From: Candidatus Fermentibacterota bacterium
Lineage (GTDB): Bacteria > Fermentibacterota > Fermentibacteria > Fermentibacterales > JCC-6
Reading direction: 5' to 3'
Length of the DNA stretch: 44,622 nucleotides
Assembly: GCA_030592645.1 (NCBI GenBank)
Contig: JAUVIR010000026.1
Span: 1 to 44,622 of the forward strand
Position numbers and translations under genes: made by a program. The notes below the pieces were generated by a model. That model searched no databases and was not told where the DNA came from. It was given only the letters and a program-made list of their open reading frames with translations. Shown piece after piece: positions 1 through 44,622 of this stretch. The number at the start of each line of letters is the position of its first letter. Position 1 is the stretch's first letter.

Positions 1-118
1 AGCCCGAATGAGAATTTAGTGTATCTCCCCGAATCCATCCTGTTTCAATTCTCCATACCTCTTGATATCTCAAGGAGCATGATACTGGTGGGGCTTGCTA
101 TCACGTATTAGGGATAAA

Positions 119-934
119 ATGAACCCGTTAAGCGACATGCATGTTCACACAAGCGACTCTCCGGACGCTGATATTCCCGCGAGGAGCCTCGTACGGAAGG
201 GCAAAGAGAACAATCTGGGGGGAATCGGTTTCGTTGCTCATCTTGACCTGAATCCAGAGGATTTCTGCTACGCCAGTTTTAATGCGGCTGCTTACGACGA
301 ATCAATAAACCGGGCAGGGAGCGAAGCGGGAGGAAGGCTATCCGTAATGAAGGGCCTTGAAGTAGGGGAACCTCACGTGTACGAAAAACAGGTAAAGAAC
401 CTTGTTGATTATTCGAACTATGATTTTATAACAGGAGCCCTCCATTCGGTTGAGGGGATCGGTATGGTTCTGGGCAGGGAAGTCTTTGTCGATGGGGACC
501 CTATGGAAATAGTAGAAGAGTATTACGCCGAAACCCTGAGAATAGTGGAAGTTTCGGATATAGACATTCTCGCTCACATGGGCCTTTTCAGAAGAGGGCT
601 TGCTCTTGCCGGACTGAGGTATGATTTCAATGAAATGCAGCTCTGGCCCGAAACCATAGATAGTATCCTCAAAGTGCTGATCGAACGGAAAATAGCTCTT
701 GAGCTCAACACTTCAGGTCTCCGCAGAATAGAGAAAGTTACTTACCCTATTCCCGCAATTCTTGAGCGATTCAGAGAACTTGGAGGAACCCTTGTAACTG
801 TCGGTTCTGATACTCACAGGGAGCCGCACGTCTTCTTTGGTCTGAAGCAGGGCTCCGCACTCCTTCTGAAAACAGGTTTCAGAGAGGCCTATGCTTTTGT
901 TGACAGGGAGCCGCAGGCATTCGGGTTAGCCTGA
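119..934 (+). CDS. PHP-domain phosphoesterase (histidinol-phosphatase-like)
   Basis: A 271-residue PHP-superfamily metal-dependent phosphoesterase, most like histidinol phosphatases of the HisK type. Visible metal-ligand motifs are HVH (residues 8-10), a Glu in GLEVGE, the His of GALHS, the His of LAHMG and the C-terminal GSDTH. No polymerase or other extra domain is present, so it is a stand-alone enzyme. The ATG at 119 has AGGGA upstream and puts the HxH motif close to the N-terminus, as is usual. A TTG at 95 behind GGTGGGG would add 8 residues and cannot be excluded. No his genes are near, so the substrate is unproven. The 118 bases before it hold no gene I can recognise. Confidence 0.85.
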   Translation: MNPLSDMHVHTSDSPDADIPARSLVRKGKENNLGGIGFVAHLDLNPEDFCYASFNAAAYDESINRAGSEAGGRLSVMKGLEVGEPHVYEKQVKNLVDYSNYDFITGALHSVEGIGMVLGREVFVDGDPMEIVEEYYAETLRIVEVSDIDILAHMGLFRRGLALAGLRYDFNEMQLWPETIDSILKVLIERKIALELNTSGLRRIEKVTYPIPAILERFRELGGTLVTVGSDTHREPHVFFGLKQGSALLLKTGFREAYAFVDREPQAFGLA

Positions 935-943
935 TGTATAATA

Positions 944-1001
944 GAATCTGAATTACATATTCTCACTGATGTATTACAGATTGGATAAGGAATTCAGATT
1001 C
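944..1001. repeat. 11-bp perfect inverted repeat in intergenic gap
   Basis: GAATCTGAATT (944-954) and its exact reverse complement AATTCAGATTC (991-1001) are separated by 36 bases, just after the PHP gene stop. There is no T-tract, so it is a poor intrinsic terminator. It could be an operator or a long-range mRNA stem. A TATAAT-like hexamer lies just upstream, near 937-942. Confidence 0.4.
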
Positions 1002-1126
1002 AAATCCGTTGTAAGGCCGGTATGAAAGGAGTTCTGCATCACTAATGACTTCACCCGATCTAGTATTTATCATACTTTCAATAGAAAGTAGAGCTATCAT
1101 TCATCCTGCTGGAGGGAAATGCTGAT

Positions 1127-2899
1127 TTGAAATCTCGACTCCTCTTGCCCGCCTGCCTGATTCTCACAATCGCCTTCACCATTTACAGATATATTGAAGT
1201 AATCCCGAGGGGGCCGGCGGATAAAGTGGTTCAACTTCTTCTGCTCATTCCGGCGGCGGTCTGCTTTGCTTTCTATATCGCCGGAAGGACTAAAAAGGAT
1301 ATCGTTCGGTTGACTCTTGAAAAAATTGGTAACCTTTCCACGTTAAGATTTCTTGGACTTCTTCTTTTGATTCTGGCCTGTTTTTCAATCTGGATGGCTT
1401 ATGGCCCCTTTGAGGGAATCCCAAAGGGCGGCGATGAGGTCGCATACTATTTCCAGTCCAAGATATACGCTTCGGGACATCTTGCTGCTCCCGCACCGGA
1501 TGTTGAGAATCCAACGAACTATTTTCCATTCCGTCATTTTGTGTTTCGGAACAACCTGTGGTTCATCGTCTATACTCCGTTCCATTCCCTGTTGATGGCA
1601 CCATTTACCGCTGCAGGCGCTGCGCCTTTACTTGGTCCCCTTGAAGGGCTCCTTTCCTTTATTGGAATCTTCCTTCTGATAAGGTTCTGGGCCGGAGAGA
1701 CAATAGCCAGAGTCAGCTCCATTCTTCTTCTCCTTTCACCCTTCTTCCTTCTTATGACCAGTACTTTCATGGCACATAATACGAATCTTATGCTGGTGAC
1801 ATGGTCTCTTTACCTGATCTCAAGGAGGGCAAAGGGGGCTTCGGTTTCATACGGGTTCGCTGGCGGGTTTCTTATAGGGCTTGCCTTTGCTACAAAACCA
1901 TATCCCGTTCTGGTCTGGCTGATCTTCATTCCTCTCGCGGTAATTGTCGGATGCAGGGACAGGTGGTTCCGTATTCTGGCCCCCGTGGCCGCCGCCGCGG
2001 CAATACCATTTGTGCTGTTTCTGTTGTCTAACGGTTACTACACTGGAAATCCGCTGGAATCAGGATACGATCTGGTCAGGGGAGGCAAGCTGATAGGTTT
2101 TGGTCCCGATAAAGCCTGGTTTCCCGAATACGGAGACTTCGCCCATACACCGCTCAGAGGGTTCTTTAATGTTGTAAGACAGACAGGTGTAGGAAGCACC
2201 ATCATGTTCGGCTGGCCGTTCCTGTCCCTCTTTCCCATGCTCTTCGCTCTTCGAAGGGTGCGGCGGGACGTACGTATATTATGGCTTTATCTGCCTCTGA
2301 TCCTGATCATGTTCCTCATGTTTCTACACTACTGTCCCGCAATAGATTATGGCCCAAGACATTACTTTACATTTTTGCCAGTTATCATGATTCTATCGGC
2401 AATTGGACTGAGGGAAACGATAATATATGCCAGAAAAAAGAGTGGAACCGAGGGAACCAACAAGGTTGCCGTTATTCTCTTCTCTCTTATTCTGATAACA
2501 CTTTTTGTATATATGCCTGAAGCCGTTGAACTCCGGTCTGGACCGTGGCAGGGAATTGACAATCGACCCCGGCTGACAACTTCCGGTTCCGTCGAAACTC
2601 CCGCAATAGTATTCATGCAGGCCGGGCAGCATGGTTACCCGAATATCTGCAGCGGTATGAATTTCAATTCCCCTTTCCTTGATAACGAAATAATATATTG
2701 CGCTCATCAGACACCCTATGAGGATATTGAATTCATGCGGGCTTATCCCGGAAGAATTTCCTACCTTTACTGGTTCGACGGAAGCAGTTTTCATATTGAA
2801 CTGTGGACACAGAATCTTTCAGAAGCCATCGAGCCCACCAGGGATATGGAATACTTTGCTCAGGTGGATATAACAGATTCAAAAGGAGCTAACCGGTGA
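1127..2899 (+). CDS. GT-C fold membrane glycosyltransferase (PMT/ArnT-like)
   Basis: A 590-residue polytopic protein with about ten or more hydrophobic segments. It begins with a TM helix at residues 5-21. An acidic pair (GGDEVAYY, D103-E104) sits in the first long extracytoplasmic loop, the usual place of the catalytic acidic residues of GT-C enzymes that use polyprenyl-phosphate sugars (GT39/GT83/PMT superfamily). The C-terminal 130 residues form a soluble periplasmic-type domain. The start is TTG with GGAGG about 11 bases upstream; no better in-frame start is seen. The GT2 at 4133, with its C-terminal membrane helices, is a plausible maker of its polyprenyl-phosphate sugar donor. Acceptor and sugar are unknown. 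Confidence 0.75.
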   Translation: MKSRLLLPACLILTIAFTIYRYIEVIPRGPADKVVQLLLLIPAAVCFAFYIAGRTKKDIVRLTLEKIGNLSTLRFLGLLLLILACFSIWMAYGPFEGIPKGGDEVAYYFQSKIYASGHLAAPAPDVENPTNYFPFRHFVFRNNLWFIVYTPFHSLLMAPFTAAGAAPLLGPLEGLLSFIGIFLLIRFWAGETIARVSSILLLLSPFFLLMTSTFMAHNTNLMLVTWSLYLISRRAKGASVSYGFAGGFLIGLAFATKPYPVLVWLIFIPLAVIVGCRDRWFRILAPVAAAAAIPFVLFLLSNGYYTGNPLESGYDLVRGGKLIGFGPDKAWFPEYGDFAHTPLRGFFNVVRQTGVGSTIMFGWPFLSLFPMLFALRRVRRDVRILWLYLPLILIMFLMFLHYCPAIDYGPRHYFTFLPVIMILSAIGLRETIIYARKKSGTEGTNKVAVILFSLILITLFVYMPEAVELRSGPWQGIDNRPRLTTSGSVETPAIVFMQAGQHGYPNICSGMNFNSPFLDNEIIYCAHQTPYEDIEFMRAYPGRISYLYWFDGSSFHIELWTQNLSEAIEPTRDMEYFAQVDITDSKGANR

Positions 2900-3072
2900 A
2901 GCTACATGTATTTTTGAACTTATGAGATTTCGGTTTCTGCCGGGCAGCTAACAACGAAAAACAGACTATTGAGAAGATGTTCAGGCACATACTCGATTTC
3001 TTTTCAGACTGACCATATATTGCATACTTGATTCTATTTCAAATATGACCGAATATGGTGCAGTATACGATT

Positions 3073-3109
3073 ATTCTAATCATAAGACGCTATTCTTATG
3101 GTATAGAAT
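3073..3109 (+). other. Hairpin in 5' leader of the radical SAM gene
   Basis: ATTCTA plus CATAAG (3073-3078, 3081-3086) pair with CTTATG plus TAGAAT (3095-3100, 3104-3109), giving 12 base pairs broken by a small internal loop. The element lies 24 bases before the ATG at 3133 in an A+T-rich 233-bp gap. It may be a leader structure. A TATAGAAT promoter-like box overlaps its 3' arm. Confidence 0.35.
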
Positions 3110-3132
3110 AGAGACTATAGAAGAGAGAAATA

Positions 3133-4116
3133 ATGATAACGCTGAAAAGGCTGCAGAACATTTCAAGTACCAGATTTCGTAGAATGTTACATGTTGTTAA
3201 AGTGTTCAAAGGACACAGCCCAGTATATCCGCGATTTGTTCAATTACTGCTTACATACAAATGCAACGCGACCTGTCCCTTCTGTTATCAGGACGCAGAG
3301 AAAATGAAGATTCCTGACATGAGCATCAGCGACGCACAGGTTATTGAAAGAAACATAAAAAAATCATTTAACTTCAAACCAAGAATACACTTTTTCGGAG
3401 GGGAACCTACAGTAAATGCTGATTTTGTTGAAATCCTGAAATACTTCTCCAATTCAGGTTACAAAACATCAATGACTACAAATGGGATTAATCTACTCAA
3501 GTTTGGGAGAGAAATTGTAGAAGCAGAGGGATTTAAGGATATACACATTTCTCTTAATGATCTGGATTTTGATAGAGTGCTGTCAACCCTGAAGCAGATC
3601 AGCGACATTGATGTGAACAAGAGTTTATACATTACATTGAATTGCCCTATTACAGAGATCAATCAAGACAAATTGATTGATATTGTTGAGAAATTTGAAC
3701 ACTCGAAAGCACACTGCCTTACATTTCAACATCGCGGATTCATATGGCATAACGGATTTACATTAATGGACCATAAATTGATAAAGGATCAGTACGAAAT
3801 AATCAGAAAACGAAAAAGCAGCATACCTATACTATTTCATCCGAACATTAAATCCGAAAATATCGAAGCTTACTATACGGACAAAAAATTTCCCTACAAC
3901 ATGAATAAATGCTATTTTCCATGGTTTGTATTATTTGTACAGCCTAACGGAAATATAATACCATGCGACGAGATCAATATTATGGTTGGAAACGCAGTAA
4001 CGGAAAGCCTTAAGGATATTTGGAATAACAGTGAATACGTAGCCTTCAGGAGAAATATTATTCAAAACGGCATATCACATTCAATATGCCATAGATGTGA
4101 TCATAGAGAGTATTAA
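3133..4116 (+). CDS. Radical SAM protein with SPASM-like C-terminus
   Basis: A 327-residue radical SAM enzyme. The [4Fe-4S] motif CNATCPFC gives CxxxCxxC at C44, C48 and C51, followed by the SAM-binding GGEPT motif near residue 100. A C-terminal Cys set (KCYFPW, IPCDE and the closing CHRCDH) resembles a SPASM/twitch auxiliary-cluster domain. SPASM proteins commonly modify peptides, but relatives also occur in glycan and lipid gene clusters. Here the gene is followed at 16 bp by a GT2 and then a methyltransferase, so a role in surface glycan or glycolipid modification is the better guess. No small peptide precursor gene is visible beside it. The gene is clearly more A+T-rich than the rest of the window. 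Confidence 0.8.
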   Translation: MITLKRLQNISSTRFRRMLHVVKVFKGHSPVYPRFVQLLLTYKCNATCPFCYQDAEKMKIPDMSISDAQVIERNIKKSFNFKPRIHFFGGEPTVNADFVEILKYFSNSGYKTSMTTNGINLLKFGREIVEAEGFKDIHISLNDLDFDRVLSTLKQISDIDVNKSLYITLNCPITEINQDKLIDIVEKFEHSKAHCLTFQHRGFIWHNGFTLMDHKLIKDQYEIIRKRKSSIPILFHPNIKSENIEAYYTDKKFPYNMNKCYFPWFVLFVQPNGNIIPCDEINIMVGNAVTESLKDIWNNSEYVAFRRNIIQNGISHSICHRCDHREY

Positions 4117-4132
4117 ATAGAGGAGCTGAAGA

Positions 4133-5281
4133 ATGATTACAATCGTCATACCGGCATTGAACGAAGAAGCTACAGTTGGTATATGCGTGAAAAAGGCTTT
4201 AGAGACGATGCGCAACCTTAACGTAGAAGGAGAAGTCATCGTCGCTGATAATGGATCAACCGACAATACAGAAAGAATAGCGCTTGAAGCGGGCGCAAGG
4301 GTTATTAAAACGGAAGAGAAGGGCTATGGCGCTACTTACAGGCAGAGTATACCCCATGCTCTGGGAGAGTTTATTATAGTGGGAGATGCTGACGATTCTT
4401 ACAATTTTGAAGAAATTGGCCCGTTCATTGAAAAATTGAAAGAGGGATACGAGTTCGTGATAGGAAACAGATTCAAGGGTAAAATTGAAAAAGGGGCTAT
4501 GCCGTCATTGCATCGTTATGTAGGGACTCCTGTACTGACCGGAATAATGAATCTGTTTTTCAGGGTTGGTATTGGTGACACGAATTGCGGCATGAGAGGG
4601 TTTACGAAAAAAGCATTTGAGAAAATGAAATTGAAAACCTCCGGTATGGAATTCGCTACAGAAATGGTAATAAAGGCTTCCGCTGTTGGACTTAAAATAT
4701 GTGAAATACCCTGCAATCTTTACAAAGACAAAAGAGATCATCCACCACACCTGAATACCTGGAAAGACGGGTGGAGATACCTCAGGTTTATGTTGTTGTT
4801 TGCCCCGTTCTGGACGTATCTTGTTCCGGGAATAACCCTGATGTCAATCGGTATACTGGGAATGGTCACTCTTTTCGCAAGGGATTGTACAGCACCACAA
4901 TTATTTGTTGACGTAGTAAAGCCAAAATACTTTTCCTTACTCCTACTGCCACTGCTGGTGGGAAGTCAGATTGTATCTTTTGGTATTATCGCTCATAGTC
5001 TCAGTTACACAAAACACTACAACAACATCAACAAAGGAATAAGCAGTTTACTGGAAAAATTCAAACTTGAAAAAGGTTTGCTTACAAGCCTGTTTCTGTT
5101 CTGCGTGGGTAGTCTGATTATTCTATATCTGATTTCTTCCAACTACTGGGGAGTCGGGCCGTTCATTGGGGATACAGTTAGAAACGACCTGAGCTTCATA
5201 GCGACCGCAGTAATCGTTTTTGGCACGCAGATATTCTATACATCATTTTTGCTTAGTATAAACATTCTAAAGGTTATTTAG
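4133..5281 (+). CDS. GT2 glycosyltransferase with C-terminal membrane helices (DPM-like)
   Basis: A 382-residue protein. The N-terminal GT-A domain (about 1-220) has ALNEEATVG, DNGSTDNT and a DxD-type GDADDS metal site, as in dolichyl/polyprenyl-phosphate mannose or glucose synthases. About four hydrophobic segments follow (about 220-380), the layout of membrane-anchored DPM-like enzymes. It probably moves a sugar from an NDP-sugar to polyprenyl phosphate, giving a donor for a GT-C enzyme such as the one at 1127. The start is ATG after AGGAG. It sits 16 bp after the radical SAM gene and probably in the same transcript. It shares the low G+C of that gene. A distant paralogue is at 24172. Confidence 0.85.
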   Translation: MITIVIPALNEEATVGICVKKALETMRNLNVEGEVIVADNGSTDNTERIALEAGARVIKTEEKGYGATYRQSIPHALGEFIIVGDADDSYNFEEIGPFIEKLKEGYEFVIGNRFKGKIEKGAMPSLHRYVGTPVLTGIMNLFFRVGIGDTNCGMRGFTKKAFEKMKLKTSGMEFATEMVIKASAVGLKICEIPCNLYKDKRDHPPHLNTWKDGWRYLRFMLLFAPFWTYLVPGITLMSIGILGMVTLFARDCTAPQLFVDVVKPKYFSLLLLPLLVGSQIVSFGIIAHSLSYTKHYNNINKGISSLLEKFKLEKGLLTSLFLFCVGSLIILYLISSNYWGVGPFIGDTVRNDLSFIATAVIVFGTQIFYTSFLLSINILKVI

Positions 5282-5319
5282 CATTATGAACTCCAATATA
5301 AAATATAGATAAGTATGTA

Positions 5320-6024
5320 ATGAAAGAATCTCGCGTTGAGTTCTATAAGAGATGGGGAAATCATTCAAAACCATACTTCAAGTGGCAGGCGGAGCAAATA
5401 TCTAAATATGCCGGTAAAAGAATAGCTGATATAGGTTGCGGATTAGGAAATTTTGTAGAAATATTCAGTGACAAAGAACTCTATTTGGGATTTGATTCAG
5501 ACGAATTGGTTCGAAAAGAAGTAGAGAGCTTGGAATATCCCGATAATTTCAGATTGGCAGAAACCGGTGACATCTGTCTTGACGAAGCAGTAGATGAGAT
5601 TGAAGAAAATGGTATTGATACAATTATCTGCATAAACACATTAGAGCATATTGAAAATGACAAACAAGCACTCACCAATATGGTCAAGGCGGTCAAGAAA
5701 AATGATTATATATGCTTAATTGTCCCTGCTTTACACTGCCTTTACGGTTCGCTGGACAAATTTGATGGCCACTATAGAAGATATTCAAAAAGGGATTTAT
5801 CGGCACTCACAAATGGTTTAGATGTGGATGTAGTTCTAATGCATTATATGAATATGATTGGTAGCATAGGATGGTTTATCAAGAGTAGAATCGTGAAAGA
5901 AAAATCGTATAGGAATGCAAATTTTAGTTTTATCGTATTCCTTCTTCCCATAATATCGTTTTTGGAGAAATGCATAAAACCTCTATTTGGTCTTTCACTT
6001 CTTCTGGTTTTGCGAAAGACGTAA
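5320..6024 (+). CDS. Class I SAM-dependent methyltransferase
   Basis: A 234-residue Rossmann-type methyltransferase. Motif I is ADIGCGLGNFVE near residue 35, an acidic strand-2 motif (FDSD) follows, and INTLEHIEND resembles motif IV of the Methyltransf_11/12/23 group. The C-terminal 40 residues are hydrophobic and end in a basic tail, so it may be membrane-associated. It follows the GT2 by 38 bp and has a weak ribosome-binding site. A line of this gene that I counted (5401-5460) is 33% G+C. The substrate is unknown; a glycan, lipid or the product of the upstream radical SAM protein are candidates. Confidence 0.8.
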   Translation: MKESRVEFYKRWGNHSKPYFKWQAEQISKYAGKRIADIGCGLGNFVEIFSDKELYLGFDSDELVRKEVESLEYPDNFRLAETGDICLDEAVDEIEENGIDTIICINTLEHIENDKQALTNMVKAVKKNDYICLIVPALHCLYGSLDKFDGHYRRYSKRDLSALTNGLDVDVVLMHYMNMIGSIGWFIKSRIVKEKSYRNANFSFIVFLLPIISFLEKCIKPLFGLSLLLVLRKT

Positions 6025-6037
6025 TATTCTACATCTC

Positions 6038-6065
6038 TTTACATTAGTGGAATTAATCATAGAAT
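6038..6065 (+). promoter_or_regulatory. Sigma70-like promoter of the riboswitch transcript
   Basis: TTTACA (6038-6043) and TAGAAT (6060-6065) are separated by 16 bases, each matching 5 of 6 consensus positions. A start about 7 bases downstream (near 6072) would place the first transcribed bases exactly at the 5' edge of the riboswitch region, which fits well. Confidence 0.5.
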
Positions 6066-6072
6066 ATTAGCA

Positions 6073-6176
6073 GGCGGTAGAGCACCGCCACGCAAACCGG
6101 AAGGAATTCCGGGACGCAAAGCTACGGGTCCGACACCGCTTCTGGGGAAAGCGGAAGGACAGCCGGGTTACCGTTT
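6073..6176 (+). ncRNA. Cyclic-di-GMP class I (GEMM) riboswitch, first of two tandem aptamers
   Basis: The core matches the GEMM-I consensus. GCAAACC at 6092-6098 is followed by the P2 hairpin CCGGAA-GGAA-TTCCGG (6097-6112) capped by a GNRA tetraloop. Then come GGACGCAAAGC, a P3-type arm closed by GGTCC and GGAC with an inner stem CCGCTT/AAGCGG, and the closing CCGGGTTACC. The base before CAAACC (6092) is G, the identity linked to c-di-GMP rather than cGAMP recognition in this family. A 6-bp hairpin, GGCGGT (6073-6078) with ACCGCC (6084-6089), sits at the 5' edge. Its left arm can alternatively pair with TACCG at 6169-6173 to form P1. This would let ligand binding choose between two folds (inference). 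Confidence 0.92.
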
Positions 6177-6266
6177 GACTCAATGCAAACCGGAGGAGAC
6201 TCCGGGACGCAAAGCCACGGGTCCGAAGCCCGGGAAACCGGGAAGGACAGCCGGGTTACCAGACGT
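6177..6266 (+). ncRNA. Cyclic-di-GMP class I (GEMM) riboswitch, second tandem aptamer
   Basis: This is a second complete GEMM-I core, about 93 bases after the first. It has GCAAACC at 6185-6191, P2 CCGGAG-GAGA-CTCCGG (6190-6205) with a different GNRA loop, GGACGCAAAGCC, a P3 arm with inner stem CCCGG-GAAA-CCGGG, and GGACAGCCGGGTTACC. Compared with copy one, the closing pair of P2 has changed from A-T to G-C on both sides. This is compensatory variation that supports a functional stem. The base before CAAACC (6185) is again G. It ends about 37 bases before the start codon of the gene at 6304, with a strong GAGGAGG site between, so translation control or anti-termination are both possible. Confidence 0.92.
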
Positions 6267-6303
6267 CTGCGCGGGGAAACCCATGCGGATTGAGGAGGTG
6301 CTC

Positions 6304-6579
6304 ATGATGAGGTTGATACCATTAATACTGGTAGCGCTTCTACCGTCGGTATTGCTGGCCAGCGTAACCGTATCCTCCTGCCCTGCCGATGTTGACAGTT
6401 TTGTCAGCATCGCCAGAGAGGCAATGGTGGATGGGAACTACGTTACCGCTTTTGCGATGTACGATTGTGCTCTCCGAAGAGATCCCTACTCTTTAGAAGC
6501 CCTTGCGGGCCGTCTTATGGCCATGGCTTTTATGGTGGAGTGCAATTCTTCAACGCCGATCCTGGTTACTTCACGCTGA
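6304..6579 (+). CDS. Small exported protein with one TPR-like repeat, under tandem c-di-GMP riboswitch control
   Basis: A 91-residue protein starting MMRLIPLILVALL, a typical Sec signal peptide with cleavage expected near residue 18-20 (LLASV). The mature part is about 70 residues and holds one helix-turn-helix TPR-like unit (GNYVTAFAMYDCALRRDPYSLEAL in two halves, then GRLMAMAFM). It has an ideal site, GAGGAGG at 6292-6298, 5 bases before the ATG; the longer reading frame that begins at 6175 lies inside the riboswitch and is not real. No family is recognised. It stands alone between the riboswitch and a hairpin, facing a convergent methyltransferase gene. It may be a complete small protein or a shortened copy of a longer TPR protein; the tail after MAFM has no clear similarity to anything I know. 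Confidence 0.65.
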   Translation: MMRLIPLILVALLPSVLLASVTVSSCPADVDSFVSIAREAMVDGNYVTAFAMYDCALRRDPYSLEALAGRLMAMAFMVECNSSTPILVTSR

Positions 6580-6601
6580 CCGAAGCGTACCGCGGGTGCA
6601 A

Positions 6602-6624
6602 GGGGCGGGCTTTTTGCCCGTCCC
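6602..6624 (+). terminator. Strong G+C-rich hairpin after the riboswitch-controlled gene
   Basis: GGGGCGGGC (6602-6610) pairs over 9 positions (one G-T wobble) with GCCCGTCCC (6616-6624) across a TTTTT loop, 22 bases after the stop at 6579. No T-tract follows on either strand, so intrinsic termination is uncertain. It separates two convergent genes and may protect mRNA 3' ends. Confidence 0.45.
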
Positions 6625-6638
6625 GCCGGAACAGCCCG

Positions 6639-7319
6639 TTAACCCGGAATATCATAAGAAGTTTCATTGCTCTCCTTTTTCGCAGTGAGGAGACGAATAT
6701 GGTTACGCAAGAAATATTTTTCTGTGAAACCGCCGAATCCGAATTCGGACATGATCTGTTTCCAGTTGCGCTCCACGTATTCGAAGGCGTACCTGCACTC
6801 TACAATTTTGAAAGGTATTCTGAAGTAGAGGGGAGTTTCATCGGTAACAAATTCGTTGAAATCAAGCATGATAAACTGTCCGCCCAGTTTCAGAGCATTT
6901 GCTGCATTTCTGAGGATATTCTTCTGTATTTCTAATGGAAATCCGTGAAATACGAATGAAATAAAAACCTTGTCGAACTTTCTGTCCAGTGTGAAGGGTT
7001 GATCAATTCTCTGGTCCAGAACGTTTATTCTGTTAAAATTTTCCGTTTTCCTCTGAAACTGAATAAGCATTTCTTCGGAAATTTCCAGGCCGAGAACCTC
7101 ACCGTCTCCGGAGAGATAACTGTTCATCAGTAACGCATTTCTTCCCGTTCCGGCGCCGAAATCAAGAATTGCGTCATCCGGGGCGATGCACATCTGTCTG
7201 ATTGCCTTTTTTATGAAACTGCTGTAAGCTCCCAGCGAAGCTGTGTTCAGCAGGTTGTCGTAGAACCTTGCGGAAAGACCTTGAATCTCCACCTTTGAAT
7301 CCGGGTAAAATCTGCCCAT
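6639..7319 (-). CDS. Class I SAM-dependent methyltransferase
   Basis: A 226-residue methyltransferase. Motif I, ILDFGAGTGRNA, lies near residues 51-62; GLEISEEM follows as the acidic strand-2 motif, and the segment after FDKVFISFVFHG resembles motif IV. It belongs to the broad UbiE/Methyltransf_11-25 group, so small molecules, quinones, lipids or glycans are possible substrates. The start is ATG with GAGGGAGC upstream on the minus strand. The gene follows the esterase at 7463 on the same strand after a 143-bp gap, so it may have its own promoter. Its 3' end faces the small riboswitch-controlled gene. Confidence 0.8.
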   Translation of the reverse strand: MGRFYPDSKVEIQGLSARFYDNLLNTASLGAYSSFIKKAIRQMCIAPDDAILDFGAGTGRNALLMNSYLSGDGEVLGLEISEEMLIQFQRKTENFNRINVLDQRIDQPFTLDRKFDKVFISFVFHGFPLEIQKNILRNAANALKLGGQFIMLDFNEFVTDETPLYFRIPFKIVECRYAFEYVERNWKQIMSEFGFGGFTEKYFLRNHIRLLTAKKESNETSYDIPG

Positions 7320-7462
7320 GCTGCTCCCTCTGCTGTCATCAGCACTGTCAGGAGTATAAGTATTCTTGCATATATTTTCACTCCTCTGTTTTTCTTCTCA
7401 CAGAATTTCCAGTTGAACCTTCACTGTTCGGAACAGTCCAGACTCCCCTGGAGGGAAGTGAG

Positions 7463-8737
7463 TTACCTTATTACCACACATCTCCGTGTCTGTACGGCGC
7501 AGCCGGTCTGCAGACGATAGATATAAACGCCGGCGTGCAAATCTTCGGCATAGAATTCAACAGAGTGATGTCCTCCCTGGAGTTCTCCATCGACAAGAGT
7601 TGCAACAAGCCTGCCTGAAAGGTCGAAAACCTTAAGAGTTGCGTGCCCCGGTTCGCTCAGCTCGAAGCGCAATGACGTTGATGTGGCAAAAGGATTCGGG
7701 AATGCCGGCTCGAGTAATAAGCCGGCTTTAAATACTGAACCTTCAGCGATACCGGTCATGGCTTCGCCAAGGAAGAGGAACTCCTCGATGAACCGGCTAA
7801 GATTCATGCTATGCCCTACACCAGTCAGGCTCTGGAATTCATGATCTATTCCAAGATCTGTAAGGGTATCCGCATAGCTGCAGTTGGATTCGTAACAGCC
7901 TATCCATCCATCGTTTGTGCCGCAATCAAAAAAAATGTCGAGGTCGATAGGCAGAGACATCTGCTTTACCATATGGGCGGGATAGAACAGCTCCCACAGG
8001 GCATATACGGAATCGATTACTAATCCATTCTCGTCTAGAATGAAATCCACAGAATCGGGAGCACTCAGATTGGGCGAAAAAGCTCCACCATAGAGAAACA
8101 AACCATCCGTGTAGGACCCGTTACCCCAGTCGTAGGTGTATGGAGGCTCAGATTCGGGGCATTCCTCCAGTACTGCAGGCAGGAATAAAGGCATTGCAAC
8201 GCAAATATCCTGAAAACCGGCATGTGAAGCTACCGCTTTGTAACGGTCTGTATGCACAAGAGCGATTTGCATCGAACCTGCACCTCCCATCGAATGTCCG
8301 GCGATACTTCGATATTCCGGATCTGAAATGGCGCAGAAACTGCTTTCAACAAAGTCGACTAAATCGAATACTACATAGTCCTCGTAGTCTCCATACAGTT
8401 CTGAGTTAACCCACATACTGCCGTCGTACGGTTCGCACCACCCGTTCGGCTTAACCACAATCACAGGCTGGATCTGCCCGGATGAGATCAGACTGTCCAG
8501 TGAGGTTTTTGTGTAGGGTATATATGAAGATTGTGTCCCGCCCCAGCCGTGCAGCCAGTATATCACTGGATAATCGATGGTTCCGCCAGGGTTGTAACCT
8601 TCGGGCAGGTAGAGCACCACATCTTTCTCCACACCCAGTGACGGAGGAACAAATGTTGTGTCTACCCAGGTTCCACCAGCAAGTGCGATATCAGGAATAA
8701 TGAACAGCAATCCGAGAAAACAAACGAAGAATTTCAT
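7463..8737 (-). CDS. Secreted esterase-D-family hydrolase with C-terminal T9SS sorting domain
   Basis: A 424-residue exported alpha/beta hydrolase. A signal peptide covers residues 1-20 (ends IALAGG). The esterase D/feruloyl esterase-like domain carries HGWGG for the oxyanion hole, the nucleophile elbow GHSMGG (S149), DCGTNDGW for the acid and GVGHSM for the catalytic His. Residues from about 344 form a type IX secretion (Por) sorting domain, with the PNPF, LKVFDLSGRLV and AGVYIYRL landmarks and a basic tail. It should be exported by Sec, then moved across the outer membrane by T9SS. Ester substrates on polysaccharides are likely but unproven. A strong AGGAGGGG site precedes the ATG. It lies 63 bp after serS. 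Confidence 0.88.
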   Translation of the reverse strand: MKFFVCFLGLLFIIPDIALAGGTWVDTTFVPPSLGVEKDVVLYLPEGYNPGGTIDYPVIYWLHGWGGTQSSYIPYTKTSLDSLISSGQIQPVIVVKPNGWCEPYDGSMWVNSELYGDYEDYVVFDLVDFVESSFCAISDPEYRSIAGHSMGGAGSMQIALVHTDRYKAVASHAGFQDICVAMPLFLPAVLEECPESEPPYTYDWGNGSYTDGLFLYGGAFSPNLSAPDSVDFILDENGLVIDSVYALWELFYPAHMVKQMSLPIDLDIFFDCGTNDGWIGCYESNCSYADTLTDLGIDHEFQSLTGVGHSMNLSRFIEEFLFLGEAMTGIAEGSVFKAGLLLEPAFPNPFATSTSLRFELSEPGHATLKVFDLSGRLVATLVDGELQGGHHSVEFYAEDLHAGVYIYRLQTGCAVQTRRCVVIR

Positions 8738-8800
8738 CGTAACCCCTCCTTCACGTATAACCGATTTCTCCCACTGCGTTTTCGAGCCCGGAGCAGCCGG

Positions 8801-10060
8801 TTAGCCCAGGATTTCCGTTCCGGTTCTTGTCGCCAGTACCTCAGGCAAAACGACTTTCCCTGATTCTGTCTGACCGTTCTCAATAAGGGCAGCCATTATT
8901 CTTGGAAGGGCTAATCCCGAGCCGTTGAGAGTATGAACAAACTCTGGCTTGCCGCCCCCTGAGCGTTTGAACTTGATATTACCGCGCCTGGCCTGAAACT
9001 CCCCGAAATTGGATATGGATGAGACTTCAAGCCACTTTTCCTGTCCGGCCGACCAGACTTCAAAATCGTAGCATTTCGCGGCAGCGAAGCTCAGATCACC
9101 AGTTGCCAGAAGGGAAATCCTGTACGGAAGATTCAGCTCTTCAAGCATCCTTCCCACATGGCCGGTCATTTCTTTGAGAGCTGCCTGGGAATTCTCCGGT
9201 TTGACCATGCGGACCATTTCGACCTTTTCGAACTGATGAACTCTGTTAAGCCCTCTTGTATCCTTGCCGTAACTGCCCGCTTCCCGTCTGAAACAGGGAG
9301 AGTAACCGAATATCTTAACGGGAAGGTCTTCCTCGGGGAGCTTGGAGTTTCGATAAATATTAGTAAGGGGAACCTCTCCGGTGGGTACAAGAAAGAGGTC
9401 GTCCTTCTCGATATGGTACATATCATCTTCAAGTTTGGGGATCTGTCCCGTGGCTGTCATGCTCTCCCTGTTTGCAACGAACGGCATCCAGACTTCTTCC
9501 ATTCCGCAGGAGGAGTGAAAATCCATCATCCAGTTTATGAGAACCCTCTGCAGCCGGGCAGCCCAGCCCCGCAGAAGGATGAAATTTGACCCGGCGATTG
9601 ATCCTGAAGCTTCCCTGTCCAGCAGTTCGCCGAGGATGTCCCAGTGGTAGCGAGGCACGAAACTGAAAGAGGGAATTTCTCCTGTTGATTCGATTATCCT
9701 GTTAAAAGTTTCATCACTTCCGATTGGGACATCAGTATCCGGAATGTTGGGAAAACGGAGTTCCAGCTGACTCATATCGGTATCTACCGTATTAAGTTCC
9801 GTCTCAATAGCGCCGATTCTTCTACCTGTCTCTTTGCTCTCCAGTATCTGGGTATCCGCCTCTTTTCCCTCCTTTTTCAGGAAAGACACTTCCTTTGAGA
9901 GCTCATTTCTGCGCCTTCTAAGGGTTTCTGTCTCACCAAGGAGCTCGCGTCGTATTTCGTCAAGTTCCAGCCACTCATCGATCAGGCAGGGCTCGCCCTT
10001 GTTCTTCGCAGCTGCCCTTACTCTGTCCGGCTCTTTTCTGAGAATAGCCCTGTCGAGCAT
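8801..10060 (-). CDS. serS: Seryl-tRNA synthetase
   Basis: A 419-residue class IIa synthetase that charges tRNA-Ser with serine. The N-terminal coiled-coil tRNA-binding arm (about residues 30-105) is rich in Glu, Arg and Leu heptads. The catalytic domain has the motif 2 region (PCFRREAGSYGKDTRGL with HQFEKVEMV) and motif 3 (NGSGLALPRIMAALIE). Length and layout are normal for the family. The ATG at 10060 has GGGAGA about 7 bases upstream; a TTG at 10066 would add two residues but sits on top of that site. It is transcribed from the same strand as dgkA, 31 bp upstream, so a housekeeping gene appears to be embedded at the end of a polysaccharide operon. Confidence 0.97.
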   Translation of the reverse strand: MLDRAILRKEPDRVRAAAKNKGEPCLIDEWLELDEIRRELLGETETLRRRRNELSKEVSFLKKEGKEADTQILESKETGRRIGAIETELNTVDTDMSQLELRFPNIPDTDVPIGSDETFNRIIESTGEIPSFSFVPRYHWDILGELLDREASGSIAGSNFILLRGWAARLQRVLINWMMDFHSSCGMEEVWMPFVANRESMTATGQIPKLEDDMYHIEKDDLFLVPTGEVPLTNIYRNSKLPEEDLPVKIFGYSPCFRREAGSYGKDTRGLNRVHQFEKVEMVRMVKPENSQAALKEMTGHVGRMLEELNLPYRISLLATGDLSFAAAKCYDFEVWSAGQEKWLEVSSISNFGEFQARRGNIKFKRSGGGKPEFVHTLNGSGLALPRIMAALIENGQTESGKVVLPEVLATRTGTEILG

Positions 10061-10091
10061 AATCAATCTCCCTGTTCAGCTCTGAATTTGA

Positions 10092-10436
10092 TCATAAATG
10101 GGGTACGAATACAAACAGACCTACTGCGAGCGCCCCGGCCGCGGCGAGCAGTACAGAGCCTGCTGCCAGGTCCTTCGCCTTCGCGACGGAATCGTGCCAC
10201 TCCGGTGCCGTATGGTCTGCCAGAAATTCCAGCGCACTGTTCATGGCTTCAGCAGATAGAACCATTCCGACTGCGAGGGCAATGAGAGCCCATTCCCCCG
10301 TACTGAGGTTTACGAGTATTCCTGCTGCAATAACCAGGATAAGAGCAATCAGATGGATTCTGGCGTTCATCTGGGTTGCCAGAAGGGTTCTTATGCCTCG
10401 CAAAGCGTATTTGAAACTTCTGAGTCTATTCTTCAT
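10092..10436 (-). CDS. dgkA: Diacylglycerol/undecaprenol kinase family protein
   Basis: A 114-residue integral membrane kinase of the DgkA family. It has an N-terminal amphipathic region, then three hydrophobic helices. The family signature is seen as EAMNSALEF and the second acidic motif as AKDLAAGSVLL. Gram-positive relatives phosphorylate undecaprenol. The ATG at 10436 begins one base after the TGA of the PAP2 gene (TGA-T-ATG), showing translational coupling. A longer frame that extends into PAP2 is not real. Beside a PAP2 phosphatase and a sugar-1-phosphate transferase, a role in recycling undecaprenyl phosphate is a good inference. Confidence 0.9.
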   Translation of the reverse strand: MKNRLRSFKYALRGIRTLLATQMNARIHLIALILVIAAGILVNLSTGEWALIALAVGMVLSAEAMNSALEFLADHTAPEWHDSVAKAKDLAAGSVLLAAAGALAVGLFVFVPHL

Positions 10437-10437
10437 A

Positions 10438-11172
10438 TCAAAAATATACTCCAAATCCTTCCGAACTGCTCCATCTGATTCCCAGGGTTGGCTGAATCTG
10501 CTGATCGGAAACCGAACCATCTTCATGTGCCAGCACAACAGCAAGACCAACAGCTGCTCCAATTGATGCTCCGGCGATTACATCAGAAGGGTAGTGCTTT
10601 CCAAGTGTGACCCGCGACAGCGCTGTAAATACGGCAACTGCTGTTGCCGGGATGCCGCAGCCGGGTCCGTAACTGTCCCACAGGATTACCGCCGCGCACG
10701 CAGTGCTCGAAGCATGTGCCGAAGGAAAACTGCGGGCATTGCTGCTGTCTGGCCTGGTTCTGCCTGAGGCCAGTTTCAAAGCACCTGTAATGCCGTATGT
10801 CAGAAGTAGCCCCTCTGTGAGCATCTGTCCGGTCTCTTCTGTATCGCTGTTATCGAAGAGTGCACCGCCCCCCCAGATAACGGCGGAAACGCCGAGAAAG
10901 GGAAGCCCGAAAGCTTTGTCACAAATTTCTGAGCAATTCTGCAAACACCCTTCTCCCATAAAACCCTCATAACCATCACTGCTTTCAAGCAGAAAAGCTC
11001 CTGCTGTGAACGTACCGCCCAACCCTGTGACTGCAAGCGGTTGTGGTGAGAAGAGATGACGGATGTCCTCCCCTATGAAATGGATAAAGTCACCGGCAGT
11101 TACGCAGGAGAACAGAAAAAGGATCGATACAGAGAAAAGCAGGCCTCGGGGCCGCTCAGCCCTTATCGGCAT
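10438..11172 (-). CDS. PAP2-family membrane lipid phosphatase
   Basis: A 244-residue PAP2 (type 2 phosphatidic acid phosphatase) protein. The N-terminus from MPIRAERP is a signal sequence or first TM helix. The three catalytic motifs are visible: KLASGRTRPD (motif 1), SFPSAHA (motif 2, with the PSxH core) and SRVTLGKHYPSDV (motif 3, with the nucleophile-assisting His). Likely substrates are phosphatidate or undecaprenyl pyrophosphate, hydrolysed on the outer face of the inner membrane. The chosen ATG at 11172 overlaps the aminotransferase 3' end by 17 bases; the upstream part of the open frame lies inside that gene and is not coding. The gene is coupled to dgkA downstream. Confidence 0.88.
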   Translation of the reverse strand: MPIRAERPRGLLFSVSILFLFSCVTAGDFIHFIGEDIRHLFSPQPLAVTGLGGTFTAGAFLLESSDGYEGFMGEGCLQNCSEICDKAFGLPFLGVSAVIWGGGALFDNSDTEETGQMLTEGLLLTYGITGALKLASGRTRPDSSNARSFPSAHASSTACAAVILWDSYGPGCGIPATAVAVFTALSRVTLGKHYPSDVIAGASIGAAVGLAVVLAHEDGSVSDQQIQPTLGIRWSSSEGFGVYF

Positions 11173-12313
11173 AGAAATCCTTGATGGTCTGGACAACTTC
11201 ATTAAGTTCTTCACCGGTAAGTTCACCGAAGACCGGGATGGATATGACTTCCTTTGCGGCAGCTTCGGAAACGGGAAAATCACCCTCAGCGTAACCCAGG
11301 CATTCAAAGCACTTCTGAAGGTGAAGGGGGAGTGGATAGTAGATAGCGCACCCGACATTCCGCTCCCGAAGGTAATTGAGAAGAGCATCCCGATCAGCTG
11401 CCAAAAGGGTATACTGGTTGTATATGGACCAGGCTTCCTTCCTGATTACAGGAGTTGTTACCTGCCTGACCTTTCTGAACGCTTTTCCGTAGAAGACGGC
11501 ATTTTTGCGGCGTCCCTTGTGCCAGCTTTCAAGATGGGCCAGCTTGACTCTGAGAAATCCTGCCTGGATCGCATCGAGACGGGAATTGAAACCAACTTCT
11601 TCATGGATATAGCCCCTTCCTCCATGTTCTCTGAGGCTGACTATTCTGTCTGCGATTGCCTGGTCATTGGTAGTCACCATACCGCCGTCACCGAGAGCTC
11701 CAAGGTTTTTGGACGGAAAGAAACTGAAGCAGCCAGCCGTGCCCATGGAACCCGCTTTCTTATCGGACCACTTTGCCCCGACTGCCTGGCAGGCATCCTC
11801 AACAACGGGAATCTGCCAGTCCTTGCAGATCGACATGATCCTGTCCATATCAGCGGGCTGTCCGAAGAGGTGAACGGGCATGACAGCACCTATCCGCGTG
11901 CCGTTGCTTTTGTGAACAATACCTCTGTTTGTAACGACACAGTTATCTGTGAGCCATCCGGATAAAAGCTCCGGGTCCAGGTTGAATGTATCGGGGAGAA
12001 TGTCCAGAAATACCGGAGTGCCGCCCGCCCTCACTATTGCTCCTGCAGAGGCGAAGAAAGTGAAGGGAGTGGTCAGGACAAAATCTCCCGGTCTGACGCC
12101 AACGGCCATAAGAGCAAGAATAAGAGCATCCGTGCCCGAAGCGCATCCTATTGCTCTTTCCGTCCCGCAGTAGTCAGCGAACTCCGACTCCAGCCGCTCC
12201 ATTTCGGGGCCCTTTATGAACCTTGATGTTTCAAGGGCCAGGTTGAAAACAGAGCGAAGATCTTCGATGATCGGCACATGCTGCCTTGTGATGTCAAGCA
12301 TTGGAACTGCCAT
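11156..12313 (-). CDS. DegT/DnrJ/EryC1-family PLP-dependent sugar aminotransferase
   Basis: A 385-residue type I-fold aminotransferase that acts on nucleotide-linked keto-sugars (or scyllo-inosose), making amino sugars such as perosamine, viosamine or bacillosamine precursors. Seen are CASGTDALILAL for phosphate and PLP contacts, VEDACQAVGA with the PLP-ring Asp, and FFPSKNLGALGDGG holding the Schiff-base Lys (about residue 200). The C-terminal region has YPLPLHLQKCF, usual for this family. The start is ATG behind AAAGGAAAG. It follows the sugar-1-phosphate transferase after 80 bp that hold an mRNA hairpin, and overlaps PAP2 by 17 bases. Regiochemistry cannot be told from the sequence. Confidence 0.92.
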   Translation of the reverse strand: MAVPMLDITRQHVPIIEDLRSVFNLALETSRFIKGPEMERLESEFADYCGTERAIGCASGTDALILALMAVGVRPGDFVLTTPFTFFASAGAIVRAGGTPVFLDILPDTFNLDPELLSGWLTDNCVVTNRGIVHKSNGTRIGAVMPVHLFGQPADMDRIMSICKDWQIPVVEDACQAVGAKWSDKKAGSMGTAGCFSFFPSKNLGALGDGGMVTTNDQAIADRIVSLREHGGRGYIHEEVGFNSRLDAIQAGFLRVKLAHLESWHKGRRKNAVFYGKAFRKVRQVTTPVIRKEAWSIYNQYTLLAADRDALLNYLRERNVGCAIYYPLPLHLQKCFECLGYAEGDFPVSEAAAKEVISIPVFGELTGEELNEVVQTIKDFYADKG

Positions 12314-12348
12314 TTTTCTTTCCTTTCAAAGAGCATAATGTTATGTCA

Positions 12349-12395
12349 AGTGTCATATGGTGTAAGACACATCATTTGATGCTTGATATGACACT
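12349..12395 (-). other. Intercistronic mRNA hairpin between sugar transferase and aminotransferase genes
   Basis: AGTGTCATAT (12349-12358) and ATATGACACT (12386-12395) form a perfect 10-bp inverted repeat around a 27-base loop. The loop itself holds smaller complementary pairs (GTGT/ACAC and CATC/GATG). The right arm covers the stop codon of the upstream gene in the transcribed (minus) direction. No T-tract follows. It may be an RNA processing or stability element that sets the ratio of the two proteins. Confidence 0.5.
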
Positions 12396-13764
12396 AGTGA
12401 GCTCCGGCGCCGGTGAGGACGACTTTCAGGGTACGGGCAAGAATCTCAAGGTCAAGAAATATCGACTGGTTTTCTATATAGAAGAAATCGTATCTTAATT
12501 TGTTGGCCACACTTTCCATATCAGTATCGTATTCCAGTTTAACCTGAGCCCATCCTGTCAGGCCCGGTTTGATGGTGAGCCTTTTCTGATAGAACGGGTA
12601 CATTTTCCGAAGCTCCTCGACGAATACGGGACGCTCTGGCCTCGGGCCTACAATAGACATCTCACCCCTTAACACATTAAGTAACTGCGGGATTTCGTCC
12701 ATGCGGGATTTTCTGAGGTATCTGCCAAGCCTTGTTACTCTGGAATCATTCTTGCCGGCCCAGACGGGACCGCTTCTCTTTTCTGCGTCGGTAATCATGC
12801 TTCTGAACTTGAAAACCTTGAAAGTCTTTCCGCCTTTACCAACCCTCTCCTGGCGGTAGAATACTGGTCCCTTTGAATCCAGTTTTATCAGAACAGCAAT
12901 AATTGTCCATACGGGAAGGCCAATAAGGAGAGCAAAAATACTTATGAAATAATCGATGAAGACTTTCACGATCTTCTGCCAGAAACTCAACCGTTCAGGC
13001 AGGATTTCCATGAAAGGCTGTCCCATTATCTGAGTACTGTGAACATGCCCGGCCACAACATCGAAGAGGTCCGGAACCACTTTCACTTTTATACCCTCCC
13101 CCGCAGCCGGAAGTAGAAGAGAAAGAATGTCGTCATGGAAATTCGAAGCAATAGTTACAAGCAGCTCCCGTATTGAAAGATTCCTTATTATGCCGGACAG
13201 ATCCGCAACGGAGCCGAGAATTCGTTCTTCGGATACGGTTACGGGAGAGTCAGGCTTTCCCGGATCTATGAACCCCACCACATCATACCCCAGCGCGGTG
13301 TTTTCGGTGAGGTAACGTTCAAGGCTGGAGGCAGCTTTTCCCGTTCCGACTATTGCCGCCCGCCGGACCAGCAGGCCTTTCTTGGCAAGAGCTCTTTCCA
13401 GTATTCTCATACAGCCCCGTGCGAAGAAGACGAAAAGAAGAAGAGAAGCGTAATAGAAAAGAATTATCCATCTGCCGATGGAAGCCGAAGGCGATACCAG
13501 AAAAGCACCGAAGAACAGAATTATGAAGCCGGAAGTAACAGGCTTCACCACAAGTTTCAGTTCGTCCGCCCAGCTTAAGTCCCAGTGAAGCCTGTAGGAG
13601 CCTGACACTACAAAGATCAGCCACCAGAACGGAAGGGACAATAATGCACCTGAAAAGATCACGCTGTTCGATATGATAGCAGAATCAGCGAAAAGACCTG
13701 AGTCGAATTTTATCCACGCGGAAAAGACCATGGACAGGAATATCGCGATCCCATCGAATGCCAT
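12394..13764 (-). CDS. Polyprenyl-phosphate sugar-1-phosphate transferase (WbaP/WcaJ type)
   Basis: A 456-residue initiating enzyme of lipid-linked polysaccharide synthesis: it moves a sugar-1-phosphate from a UDP-sugar to undecaprenyl phosphate on the inner membrane. The N-terminal four or so TM helices are followed by a Rossmann-like domain (AAIVGTGKAASSL), another hydrophobic hairpin (SIFALLIGLPVW), and the catalytic domain with KFRSM, RKSRMDEIPQLLNVLRGE, SIVGPRPE and KPGLTGWAQ. The only standard in-frame start is ATG 13764, 26 bases after the GT2 stop. The codons before it encode a Lys/Arg-rich stretch that would fit the family's usual N-terminus, so a non-standard CTG start cannot be dismissed. 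Confidence 0.93.
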   Translation of the reverse strand: MAFDGIAIFLSMVFSAWIKFDSGLFADSAIISNSVIFSGALLSLPFWWLIFVVSGSYRLHWDLSWADELKLVVKPVTSGFIILFFGAFLVSPSASIGRWIILFYYASLLLFVFFARGCMRILERALAKKGLLVRRAAIVGTGKAASSLERYLTENTALGYDVVGFIDPGKPDSPVTVSEERILGSVADLSGIIRNLSIRELLVTIASNFHDDILSLLLPAAGEGIKVKVVPDLFDVVAGHVHSTQIMGQPFMEILPERLSFWQKIVKVFIDYFISIFALLIGLPVWTIIAVLIKLDSKGPVFYRQERVGKGGKTFKVFKFRSMITDAEKRSGPVWAGKNDSRVTRLGRYLRKSRMDEIPQLLNVLRGEMSIVGPRPERPVFVEELRKMYPFYQKRLTIKPGLTGWAQVKLEYDTDMESVANKLRYDFFYIENQSIFLDLEILARTLKVVLTGAGAH

Positions 13765-13790
13765 GCCCAGAGCAAGGCTTCTTTTCTTCT

Positions 13791-14927
13791 TCAGTGTTTT
13801 CTGCCTTTCGACTTTTTCTCCCAGGTCTCAACCGGATTTCCGGACACTACCCGTAATATACCATCAATAGACGCGATGCTCATAAGCCAGAAGAAGTAGG
13901 GGAAAAGAAGCTTCGAAGGCATATACCGTTTGAACAGCCATCCTGCTAAAGCCATTGCATGGAACAGACACAACAGGGTAAACAGGATAAGATAGAACAG
14001 CCCGCCTGAAAGGAAGCCCGCAAGAATAGTCGCCGCAGCGAGCAGAATGCCGGAGAGCCACCTGAGAACCTTGTGTACAAGGAGCTGCCCGAAGAGCAGG
14101 AACATCCGCTTTTTCAGGGCTTTCCCCATGAGCAGAGCAGCGCTGACGGACATCCAGCTTACTATCCTGACCAGCCTTCGAAACTGCTCCGCATCCCCAG
14201 GAGACGGTTCCGAAGCTATAGCATTTTCATTGAACACACATGACCAGCCCTGGATCCTTGTCATCACAGCCAATTCAAAATCATCCGCTCTTCTCTCCGA
14301 TAAAGGCATGAAAAGATCTCTCCTTAATGCGAACACAGCCCCGGTGGCTCCAAGAACCGCTCCGGAAGCAGAACAGATTTTCTTGATGGCCGTCTCGTAC
14401 TTCCAGTAGATGCTTTCGCATGTATCAGCATCCAGGCTGTTCCTGCGGGAGCCGTCAACGCAGCCTACCGAAGCGCTCGAGAAAGGAGTGACGAGTTCAG
14501 TGATGGTACAGGGGGCAAAAACCGTATCAGCATCCGAAAAAACAATGATCTCCCCGCTCGATAATTCCAGAAGTTCTTTAATCATCCGGGGTTTTCCGAT
14601 TCGTTTCTCACTCCTGCGCAGAATCACTCCCCGGTCCTTGAAAGCTGCGGCTATTGTATCCGTTGCGTCATCTGAATTGTCCGAACCGACAAGAATTTCA
14701 ATTGAGCCTTTGTAATTCTGCTCAAGCAGGTTTCGAATTCTTGAAGCTATCACGGCTTCTTCGTTTCTTGCAGCTATAAGTACACTGACAGCAGGCCATT
14801 CGTCCGGCATAATCCATGAAGAGGAGTATTTCCTGAAAAACATGGATATGACAATGAGAACAGATGGATAGATGAACCAGGGCGCCAGAAATAATCCCAG
14901 AACGATCCAGAAGGGAACAGGATTCAC
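13791..14927 (-). CDS. Membrane GT2 glycosyltransferase (processive-type layout)
   Basis: A 378-residue protein with an N-terminal TM segment (PFWIVLGLFLAPWFIYP), a GT-A domain and two to three C-terminal TM helices, the layout of cellulose/hyaluronan/poly-GlcNAc synthase-like GT2 enzymes. Visible are AARNEEAV, DNSDDATD, FSDADTVF (DxD), an acceptor-site acidic pair in ERRADDFEL and QFRRLVR in place of QxxRW. The start is GTG at 14927, overlapping the radical SAM stop (GTGA), with GGCGGGAA upstream. The long open frame that extends to 15353 lies inside that gene and is rejected. It probably adds a sugar to the lipid-linked intermediate. Confidence 0.87.
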   Translation of the reverse strand: MNPVPFWIVLGLFLAPWFIYPSVLIVISMFFRKYSSSWIMPDEWPAVSVLIAARNEEAVIASRIRNLLEQNYKGSIEILVGSDNSDDATDTIAAAFKDRGVILRRSEKRIGKPRMIKELLELSSGEIIVFSDADTVFAPCTITELVTPFSSASVGCVDGSRRNSLDADTCESIYWKYETAIKKICSASGAVLGATGAVFALRRDLFMPLSERRADDFELAVMTRIQGWSCVFNENAIASEPSPGDAEQFRRLVRIVSWMSVSAALLMGKALKKRMFLLFGQLLVHKVLRWLSGILLAAATILAGFLSGGLFYLILFTLLCLFHAMALAGWLFKRYMPSKLLFPYFFWLMSIASIDGILRVVSGNPVETWEKKSKGRKH

Positions 14928-16405
14928 TTCCCGCCACCCGCGTTCCGCGAAGGATCGCTCTTTCTGAACAGGTGCTTTCGGAAGGTTCCGAAAGCCCGGA
15001 GGGTTCGTCTTCCCTCGGTAAAGGGATGCCTCAGTGACTGAATCCCCTTGTACATCAGGTACTCGGGGCGGAGGTAAAAACGTTTCCTGGCGGAATTGCA
15101 CCACTCTACAAGGGTTTCCGAAGGAAGTCCCGGAAGGTCTACAACGCAATCGTGGAGTCCCTCGTCCGTTACCCAGCGATTGTAGTTCTCGGTTCTGAGT
15201 TTTCCCTCGCTCCTGTACTGGCTGTAAAGTCTTGTTCCGGGATACGCCATAATGGGGAAGAACTGTGCGGTGTCCGGGGCGAGTTTCAGGGACATCTGAA
15301 AAGTTTCCTCTAAGGTTTGCGGAGTTTCTCCAGGATTGCCGGCCATGAAGCACCCGTGAACAAGAAGCCCTGCTTTCCCCGCCCTCTCGGCGAATTCCAT
15401 GTTCTGCGCGACAGTTGTTCCCTTGCTGACAGCGTTAAGGATTTCCTGCGAACCGGATTCGTAACCGACGATAATAAGCCTGCAGCCTGCTGCCTTCATT
15501 TTCCGCATTGCTGCAAGAGAGAGATTGGCCCGTACGTTTGCTGTCCATGGGATGCTATTTCGATTTCCTATAAGAACGTCGGATATCTCCTCTACCCTGC
15601 TGCTGTCTATTGAAAAAGTATCGTCTTCTATGACAATCTCCTGAATACCGGGAAAATACTCTTGAAACAGCCCGAACTCCTCAGCCACGTGTTCTGCAGA
15701 ACGAACCCGGTAACTCTCCCTGTGCATGACCTGCGGCCAGACGCAGAAAGAGCATTTGTATGGACAGCCGCGGCTTGTAATGGTCATCACACTTGGAAAC
15801 CTAGCCGCCGCGAAGAAATAGTTTTCCGGGTTCAGATGTCTGTTGTAGACATCAGCGAGGAATGGCAGGGAGTCCAGATCATCTATCATTTCCCTTGGTC
15901 CTGTCTCAACGAGTTCTCCTCTGATATTCAGGCAGAGTCCCGGCACCACGGCAGGGTCATCTCCTCCATCAAGTTTTTCGGCCGCTTCAACAAGAGTGGC
16001 GTCGTATTCTCCTACTGCGATGCCGTTTACTGATGGCGCCAGCTTCAGGCATTGAATGGGAAGAGCGCTTACATGGGTTCCCACCAGCAGAACGAAAGTA
16101 TCCGGAAGGCTTTTCTTTGTCATGGAAGCGATTCGCAGATCACTGTAGATGGAAGGCGTTGAAGTATCTAAAACAGTGAGTTCAGGATTGAACTCAACAA
16201 GCATCCGCAGCATATCGCGCTCGTTGATTCCCTGTGCAGGGCAGTCAAGAAAGAGTACCTCATGACCTGCCTGTTCAAGAGCCCCCGCTCCGTGAGCCAG
16301 CCAGAAGGGCCAGTACAGCGTTCCGCTTTTGTTGATGGCCGGGGAGCGGGATGTCCTTGAAAATTTGCCGTTCATGAATGGAGGATTTACAACCGCTGCT
16401 TTCAT
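14924..16405 (-). CDS. B12-binding-domain radical SAM enzyme
   Basis: A 493-residue protein of the cobalamin-dependent radical SAM group (BchE/HpnJ/P-methylase-like architecture). The N-terminal region (about 1-145) has the features of a B12-binding Rossmann domain, but I see no clear DxHxxG motif. The radical SAM core follows, with CPYKCSFC (C214, C218, C221) preceded by TSRG, and EIVIEDDTFSID. Such enzymes methylate unactivated carbons or rearrange lipids and antibiotics. The ATG overlaps the GT4 stop by 4 bases (ATGA), and its own stop overlaps the GT2 start, so it is tightly coupled to glycosyltransferases. A glycan or polyprenyl-linked substrate is inferred. Confidence 0.88.
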   Translation of the reverse strand: MKAAVVNPPFMNGKFSRTSRSPAINKSGTLYWPFWLAHGAGALEQAGHEVLFLDCPAQGINERDMLRMLVEFNPELTVLDTSTPSIYSDLRIASMTKKSLPDTFVLLVGTHVSALPIQCLKLAPSVNGIAVGEYDATLVEAAEKLDGGDDPAVVPGLCLNIRGELVETGPREMIDDLDSLPFLADVYNRHLNPENYFFAAARFPSVMTITSRGCPYKCSFCVWPQVMHRESYRVRSAEHVAEEFGLFQEYFPGIQEIVIEDDTFSIDSSRVEEISDVLIGNRNSIPWTANVRANLSLAAMRKMKAAGCRLIIVGYESGSQEILNAVSKGTTVAQNMEFAERAGKAGLLVHGCFMAGNPGETPQTLEETFQMSLKLAPDTAQFFPIMAYPGTRLYSQYRSEGKLRTENYNRWVTDEGLHDCVVDLPGLPSETLVEWCNSARKRFYLRPEYLMYKGIQSLRHPFTEGRRTLRAFGTFRKHLFRKSDPSRNAGGGK

Positions 16406-17493
16406 GATGTGATCCTCTCAATACTGTCCGCAACAGCTGCTGCGGTCTTATCCCAGGAGTAGTTTTCAGCCCTCTTCAGAGCCTTTCGCCCCAGTGATTT
16501 TCTAAGATCGGGCTGGGAGGTAAGCATGGCCATTCCCCGCATTATATCTTCTACTGATTCAGGATTCACGAGAATACCCGCATCCCCCACCAGCTCCTCA
16601 AGGGCAGTTCCAGCGGAAGCTACAACGGGTGAACCCGCCGCCATAGCTTCAAGGGCGGGAAGGCCGAAACCCTCCTTAAGTGACGGTATCACCAGGCCGG
16701 CACAGGAGCGGTACAGTTTTTTCAATTCGTCGTCGGTAATATGGGATAATACCGTAATACTGTCCGTTGCGGAACAATCATCCACATCACGCAGAAAATC
16801 CTTGAAAGCTCTGTCCCTGCGGACGACCATCTTCATTTCGGGGAAACGGGGGTTAATTGCTTTCAGCCTTGCGTAAGCCACGATGAGCCTGACAACATTC
16901 TTGTAAGCTCTGGCGGTTCCTACGTATAGAAGAAAATCCTTCCGTTTGTCCTCCCTCTCATCATCACCTGAGAACAGGTCCTGACCCTCTCCGGTAACAA
17001 AAGCCTTATCACATGAGCTCGCGAAAGCACTCCGTAAATCATTGTAAGTAGCCATTGAAGGCACGGATATAGCTGACGCATTCTCTACCGATCTCTTTAT
17101 CCTGTTTTTGAAAAGCTGCTTCGCGAATAGGTTTTTCAGCATACTCGTTCCGAAGTAACCGGGAAAATCCAGAACCATAAGGTCGTGTACGGTGATAACT
17201 GTTGGAATGTCGGGACACGGACCAGCCATCGACAGGTTCAAGTAACAGTTCGCTTCCAATGATTCAATGAGGGGGACCAGTTTCCGGTTCTCTCCATGAA
17301 GGAACCTCACAGCGCGGCTTACAACTGCTTCCACAGGCAGATCTTTAATATGCGAAATGCCCGCAGGATTGACGATGACGGAGAGTTCCCAGTCAGGCTC
17401 AAGCCTGGAGAGCGCTTTAATCACTCCGCGGGAATACCTGCTGATGCCATCATGAGGTGTCCCGAAGGTTCTGGCGTCCAGAGTAAGTTTCAT
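16402..17493 (-). CDS. GT4-family glycosyltransferase
   Basis: A 363-residue GT-B retaining glycosyltransferase. The N-terminal domain begins MKLTLDARTFG and has DGISRYSRG, the usual acceptor-side loop. The C-terminal GT4 domain shows VGTARAYKN, VIPSLKEGFGLPALEAMA (the EX7E donor-binding motif) and GSPVVASAGTALEEL. It transfers a hexose-type sugar from an NDP-sugar. It is the first gene of the minus-strand operon that continues to serS; GGAGC lies before the ATG. The 224-bp gap upstream is shared with the divergent GT9 gene, so promoters for both directions must lie there. Confidence 0.92.
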   Translation of the reverse strand: MKLTLDARTFGTPHDGISRYSRGVIKALSRLEPDWELSVIVNPAGISHIKDLPVEAVVSRAVRFLHGENRKLVPLIESLEANCYLNLSMAGPCPDIPTVITVHDLMVLDFPGYFGTSMLKNLFAKQLFKNRIKRSVENASAISVPSMATYNDLRSAFASSCDKAFVTGEGQDLFSGDDEREDKRKDFLLYVGTARAYKNVVRLIVAYARLKAINPRFPEMKMVVRRDRAFKDFLRDVDDCSATDSITVLSHITDDELKKLYRSCAGLVIPSLKEGFGLPALEAMAAGSPVVASAGTALEELVGDAGILVNPESVEDIMRGMAMLTSQPDLRKSLGRKALKRAENYSWDKTAAAVADSIERITS

Positions 17494-17632
17494 GAATTGC
17501 TCCGAGGTTAATGCTACTTCATTCAGGGGAAAATAACGGTCTTCCTGTCATCATGTACAGGACACTAAATCTACTGTAAGCTGACACATGCTGGTAATAG
17601 GATATGCTTTCCTGTCAACTCGCCAATCCTGA

Positions 17633-17662
17633 TTGACAAAGGATGACCGTTCCCGGTATTGT
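17633..17662 (+). promoter_or_regulatory. Sigma70-like promoter for the GT9 gene
   Basis: A perfect TTGACA (17633-17638) is followed after 18 bases by TATTGT (17657-17662). Transcription would start near 17670. This argues that the first in-frame ATG of the open frame (17643), which lies between the two boxes, is not used and that translation begins at 17718. Confidence 0.45.
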
Positions 17663-17717
17663 CGTTTTCGGTAGAAACCGTCCTGAGCAGCAAATTCTCT
17701 TGGAATTAGGAATAGGA

Positions 17718-18821
17718 ATGCTGAGTCTGAACAAACAACAAAACTCGAAGTCCACGGAAAAAGACCCCGAACGGATTCTGGTGGTAAAACTCTATGCAAT
17801 TGGCGATTTCATAATGTCTCTTCCCGGTCTTGCGTTTCTCAGAAGACGGAATCCTGATGCCGAAATACATCTTCTTACCGGTAGTATCATAGCTCCTCTG
17901 GCCCGATGCTCAGCGCCGGTTAACAAAATCATTACGGTTAACGAGAAACATTTCACTGAACGTCATAGATCATTATCTCTTGTTCCGCTTATCTCCGCAC
18001 TCAGAAAGCAGAGATATACTAGGGCATACCTTCTTCACAGAGTACTGCCTCTGAGATTGTTCCTGCTTGCCACAGGTGCACGAGACAGAATCGGCCAGGG
18101 AAACAGTAAAATGGGACTCACAGATACGGTTCCATTCGAAACGGGCAGGACGGAACATGATGCTGAGCGTTACGCCAGATTGTTCGGCTGGACTGGAAGC
18201 GAACTCCTCCCTGAGTCGTTCGCCAGTATCCCGGAATATCCTGCAGGCAGCCCCGTAGCCTCAGCAATCGACTCAAGACCCATAGCAGTCAGCCCAGGAG
18301 GAGGCAAATCAAGCATCAGAGATATGAACTGGAAGAGATGGCCTGCGCAGCGGTTCCGCGAACTGATAGATCTTCTCCACGGTGAGAACATAAATACGGT
18401 AGTGCTGGGAAGCAGGGAGGACAGGAACGTTATTGGTGATGTTCTGCACAACCTGCCGCACACCTCAACCGATCTTGCAGGCAGGACGTCTCTTGTTGAT
18501 GTAGCAGCCATCCTCTGCGGTTGCAGGATGCTGATAACAAACGACAGCAGTCTGATGCATATTGCAGGATTGGTCTCCACCCCATCCATTGCTCTTTTCG
18601 GACCTACCGATCCCTCGCGTATAGGCATATACCCCCCCTCTCCTTATCACAGGAACCTGATCTCGGGCGGCACGGAGTGCAGCCCATGCCATCCTGACAG
18701 GGGGATAAAAGGTTGTGAAACTGCGGAATGCATGCTTTCAATAAGTCTGGAAAGTGTTTGGGAAGAAACCAGGAAATTACTGAGGGAAACCGAGACACAG
18801 AGACATTCTGTGTCAGATTAA
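17718..18821 (+). CDS. GT9-family glycosyltransferase (heptosyltransferase-like)
   Basis: A 367-residue GT-B enzyme of the ADP-heptose:LPS heptosyltransferase family. Seen are ILVVKLYAIGDFIMSLPGL at the N-terminus, SPGGGKSSIRDMNWKRWP at the start of the C-terminal half, LAGRTSLVDVAAIL, the NDSSLMHIAG donor-binding motif and ALFGPTDPSR. A Cys-rich tail (CSPCH, GCETAECM) is usual for the family. It probably adds a heptose or related sugar to a lipid A core or other surface glycan. The ATG at 17718 has AGGA 6 bases upstream and lies downstream of a good promoter; an ATG at 17643 is disfavoured. Its last 9 bases overlap the 3' end of the convergent GT4 gene. Confidence 0.9.
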   Translation: MLSLNKQQNSKSTEKDPERILVVKLYAIGDFIMSLPGLAFLRRRNPDAEIHLLTGSIIAPLARCSAPVNKIITVNEKHFTERHRSLSLVPLISALRKQRYTRAYLLHRVLPLRLFLLATGARDRIGQGNSKMGLTDTVPFETGRTEHDAERYARLFGWTGSELLPESFASIPEYPAGSPVASAIDSRPIAVSPGGGKSSIRDMNWKRWPAQRFRELIDLLHGENINTVVLGSREDRNVIGDVLHNLPHTSTDLAGRTSLVDVAAILCGCRMLITNDSSLMHIAGLVSTPSIALFGPTDPSRIGIYPPSPYHRNLISGGTECSPCHPDRGIKGCETAECMLSISLESVWEETRKLLRETETQRHSVSD

Positions 18822-20009
18822 TATATCAGAGAGTATTTCTGCGAGCCTGTTCCCGGCTTTTTTCATTGATCGCTCCCCGGAGACAAACTTCCTGCCCCCG
18901 ATGGCCAGGTTTCTGCGGAGGTCATCATTCAGAAGAACTTCTTCAAGAGCAGAGGCCATTTCAGCCGGATTACGGTTAACCAGAATACCGTTTTTTCCAC
19001 TGTCTATGTTGTCGATGAACCCACCCTCGCTTACTGCAATAACCGGTGTACCGCATGCCATCGCTTCAAGCGGAACCAGGCCGTAGGGTTCATTGTGTCC
19101 GCAGCAGAGAACAGCTTTTGAAGTGCTGTAAAACAAACTGAGTTCTTTGTTTGAGATATTTCTCTCCAATTTCAGATCCACTGTCAGAGCAGCGGCTGTT
19201 TTTTCGAGGTCAGCCCCGTATCCGGGGTATTCCCTGTCTGCGATAACAACAAGCGCAGGTCTTCTGTCCGAAGGGATGCGGGAGACAGCGTCTATTGCCA
19301 TAGTATGACCCTTGAAAGGCCACAGGGCTCCGATACTGAGAACCATATGCTTCCTGACAGTATTCTCCGCGACGCGGAAGAAGTCCGTATCCACCCCCGG
19401 CCTGACTATGAAGGAATCCAGACCGTAAATATCCTTAATCCTGTTTTTCATCCAGTTTGAAAATGTAACAATACAATCCGCGGTCATAACCGACTCTCTG
19501 TCCATTTCTCTTTCTCGAGATCTCAATGGAGAGAGAAGAAGCCGGAAAAGCCCTCTTCCGGTTCTTTTTATCAGTTCCGGTTCGTATATATGGCGGGGAA
19601 ACTCGTAGCAGAAGTAAACTGAAGGAACCTTCAAATACTTCAGAACGGGTGGAGCCGCTACGAACATGGAATTATGCACCAGGACAACATCCGATGTGGT
19701 ATTGATCTCCTCCGCGATTCTCTGGCAAAGTTTGTCAAAGGAGTTCAGCCTGGCAGGCAGAGATAAAGGGGCCGCGAGTTTTCTCAACCCTGAAATTCTT
19801 CTTCCCTCCCGGAAAGGCCATTGCTTTACGGCAACGCTTTCGGGAACATTCAGGAAGGAAGAGCCGGAAGGACAGTGAACTGTTATGGAAAAGGAATTCT
19901 GAAGTTCCCGAAGCAACCCCCCCGCGACATTGACGCCTCCACCGGGAGGTAGATTATGAAATACCGCCAGCTTCGGCTGAGCGCGGTTTGAGTCAGTAAC
20001 AATCACCAT
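18813..20009 (-). CDS. GT4-family glycosyltransferase
   Basis: A 398-residue GT-B enzyme. The N-terminus has LAVFHNLPPGGGVNVAGGLLREL, the usual GT4 glycine-rich acceptor loop; the C-terminal domain has LSIGALWPFKGH, CGHNEPYGLVPLEAMACGTPV (the EX7E motif) and VSEGGFIDNIDSGKNGILV. The ATG at 20009 has AAGGA 5 bases upstream; a TTG at 20030 would add 7 residues but lacks a ribosome-binding site. It shares 9 bases with the convergent GT9 gene, and its 5' side faces the GT2 at 20117 across about 107 bp, so both may be controlled from that gap. Sugar and acceptor are unknown. Confidence 0.9.
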   Translation of the reverse strand: MVIVTDSNRAQPKLAVFHNLPPGGGVNVAGGLLRELQNSFSITVHCPSGSSFLNVPESVAVKQWPFREGRRISGLRKLAAPLSLPARLNSFDKLCQRIAEEINTTSDVVLVHNSMFVAAPPVLKYLKVPSVYFCYEFPRHIYEPELIKRTGRGLFRLLLSPLRSREREMDRESVMTADCIVTFSNWMKNRIKDIYGLDSFIVRPGVDTDFFRVAENTVRKHMVLSIGALWPFKGHTMAIDAVSRIPSDRRPALVVIADREYPGYGADLEKTAAALTVDLKLERNISNKELSLFYSTSKAVLCCGHNEPYGLVPLEAMACGTPVIAVSEGGFIDNIDSGKNGILVNRNPAEMASALEEVLLNDDLRRNLAIGGRKFVSGERSMKKAGNRLAEILSDILI

Positions 20010-20116
20010 TCTTTTCCTTAAGGGCTGCAATACATGAACACCTGTGCGATTTCAGTATTATATTTTGCACTGTAAACTAACACGAATCTGTTTCTTGGAA
20101 CACCGGAGGAAGCTTC

Positions 20117-21022
20117 ATGCGTGTTGCTGTCATTCTCGTAAATTACGGGCAGTGGGAACTAACAGAGAAAAGCATTGATTCTCTGAATCAGTCCAATGGA
20201 GTGGATTTAAGGATTACGCTCATAGACAACTGTTCTTCCGAGCCTGTCCCTTCATGGGTAACCAGCCGCAAAGGGCTCAGATTCAAGCGGATGGAAGAAA
20301 ACATCGGCTTTGCCGGAGGGAACAATGCCGGTTTCCGGATGTCCCGCGGCGACGAAGCTGAATACACGTTTTTTCTGAATAACGATGCTGAAGTTCTTCC
20401 CGAAACGGTTCGCAATCTGGCAGAATATCTCAGCGAGAACTCCGAAACCGGAATAGTGGCTCCGGCTGTCTACTGGAAATCTGACCCGAAACGGCTCTGG
20501 AGTGCCGGAGGGAAACTCGTTAAATGGAAAATGCGATTTGAGCAGATGGACATTGCCGAAAAGGAATACAGCCCTGACTCGGGAGTTAAGGTGGATTTCG
20601 TATCGGGTTGCGCTATGATGATAAGGACGGATCTTTTCAGAAGAGCAGATGGTTTCAGGGAGGACTTCTTCATGTACTACGAGGATGCCGATCTGTGCAG
20701 AAAGGTTATTGAAAAGGGTTATTCGGTAGAGGTCCTTCCATCAGAGACGGTTCTTCACAGTGTGGCTTCTGGAAGCGGCGGGGAACTCTCGAAGATCGCA
20801 ATCTATTTTTCTGAGCGTAACAGGATAATTCTTTCCCGTGATATGCTATCTCCATTAATGAGACTCCTTTTCATGATCTATAAAACTGCCGTTCTGCTTG
20901 TGCTGACCATGAAATTTCTGCTCCGGGAGGGTCCCGAACTGATTCCATGCATCTGGCGGGGATACTTCGACGGTCTGACCGGGAAGACCGGTTACTCGAA
21001 TGTGATAGATAAACTGATTTGA
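20117..21022 (+). CDS. GT2-family glycosyltransferase (rhamnosyltransferase-like)
   Basis: A 301-residue GT-A enzyme. Visible are VILVNYGQWELTEKSI, NCSS and IGFAGGNNAGF, the DxD-type FLNNDAE, CAMMIRTDLF and FFMYYEDADL(C), all marks of the WbbL/RfbF-like branch, many of which transfer L-rhamnose from dTDP-rhamnose. A C-terminal hydrophobic stretch (LLFMIYKTAVLLVLTMKFLL) may attach it to the membrane. GGAGGAAG stands 5 bases before the ATG. The dTDP-rhamnose synthesis genes are not in the window, although an epimerase of that type is at 31468. Confidence 0.9.
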   Translation: MRVAVILVNYGQWELTEKSIDSLNQSNGVDLRITLIDNCSSEPVPSWVTSRKGLRFKRMEENIGFAGGNNAGFRMSRGDEAEYTFFLNNDAEVLPETVRNLAEYLSENSETGIVAPAVYWKSDPKRLWSAGGKLVKWKMRFEQMDIAEKEYSPDSGVKVDFVSGCAMMIRTDLFRRADGFREDFFMYYEDADLCRKVIEKGYSVEVLPSETVLHSVASGSGGELSKIAIYFSERNRIILSRDMLSPLMRLLFMIYKTAVLLVLTMKFLLREGPELIPCIWRGYFDGLTGKTGYSNVIDKLI

Positions 21023-21123
21023 CAGAGATATGTGTAACTCTTTCCAGAACGCGCGTATTAGTTATCTTACCAGCGTTCGTTCTCTAGGGACTGAGGGCGC
21101 TGATCTCTTGTTGAGAGGGATGA

Positions 21124-21408
21124 ATGATCTGTAAACAGTGCGGCTGCGGATACCCGGGAAGTACAGTTGGTTTTCAAGCTCTTTGTGAAAATTGCGGGGA
21201 ATACCTTCATACCTGTTTCAACTGTGTTCTTTTCAATCCAAATGCGGAGAGATGCCGGTCATTTACCACGGAAGCGGTCAGCGATAGAAGAAGCAGAAAT
21301 TACTGCGAGGAATTTGTTCCGAATACAGACATTACGCCGGAGAAGAATTCCGGGAAAAGAAAAGTAACCGACGATTTTGAAACCCTTTTCAAAACGAACG
21401 GGGAGTAA
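21124..21408 (+). CDS. Cys-rich zinc-ribbon-like small protein
   Basis: A 94-residue protein of unknown function. Nine cysteines lie in the first 65 residues: CKQCGCG near the start, then CENCGEYLHTCFNC, a lone Cys in AERCRS and another in NYCEEFV. CxxC pairs of this spacing usually bind one or two zinc ions. The rest is charged and ends with a possible amphipathic helix (DDFETLFKT). GAGAGGG precedes the ATG. It sits 39 bp before the O-antigen ligase-like gene and may be co-transcribed with it. Similar short CxxC proteins occur as stand-alone genes in other bacteria, but I do not recognise a named family. Confidence 0.7.
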   Translation: MICKQCGCGYPGSTVGFQALCENCGEYLHTCFNCVLFNPNAERCRSFTTEAVSDRRSRNYCEEFVPNTDITPEKNSGKRKVTDDFETLFKTNGE

Positions 21409-21446
21409 ATTATCTATGTCAATTCGCTGCAATCGGGAAGAATGAG

Positions 21447-22925
21447 ATGAAAGACCTTTCCAAAGAGCTGAATGATATTTCAGAATTTAAACTCAGAAAA
21501 AAGGGTGTAATAGTACTGTTCCTGCTTACCCTGGTATACTTAGCCTCTTACTTTTATTATTCTCACAAATTACTTCTCCTGTTCTTTGTCGGAACAGCTC
21601 TTGCCACTTTTTTTCTGGTTAAACCAAAAGCCTCTTTCTGGCTTTCTGTTTTTCCCCTGATAATCATTGCAGGCGTAAGGACTTTCCAGTTTGGAGAGTT
21701 CAATCCAGCAATAGTAACCATTGCTATGGTAGTATTTGCATTTATCTATGCTGTAGATAGAATCTCTTTGAGAAAGCCGCTTTTTGTACCATCTCCATAT
21801 CTTGCGTTTTTCATTATTGCTATACTTATTCAAGTGAGCAGCGTATTTATTTCTATTCACATTCACGAGCAGTATACATGGAATGCCATCCGGGATGGCA
21901 GCAGTCTTTTTCTGTTTTTTCCACTGGCGGTGATGATTCCTTCCATTTGCACGACTGAGAGTAAAATCGATCAGCTGCTTCGTGCTATAATGGTAGCTCT
22001 TTTGATAGCGGGGGCTTTCGGGGTATTCCAGTTTCTTACAATCACCGGTTTCTCAAGAATTGATTTGGGTCTGGGATATGTATATCGAGGAAGAATAGCG
22101 GGTTTTTTCATGGATAACCCGAACGCGTTCGCAAGTTACCTTGAGCTGAGCGTACCCCTTTCTATCGCTCTTTTCTTCAGAGAAAAGGAGGTAAGATGGA
22201 AAATCACAGCAGTTGCCGCTGGTATCCTTGGTATGCTCAGCGTGCTTTACACCTTCTCCAGAGGAGGTCTTATCTGCACGTTCATCGGATGCGGAATAAC
22301 CCTGCTATACTACTTCAGGTCAAAGATATGGCTCCCGCTGCTTCTCGGTGTTCTGGCGATATCCATTCTGATAAGCTATAAGGATACCTTTGATAGACAG
22401 ATGTCTTTTATCATGGATCCCGAGGCACATTTAATTCAGCCGACTATCCTTCACCGATATATTTCGTACCGCGGTTACTTCAATCAGATCTCAGAATCCC
22501 CGATAACAGGTGTAGGCTGGGGAGCAAGAGAATACTTCTGGGGACGTACGCTGTTGTACAGTTTCTGGGAGGTCAGGCACTGCGAGAGTACGCAAACTAT
22601 ATACGAGTTCGGAGGACTGAACAGTGTTTTCCTGAATCTGCTGGTGAAGGGGGGAGTCATAGCTCTGGTTTCCATTCTACTGATACTCGGAGCGATTCTC
22701 GCCGCATTTTTCAAAGCGATCCGTAATAGAGGGGGAATACTTTCTGTAGCCCTTGCGGCTGGAATATTCAGCTTTATAACTCATCAGCTTATTGACAATA
22801 CTCTTCGTAGTCCGGCCATAAATGCGCAGTTCTGGCTCACCGCAGGTCTGATTCTGGCCCTCGGAGAAATCAATAGGGAAAAATCCGACACGAAAAAAAT
22901 AGAAGAAAGCGGAAAAAGTACCTGA
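21447..22925 (+). CDS. O-antigen ligase/polymerase family membrane protein (Wzy/WaaL)
   Basis: A 492-residue polytopic protein with about 11-12 TM segments. The central region has RGRIAGFFMDNPNAFASYLEL, the conserved Arg and NPN landmark of the Wzy_C superfamily, followed by FSRGGLI. The large periplasmic loop carries SPITGVGWG, then the NSVFLNLLVKGGVIAL helix. Proteins of this type ligate O-antigen to lipid A core, polymerise repeat units, or ligate glycans to proteins; sequence alone does not separate these. It follows the Cys-rich gene by 38 bp, and its stop lies 10 bp from that of the convergent glycosyltransferase. Confidence 0.9.
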   Translation: MKDLSKELNDISEFKLRKKGVIVLFLLTLVYLASYFYYSHKLLLLFFVGTALATFFLVKPKASFWLSVFPLIIIAGVRTFQFGEFNPAIVTIAMVVFAFIYAVDRISLRKPLFVPSPYLAFFIIAILIQVSSVFISIHIHEQYTWNAIRDGSSLFLFFPLAVMIPSICTTESKIDQLLRAIMVALLIAGAFGVFQFLTITGFSRIDLGLGYVYRGRIAGFFMDNPNAFASYLELSVPLSIALFFREKEVRWKITAVAAGILGMLSVLYTFSRGGLICTFIGCGITLLYYFRSKIWLPLLLGVLAISILISYKDTFDRQMSFIMDPEAHLIQPTILHRYISYRGYFNQISESPITGVGWGAREYFWGRTLLYSFWEVRHCESTQTIYEFGGLNSVFLNLLVKGGVIALVSILLILGAILAAFFKAIRNRGGILSVALAAGIFSFITHQLIDNTLRSPAINAQFWLTAGLILALGEINREKSDTKKIEESGKST

Positions 22926-22935
22926 AAGGGATTTA

Positions 22936-23973
22936 TCAGCTGTTTACGGGGAAATTCTCGCTGAGTATTTCTCCGAAACGCTTTCGTGGAATTTCCACCG
23001 AGTAATTTTCAAGAATCCAGTCTCTGGCTTTTCTTCGGATCTCCAGTGTTTCAGACCAGTGGCTGCTTAGATAGTCAAGATGGTCAGCAAGCTCACGCGC
23101 GGAGACAAATACTCCTACAAGTTCAGGGGCTTCTACTGCTATATGAGTCCAGGGTTTGGCCAGAGTGAAAAGACCTGACGCCATGTACGCGTTTACCTTC
23201 ATCTGATAGAGGATTGGTGAAACTGGCTTGACCGTTGCTACACCGACCTGGTAGTTCTTGAGAAGTTCTGGAACTTTCAGCCTCGGCACCGGGGACAGGC
23301 AGCGAACCCTTCCCCCTGTTTTTCTGCAGACAGCAGCAATTTTTTTTCTACTTTCTCCTGTACCTACAATGTCACCTTTCATTGTTTTTGAGAGCATAAC
23401 TCCCTCAATAAACAGCTCCGGCTCATGAATCCTGTCTATGCTGGTGAGCAGAAGGGCTCTTTCTGCTGACCGGCTTTCAGTAAACACAAACCGGGACAGA
23501 TCCTGATTGTGCGCTAGAACCTCAATATCAGGGATATGTGTACCTGGACACGCAGTTGCGAAAACTGCATTTCTCATCAGTTCATCAAAGGGTGGTTTCT
23601 GATCTTCGACGCTCAATTTTGAATGAAAGCGCATGGAATAGGGAAGCCCGGAATGCATCGCGGCATAGCCCGCTTCAGGATCGAGACAGAGAACGAAATC
23701 GGCTTGAAACGCGTGAAAGTGTTTTTTCAATGCATTTCGGAAAAGCCTTTGAATGAAAGCGTGCCTGTATTTCTCCCCCAGATTCCAGGTTCCCGCAAGG
23801 GTTCCCGTAACACCGACTCCGAAACATTTTATTCCCTCGATGTTTTTTGTGCCTGCTTTGTGGTTGCGGACTACATACATCGCCTGGTGCTCGTTGCCGA
23901 ACAGATCCAGAGGAGTGGTCCAGCCACCGGAGAAAGCCGGTATAGTATATGTGGTTGCTACAAGAATACGCAC
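22936..23973 (-). CDS. GT4-like glycosyltransferase (divergent)
   Basis: A 345-residue protein with a GT-B look. The N-terminus is MRILVATTYTIPAFSGGW, with a glycine loop. The C-terminal half has VPELLKNYQVGVATVKPV and QMKVNAYMASGLFTLAK in the place of the usual EX7E region, with Lys and Asn instead of the first Glu. That substitution and the short N-terminal domain mark it as an outlying member. The start is GTG at 23973 with GGAGG 7 bases upstream. It faces the O-antigen ligase gene and is divergent from the GT2 at 24172. Function as a sugar transferase is likely but less certain than for the other GT4 genes here. Confidence 0.7.
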   Translation of the reverse strand: MRILVATTYTIPAFSGGWTTPLDLFGNEHQAMYVVRNHKAGTKNIEGIKCFGVGVTGTLAGTWNLGEKYRHAFIQRLFRNALKKHFHAFQADFVLCLDPEAGYAAMHSGLPYSMRFHSKLSVEDQKPPFDELMRNAVFATACPGTHIPDIEVLAHNQDLSRFVFTESRSAERALLLTSIDRIHEPELFIEGVMLSKTMKGDIVGTGESRKKIAAVCRKTGGRVRCLSPVPRLKVPELLKNYQVGVATVKPVSPILYQMKVNAYMASGLFTLAKPWTHIAVEAPELVGVFVSARELADHLDYLSSHWSETLEIRRKARDWILENYSVEIPRKRFGEILSENFPVNS

Positions 23974-24171
23974 TGCTCAGCCTCCGAAAAGTGAAGCTAC
24001 CCTATTGCATCTTATGAAGATATGAATACATAATCAAGCATAGATAAATCCTTCGTATAATGCAATGATTCATTCCAGTTTTGTCCGGAGTTCTCATTGC
24101 TTCGTGTGGAGCGAAGAGGTAGATTACATGTGCTTAGAATAGTTGTAATTTCATATTGCAGGAGGATTTAC

Positions 24172-25086
24172 TTGAAAAAAATCGCTGTGATAATTCCCTG
24201 TCTGGATGAACAAATCACCGTTGGCAAAGTTATCAGTGATTTTCGAAGAATACTTCCCGATGCGGACATCTACGTAATCGACAATAATTCAACCGATTCA
24301 ACTGCCTCAATCGCGCTCGAAAATGGCGCAGTCGTTATAAACGAAAAGCAACAGGGTAAAGGAATAGCCGTTCGGAAAGCCTTCCGGAGGATAGAAGCGG
24401 ATATTTACATCCTTGTAGACGGAGACGACACATATCCCGCCGAGGATGTAACATCCCTCATTGCTCCTATTCTTGATGATACAGCGGATATAGTTGTTGG
24501 TTCGAGGCTTAATAGCATGACGAATAGCACTTTCCGCCTACGGAACAGACTGGGGAACATGTTCTTCCGAAAGACCATCAATGTTCTTTTTAAAACAGAC
24601 CTTACCGATATCCTCTCCGGATACAGAGCCATGTCCCGTGATTTCGTTAAAAGGATGCAGATACTCGCCAGGGGATTCGAGATAGAAACTGAGCTTACCA
24701 TTATGGCTCTGAACAGGGGGTTCAGGATTGTAGAAATCCCTGTTGACCTTCGTTCGAGACCGGTGAACAGTCATTCTAAAATACGCATAGTCAGTGATGG
24801 CTTGAAAATTCTCCGGGAAATTGTCTCCCTTTTCTTCTATTACAAACCTCTCTCGTTCTTCGGCAGCCTTGGTCTCGTTACGCTTATAGCCTCATTTCTC
24901 CCCTTTGTTTTCCATGGAATTGACAGCGCTATCGGTACTTTAACTCCGGTACTTTCAATAGGGCTTGCGCTTGCTGGATTGCTTTCAATTTCAGTTGGAG
25001 GAATACTTCATGTAACGACCAGGCGTTTCCAGGAACTCGATCAAAGGTTGGATTTGCTGAATGATGAAGTTTCCAGACCCGGCTAA
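24172..25086 (+). CDS. GT2 glycosyltransferase with C-terminal TM helices (DPM/DPG-like)
   Basis: A 304-residue enzyme. The N-terminal GT-A domain has IIPCLDEQITVGKV, DNNSTDSTAS, the DxD-type VDGDDTYPAED, GSRLNS and LSGYRAMSRDF, which is the polyprenyl-phosphate glucose/mannose synthase pattern. Two hydrophobic helices follow (about 230-290). The start is TTG at 24172, 6 bases after GCAGGAGG; earlier in-frame starts lack any site. It overlaps the next gene by 26 bases, so the pair is probably one functional unit: a lipid-linked donor synthase plus a GT-C-like user of that donor. It is a paralogue of the gene at 4133. Confidence 0.9.
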   Translation: MKKIAVIIPCLDEQITVGKVISDFRRILPDADIYVIDNNSTDSTASIALENGAVVINEKQQGKGIAVRKAFRRIEADIYILVDGDDTYPAEDVTSLIAPILDDTADIVVGSRLNSMTNSTFRLRNRLGNMFFRKTINVLFKTDLTDILSGYRAMSRDFVKRMQILARGFEIETELTIMALNRGFRIVEIPVDLRSRPVNSHSKIRIVSDGLKILREIVSLFFYYKPLSFFGSLGLVTLIASFLPFVFHGIDSAIGTLTPVLSIGLALAGLLSISVGGILHVTTRRFQELDQRLDLLNDEVSRPG

Positions 25087-26341
25087 CACAGTCCGTGCAA
25101 GAATTTTCGCCTCCACTCTCTTACTGTTGATACCCTTTTCAATATACATCGCAGGCTTCAAGTACATAGGATCCGGGGACACTGTCGCATCCGAGCTTCT
25201 TGCTGTCAGTCTTGTGAGAGAAGGCAATTTCGACTTCAATGAATTTTTCATTGAAGGTGAGGAAATGCCCTATGCTTTCACTTTCTCCGGGAGCAGAATC
25301 GTCAATCTTTATACAGTTATCCCGGGCATGATGAATGTTCCCCTCTTTTTTGCGGCAAATGTCATTGGAGTGGACCTGGAAAGTAATCTCCTGAAACTGA
25401 ACAAGATATCCATATCACTGCTGGCAGCCATCTCTGTTGTGCTGATGTTCTATATTCTCCTCGGGCTGCATTTCAGTATTCGCAGATCATTCTTCTTCTG
25501 TATTGTCTATGCTTTCGGGACACTTGTCTGGAGCCAGGCGGCAAGGGGTACATGGCAGCACGGGCCTTCAATACTATTTCTGTGCAGTGCCCTGCTTCTG
25601 ATGCAGAGCGATAAAAAAAGAGTTTTTGCCTGGGCTGGTTTTTTCCTAGCCCTCATATGTGTAAACAGGCCTGTTAACGCTATCATAGTTTTGCCTGTTT
25701 ACGTTTACGTTCTTGTCCACAAGAGGGACAGGTTTCTTCCTCTTGTTCTTACAAGCCTGATCCCGGTCGCGTTTCTCGCCTGGTATTCTATAGAATACTG
25801 GGGCTCCATCCTTTCACTCGGACAGGGTCAGAGCGGTAAGTTTTTCGGGGATCCTCTGCTTGCGATTCCTGGCATGCTTATTTCTCCCGCACGCGGGTTG
25901 CTGATATTCAGTCCAGTATTTGCTTTCTCCCTTCTTTATATGATTCGAGATGTTTTCCGGAAGGGCGCTGATGTTCTTGACAGATATCTGACTGTTGGTT
26001 TCATACTCACCCTCATATGCTATTCTTTCTGGGAACGATGGTCTGGAGGTCACTGCTTTGGTTACCGCTACCTTTCCGAATTCATACCTGTCCTTATTAT
26101 CTTTCTCGCAAAGAGCTGGGACAGGTACATTGCTCCCAGGCGTATTGTAAAGGTGATGTTCGGTATTCTGTTCGCTGCGTCTGTTTACATTCATTTTCTT
26201 GGAGCGTTTATTTACCCGTCGGGTTTTGATTACATCCCCAACAATATTGATTTCCACCCTGAAAGACTCTGGCATGTGTATGACACGGAAATAATCAGAT
26301 GTCACAATCTTTTGATAGACCGTATTAAGTTGCGTCTATAA
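25061..26341 (+). CDS. Polytopic membrane protein, probable GT-C-type glycosyltransferase
   Basis: A 426-residue protein with about ten TM helices. The first loop after TM1 carries GSGDTVASELLAVSLVREG, where an Asp stands in the usual GT-C position, and a later loop carries SQAARGTWQHGPS. This resembles the uncharacterised bacterial families related to ArnT/PMT. The start (ATG ATG at 25061) lies inside the end of the GT2 gene in another frame, which indicates translational coupling. Together the two would make a sugar-phospholipid and transfer the sugar to a periplasmic acceptor. Its stop lies 7 bp from that of the convergent flippase gene. Confidence 0.72.
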   Translation: MMKFPDPANTVRARIFASTLLLLIPFSIYIAGFKYIGSGDTVASELLAVSLVREGNFDFNEFFIEGEEMPYAFTFSGSRIVNLYTVIPGMMNVPLFFAANVIGVDLESNLLKLNKISISLLAAISVVLMFYILLGLHFSIRRSFFFCIVYAFGTLVWSQAARGTWQHGPSILFLCSALLLMQSDKKRVFAWAGFFLALICVNRPVNAIIVLPVYVYVLVHKRDRFLPLVLTSLIPVAFLAWYSIEYWGSILSLGQGQSGKFFGDPLLAIPGMLISPARGLLIFSPVFAFSLLYMIRDVFRKGADVLDRYLTVGFILTLICYSFWERWSGGHCFGYRYLSEFIPVLIIFLAKSWDRYIAPRRIVKVMFGILFAASVYIHFLGAFIYPSGFDYIPNNIDFHPERLWHVYDTEIIRCHNLLIDRIKLRL

Positions 26342-26348
26342 AGCAGTT

Positions 26349-27929
26349 CTAATGGAGTTCCGGAGGTTTGCGCGTGAGGCTCCCGGTCACCTTAGATACT
26401 GCCATGTTAAAGGTTGAACTTTTCAGTACCCGGAGAACAATGATCATCAGAGAAACTCCACCGGAAGTATAAACCAGCAGTTGAGTGAATCTTACCGCCA
26501 AAGAAGCTTCCGTAGTGAAAGGCCAGAAATAGTTCAGAACCAGACAGCCCGCAATAAGTGATACATTCGCGGAAAAAATCTTAATCTGTTCTCCTGCTAT
26601 CAGTCGCAGATGAAGGCCTCCCATTTTTCTGGAGAGAGACCAGGTTAGATAAAAGGTTTTAGCCGTCGACATTACCGTTGTTGCCAGTGCAAGTCCACCA
26701 ATTCCCAAAGGACCCACAAGAATCAGATTCAGAAGTACATTTATGATGACGCCGAAAATACCAATGATTACCGGTGTTGCGGAATCCTTCTGGGCATAGA
26801 ATGCTCTGGAAACGAGCGAACCGATACCGAACTGAGCAAGCCATGGAGCATAGAATGCCAGAGCATAACCAATATACCGGGAATCCTCCCCGGTGAAATT
26901 ACCTTTCTGGAAAAAAACGGAAACTACCGGGACAGCAAGAACCGTTAGCAGCGCGGCAGTAGGAAACATCACCAGAGAAGTGGTATTCATGCTTCTTCTA
27001 AGAGTATTAAAAAAGGAATCCACCCTGCCTTTGGCTGCTTCAGCAGAAAAGCTCAGGTCCGCAAAAGTAAGAAATGGCTGAAACACCACAGCGAGAACGA
27101 TGTTCTTTATCCTGTTGGCATAATCTATGGCAGTCACTGAGCTCTCAGGAAGGAAAGATGCCAGCATTTTATCCGCTATCGGCGCAAAAAACCCCACCAT
27201 GGTTCCTCCCACAACAGGAAAGGCCATTCTGGCCAATTGACCCATAAACGGGTCCCTGGAAATTGAAGGATGAACTCTGAATCCACTTCGATAGCTTTGC
27301 GCCAGAAGGAAAAGAAACTCCACAATACCGCCGATGAGGACTGATAAGGGAAGTATTTTTATTCCAATGCTTCCTTTGAATACCAGCAGAATGCCAAGCG
27401 ACACGGTCAAACCGAAAACACCGGAAAGAGCTAGAATTACAAATCGCTTCTCATATTTAATAAAATTTGCCAGTATACCATTTATTGCGCTGAGAATTAC
27501 CATGGGTAGAAGTATCTTCAGAAGGGTCGAAGCAAGAGTAAGCAGTTCCGGTGATCCGTTGGGGCTTATTGTTCTTACCAGAATTCCGCTTGAAAACCAT
27601 AGAATGCAAACAAGCACAGAACTTGTAAGAATAAGCCAGGATATAGTTTTGTTTACAAATGCAACAGCTCCTTCGTGCCCTCTGTTCTCCATGACTCTGG
27701 AATAGATGGGAATAAAGGCGGAACCAAAAGAATGAGCAACAACCTCCTTGACCAGAAACGGAAAAATCATGGCTATAGAAAGGGCATCTGTACGCCAGTT
27801 TGCTCCAAAGATTGCTGTTATCTGAGCAAAACGGAAATATGCAAGCAGAGCAGCAAGCATGCTGCTTGCCGAAAGAACCGAAAGTCCCAGGAGTTTGCTG
27901 TTTCCTTCCGGTCTTGTTTTTTCAGCCAT
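26349..27929 (-). CDS. murJ: MurJ/MviN-family (MOP superfamily) lipid-linked oligosaccharide flippase
   Basis: A 526-residue membrane protein with about 13-14 TM helices. It shows MVF-family landmarks: LLAYFRFAQITAIFG with the early Arg, the FGANWRTDALSIA loop, FGSAFIPIYSR, and RAFYAQKDSATPV in the second half. MurJ flips lipid II for peptidoglycan; close relatives flip O-antigen or capsule intermediates. Since it lies among glycosyltransferase genes and no Wzx is visible, either role is possible. GGAG precedes the ATG. The gene is alone on the minus strand, with a CTCCAG/CTGGAG hairpin just upstream. Confidence 0.85.
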   Translation of the reverse strand: MAEKTRPEGNSKLLGLSVLSASSMLAALLAYFRFAQITAIFGANWRTDALSIAMIFPFLVKEVVAHSFGSAFIPIYSRVMENRGHEGAVAFVNKTISWLILTSSVLVCILWFSSGILVRTISPNGSPELLTLASTLLKILLPMVILSAINGILANFIKYEKRFVILALSGVFGLTVSLGILLVFKGSIGIKILPLSVLIGGIVEFLFLLAQSYRSGFRVHPSISRDPFMGQLARMAFPVVGGTMVGFFAPIADKMLASFLPESSVTAIDYANRIKNIVLAVVFQPFLTFADLSFSAEAAKGRVDSFFNTLRRSMNTTSLVMFPTAALLTVLAVPVVSVFFQKGNFTGEDSRYIGYALAFYAPWLAQFGIGSLVSRAFYAQKDSATPVIIGIFGVIINVLLNLILVGPLGIGGLALATTVMSTAKTFYLTWSLSRKMGGLHLRLIAGEQIKIFSANVSLIAGCLVLNYFWPFTTEASLAVRFTQLLVYTSGGVSLMIIVLRVLKSSTFNMAVSKVTGSLTRKPPELH

Positions 27930-28087
27930 TCTCCAGCTCCGTCAGATCTGGAGAAACTCCGCCCAGGTGTCCTGTGAACTCTCGCAGAACTCTTATCCCT
28001 CCACAGGAAGGGAGCATATGAAATACAGCCGCTATTTTCAGTTTACGAGACCTCCCGAATCATGTACTTTGAGACAAGTAAATGCTG

Positions 28088-28093
28088 TATAAT
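28088..28093 (+). promoter_or_regulatory. TATAAT -10 box for the downstream GT2 gene
   Basis: A perfect TATAAT is preceded by TG. No clear -35 is seen at 16-18 bases; TTGAGA lies only 13 bases upstream. Transcription would begin near 28100, between the far upstream in-frame ATG (28062) and the preferred ATG at 28131, which supports the latter. Confidence 0.4.
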
Positions 28094-28130
28094 ACCCCTG
28101 TGGCACTCACTTAATCCCCTGGGGAAAATT

Positions 28131-29117
28131 ATGGACTATACAATAATTATTGCTAATTATAATGGGAAGCACCTTCTTGATACATGCCTCTCTTCTCTGG
28201 TAACGCAGGTGAAAGATCGTTCAAGAATAGTCGTTGTGGATAATGGATCAGTTGACGGATCAAATGATCACATGAGAAGGAACTGGCCTGGCGTAACTAC
28301 ACTTCTCATGGACAGCAACACAGGATTTACCGGGGCGAACAATGCCGGCGCTGCTCTTTCAGACTCTGAGATAATTGTTCTTTTAAACAACGACACAAGA
28401 GCTGCATCGAACTGGCTGGAAAAACTCTTGATTCCTCTTCAGGATCCTTCCGTAGGGGCAGTTACAAGTTCCATGCGCAGAATGGGCGACCTCTCTGTAA
28501 TGGATTCCGCCGGCGGGTTCCTCGATTCTCTCGGCTACGCATTTGACAGAGGCCGTGGAGAACCGGCATCTAAATGGCAGGTGGCTGATGAAATTCTCTT
28601 TCCATGCGGCGGGGCAATGGCGGTAAGAAGAAGTGCTCTGGAAGACGGTCATACGATATTCTGGAAAACTCTGTTTCTGTATAATGAAGATACCGACCTG
28701 GGTCTCAGGCTATGGAAAAACGGCTACAGGGTTGTCTACCAGCCGGAAGCTGTAGTGGAGCACGCTTTTTCAGCCACAGCGGGAAAAAGTAGTACTTTGA
28801 AAACGCATTATTGCACCAGAAACAGAGTTCTCATTCTGAAAAGGCATATGGGACCTGAATTTTCAAGAATCTCCTCAACACTTGCACTCTGGGAAGCAAT
28901 GATTCTGGGTTTTATGTTGGCAAACGGGCAGTTCCGCAGATTCAGTATTTCTTTGTCAGCAGCCAGAGAAGGCTTCTCTACAAGGGTTAAGCCATACGGT
29001 AAGTCAATGAAGGCAATGGAGCTTTATGCTAGATTTATGCAACCCACAAAGGGAAGTTATATCCGAAGAAAAATTGGTGCTTCTCTGCACAAGCGTATCA
29101 ATTCTTCCGGTTTTTGA
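28131..29117 (+). CDS. GT2-family glycosyltransferase (rhamnosyltransferase-like)
   Basis: A 328-residue GT-A enzyme. It has IIIANYNGKHLLDTCL, DNGSVDGS, NTGFTGANNAG, the DxD-type LLNNDT, VMDSAGGFLDSLG, CGGAMAVRR and the YNEDTDLGLRLW acidic motif. The C-terminal part is basic. The ATG at 28131 follows GGGG and a good -10 box. The core motifs are shared almost word for word with the gene at 30362 on the other strand, so the two are paralogues. The last 20 bases overlap the 3' end of the convergent GT4-like gene. Rhamnose or a similar deoxy sugar is a reasonable donor guess. Confidence 0.9.
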   Translation: MDYTIIIANYNGKHLLDTCLSSLVTQVKDRSRIVVVDNGSVDGSNDHMRRNWPGVTTLLMDSNTGFTGANNAGAALSDSEIIVLLNNDTRAASNWLEKLLIPLQDPSVGAVTSSMRRMGDLSVMDSAGGFLDSLGYAFDRGRGEPASKWQVADEILFPCGGAMAVRRSALEDGHTIFWKTLFLYNEDTDLGLRLWKNGYRVVYQPEAVVEHAFSATAGKSSTLKTHYCTRNRVLILKRHMGPEFSRISSTLALWEAMILGFMLANGQFRRFSISLSAAREGFSTRVKPYGKSMKAMELYARFMQPTKGSYIRRKIGASLHKRINSSGF

Positions 29118-30369
29118 ATTTTTCAATGAGGCTTCTTAACAAGAATCCGGCAGAGCTCCTCTTGCCTGCAACCGAAGATATTTCCTTAAGAACCATTTTC
29201 CTGTAATCCCTGGATGAAACCCTCGGAACCGTTGCCTTGCATAACTGGGTCCGAGGAAGAATGACGGGACTGGAGCACCATTCAATCAGTGGTTTAAAAA
29301 CAGAATCCATGCTTCCAGCACCGTTCCTCCATGATTCCTGTGATCTCTTTATTTGTTCCACGGTATCCGGTTCAGAAGCAAGCTTAAGAAATGCCTTGCC
29401 CAGAGCTTCCGGGTCCTCACCGGGAACCGATATGCCCATGCCGAAATCGGAAATGACCTGAGAGATCTCCGCCCCATTTGTGCAGACAACCGGAATACCG
29501 CGAGATACCCAGTCAAGAACTCTGGTTCGTGCTCCAAGAAGGGTTTCCCCGCAGGGAATATCTGTGTAAACAGCAGCTGAAGCTGTTTTCTGTATCTGAT
29601 CAAGTTCCTTTTCGCTCACCCATCCGGCAATCCGGAATTGGCTCTTAAACCGGGAACCGGATATTCTCTGCAGAAATGACCTGTACTGTTCTTCTGCAAA
29701 AGGAACAGAACCTCCAGTGGCAATAAAGGAAATTTCTCTGTTTCTGCTCATAGCATATTCAAGTCCGTCGAAAAGGGTGTTTCCGTCAAACCATGAATTG
29801 AAAGAGCCTGTAGAAATAATGGAAAATCCCCCGGCAGGACCAGAGGACAAAGGAGCATCAACAGCACAATGGGAGACAGCCCTCACCGGTACCCTGGATT
29901 TCGATGCTCCATCCAATCTGCCTAGAAGGTACAGTTCTCCCATGATTGCATGGGTCTGCCTTTGGGAGGGAGCAGAAAAGATGTCCCCCCTGGAGAGCAG
30001 CGAATTTTCCAGAGCGAGCATTCTGAGCATTTCAAGTCTGGGCTCGTTTTTCTTCTCTCGGGAAAGATGTATTTCAGCCGGATGCATACCGTTGATATCT
30101 ATCCACAGCGGAAGATCGGTTCCCGAACGCACTGCAATCTCAGCAGGATGCGGACTGATAGCAACAACACAGGAGTAATCCCTTTTACCAAGAAATTCAT
30201 TTACATCCCCGGGTGAGGAGAGTCTTCCTGCGATAGAGCACACATCCAGAGAAAATCCAGCATTGCTCAGCGCTGTTTCAAATCTAGCCGTACGAGCGAT
30301 ACAGGCTCCGGTGCCCTGGCTGGCATTTGTGACAGATCCGTCATCTCCCACCAGCAGAATACTACTCAT
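29098..30369 (-). CDS. GT4-like glycosyltransferase (divergent)
   Basis: A 423-residue GT-B-like protein. It starts MSSILLVGDDGSVTNASQGTG. The C-terminal Rossmann domain has IISTGSFNSWFDGN, FRIAGWVSEKELDQI and the segment TRVLDWVSRGIPVVCTNGAE, where the usual EX7E signature is replaced by a Leu-Gly-Ala-Arg-Thr-Arg context. The GT4 fold is therefore likely, but the donor site differs. A basic tail of about 60 residues extends past the fold. It overlaps the upstream GT2 gene (30362) by 8 bases in the same direction and the convergent GT2 gene by 20 bases, so it is sandwiched between the two paralogous GT2 genes. Confidence 0.75.
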   Translation of the reverse strand: MSSILLVGDDGSVTNASQGTGACIARTARFETALSNAGFSLDVCSIAGRLSSPGDVNEFLGKRDYSCVVAISPHPAEIAVRSGTDLPLWIDINGMHPAEIHLSREKKNEPRLEMLRMLALENSLLSRGDIFSAPSQRQTHAIMGELYLLGRLDGASKSRVPVRAVSHCAVDAPLSSGPAGGFSIISTGSFNSWFDGNTLFDGLEYAMSRNREISFIATGGSVPFAEEQYRSFLQRISGSRFKSQFRIAGWVSEKELDQIQKTASAAVYTDIPCGETLLGARTRVLDWVSRGIPVVCTNGAEISQVISDFGMGISVPGEDPEALGKAFLKLASEPDTVEQIKRSQESWRNGAGSMDSVFKPLIEWCSSPVILPRTQLCKATVPRVSSRDYRKMVLKEISSVAGKRSSAGFLLRSLIEKFKNRKN

Positions 30370-31384
30370 GCAGTTTTCCGCTGCTGTATTTTCTTATAAC
30401 GCTTTCCATTTCTTCGTACATTCTCTTTTTGATCCCGCTGGTTGTGGTACTTTTCTCTGCGAAATCAACAAAAATATCATTTAAAGCTAATGGAGCCTTG
30501 AATTGCTTAACCGGCATACTCAGCCCCTGCGAAGTGCCCTTGAGTACTGCTTTTGCCTGAGCGAAACGACCCCTGGCAATGCTTTTCACTATCCAGAAGT
30601 TCTGCCACTTTTTTACAATAGGAGTAATTTCGCTCAAAGTCCTTTGATCAAAGTGCTTTCGCATGATCAGCAACCTGTTTCGGACACAAAGCCGCTCCTT
30701 GAAATAACTGACTTTGCTCATTGTAGCGGAATGCATGTGTCTTACCACTGCTTCAGGTTCATAAACGATTTTCCAACCTGTTCTGATAAGTTCATAGCCC
30801 AGATCCAGATCTTCCTGGTAGATAAAAAGTTCATTCCAGAAAAGCCTGTCCGGGGAAGGAAGAGCGCTTCGTCTTACGATAACCGCGCCACCGCACGGGA
30901 AAGGTATAGAAGTTGGTTTACTGTGCAGGGAAGCTGATTCACCCTTGCCCCTGTCGCTGGCAAAGCCCATCCAATCTATCTGGCCACCTGCGGAATCCAT
31001 AATGTTCACATCTGAAATGTTTCTCATTGAACTGGTTACCGCAGCCACTGACGGATCATCCATCCGACGGAGAAGATTATCAAGCCAGTGGGGCTCTACA
31101 ATGCAGTCGTTGTTAAGCAGTACCAGCATATCGCCTGAGGATGCCTTTATTCCTGTGTTGTTTGCTCCGGTGAACCCTGTGTTTGTATCGAGGGCAACGA
31201 GGGTTATGGAAGGAAACTCTCTTCTTATCATATCAGGAGAGCCGTCGCTGGATCCATTATCAACAACCACTATCTGATCTGGTTTTCTGTCATGCTCGAG
31301 GAGCGAAAACAAACAGTTGCGCAGAATAGAAAAACCGTTGTAATTGGGAACGATAACAGACACTTTATTCTGAATTGACATCAC
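30362..31384 (-). CDS. GT2-family glycosyltransferase (rhamnosyltransferase-like)
   Basis: A 340-residue GT-A enzyme with VIVPNYNGFSIL, DNGSSDGSPD, NTGFTGANNTG, the DxD-type LLNNDC, NIMDSAGGQIDWMG, CGGAVIVRR and the YQEDLDLGYEL motif. It is a clear paralogue of the gene at 28131. GTG at 31384 or ATG at 31381 can serve as start; GGAGGGG lies 8 to 11 bases upstream. Its stop overlaps the start of the GT4-like gene by 8 bases, so they form a two-gene unit. It lies 83 bp downstream of the epimerase gene on the same strand, which may supply its nucleotide sugar. Confidence 0.9.
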   Translation of the reverse strand: MMSIQNKVSVIVPNYNGFSILRNCLFSLLEHDRKPDQIVVVDNGSSDGSPDMIRREFPSITLVALDTNTGFTGANNTGIKASSGDMLVLLNNDCIVEPHWLDNLLRRMDDPSVAAVTSSMRNISDVNIMDSAGGQIDWMGFASDRGKGESASLHSKPTSIPFPCGGAVIVRRSALPSPDRLFWNELFIYQEDLDLGYELIRTGWKIVYEPEAVVRHMHSATMSKVSYFKERLCVRNRLLIMRKHFDQRTLSEITPIVKKWQNFWIVKSIARGRFAQAKAVLKGTSQGLSMPVKQFKAPLALNDIFVDFAEKSTTTSGIKKRMYEEMESVIRKYSSGKLHE

Positions 31385-31467
31385 AAAAACAGCCCCTCCG
31401 GTTTGTTATCCGGTTGATTCCATCTACATTATTTGAACAGCCCTTGCATCAATCAGCAGATGAAAAC

Positions 31468-32595
31468 TCATCTGGTCAGCCCTCTTTTCTTCAGTTCTTT
31501 CGTGGCCTTGTCAACCATATCTGTAGCTGTCTGACTGCCAACCCAGCTGCAAAGCTCGCTTACTCCGTCCTCAAATACGGTTGAAGCCTTAAAATCAAGT
31601 ATTTTTTCCGCTCTGGAAATATCGGCATAACAGTGTCGAATATCTCCTGCTCTATACTGGTTGTTAACTATGAAATCATCCACAGGTCTTCCCAGCTCTC
31701 GGGCAATTGCCCTGCCAACATCCATGATTGACAGTTTGCGCCCGGTACCAAGGTTGAAAACCTCTCCGCCGGAACTATTGCTTTCTATGGCAAGCAGGCA
31801 TCCCTGGGCAATGTCACGCACATGAATAAAGTCTCTGCTCTGGCCACCGTCCTCGAATAACACAGGAGGCTTGCCATTAAGCAGCCTGGACGCAAAGATG
31901 GCACCCACGCCTGTGTACGGATTGGATAGTGCCTGTCTTTCCCCGTAAACATTGAAAAATCTCATTGCTGTTGTTGAGATGTTGTAAGCATCACCCACCG
32001 AGAGGAACAGTTCTTCATGATCCCTCTTGTTCACGGCATAAACACTGGTTGGAAACAGAGGTTTTGTCTCTGGAGTCGGGGCGGGAGTACATGATGCTCC
32101 ACAAGCCGGGCACAGCATGTCCCATTTGCGTTCCGCCAGCTGTTCTGCAGGTCTGAGTTTCGGTGTAACTTCCCCGCAAGTCGGACAGATGTACAGACCT
32201 TCTCCATAAATGGACATGGAACTGGCCACAAGCATTTTTTCAATATGATCTTTCTGCTTCACTGCCTCTTCAAGAACAACCGCAGCCCCCATGGTGTTTA
32301 TTGAGGTATATCTTGTGATTTCGTACATTGACTGCCCCACACCCACAGCAGCAGCAAAATGCACAAGAATGTCTGCAGAATTTAAGGCACGAGCAAAAGA
32401 ATCAGCATCCCTCACATCTCCAACGATAAGTTCTATCTCGTTGTTCAGATAGTCAGGTCTTGAAGTATTCTCTCCATGAACCTGCGGGTCCAGGTTGTCA
32501 TAAGCTTTTACTTCATAACCTGAAGAGAGAAAGAGATCTCCCACATGTGACCCGATAAAGCCAGCCCCGCCTGTTATCAGGACTTTCTTATTCAA
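31468..32595 (-). CDS. Extended SDR nucleotide-sugar epimerase with zinc-ribbon insertion (dTDP-L-rhamnose 4-epimerase-like)
   Basis: A 375-residue NAD-dependent sugar epimerase/dehydratase. The Rossmann motif GGAGFIGSH is at the N-terminus, the catalytic SSMSIYG Ser and the YAVNK Tyr/Lys pair (about residues 186 and 190) are present, and FFNVYGERQALSNPYTG forms the sugar-binding part. Between Ser and Tyr lies an insertion of about 45 residues with CPTC and CPACGASC (from about residue 137 to 169), a zinc-ribbon-like module. As I recall, this insertion is typical of the WbiB-like group that interconverts dTDP-L-rhamnose and dTDP-6-deoxy-L-talose. The start is TTG 32595 with AGGAG 7 bases upstream. 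An ATG at 32631 has no site and lies in a hairpin loop. Confidence 0.85.
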   Translation of the reverse strand: MNKKVLITGGAGFIGSHVGDLFLSSGYEVKAYDNLDPQVHGENTSRPDYLNNEIELIVGDVRDADSFARALNSADILVHFAAAVGVGQSMYEITRYTSINTMGAAVVLEEAVKQKDHIEKMLVASSMSIYGEGLYICPTCGEVTPKLRPAEQLAERKWDMLCPACGASCTPAPTPETKPLFPTSVYAVNKRDHEELFLSVGDAYNISTTAMRFFNVYGERQALSNPYTGVGAIFASRLLNGKPPVLFEDGGQSRDFIHVRDIAQGCLLAIESNSSGGEVFNLGTGRKLSIMDVGRAIARELGRPVDDFIVNNQYRAGDIRHCYADISRAEKILDFKASTVFEDGVSELCSWVGSQTATDMVDKATKELKKRGLTR

Positions 32596-33006
32596 TATTT
32601 CACTCCTCTGTCTGTTACGGGGGGTATCCATCCCCCGACTCTATACGCTACTGAACCCTGTAGAATAACGAAATAAGCCTTTTTTGTACACTATGCGGAT
32701 TGCATCACTTGCCGAAGGTCTCCAAAGCTTTTCTTTTTTTTACAGCACAATTCTCCCAGGTCAGTTCTCTGGAAAGCTCTTTTCTTTTCTGAGCATTCTT
32801 TCTCTGGATCTTCAATCCAGACCGGATTAATCATGTGGCTATTGATTCGGGGAGTGTTTCTGAGCATAGTATTAATGATCATGTGCTTTCCTTCCTGTTT
32901 TGCGATGTTAAAGCACACTGTAAACGCAGAGGTTAGAGCATGCTCGTCAACTCTTTATTGCACAGATTTTGTGAAGAGCCAGATTTATGAGGAAGCGATA
33001 ATCTGT
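32596..33006. other. 411-bp divergent intergenic region (epimerase / GT4)
   Basis: No gene is supported here. On the minus strand, TGTACA (32685-32690), a 17-base spacer and TATTCT (32667-32662) form a modest promoter for the epimerase. The transcript leader would hold a perfect 6-bp hairpin, CGGGGG/CCCCCG (32618-32637). On the plus side there are pyrimidine-rich tracts and a 7-bp stem TCTGGAT/ATCCAGA (32803-32821). Open frames extending the GT4 N-terminus back to 32833 have no ribosome-binding site and a composition unlike coding sequence. Confidence 0.4.
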
Positions 33007-34113
33007 ATGAGAATAGGCATGAAAATATCTCCGTTGACTGTTCTGAGGGCTGGAATCCCGAATTACATAATTCAACTTCTCCGAGCCCTTGCGGATGCAG
33101 ACCAGCATAACGAATACATTCTCTATACCAACAGGCCGATACCTTTCGAATTAAACCTGCCCGACAGATTCAGAACGGTCACAGTATCATTCCCCTCTTC
33201 TAAACTGCAGGCATGGTATCAGATCGGCTTACCCATGCAGATGAAAAAGGACGGGATTCAGCTTTTTCATGACCCGGTATACCCTTTGCCATTTATCCTG
33301 CCTGTACCAGGGGTAATAACCGTACACGATCTCTCGAATTATACGAATCCCGGAGTTCACAAGTTCAGGTCAGCTTTGTCCGGCAGGCTGTTCCCGGCAC
33401 ATCTTCGGAAAGCCCGTCAGATCATTACTGATTCTTTTTTCACCGCTTCAGAGCTTGAGAGGCTTTTCCCACGGGAAGCTCATAAGATTACTGTTGCTCA
33501 TCTGGGTGTCTCGGAGATATTCCAGCCGATAACCGATCCGGCTATTCTTGAGTCTATCAAAAACAGGTATGGTCTCCCGTCGCGTTTTCTGCTCTTTCTT
33601 GGCACTCTGGAGCCCAGAAAGAACATCATGAGGCTCCTTGAGGCCTTTGCTCTCTCCTCCTCCGGCATTCCCCATTCTCTGGTGATTACCGGCGGACTGG
33701 GATGGAAATATGACAAACTGCTGGAGCTGATAGCCAGCCATCCGGATAAAGAGAGAATACACCTTACAGGATACGTAGAGGAGGCTCACCTGCCTGCACT
33801 GCTTTCTGCAGCGGAATTCCTTGCTTATCCCTCTATCCTTGAAGGCTTCGGTCTCCCGATACTTGAAGCAATGGCGTGTGGCACGCCCGTGATTACTTCG
33901 GATGCTTCATCAATGCCGGAAATAGCCGGGGATGCCGCTTTCCTTGTTGATCCCTGCTCGATCAGCTCCATTTCAGATGCAATTAGCCTTCTGGGCGCCA
34001 ATAGTGATCTCAGAGAAGAGCTATCCGGGAAAGGACTCAAGAGAGCGGGCCTTTTCTCATGGAGAAAAACCGCATTGAAAACGCTTACTGTTTACGAGAA
34101 AGCTGTCAATTGA
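33007..34113 (+). CDS. GT4-family glycosyltransferase (mannosyltransferase-like)
   Basis: A 368-residue GT-B enzyme. It begins MRIGMKISPLTVLRAGIPNY, the normal opening of this family, which fixes the start at 33007; AGGAAG lies about 12 bases upstream. The middle has ITVHDLSNY and TDSFFTASEL. The C-terminal domain has LFLGTLEPRKN, LTGYVEEAHLPAL and YPSILEGFGLPILEAMACG (EX7E). This branch includes WbdA/MtfB-like mannosyltransferases. The next gene at 34208 is a tandem relative. An upstream frame from 32833 would add a hydrophobic stretch but lies in non-coding sequence. Confidence 0.9.
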   Translation: MRIGMKISPLTVLRAGIPNYIIQLLRALADADQHNEYILYTNRPIPFELNLPDRFRTVTVSFPSSKLQAWYQIGLPMQMKKDGIQLFHDPVYPLPFILPVPGVITVHDLSNYTNPGVHKFRSALSGRLFPAHLRKARQIITDSFFTASELERLFPREAHKITVAHLGVSEIFQPITDPAILESIKNRYGLPSRFLLFLGTLEPRKNIMRLLEAFALSSSGIPHSLVITGGLGWKYDKLLELIASHPDKERIHLTGYVEEAHLPALLSAAEFLAYPSILEGFGLPILEAMACGTPVITSDASSMPEIAGDAAFLVDPCSISSISDAISLLGANSDLREELSGKGLKRAGLFSWRKTALKTLTVYEKAVN

Positions 34114-34193
34114 GAAATACACCTCTTTCATCAAGTTTCAGTACTTCTCTTCATGTGCCGGAATACGGGGAAACCGCAGACAAACCGGGGGAG

Positions 34194-34209
34194 ATAGTGC
34201 ATTCACTAT
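34194..34209 (+). promoter_or_regulatory. Hairpin between ribosome-binding site and start codon
   Basis: ATAGTG (34194-34199) and CACTAT (34204-34209) form a perfect 6-bp stem with a CATT loop. The right arm includes the first two bases of the ATG at 34208. The GGGGGAG site lies just 5' of the stem, 14 or more bases from the ATG in linear sequence; folding would bring the two together. It may set translation efficiency. Confidence 0.4.
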
Positions 34210-35278
34210 GAAAATTGCATTCAATCTTGATTATGACCACTTGAAACGTACCGGAGTAGGTAGATACGGCATAGAACTTATAACTGCCTGGCTTGAAATC
34301 GGCATGGACTGTGAACTCTGGATGCTGCGGAATACAAAGGGTTCCACTCCTCCAATTGAAGGAATAGAAGACAGGATCAGGTACTTCCCTTTTCCCCGGA
34401 GAATAACTGATCATTTCTGGCCTTCGATCAAAGCTGTTGCTTCGGGAATAAAGTGGGTTCACAGCACAAACGGGATTCTGCTTCCACCGGGCCCCTTTTT
34501 CCGGCAGGTGGCAATGATTCACGATATGGGTCCCTACCTCTTCGGACACATGAAAGCTTCAGAAGATACTGAGCCGTGGAAAATCAGATTAAGAAACATT
34601 GCGAAAAGGGCTGACTGTATCACTGTAAACTCAAAATCAACAATGCAGGATCTTCTTAATGTCTTTCCCTCGGTGAAGGGAAAAGTGTTTCTGACTCCGC
34701 TTGGCATCGATCACTTTGCAGCACCCTGTTCTCCGCCTGATAAGCGAAACCATATTCTCGCAGTAGGAACTGTTGAACCCAGAAAAAATATTGATGGCCT
34801 GCTGAGAGCTTATTCCTCTCTTCGAAAGAGAAGAGATCTCCCGCCGCTTGTGATCGCTGGAATGGACGGATATCGGGCCGGAGAGTATAAGAAACTGGCC
34901 TGTGAACTGGGCATGGAAACCATGGTGAGATTCACGGGATACATCACAGACAAGGAGCTGACAGATCTTTACGCAAAAGCGCATTGCCTGGTTCACCCGG
35001 CTCACCACGAAGGGTTCGGTTTCACCGTGCCGGAGGCCTTTACGTGGGGGTTACCCGTGGTTGCATCAAACACCGGAGGACTGGGAGAGTTCTTCGCAGA
35101 AACCGCCTGGATGGTTGAACCTGCCGACTTCGAATCCATAGCCAACGGAATAGAACTTGCCCTGACATCAGGGGTTACAGCAGAGCAGGAACAAAAAAGA
35201 AAAGAGCTTTCTTCAAAGCTCACATGGAAAAATTGTGCTGCGACGACTTTAAGTGCACTGAAAACGATCAGTGGCTGA
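34208..35278 (+). CDS. GT4-family glycosyltransferase
   Basis: A 356-residue GT-B enzyme. It opens MKIAFNLDYDHLKRTGVGRYG and has AMIHDMGPYLF and TVNSKSTMQDL. The C-terminal domain shows LAVGTVEPRKN, FTGYITDKELTDLY, HPAHHEGFGFTVPEAFTWG (EX7E with Phe-Thr-Trp in the loop) and PVVASNTGGL. It follows its tandem relative at 33007 after 94 bp and was probably produced by an old duplication. Its stop is 36 bp from that of the convergent GreA-domain gene, which marks the end of the glycan region. Confidence 0.9.
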   Translation: MKIAFNLDYDHLKRTGVGRYGIELITAWLEIGMDCELWMLRNTKGSTPPIEGIEDRIRYFPFPRRITDHFWPSIKAVASGIKWVHSTNGILLPPGPFFRQVAMIHDMGPYLFGHMKASEDTEPWKIRLRNIAKRADCITVNSKSTMQDLLNVFPSVKGKVFLTPLGIDHFAAPCSPPDKRNHILAVGTVEPRKNIDGLLRAYSSLRKRRDLPPLVIAGMDGYRAGEYKKLACELGMETMVRFTGYITDKELTDLYAKAHCLVHPAHHEGFGFTVPEAFTWGLPVVASNTGGLGEFFAETAWMVEPADFESIANGIELALTSGVTAEQEQKRKELSSKLTWKNCAATTLSALKTISG

Positions 35279-35314
35279 CACTAAACAACAGGTATTTTCT
35301 TTTACGGGCAGTAT

Positions 35315-37423
35315 TCACTTTCCGGCAAGGCTGAGTATTTCAAGGGAGACAACTCTCCATTCTCTACTGTTATCTCCGGGAAGCACCACCATGTCTCCGA
35401 TGGTTTTCCCGAGAAGAGCATTCCCAAGAGGTGCCATGTAATTGATCCTGCCATTCTCCGGGTCTGCGTCCAGCGGGCCTACAACACCAATAGTCTGCAC
35501 TGTCTCCGCTCCGCCGCTTTCCTGGAGTTGTACCAGTATGCCCGGACTGACGGTATCAGCAGTGATCTCATCGGTCGGATATTCCCGGTACATCTGAAGA
35601 TCTGCAATCCACCTGTTCAGCTTATCCAGCAGCAGATCCCTCTTCTCAATCGCTGCGGCATATTCCGCGTTTTCGGATAAATCTCCATGAGAAGCAGCCT
35701 CTCCGATGGCTTCAGCTGCAGCCGGAACTTCTATCTGTTTGAGGCGGAGGCAGTCGGCTTCCCGCTGTTTGATAGCATTTGTACTTGAGAAAAGCGTATC
35801 GGATTCCCAGAAACGTTTCCTTAGCGCTTTTCCTATGGAAGAGCTTTTTCTTCGTGATATTTCTCTTCCAAGAAAGAGGCACAGGCCCTCATTCTGGGCT
35901 GTGGCGCTGGTAATGAAACTGTCCAGATAATTACTGAGTTTCCGGGCATCGATCGAAGAGAGGTAACTGTCCAGTTCTGATTTCAGAGGGCCGGTAAGAA
36001 AACGGATCACCTTTCTCTGGGTGTCAGCGGAGGAGAATATCAGGTAATCAAGGAAAAGAGCTGTTTGATTCTCTCCCAGGCTTTCATCCCGTTTGTCCCC
36101 CCGCGCGGCAAGAAATGTGAGTGTCCAGAGAAACCTGTCTGTTTCAGCAGGTTTTGAAAGATAGTCTCCTATACATTCGGTCAGAAGCTCGGGGTCGGAT
36201 TCCTCGAGGAAGGCGGCAGCATGTTCCCAGAGCGGGCGTCTGAGCCCTGACAGCAGGATTACTTTTTCACTTCGTTCGGTTCCCGCTGAGAAAAAGAGAT
36301 CGAGGTAATATTTTCTGCATGCGGGAGATTGAATTTCCCCGAGAGCTCTCTCGGCTCTGGCTGAAGTATTTTCGAGGAAATCACACTTCATTCCGGAGAA
36401 TGCTTCCGCCGAGCCTCTCTCGCTGAGAATCCAGCATAGCTCGAACAGAGAACCTGTTTCCGGGGTTGCGATGCTGCGTACTTCTTCCAGCAATCCTGTC
36501 AGCCTGCCTGAAAATGTACCCCCGCAGGATTTTAATAGAGCCTTGATCTGCTTGACCTTTTCCCGGATGGACTCTCTCTTCCGGCTGATTATCTTCCCTG
36601 CCCGCTCGAGAAATTCCACGTTCTCGTCAAGAAGAACTATACGGTCGCCCAGATCGAGAAAACCATCAGTTGAAGCCGATGTTTTTTTCAGTATTTTCCA
36701 TGCGTCCCCGACTGTGAATGCAGAATTGGAGAAGAAAGTATGCAGATCCCCGATGCAGATCTCTCCGGGATTCTCCAGAGGTTCCTCCGCCAGTCTGCAA
36801 AGAAATTCGGAAGGGGATTCGTTGAAAAGAGAGGAGAATTCTTCCATATTCCGCCAGGAGAGGACAGCAAGGGAACTGGAGGCTATCGGTCTTGTGAATT
36901 CGAGGACAACGTTCAGTTTCATGTCATGGTTCGAAGCTTTCTGAAAATCTATGGTGGCGTGTGTCCGGCTCATCCTTGTGATCTGTCCGATGCCGAAGGT
37001 GCTGTGGTAAAGATAACCATCTTTGTTGTACTTCATGAGCGAATTGAAGGCTTGCCATGATGACTGTACATCGCCGTTTTCCTTTTTGAGCCCGCTGAGT
37101 TTCAGAAAAAGTTCAAGAGGCTGAAACATCAGATAGTCATCCCTGAGCAGTTCAATAAGCGCTTTTCTTAAAGGTTCTGACTTTCGGAAAAGTACAGCCG
37201 CCTTAAGGAGGAAAGCGGAGAAAGCATCTTCTGCTTCGCTTTCCTTCTCTGTAATAATCAAATCGAGAAGCTCTGTGGCGAGGTCATGCTTACCATTGTT
37301 CTGAAGAACGGAGAAGGCATCGATCATTTCATCGTATGATACATCTCCGTCAAGGGTTTCAAGCAGCAGATCTGTCAAGGTATCGTAATCACCGGCACTT
37401 GCGGCATTGAGAATTTTAGACAA
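35315..37423 (-). CDS. Very long protein with C-terminal GreA/GreB domain
   Basis: A 702-residue protein; GreA itself is about 160 residues. The Gre module fills roughly residues 540-702. It has the coiled-coil tip motif DLSENAEY (residues 581-588), whose acidic residues reach the RNA polymerase active site to promote transcript cleavage, followed by the FKBP-like C-terminal domain (PLGNALLGKTIGD). The first 540 residues are mostly alpha-helical, and LYHSTFGIGQITRM near residue 135-150 looks like a small beta-rich insertion. Large GreA-domain proteins are known in spirochaetes, for example Borrelia. The start is TTG at 37423, 4 bases after AGGAGG. No separate short greA is in the window. Confidence 0.88.
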   Translation of the reverse strand: MSKILNAASAGDYDTLTDLLLETLDGDVSYDEMIDAFSVLQNNGKHDLATELLDLIITEKESEAEDAFSAFLLKAAVLFRKSEPLRKALIELLRDDYLMFQPLELFLKLSGLKKENGDVQSSWQAFNSLMKYNKDGYLYHSTFGIGQITRMSRTHATIDFQKASNHDMKLNVVLEFTRPIASSSLAVLSWRNMEEFSSLFNESPSEFLCRLAEEPLENPGEICIGDLHTFFSNSAFTVGDAWKILKKTSASTDGFLDLGDRIVLLDENVEFLERAGKIISRKRESIREKVKQIKALLKSCGGTFSGRLTGLLEEVRSIATPETGSLFELCWILSERGSAEAFSGMKCDFLENTSARAERALGEIQSPACRKYYLDLFFSAGTERSEKVILLSGLRRPLWEHAAAFLEESDPELLTECIGDYLSKPAETDRFLWTLTFLAARGDKRDESLGENQTALFLDYLIFSSADTQRKVIRFLTGPLKSELDSYLSSIDARKLSNYLDSFITSATAQNEGLCLFLGREISRRKSSSIGKALRKRFWESDTLFSSTNAIKQREADCLRLKQIEVPAAAEAIGEAASHGDLSENAEYAAAIEKRDLLLDKLNRWIADLQMYREYPTDEITADTVSPGILVQLQESGGAETVQTIGVVGPLDADPENGRINYMAPLGNALLGKTIGDMVVLPGDNSREWRVVSLEILSLAGK

Positions 37424-37496
37424 TCTTCCTCCTGTCTATGAGAAGCGGTAATATACTGAGTAGATGGCGGTATAAGTAATGGCAGGAGGGAAAAAA

Positions 37497-38393
37497 TTGG
37501 GCGATAAAGACGAATCCGAAAAAAAACTCAACCGAAGGCAGTTTCTTGGAAAAGCAGGCAAACTGGGCGGAGCCGTTTTCCTTTCCTCCCTTGCCGGGAA
37601 AGCCCTTGCCGGTGAGTGGGAACAGGCAAGGGAAGAGTTCTGGACCGACGGTACATTCAGACAACACACCGTTGACGCTTCGAGGGAAGCAGAGGGAATC
37701 ATCAGAGCGTTGATTGATGGAATTTGGGAGGAATTCTCAACGATAGACCTTCCGCAGCCCTTTATGGACTGGAACCTGACCGGGCGCCTTGAAGTGCTGG
37801 AGAACATATCAATGATGTTCAGTGGAGAGGGAGGTTCTCCGCCTTCCCTTGCAGGACCTCACAACGCAGCAATGGCGACATGGGGCGGAAGCAGGGCGGA
37901 CAGCAGGCTTGAGATAAACAACGCTTTCAAGGGAATGGGCCTTTGCCCCGAGCGGTCGGTAATTAAGGAACTTATTGCCCGGATGGAGGAGTTAATGGAA
38001 GGGGGTATGGGACCGAGGATGCAGTATCTCATAGACCTCTATTCCGATGCCTCGAATTTTGATCTGACTAAAATGATCTCGCTGGAGCTTTACAGTACCC
38101 CGGAATTCGAAACCCATACTTTCATTAATCTTATGGAACGCCCAACGACATCACTGGTGTTTCTGGATAGCAAATCGTACGAGGTAAGAGGTATTGGTCA
38201 GCTTGTAGCCCCCGGTGACACAGAAGCCGGAGATTACGCAAATGATATTGTGACATATACAAATATGGCTCACACCCTCTTCCACGGAGAGTTTCCGAAG
38301 CTGTACGCGGGAATTCTGGTCCATATAACAGCTGTGTTCGATAATACGCCGGGTACCGGCCGCGGAGTGAGGATTGCGCCGCCGCTGGTCTGA
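37497..38393 (+). CDS. Tat-exported protein of unknown function
   Basis: About 298 residues. The N-terminus has a twin-arginine signal: NRRQFLGKAG, then a hydrophobic run (GAVFLSSLAGKALAGE), with cleavage expected after ALA. The mature part (about 260 residues) contains no family I recognise. Traits seen are a Trp-rich opening, GGSRADSRLEINNAF, MGPRMQYLIDLYSDASNFDL and the C-terminal FPKLYAGILVHITAVFDNTPGTG. Tat export suggests folding or cofactor loading in the cytoplasm. The TTG at 37497 sits 5 bases after AGGAGGG. An in-frame ATG at 37479 lies before that site and is less likely. The gene diverges from the GreA-domain gene across about 73 bp. Confidence 0.7.
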   Translation: MGDKDESEKKLNRRQFLGKAGKLGGAVFLSSLAGKALAGEWEQAREEFWTDGTFRQHTVDASREAEGIIRALIDGIWEEFSTIDLPQPFMDWNLTGRLEVLENISMMFSGEGGSPPSLAGPHNAAMATWGGSRADSRLEINNAFKGMGLCPERSVIKELIARMEELMEGGMGPRMQYLIDLYSDASNFDLTKMISLELYSTPEFETHTFINLMERPTTSLVFLDSKSYEVRGIGQLVAPGDTEAGDYANDIVTYTNMAHTLFHGEFPKLYAGILVHITAVFDNTPGTGRGVRIAPPLV

Positions 38394-38398
38394 AGACT

Positions 38399-39100
38399 GT
38401 GAACACTGTGGATATTGTAAGAATGCCCGATGGAACCCTCCCTGCAATGTACTTTGTGGATCTTGACGGAACCCTTCTGTCAACATCTTCTGAGAAGTGC
38501 TTTCTGAAACACCTTCTGAAAAAGGGGATACTGTCACCACCGGCTTTCTTCAGGTTTCTCTCCTTTTATCTGCGCAGCCCCGGACGGACAATCCGGGAGG
38601 GAAAAGGGTGGAACAGAAACTACCTGACCGGCATACCGCCCGAGGTGATAAAGCGGGAAGCGGCGATATGTGCGGGGGAGCTAATTAAGAATTCCCTTCG
38701 AAGCTGGACAGTCCAATCGATTCGCGAACTTAATAATAGAGGATGTGAAACGGTTCTTCTGTCCGCCTCTCTTGATCAGATCGTGGCCGGCATAGCTGAG
38801 GATGTTTCGATAGACCTTATTCTGGCAAGCAGCCCCGCAATACTGAACAACAGGTTCACCGGCCGTTTGAATGATCTGCGTCCCTGGGGGAAGAGCAAAG
38901 CGGAGCTGATGCGTAGAATCTGCGATCAGAGAGGGATCGAACCGCTGAACTGCGCAACCGCTGGAGATTCCTGGGCTGACAGGTTCATCATGAATGAATG
39001 CGGTTGTTCAATTGCCGTATGTCCGGACAGGAAACTGAGAAAACTTGCAGTAAGCCGAAACTGGAGGATCGTGGAGGGCAGGCACACCAAGTGGGCGTAG
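38399..39100 (+). CDS. HAD-superfamily phosphatase (HAD-IB, SerB-like)
   Basis: A 233-residue HAD hydrolase of the phosphoserine-phosphatase-like subgroup. Motif I is DLDGTLL (about residue 22, nucleophile Asp), motif II is LLSASLDQ, the conserved Lys is in WGKSKAEL, and motif III/IV is AGDSWADRFI. Between motifs I and II lies a helical cap of about 65 residues, as in the HAD-IB group (phosphoserine phosphatase, PGP-phosphatase). The substrate is unknown. The open frame starts at a GTG 5 bases after the preceding stop. ATG 38423 or 38447 are equally possible, since none has a strong site. The stop overlaps the next gene start by one base. Confidence 0.82.
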   Translation: MNTVDIVRMPDGTLPAMYFVDLDGTLLSTSSEKCFLKHLLKKGILSPPAFFRFLSFYLRSPGRTIREGKGWNRNYLTGIPPEVIKREAAICAGELIKNSLRSWTVQSIRELNNRGCETVLLSASLDQIVAGIAEDVSIDLILASSPAILNNRFTGRLNDLRPWGKSKAELMRRICDQRGIEPLNCATAGDSWADRFIMNECGCSIAVCPDRKLRKLAVSRNWRIVEGRHTKWA

Positions 39101-39966
39101 TGAAAGCTATTGGTGCGTTTTCGGGCGGACTGGACAGTATGCTCGCGGCCCTTCTGCTGAAATCGCAGGGCATAGAGGTGGAACTGGTCTCTTTCGCCAG
39201 CCCGTATTTTTCATCGGAAAAAGGCTGCAACGGAGCCAGGCAGCTGAATCTTCCCTGGAGAGAAATCGATTATACCGCCGAAATGATGCTTCTGCTGAAG
39301 AACCCTCCGAGTGGATTCGGGAAGAACCTCAACCCCTGCATCGACTGCCATGCAGGGATGTTTCGGATACTGGGAGACATTGCTGCATCAGAGGGTTACG
39401 ATATAATTTTCTCCGGAGAAGTCGCGGGACAGCGGCCCATGTCTCAGAACAAAAACTCTCTTAACCGGGTTGCCCGCCTGTCCGGTTATCCAGAATTGCT
39501 TCTGCGGCCGCTCTCGGCAAAGCTTCTGAGAATTACCGATCCGGAACAGAGAGAACTTGTTAACAGGGACCTGCTGCTGGACTTTTCCGGAAGAAGCAGA
39601 AAACCCCAGATGAAACTCGCTGAGGAATACGGGATCAAATACATCAATCCCGGAGGAGGGTGTCTGCTCACCGATCCCAATTACTGCGGCAGGCTGAGGC
39701 TTCTCTTTGAAATCCCCGGATTGCTCACCGCACGGAACGCAAGATTGATAAGACATGGCCGGCTGTTCAGAATTTCGAAGGACACCATAGCCCTTGTGGG
39801 CCGGGACGAAAAGGATAATGAAAAGCTTGAATCCCTGGTTTCCAGCGAGATCACCTTCGCGCTGGAAGATGAGCCGGGACCCACAGGGGTTCTTATAGGA
39901 AATCCTGAAATGCTTCCCGAACTTATCAGGCTCGTAGAGCAATACGCAGGGATCGGGAAACCGTAA
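39100..39966 (+). CDS. PP-loop ATPase, ThiI/MnmA-like tRNA thiolation-type protein
   Basis: A 288-residue enzyme of the adenine nucleotide alpha-hydrolase group. The PP-loop is AFSGGLDSMLA at the N-terminus; PCIDCHAGMF follows with a CxxC pair, then GEVAGQRPMSQNKNSLNR and LLRPLSAKLL, LDFSGRSRKPQ and NPGGGCLLTDPNYC. These match the family usually annotated as ThiI-like or tRNA 2-thiouridylase-like, without a THUMP domain. A C-terminal part of about 80 residues resembles the NFACT-R-type region found in some of these proteins. The likely act is adenylation of a tRNA uridine and sulfur transfer through the Cys pairs. The start is GTG within TAGTG; a GTG at 39091 is also possible. Confidence 0.82.
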   Translation: MKAIGAFSGGLDSMLAALLLKSQGIEVELVSFASPYFSSEKGCNGARQLNLPWREIDYTAEMMLLLKNPPSGFGKNLNPCIDCHAGMFRILGDIAASEGYDIIFSGEVAGQRPMSQNKNSLNRVARLSGYPELLLRPLSAKLLRITDPEQRELVNRDLLLDFSGRSRKPQMKLAEEYGIKYINPGGGCLLTDPNYCGRLRLLFEIPGLLTARNARLIRHGRLFRISKDTIALVGRDEKDNEKLESLVSSEITFALEDEPGPTGVLIGNPEMLPELIRLVEQYAGIGKP

Positions 39967-39993
39967 TCCCTGACGAGAAACAACCTCCATTAC

Positions 39994-40023
39994 TTGACAT
40001 TCTCAGAAAAGTGAATATTTAAT
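39994..40023 (+). promoter_or_regulatory. Sigma70-like promoter of the ABC exporter operon
   Basis: TTGACA (39994-39999) is followed after 18 bases by TTTAAT (40018-40023). Transcription would begin near 40030 and leave a leader of about 150 bases before the ATG at 40180, which contains a short open frame and two stems. Confidence 0.5.
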
Positions 40024-40053
40024 CGGTTCTCTACTCAATCGAAGGGCACCATT

Positions 40054-40083
40054 ATGACCAGGATCAAAAGACTGTTTAGCTAG
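40054..40083 (+). CDS. Possible 9-codon leader peptide before ABC exporter genes
   Basis: ATG ACC AGG ATC AAA AGA CTG TTT AGC TAG encodes MTRIKRLFS. AAGGG (40042-40046) stands 7 bases before the ATG, inside the transcript predicted from the promoter at 39994. Downstream, CTGATT-TC-AATCAG (40111-40124) and ACGGG-ACAA-CCCGT (40146-40159) can form stems. Short leader peptides that sense ribosome stalling control some multidrug ABC heterodimers, such as BmrCD behind BmrB in Bacillus. Whether this frame is translated is unproven. Confidence 0.35.
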   Translation: MTRIKRLFS

Positions 40084-40179
40084 TTCAGAAGCCAGCTGCT
40101 CCGCAGAGGGCTGATTTCAATCAGTTTCAAGAACAGATATTGATCACGGGACAACCCGTTTCATACAGGGAATAATGAG

Positions 40180-41973
40180 ATGCACTTTAACTTTGATGAC
40201 ACACACGATGATTCTTCGATCAGGAAAACATCCACATTCGGTGTTTTGAGGAAGATCTATCCCTTTTTAAGGCCTCACAAGAAATCTTTTGCTATCGCAA
40301 CAGTCCTGCTCTTCCTGTCCGTCGCGGGTGAGCTTACGGGGCCTCTTATACTCCGAATGGTGATCGACACCGCGATTCCCGACAAATCGGTGCGGGACAT
40401 TGTGTTCTATTCCCTTCTGTTTGCCGGAACGTTCACGTTCGCCATGGTAATGTCCTATCTGCAGGTGATGATCACCACAAAAGTAGGGCTTTCTGTGGTT
40501 CGGGACCTGAAGGAGAAGGTTTTCCGGCACATGCTCACCCTCTCCCTGTCATTTTTCGACAGTAATCCCACGGGAAAGCTCATGGCGAGGGTCGAAAGCG
40601 ATTCAGAAAAGGTACGGATGCTGTTCAGCGATGTTTCCATGGCGCTGCTGCGAAACGTGGCGATGGTTTTCGGTACTCTGGGAATAATGCTCGCCGCCGA
40701 CGCCGAAATAACAAAATGGATCGTACTTCTATTGCTGCCTGTGGCACTGCTGACTGTGCCGGTTCTTAAAAAAATGAGAAAGCTATATAGAAGGGTCAGG
40801 TCGGCCTACGCGCGCATATCCGGCTTCATAGCAGAATACGTGAGATCGGTTCCTGTTCTTCAGGTATTCGGCGCCACAGGGATGGCAGCCCACAGGGTTC
40901 ATGTGGAGGGGGAGCGGTTTTTAAACAGAGAAGTCAGGGCTTACTTCTGGGAGTATGGATTCTGGAGTTTTCTTGGAAGCTGCGAGATACTTGCTGTCAT
41001 CGTTATCCTTCTTTCCGGCAGGGCAGGAGTTATCGCCGGTGCCGTCAGTATTGGTACGGTTATCATGTTCGTTGAGTATACGAGGCGGCTCTTCGGCCCG
41101 GTTGTGATGTTCTCCGAAACCCTGAACATGGTTCAGCGGGCGGCGGCTTCCGCGGAACGGCTCTTTGATATTCTTGCCACCGAAACACTCACTCCGGATG
41201 GACATCTTGATGATGAAGATTTTCCCGGCGACTGGAAAGAGATCCGTTTTGAGAACATCTGGTTCAGATATCCAGAAGGCAAGTGGGTTCTTAAGGGTGT
41301 CAGCTTCACTCTGACCAGGGGGACAATGGTTGCTCTGGTGGGTTCCAGCGGAGGCGGCAAAAGCACGATAGTGAGCCTGCTGATGAGATTCTACGAGCCT
41401 TCGGAAGGCAGGATCACCATCGACGGCATCGATATCAGGGAATTCTGCCTGAGTGTCTGGAGAAGCAGACTGGGGCTTGTTCTTCAGAACGTAAACCTGT
41501 TTTCCGGAACACTCTCTGAGAACCTGACGGTTTTCAGGGAAGGGATCCCGGTATCGAAGCAGATAGACGCTCTGAAGATTATAGAAGCCGAAGATATCCT
41601 TGAAGTCATTCCCGGTGGACTGGACGGCAGCATAAGCGAAGGCGGTCTGAATATTTCGATGGGTCAGCGCCAGCTTATCAACTACGCCAGAGCTGTTCTT
41701 TCAGAACCCGATATACTTGTTCTGGACGAAGCTACATCCTCGGTTGACCCCGGTACGGAGAAACGGATTCAGAGATCAACAGATCTTATAGTGAGGAACA
41801 GGACTGCGCTGGTGGTCGCCCACCGCCTGAGCACAGTAACCCATGCGTTCAGAATTCTTGTGGTACAGCATGGGGTAATAGCCGAAGAGGGGACACATGA
41901 AGATCTTCTGAGGCTTGAAGGGATATATGCCGGTCTGTGCCGTCTGCAGCTGCAGGGGGTTTCCGATGCCTGA
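40180..41973 (+). CDS. ABC exporter half-transporter, subunit with consensus ATPase residues and altered signature
   Basis: A 597-residue fused TMD-NBD protein of the MsbA/multidrug type. Six TM helices fill about 30-330. The NBD has Walker A GSSGGGKST (about 387-395), a Q-loop in VLQNVNLFSGT, and Walker B ILVLDEATSS with the catalytic Glu. The switch His is in VVAHRLS. The signature, normally LSGGQ, reads ISMGQ (about 490). The next gene overlaps by 8 bases and has the complementary defects, so the two probably make one heterodimeric exporter for a drug, lipid or glycolipid. The start ATG follows GGGA. Confidence 0.93.
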   Translation: MHFNFDDTHDDSSIRKTSTFGVLRKIYPFLRPHKKSFAIATVLLFLSVAGELTGPLILRMVIDTAIPDKSVRDIVFYSLLFAGTFTFAMVMSYLQVMITTKVGLSVVRDLKEKVFRHMLTLSLSFFDSNPTGKLMARVESDSEKVRMLFSDVSMALLRNVAMVFGTLGIMLAADAEITKWIVLLLLPVALLTVPVLKKMRKLYRRVRSAYARISGFIAEYVRSVPVLQVFGATGMAAHRVHVEGERFLNREVRAYFWEYGFWSFLGSCEILAVIVILLSGRAGVIAGAVSIGTVIMFVEYTRRLFGPVVMFSETLNMVQRAAASAERLFDILATETLTPDGHLDDEDFPGDWKEIRFENIWFRYPEGKWVLKGVSFTLTRGTMVALVGSSGGGKSTIVSLLMRFYEPSEGRITIDGIDIREFCLSVWRSRLGLVLQNVNLFSGTLSENLTVFREGIPVSKQIDALKIIEAEDILEVIPGGLDGSISEGGLNISMGQRQLINYARAVLSEPDILVLDEATSSVDPGTEKRIQRSTDLIVRNRTALVVAHRLSTVTHAFRILVVQHGVIAEEGTHEDLLRLEGIYAGLCRLQLQGVSDA

Positions 41974-43699
41974 GTATAGAGGATACCTGAAATGGATAAC
42001 AGGATTCTGGAAGCCTCATAAGAAACATCTTGTCGTTCTGGCGTTATTTACAGTTGTGTCCAGTGCAGTCGCATTGAGTTTCCCCCTGGTGTTCCGCTAT
42101 CTGCTGGATAATGTGCAGCAGGTATTGGGCACCGCGGGAGGCAGCAGCGAATTCCGGAAGATAGTTGCAATTCTTGTGGTGCTGGCTTTTGCCAGGTTCG
42201 TCGCGGGGTTGTACCCGGGGGCGAGAGCCTGGCTTAACAGTAAGCTCGGTCTTGATATAAGAGACCGGGTTTTCGCAAGCCTGCTGAAAAAGGATTACAG
42301 GTTCTGGAGTGCTTTCAGGCCCGGAGATCTCACAACCAGGCTCACCGATGATATCGTAGACTACCCGCGAATAGCCTGGTTCAGCTGCTCAGCTGTTTTC
42401 AGAGCACTTGAATCATCATCAAGGCTGGTATTCTGCCTGGGCGTGATGTTCTTCATGAGCTGGGAACTGACACTCATAGCACTGGTTCCGCTTCCGGTGA
42501 TGTTCCTGATATTCACTCGGGTCGAGAACAGACTGGGAAAAAAGGTTGAGGAAAGCAGAAAAGCCACCAGTCATACAGGCAACCTTCTGGACAGCACATT
42601 TGCCGGCATCCCCATAATCAAGGCCTACAATGCCGAGGAAGGACAGGCTGGAAGGCTCAGAGGTCTGCTCGATGAGAGGCTGGATATAGACCTGTCCATT
42701 ACCCGTTTAGTAATGCTTCTGCATGGGGTGTACAGTGTCATCGGCCAGGTAGGGAAGGTAACCGTAATGTGTATCGGAGGGCTCTTCGTTATACAGAACC
42801 GCATAGGTATAGGAGAGTTCTATGCCTTCTACGTTTACCTTGACATGCTTCTGGCGCCGATGATGGACATCCCCAACCTCTTTGTAACATCAAGACAGGC
42901 GTTTACATCAATAGACAGAGAGAAAGAAATTCTGGAGTATCCCGATGCGGAGTGCAGGGAAGGCATAGAGGGCGAGGGTGCGGTATCGACCCTGAAGCTG
43001 GAATCGGCCGGTTTCAGATATGCCGGAACGGATTCGGGTATTGCCGGGCTTGATGTCCAGCTCAGCAGCCCGGGGATGTACGCGCTCGTAGGTGAGGTGG
43101 GAAGCGGAAAAACCACAGTTCTGAAGATGCTCACAGGTCAGCTTCCGTGTACCGAGGGAAGAATTCTGTACAACAGCACAGATCTGAGGGAACTGTCAGA
43201 AGAATATCTTGTATCCGAAACCGGTTATGTGCCGCAGGAATCCGTTCTCTTCAACGAATCGGTCGGGGAGAATGTTAGACTGGGCCGGGAAATTTCGGAT
43301 GAAGCTGTTATAAAATCACTGCGGATAGCAGGGTTGGATGGAACTGAACTTGAAGCCGGAGTGGAAACAGTACTGGGTCAGGGAGGTGTCGGGGTCAGCG
43401 GCGGACAGAAGCAGCGTATCGCTATTGCGCGCGCCCTTGCGGGGAACCCCTCCCTGTTTCTATTCGATGACTGTACTGCAGCGCTGGACGCGGAGAAGGA
43501 AGAGTTCTTCTGGCAGGAGCTTGCAGAGGCAAGAGAGAATGCTCTTGTTCTGGTTGTTTCTCACAGGCTGGCAACCGTCAGAAGGAGTGACAGGGTGATC
43601 TTTGTTCATGAAGGAAAGATGAATACTTTCGATACCCACGAGAATCTTCTGAGAGACAACAGGCTCTACCGGCTGGTCCTTGCAGCAGAAATGCAATAA
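41966..43699 (+). CDS. ABC exporter half-transporter, subunit with consensus signature and degenerate Walker B
   Basis: A 577-residue TMD-NBD partner of the gene before it. Six TM helices (about 15-310) are followed by an NBD with Walker A GEVGSGKTT (about 376), a Q-loop in YVPQESVLFNESVGENV, the normal signature VSGGQKQR (about 477) and the switch His in VVSHRLA. Walker B ends FDDCTAALD: the catalytic Glu is Asp. With the altered signature of the partner this yields one competent and one degenerate ATP site, as in TM287/288-type heterodimers. The ATG at 41966 overlaps the partner's stop; a longer frame from 41915 is rejected. Confidence 0.93.
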   Translation: MPEYRGYLKWITGFWKPHKKHLVVLALFTVVSSAVALSFPLVFRYLLDNVQQVLGTAGGSSEFRKIVAILVVLAFARFVAGLYPGARAWLNSKLGLDIRDRVFASLLKKDYRFWSAFRPGDLTTRLTDDIVDYPRIAWFSCSAVFRALESSSRLVFCLGVMFFMSWELTLIALVPLPVMFLIFTRVENRLGKKVEESRKATSHTGNLLDSTFAGIPIIKAYNAEEGQAGRLRGLLDERLDIDLSITRLVMLLHGVYSVIGQVGKVTVMCIGGLFVIQNRIGIGEFYAFYVYLDMLLAPMMDIPNLFVTSRQAFTSIDREKEILEYPDAECREGIEGEGAVSTLKLESAGFRYAGTDSGIAGLDVQLSSPGMYALVGEVGSGKTTVLKMLTGQLPCTEGRILYNSTDLRELSEEYLVSETGYVPQESVLFNESVGENVRLGREISDEAVIKSLRIAGLDGTELEAGVETVLGQGGVGVSGGQKQRIAIARALAGNPSLFLFDDCTAALDAEKEEFFWQELAEARENALVLVVSHRLATVRRSDRVIFVHEGKMNTFDTHENLLRDNRLYRLVLAAEMQ

Positions 43700-44622
43700 T
43701 GCGTAAGCCGGGCTATCTGAAGCTGCTCGAAAAGGGAGAGCTTACCGCAAGAATCCTGGATCTGAAGAAACTGCTTGAAGCGTGCAGGCTATGCCGCAGG
43801 AGATGCGGTGTAAACCGGCTGGCCGGAGAAAGAGGTTACTGCGGGGCAGGAATACTCCCCGAAGCAGCTTCTTTTTGCGTGCACATGGGAGAAGAGCCGG
43901 TTCTCTCCGGGAACATGGGTGTTGGAAACATCTTCCTCGGAAGATGCAACATGAAGTGTGTCTTCTGCCAGAACCACTCGATTAGCCAGCCCGAAGAGCC
44001 CGCCCCTTCGGACTGGAGCAGTTCCCCCGCGAAGATCGCTGAAAAACTGCTTCAGTTTCAGAAACAGGGATGCCACACCGCCGGTTTCGTATCCCCAACC
44101 CATTACGCGCCTCAGATATTTGAAGCTCTTGCTCTGGCAGCATCGAAGGGTTTCAGTCTGCCGGTCATCTACAACACCAACGGATACGATTCGATGGAAT
44201 TGCTTACGCTGCTTGACGGCATGGTAGATATTTACCTTCCCGATCTCAAATACTGGAACAGAGAATACGGGAACATCTACTCCGATGCTCCCGATTACCC
44301 CCAGGCTGCCAGGAAAGCCGTCAGGGAGATGTACAGACAGGTGGGCACCCTCCGGACAGATTCGTCAGGAATTGCCGAACGCGGACTGATAATCCGCCTC
44401 CTGGTGCTTCCCGGCGGGATCGCGGGAACAGGCGACGCTCTCCGATTCATAGCGGAAGAGCTTGGTAACGATGTCTTTGTAAGCCTCATGTCCCAGTATT
44501 ATCCAGCTTACAAAGCCTTTGATTATCCTCCACTCGCAAGAAAGCTGAAACCTGAGGAATACTCGCAGGCTGCTGCAATACTCGAGGAACTGGGGTTTGA
44601 GAACGGATGGGTTCAGGATCCT
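43699..44622 (+). CDS. PflA/PflX-like radical SAM protein (3' end beyond window)
   Basis: 308 codons remain open at the window edge. The N-terminus has CRLCRRRCGVNR and GERGYCGAG, the four-Cys extra-cluster or zinc region of PflX-type proteins. CNMKCVFCQN gives the radical SAM CxxxCxxC near residues 92-99, and VDIYLPDLKYW and QYYPAYKAF are landmarks of the same family. Members are annotated as putative glycyl-radical-enzyme activases, but the true target is mostly unknown; no glycyl radical enzyme gene is present here. The start ATG overlaps the ABC stop (TAATG), so it is probably in the exporter operon. Confidence 0.88.
   Translation, partial: MRKPGYLKLLEKGELTARILDLKKLLEACRLCRRRCGVNRLAGERGYCGAGILPEAASFCVHMGEEPVLSGNMGVGNIFLGRCNMKCVFCQNHSISQPEEPAPSDWSSSPAKIAEKLLQFQKQGCHTAGFVSPTHYAPQIFEALALAASKGFSLPVIYNTNGYDSMELLTLLDGMVDIYLPDLKYWNREYGNIYSDAPDYPQAARKAVREMYRQVGTLRTDSSGIAERGLIIRLLVLPGGIAGTGDALRFIAEELGNDVFVSLMSQYYPAYKAFDYPPLARKLKPEEYSQAAAILEELGFENGWVQDP

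Follow-up and report, generated by a model that had tools for sequence, protein, structure and literature searches.

The window, that is, the whole stretch of DNA that was analysed (44,622 bases, a single contig of a 2.58-Mb draft genome), harbors two c-di-GMP-I-type aptamers in tandem, both lacking the G that reads the ligand in this class, directly upstream of a small gene that accompanies them in the related genomes. The complementarity between GAGCACC, at the 5' end of the leader, and GGUGCUC, in the Shine-Dalgarno (SD) region of the gene, suggests one translational platform common to both aptamers. Our preferred reading is thus a translational riboswitch with two c-di-GMP-I-type aptamers and one common expression platform, which we hold with roughly even confidence. 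The features of the element are collected in Table 1.

Table 1. Features of the tandem element and of its downstream gene, in window coordinates
Feature	Positions	Strand	Remarks
Sigma-70-like promoter (predicted), TTTACA-16-TAGAAT	6038..6065	+	Predicted 5' end at ~6072-6073
5'-terminal hairpin H, GGCGGU-AGAGC-ACCGCC	6073..6089	+	179/180 pair cells standard over 30 loci
Putative anti-SD strand GAGCACC(G)CC, loop and 3' arm of H	6080..6089	+	207/210 cells paired in the 7-mer
Aptamer 1 (c-di-GMP-I type)	6090..6172	+	Triple C20-A47-C92: C6091, A47 = 6118, C92 = 6171
P1 5' strand of aptamer 2, CGUUUG	6172..6177	+	First base is C93 of aptamer 1 in 29/29 doublets; 159/174 cells paired
Aptamer 2 (c-di-GMP-I type)	6178..6259	+	Triple U20-A47-C92: U6184, A47 = 6211, C92 = 6259
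P1 3' strand of aptamer 2, CAGACG	6260..6265	+	From pairing cells and leader fold
Hairpin P4, between aptamer 2 and SD	6266..6289	+	At least 5 pairs in 29/29 doublets (fold)
SD region GGAGGTGCTC	6294..6303	+	Its GGTGCTC pairs with GAGCACC
Small gene; product of ~90 aa, apparently exported and TPR-like	6307..6579	+	In-frame ATG also at 6304

The two aptamers and the start of the transcript

The first-pass annotation had proposed two complete c-di-GMP-I-type aptamers in tandem, to be checked with Infernal and the Rfam family RF01051. With cmscan both copies were retrieved in a head-to-tail arrangement: the first spans 6081-6175 (54.5 bits, E 4.7e-8), the second 6176-6263 (63.4 bits, E 3.3e-10), each above the gathering score of 35, and the pair is kept in relatives. 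The structural details given in that annotation also agree with the sequence: the GCAAACC cores begin at 6092 and 6185, with an offset of 93 bases; P2 is capped by GNRA loops (GGAA in copy 1 and GAGA in copy 2); and the compensatory change in P2 between the copies is represented by one pair at the loop end, A-U versus G-C (CCGGAA/TTCCGG and CCGGAG/CTCCGG, respectively). The leader folds better than 200/200 shuffled sequences (z -4.25). Probing the whole genome with RF01051 did not retrieve any element beyond the two at 6081-6263. A further weak Rfam match at the E-value threshold (SorX, 15.2 bits, minus strand) was taken as due to chance.

The two copies differ in their closing helix. No canonical P1 was found for aptamer 1, nor any upstream strand able to form one, and the predicted P1 of aptamer 2 is the one short helix lying between both pockets in 29/29 doublets. 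In its simplest register the cells counted in Table 1 give a score for this helix that is reached by 800/2000 strand shuffles; covariation neither proves nor refutes it.

As to the 5' end, the same annotation had placed it exactly at the first aptamer on the basis of a predicted promoter. A promoter-like site is indeed present, and a TTTAC or TTGAC box was seen by eye at the matching place in the upstream stretches of relatives; the promoter scan alone is weak, since shuffled sequences give 0.6 such sites on average. The exact position did not hold: the predicted 5' end coincides with the foot of a separate hairpin (H), whereas the aptamer core begins at 6092.

Distribution of the element

The element was found in 30 of the 42 genomes of the order, that of the window included, as 29 doublets and one single aptamer; by rank, it occurs in 15/19 genomes of the genus, in 14/17 of the rest of the family and in 1/6 beyond the family. 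The order-wide RF01051 search was run with stricter filters, by which weak matches may be lost, so that the absence from 12 genomes is not absolute; it is supported by the matching absence of the downstream gene. Indeed, all 30 loci have, directly downstream of the element, an ORF (87-91 codons) whose product has a hydrophobic N-terminus and a stretch resembling TPRs, and a profile of its product gave strong matches (E < 1e-28) in 31 of the 42 genomes, i.e., the 30 with the RNA and one more (G034), where no RNA element was retrieved and the contig (5083 bases) ends at the gene start. The other 11 genomes yielded five weak matches within longer frames and six none; they include four (G001, G005, G007, and G020) given as 94-98% complete.

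The flanking ORFs are only partly common to the loci: one downstream group brings together 12 g5 loci, two upstream groups comprise 12 loci (from three genera) and 10 loci (from the genus of the window), and the window's own flanking ORFs fall in none of the 14 groups listed. The unit of RNA and gene is thus found in more than one chromosomal context.

A pattern search of genome contigs matched 119 stretches, 80 of which were examined. At least three are real members (two from Ca. Aegiribacteria, which NCBI assigns to the FCB group, and one from Ca. Sabulitectum), 75 failed a loose motif test, and two more passed it and look like chance matches; given the 80 of 119 covered, this search does not show absence elsewhere.

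The single aptamer (G011, locus L037, 372-518) has the 5' hairpin and its 2-nt spacer, followed by an aptamer whose 3' end is that of copy 2; a natural deletion between both copies or an effect of assembly may explain this arrangement.

A candidate expression platform shared by both aptamers

In all 29 doublets C93 of aptamer 1 is also the first base of the predicted P1 of aptamer 2, so that a terminator would have no space between them. As neither a terminator nor an SD fits there, the two aptamers would share one platform; the anatomy of the region, with two homologous aptamers in direct contact and a single SD facing a single complementary strand, is that of tandem aptamers on a single platform. 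The first-pass annotation, correct on the two aptamers, had missed both this likely platform (the 5' hairpin against the SD), which matters for the question of whether both sites work independently, and the dedicated gene downstream.

Hairpin H occupies the place of the missing P1, its foot lying 2 nt from G21 in 29/30 loci and 3 nt in the remaining one (L021, fold of the 5' segment). Changes on both sides of its pairing are found in 6 cells at two positions, and 115/2000 strand shuffles score as high. Within its loop, mostly of 4-6 nt, GAGC is nearly invariant though unpaired in H, in contrast to the adjacent loop base, which is variable or absent.

At the other end of the leader, GGTGCTC is invariant in 30/30 loci, while the bases between the SD and the start codon vary. 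Across the 2.58-Mb genome the whole GGAGGTGCTC is present just 6 times, and at the other 5 sites the nearby start codons open at most 21 codons; it is thus not a general SD habit of this organism. GAGCACC is the reverse complement of GGTGCTC, and two further pairs follow after a G-A mismatch. In 30/30 loci the 10-nt SD region finds its best duplex partner in hairpin H, and the substitutions in the anti-SD 7-mer keep the pairing via G-U in 29/30 (L024 needs another register). No compensatory changes were found in the resulting helix (P0) over the 30 loci, and 2000/2000 strand shuffles reach the same score; the SD side being invariant, no proof by covariation is possible for P0. When single genomes were considered (8 loci), 4 to 672 of 1000 shuffled leaders equalled the observed complementarity to the SD.

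According to RNAfold, the P0 state (GAGCACC/GGUGCUC) is the energy minimum in 21/30 loci and not in 9/30, and it is lower than a state with H formed and the SD forced open in 30/30, the median difference being 6.75 kcal/mol. The probability of P0 is below 0.5 in 7/30 loci; in the window it is 0.47, versus 0.53 for H, for an RNA ending at 6318. When a little more of the coding sequence is included, the minimum free energy structure of the leader is the P0 fold, with both aptamers in canonical form. The SD core is mostly paired in these predictions whichever hairpin forms (unpaired probability 0.06 to 0.48), so that H alone does not clearly free it. A second switch helix, between GGCGGU and ACCGUU of aptamer 1, which would bury C92, was dropped because it would form a pseudoknot with P0 and the energies computed for it have no meaning.

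We can depict the following scenario, in which the ligand probably switches the gene ON. In its absence, GAGCACC would pair with GGUGCUC, and P0 would close a junction around both aptamers and hide the SD (OFF). Binding to aptamer 1 would stabilize H, stacked where P1 is missing; P0 would then open, and translation could start (ON). If H replaces P1 in the ligand-bound aptamer 1, the ligand should favor H over P0 and expose the SD. The P1 of aptamer 2 lies between the pockets, and the occupancy of one could help that of the other; a steep response from two sites is plausible.

The same device might also work with the opposite sign: the ligand-folded aptamers would bring the ends of the leader together, favor P0 and turn translation OFF. 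P0 does close a junction holding both folded aptamers, in the very state predicted as the minimum in 21/30 loci, and PMC9262584, in the part consulted, cites a paper (Genes Cells 2018) on a c-di-GMP riboswitch that masks a distant ribosome site and so represses translation. Both predicted folds keep the aptamers intact and do not by themselves tell which state the ligand favors, which we count against our own scenario. Repression would, however, leave aptamer 1 without a helix at the place of P1, yet H is found there, with the 2-nt spacer, in 29/30 loci; for this reason we consider the OFF sign somewhat unlikely.

The base at position 20 and the nature of the ligand

In the c-di-GMP-I structure as described in the consulted part of PMC3764141, J1-2 has G20 as its conserved base, which immediately precedes G21-C22 of GCAAA, with C22 and A23 in P2; the pocket is completed by A47, A48, and C92, and G14-C93 tops P1. 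In the Vc2 numbering adopted here, the DISCRIMINATING base, just before GCAAACC, is position 20. Copy 1 has C there and copy 2 has U, and A47 and C92 are kept in both. This contradicts the statement of the first-pass annotation that both copies retain the c-di-GMP-discriminating G, as well as the specificity that was argued from it (position 20 is C6091 and U6184); we think that the G regarded as kept was G21, the G of GCAAACC. We therefore read the element as a variant of the known tandem c-di-GMP-I riboswitch, with the RF01051 score and two of the three ligand contacts (A47 and C92) present and the third (G20) absent. The A20 of the c-AMP-GMP type (GEMM-Ib) is likewise absent from the two copies.

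Position 20 separates c-di-GMP (G) from c-AMP-GMP (A) sensing, according to the sections of PMC9481103 consulted. The excerpts of PMC4744006 at hand report that its mutation in Vc2 lowers the affinity ~30,000-fold, so that c-di-GMP binding by the aptamers of the window may be poor or even absent; the same excerpts report that mutation of the equivalent base in Vc1 did not fully eliminate binding. In the part of PMC9262584 consulted, the equivalent base is a selectivity factor and not a hard filter.

Concerning the signals that the cell could offer, the genome yielded 18 GGDEF matches, 15 of which over the cut-off, and the motif was read in these 15. The substrate-binding motif was recognized in 12, with Asp in 11 and Asn in one at the base-selecting position, and was not found in the other three. 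We take this position to correspond to the Ser of the cGAMP-making GacA, and none of the 12 readable motifs has Ser; no enzyme of the cGAMP type was thus seen among them, and c-di-GMP is the likely available signal. S347D constructs are listed in the portion of PMC6456294 consulted. The ligand most likely is c-di-GMP, for which the two copies would have a lower affinity or selectivity than an aptamer with G20.

Position 20 was also read in 46 aptamers outside the clade's tandem, 42 of which have G and 4 have A. These were 40 recognized by motif (36 G and 4 A) and six read by eye (all G), from a sample of 49 loci in which the motif caught aptamers in 38 and missed 11; one locus (L043) repeats another (L004), and four (L039, L040, L041, and L047) were left unread. 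A T in L038 (at 2821) was a chance match and was left out of the count. One of the aptamers read by eye (L232) has G at position 20, with C instead of G21 as the next base. The element at 2039 of L045 (G093) has A20, of the c-AMP-GMP type, and the other elements read in that genome have G20. The sample also includes one locus (L012) from a genome of the window's own genus, G017; this third RF01051 element, at 1501-1585 on a contig of 10,949 bases (C105), is single and has G20, and might be either a second switch or a contamination.

Within the clade, A47 and C92 are unchanged in 59/59 aptamers, and the variation is confined to the first base of the triple 20-47-92 (Table 2).

Table 2. Triples 20-47-92 in the 29 doublets
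Doublets	Copy 1	Copy 2
Genus of the window (14)	CAC 7, UAC 6, AAC 1; GAC 0/14	UAC 14/14, with differing flanks
Outside the genus (15)	GAC 14, AAC 1	CAC 11, GAC 3, AAC 1

G20 is therefore absent from both copies in 14/14 doublets of the genus, and GAC/GAC doublets are found in the most distant relative (G037), in G021 (genus g4), and in one g5 genome (G035). The simplest reading of this pattern is that G20 would have been lost first in copy 2 and then, within the genus of the window, in copy 1. The 29 doublets appear to record how the ligand-reading base was lost copy by copy. As the intermediate stages persist in living relatives, the way in which riboswitch specificity evolves can be tested directly.

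Two Rfam variant families were compared with these triples. In the Rfam alignments RF03168 (c-di-GMP-I-UAU) has U20-A47-U92 and RF03167 (c-di-GMP-I-GGC) has G20-G47-C92; their names appear to be the triple 20-47-92, and on that scheme the copies of the window are CAC and UAC. The likeness to RF01051 (GEMM-I) lies in the P2/P3 scaffold, the GNRA tetraloop, A47, C92, and scores over the cut-off for both copies; the differences are C or U in place of G20 and, in copy 1, the 5' hairpin in place of a canonical P1. Window copy 2 shares U20 and A47 with RF03168, and by E-value this model ranks first within the clan for either copy, displacing RF01051; however, the scores (59.0 and 46.4 bits) stay below its cut-off of 65.9, and C92 is kept where that family has U92. 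As for RF03167, one copy each of three loci (L018, L024, and L006) passes its cut-off of 59, whereas all 59 aptamers have A47 and not G47, and in no search of the window did this model rank first within the clan.

These data bear on a further scenario, in which the ligand has changed in the window's genus, CAC and UAC being an additional specificity variant of the c-di-GMP-I fold like UAU and GGC. In its favor are the role of position 20 in separating c-di-GMP from c-AMP-GMP sensing (PMC9481103, as far as consulted), the U of copy 2 in 14/14 doublets with differing flanks, a copy 1 that never has G, and RF03168 as the top model by E-value. On the other hand, a single genus shows C, U, or A in copy 1, as would be expected from a relaxed constraint and not from one new base-reader; the cut-off of RF03168 is missed while that of RF01051 is reached, C92 is kept, and the GGDEFs read have Asp or Asn and none the Ser of the known cGAMP maker. 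A changed ligand is therefore unlikely.

We regard as rather doubtful a more elaborate reading, i.e., a clade-specific composite riboswitch whose base would have changed stepwise (from GAC/GAC to GAC/CAC to CAC or UAC/UAC) so as to read different or wider cyclic dinucleotides, with the pockets capping both ends of one helix and the 5'-terminal hairpin both replacing the P1 of aptamer 1 and carrying the anti-SD strand.

The loss of the ligand-reading base in both copies, with the scaffold retained, might also mean that the genus of the window has lost ligand sensing or keeps only a vestige of it, and that the aptamers are mainly structural, holding the 5' hairpin and the SD in place. A vestigial pocket should lose its other ligand contacts too, and A47 and C92 are unchanged in 59/59 aptamers, so that we judge this improbable.

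Comparison with known tandem riboswitches

Tandem c-di-GMP-I riboswitches are well documented: the consulted sections of PMC9481103 count 347 doublets and 12 triplets, and the triple Bc3-5 of Bacillus thuringiensis is described in the part of PMC4759541 available to us. Like these, the doublet of the window has same-class aptamers in a row before one gene. In the known cases each unit has its own platform: in Table 1 of PMC9481103, as we read it, c-di-GMP-I tandems stand under multiple platforms, and the part of PMC12452182 consulted gives them as one aptamer and one platform each; the doublet of the window, in contrast, would have one common translational platform. In this respect it resembles the tandem glycine riboswitch, with two homologous adjoining aptamers and one platform (PMC9481103, in part), although the aptamer fold of the latter is unrelated to c-di-GMP-I and the likeness is anatomical only.

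That the doublet is an ordinary, pseudo-cooperative pair of independent riboswitches, which is how the consulted parts of both PMC9481103 and PMC12452182 usually read c-di-GMP-I tandems, is very improbable, as no terminator or SD lies between the copies and C93 of copy 1 is the first P1 base of copy 2 in 29/29 doublets.

Our search of the literature, which covered few subscription papers and is thus weak evidence of novelty, retrieved no account of this doublet, of CAC/UAC triples, or of riboswitches in Aegiribacteria or Fermentibacteria. Since c-di-GMP-I tandems have so far been explained as independent units, a common platform, if true, would offer a natural system for asking why two aptamers are better than one.

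The downstream gene and its surroundings

The protein encoded downstream is apparently exported and TPR-like. Probing Pfam gave weak TPR matches in up to 8 of the 10 members tried and none for the window's own protein. The AlphaFold2 model of the latter (mean pLDDT 79.9, pTM 0.58) shows one helix at the N-terminus and three more spanning residues 29-80, with block means of 95 to 88 from residue 31. In this genome, with its 15 GGDEF matches over the cut-off, no gene other than the one for this orphan exported protein was found downstream of such an element.

In one relative (G008, contig C60) a second copy of the gene lies near the contig end, preceded by the tail of an aptamer 2 (L251, 1-79); this genome may carry two units or represent mixed strains. 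A GC-rich hairpin with little or no U run follows the gene in the window (6598-6630) and, by eye, in several of seven relatives' loci, and is a possible end of the unit. Further downstream, the minus strand at 7463-8737 encodes an esterase-like secreted protein, whose C-terminus resembles, by eye, a sorting domain.
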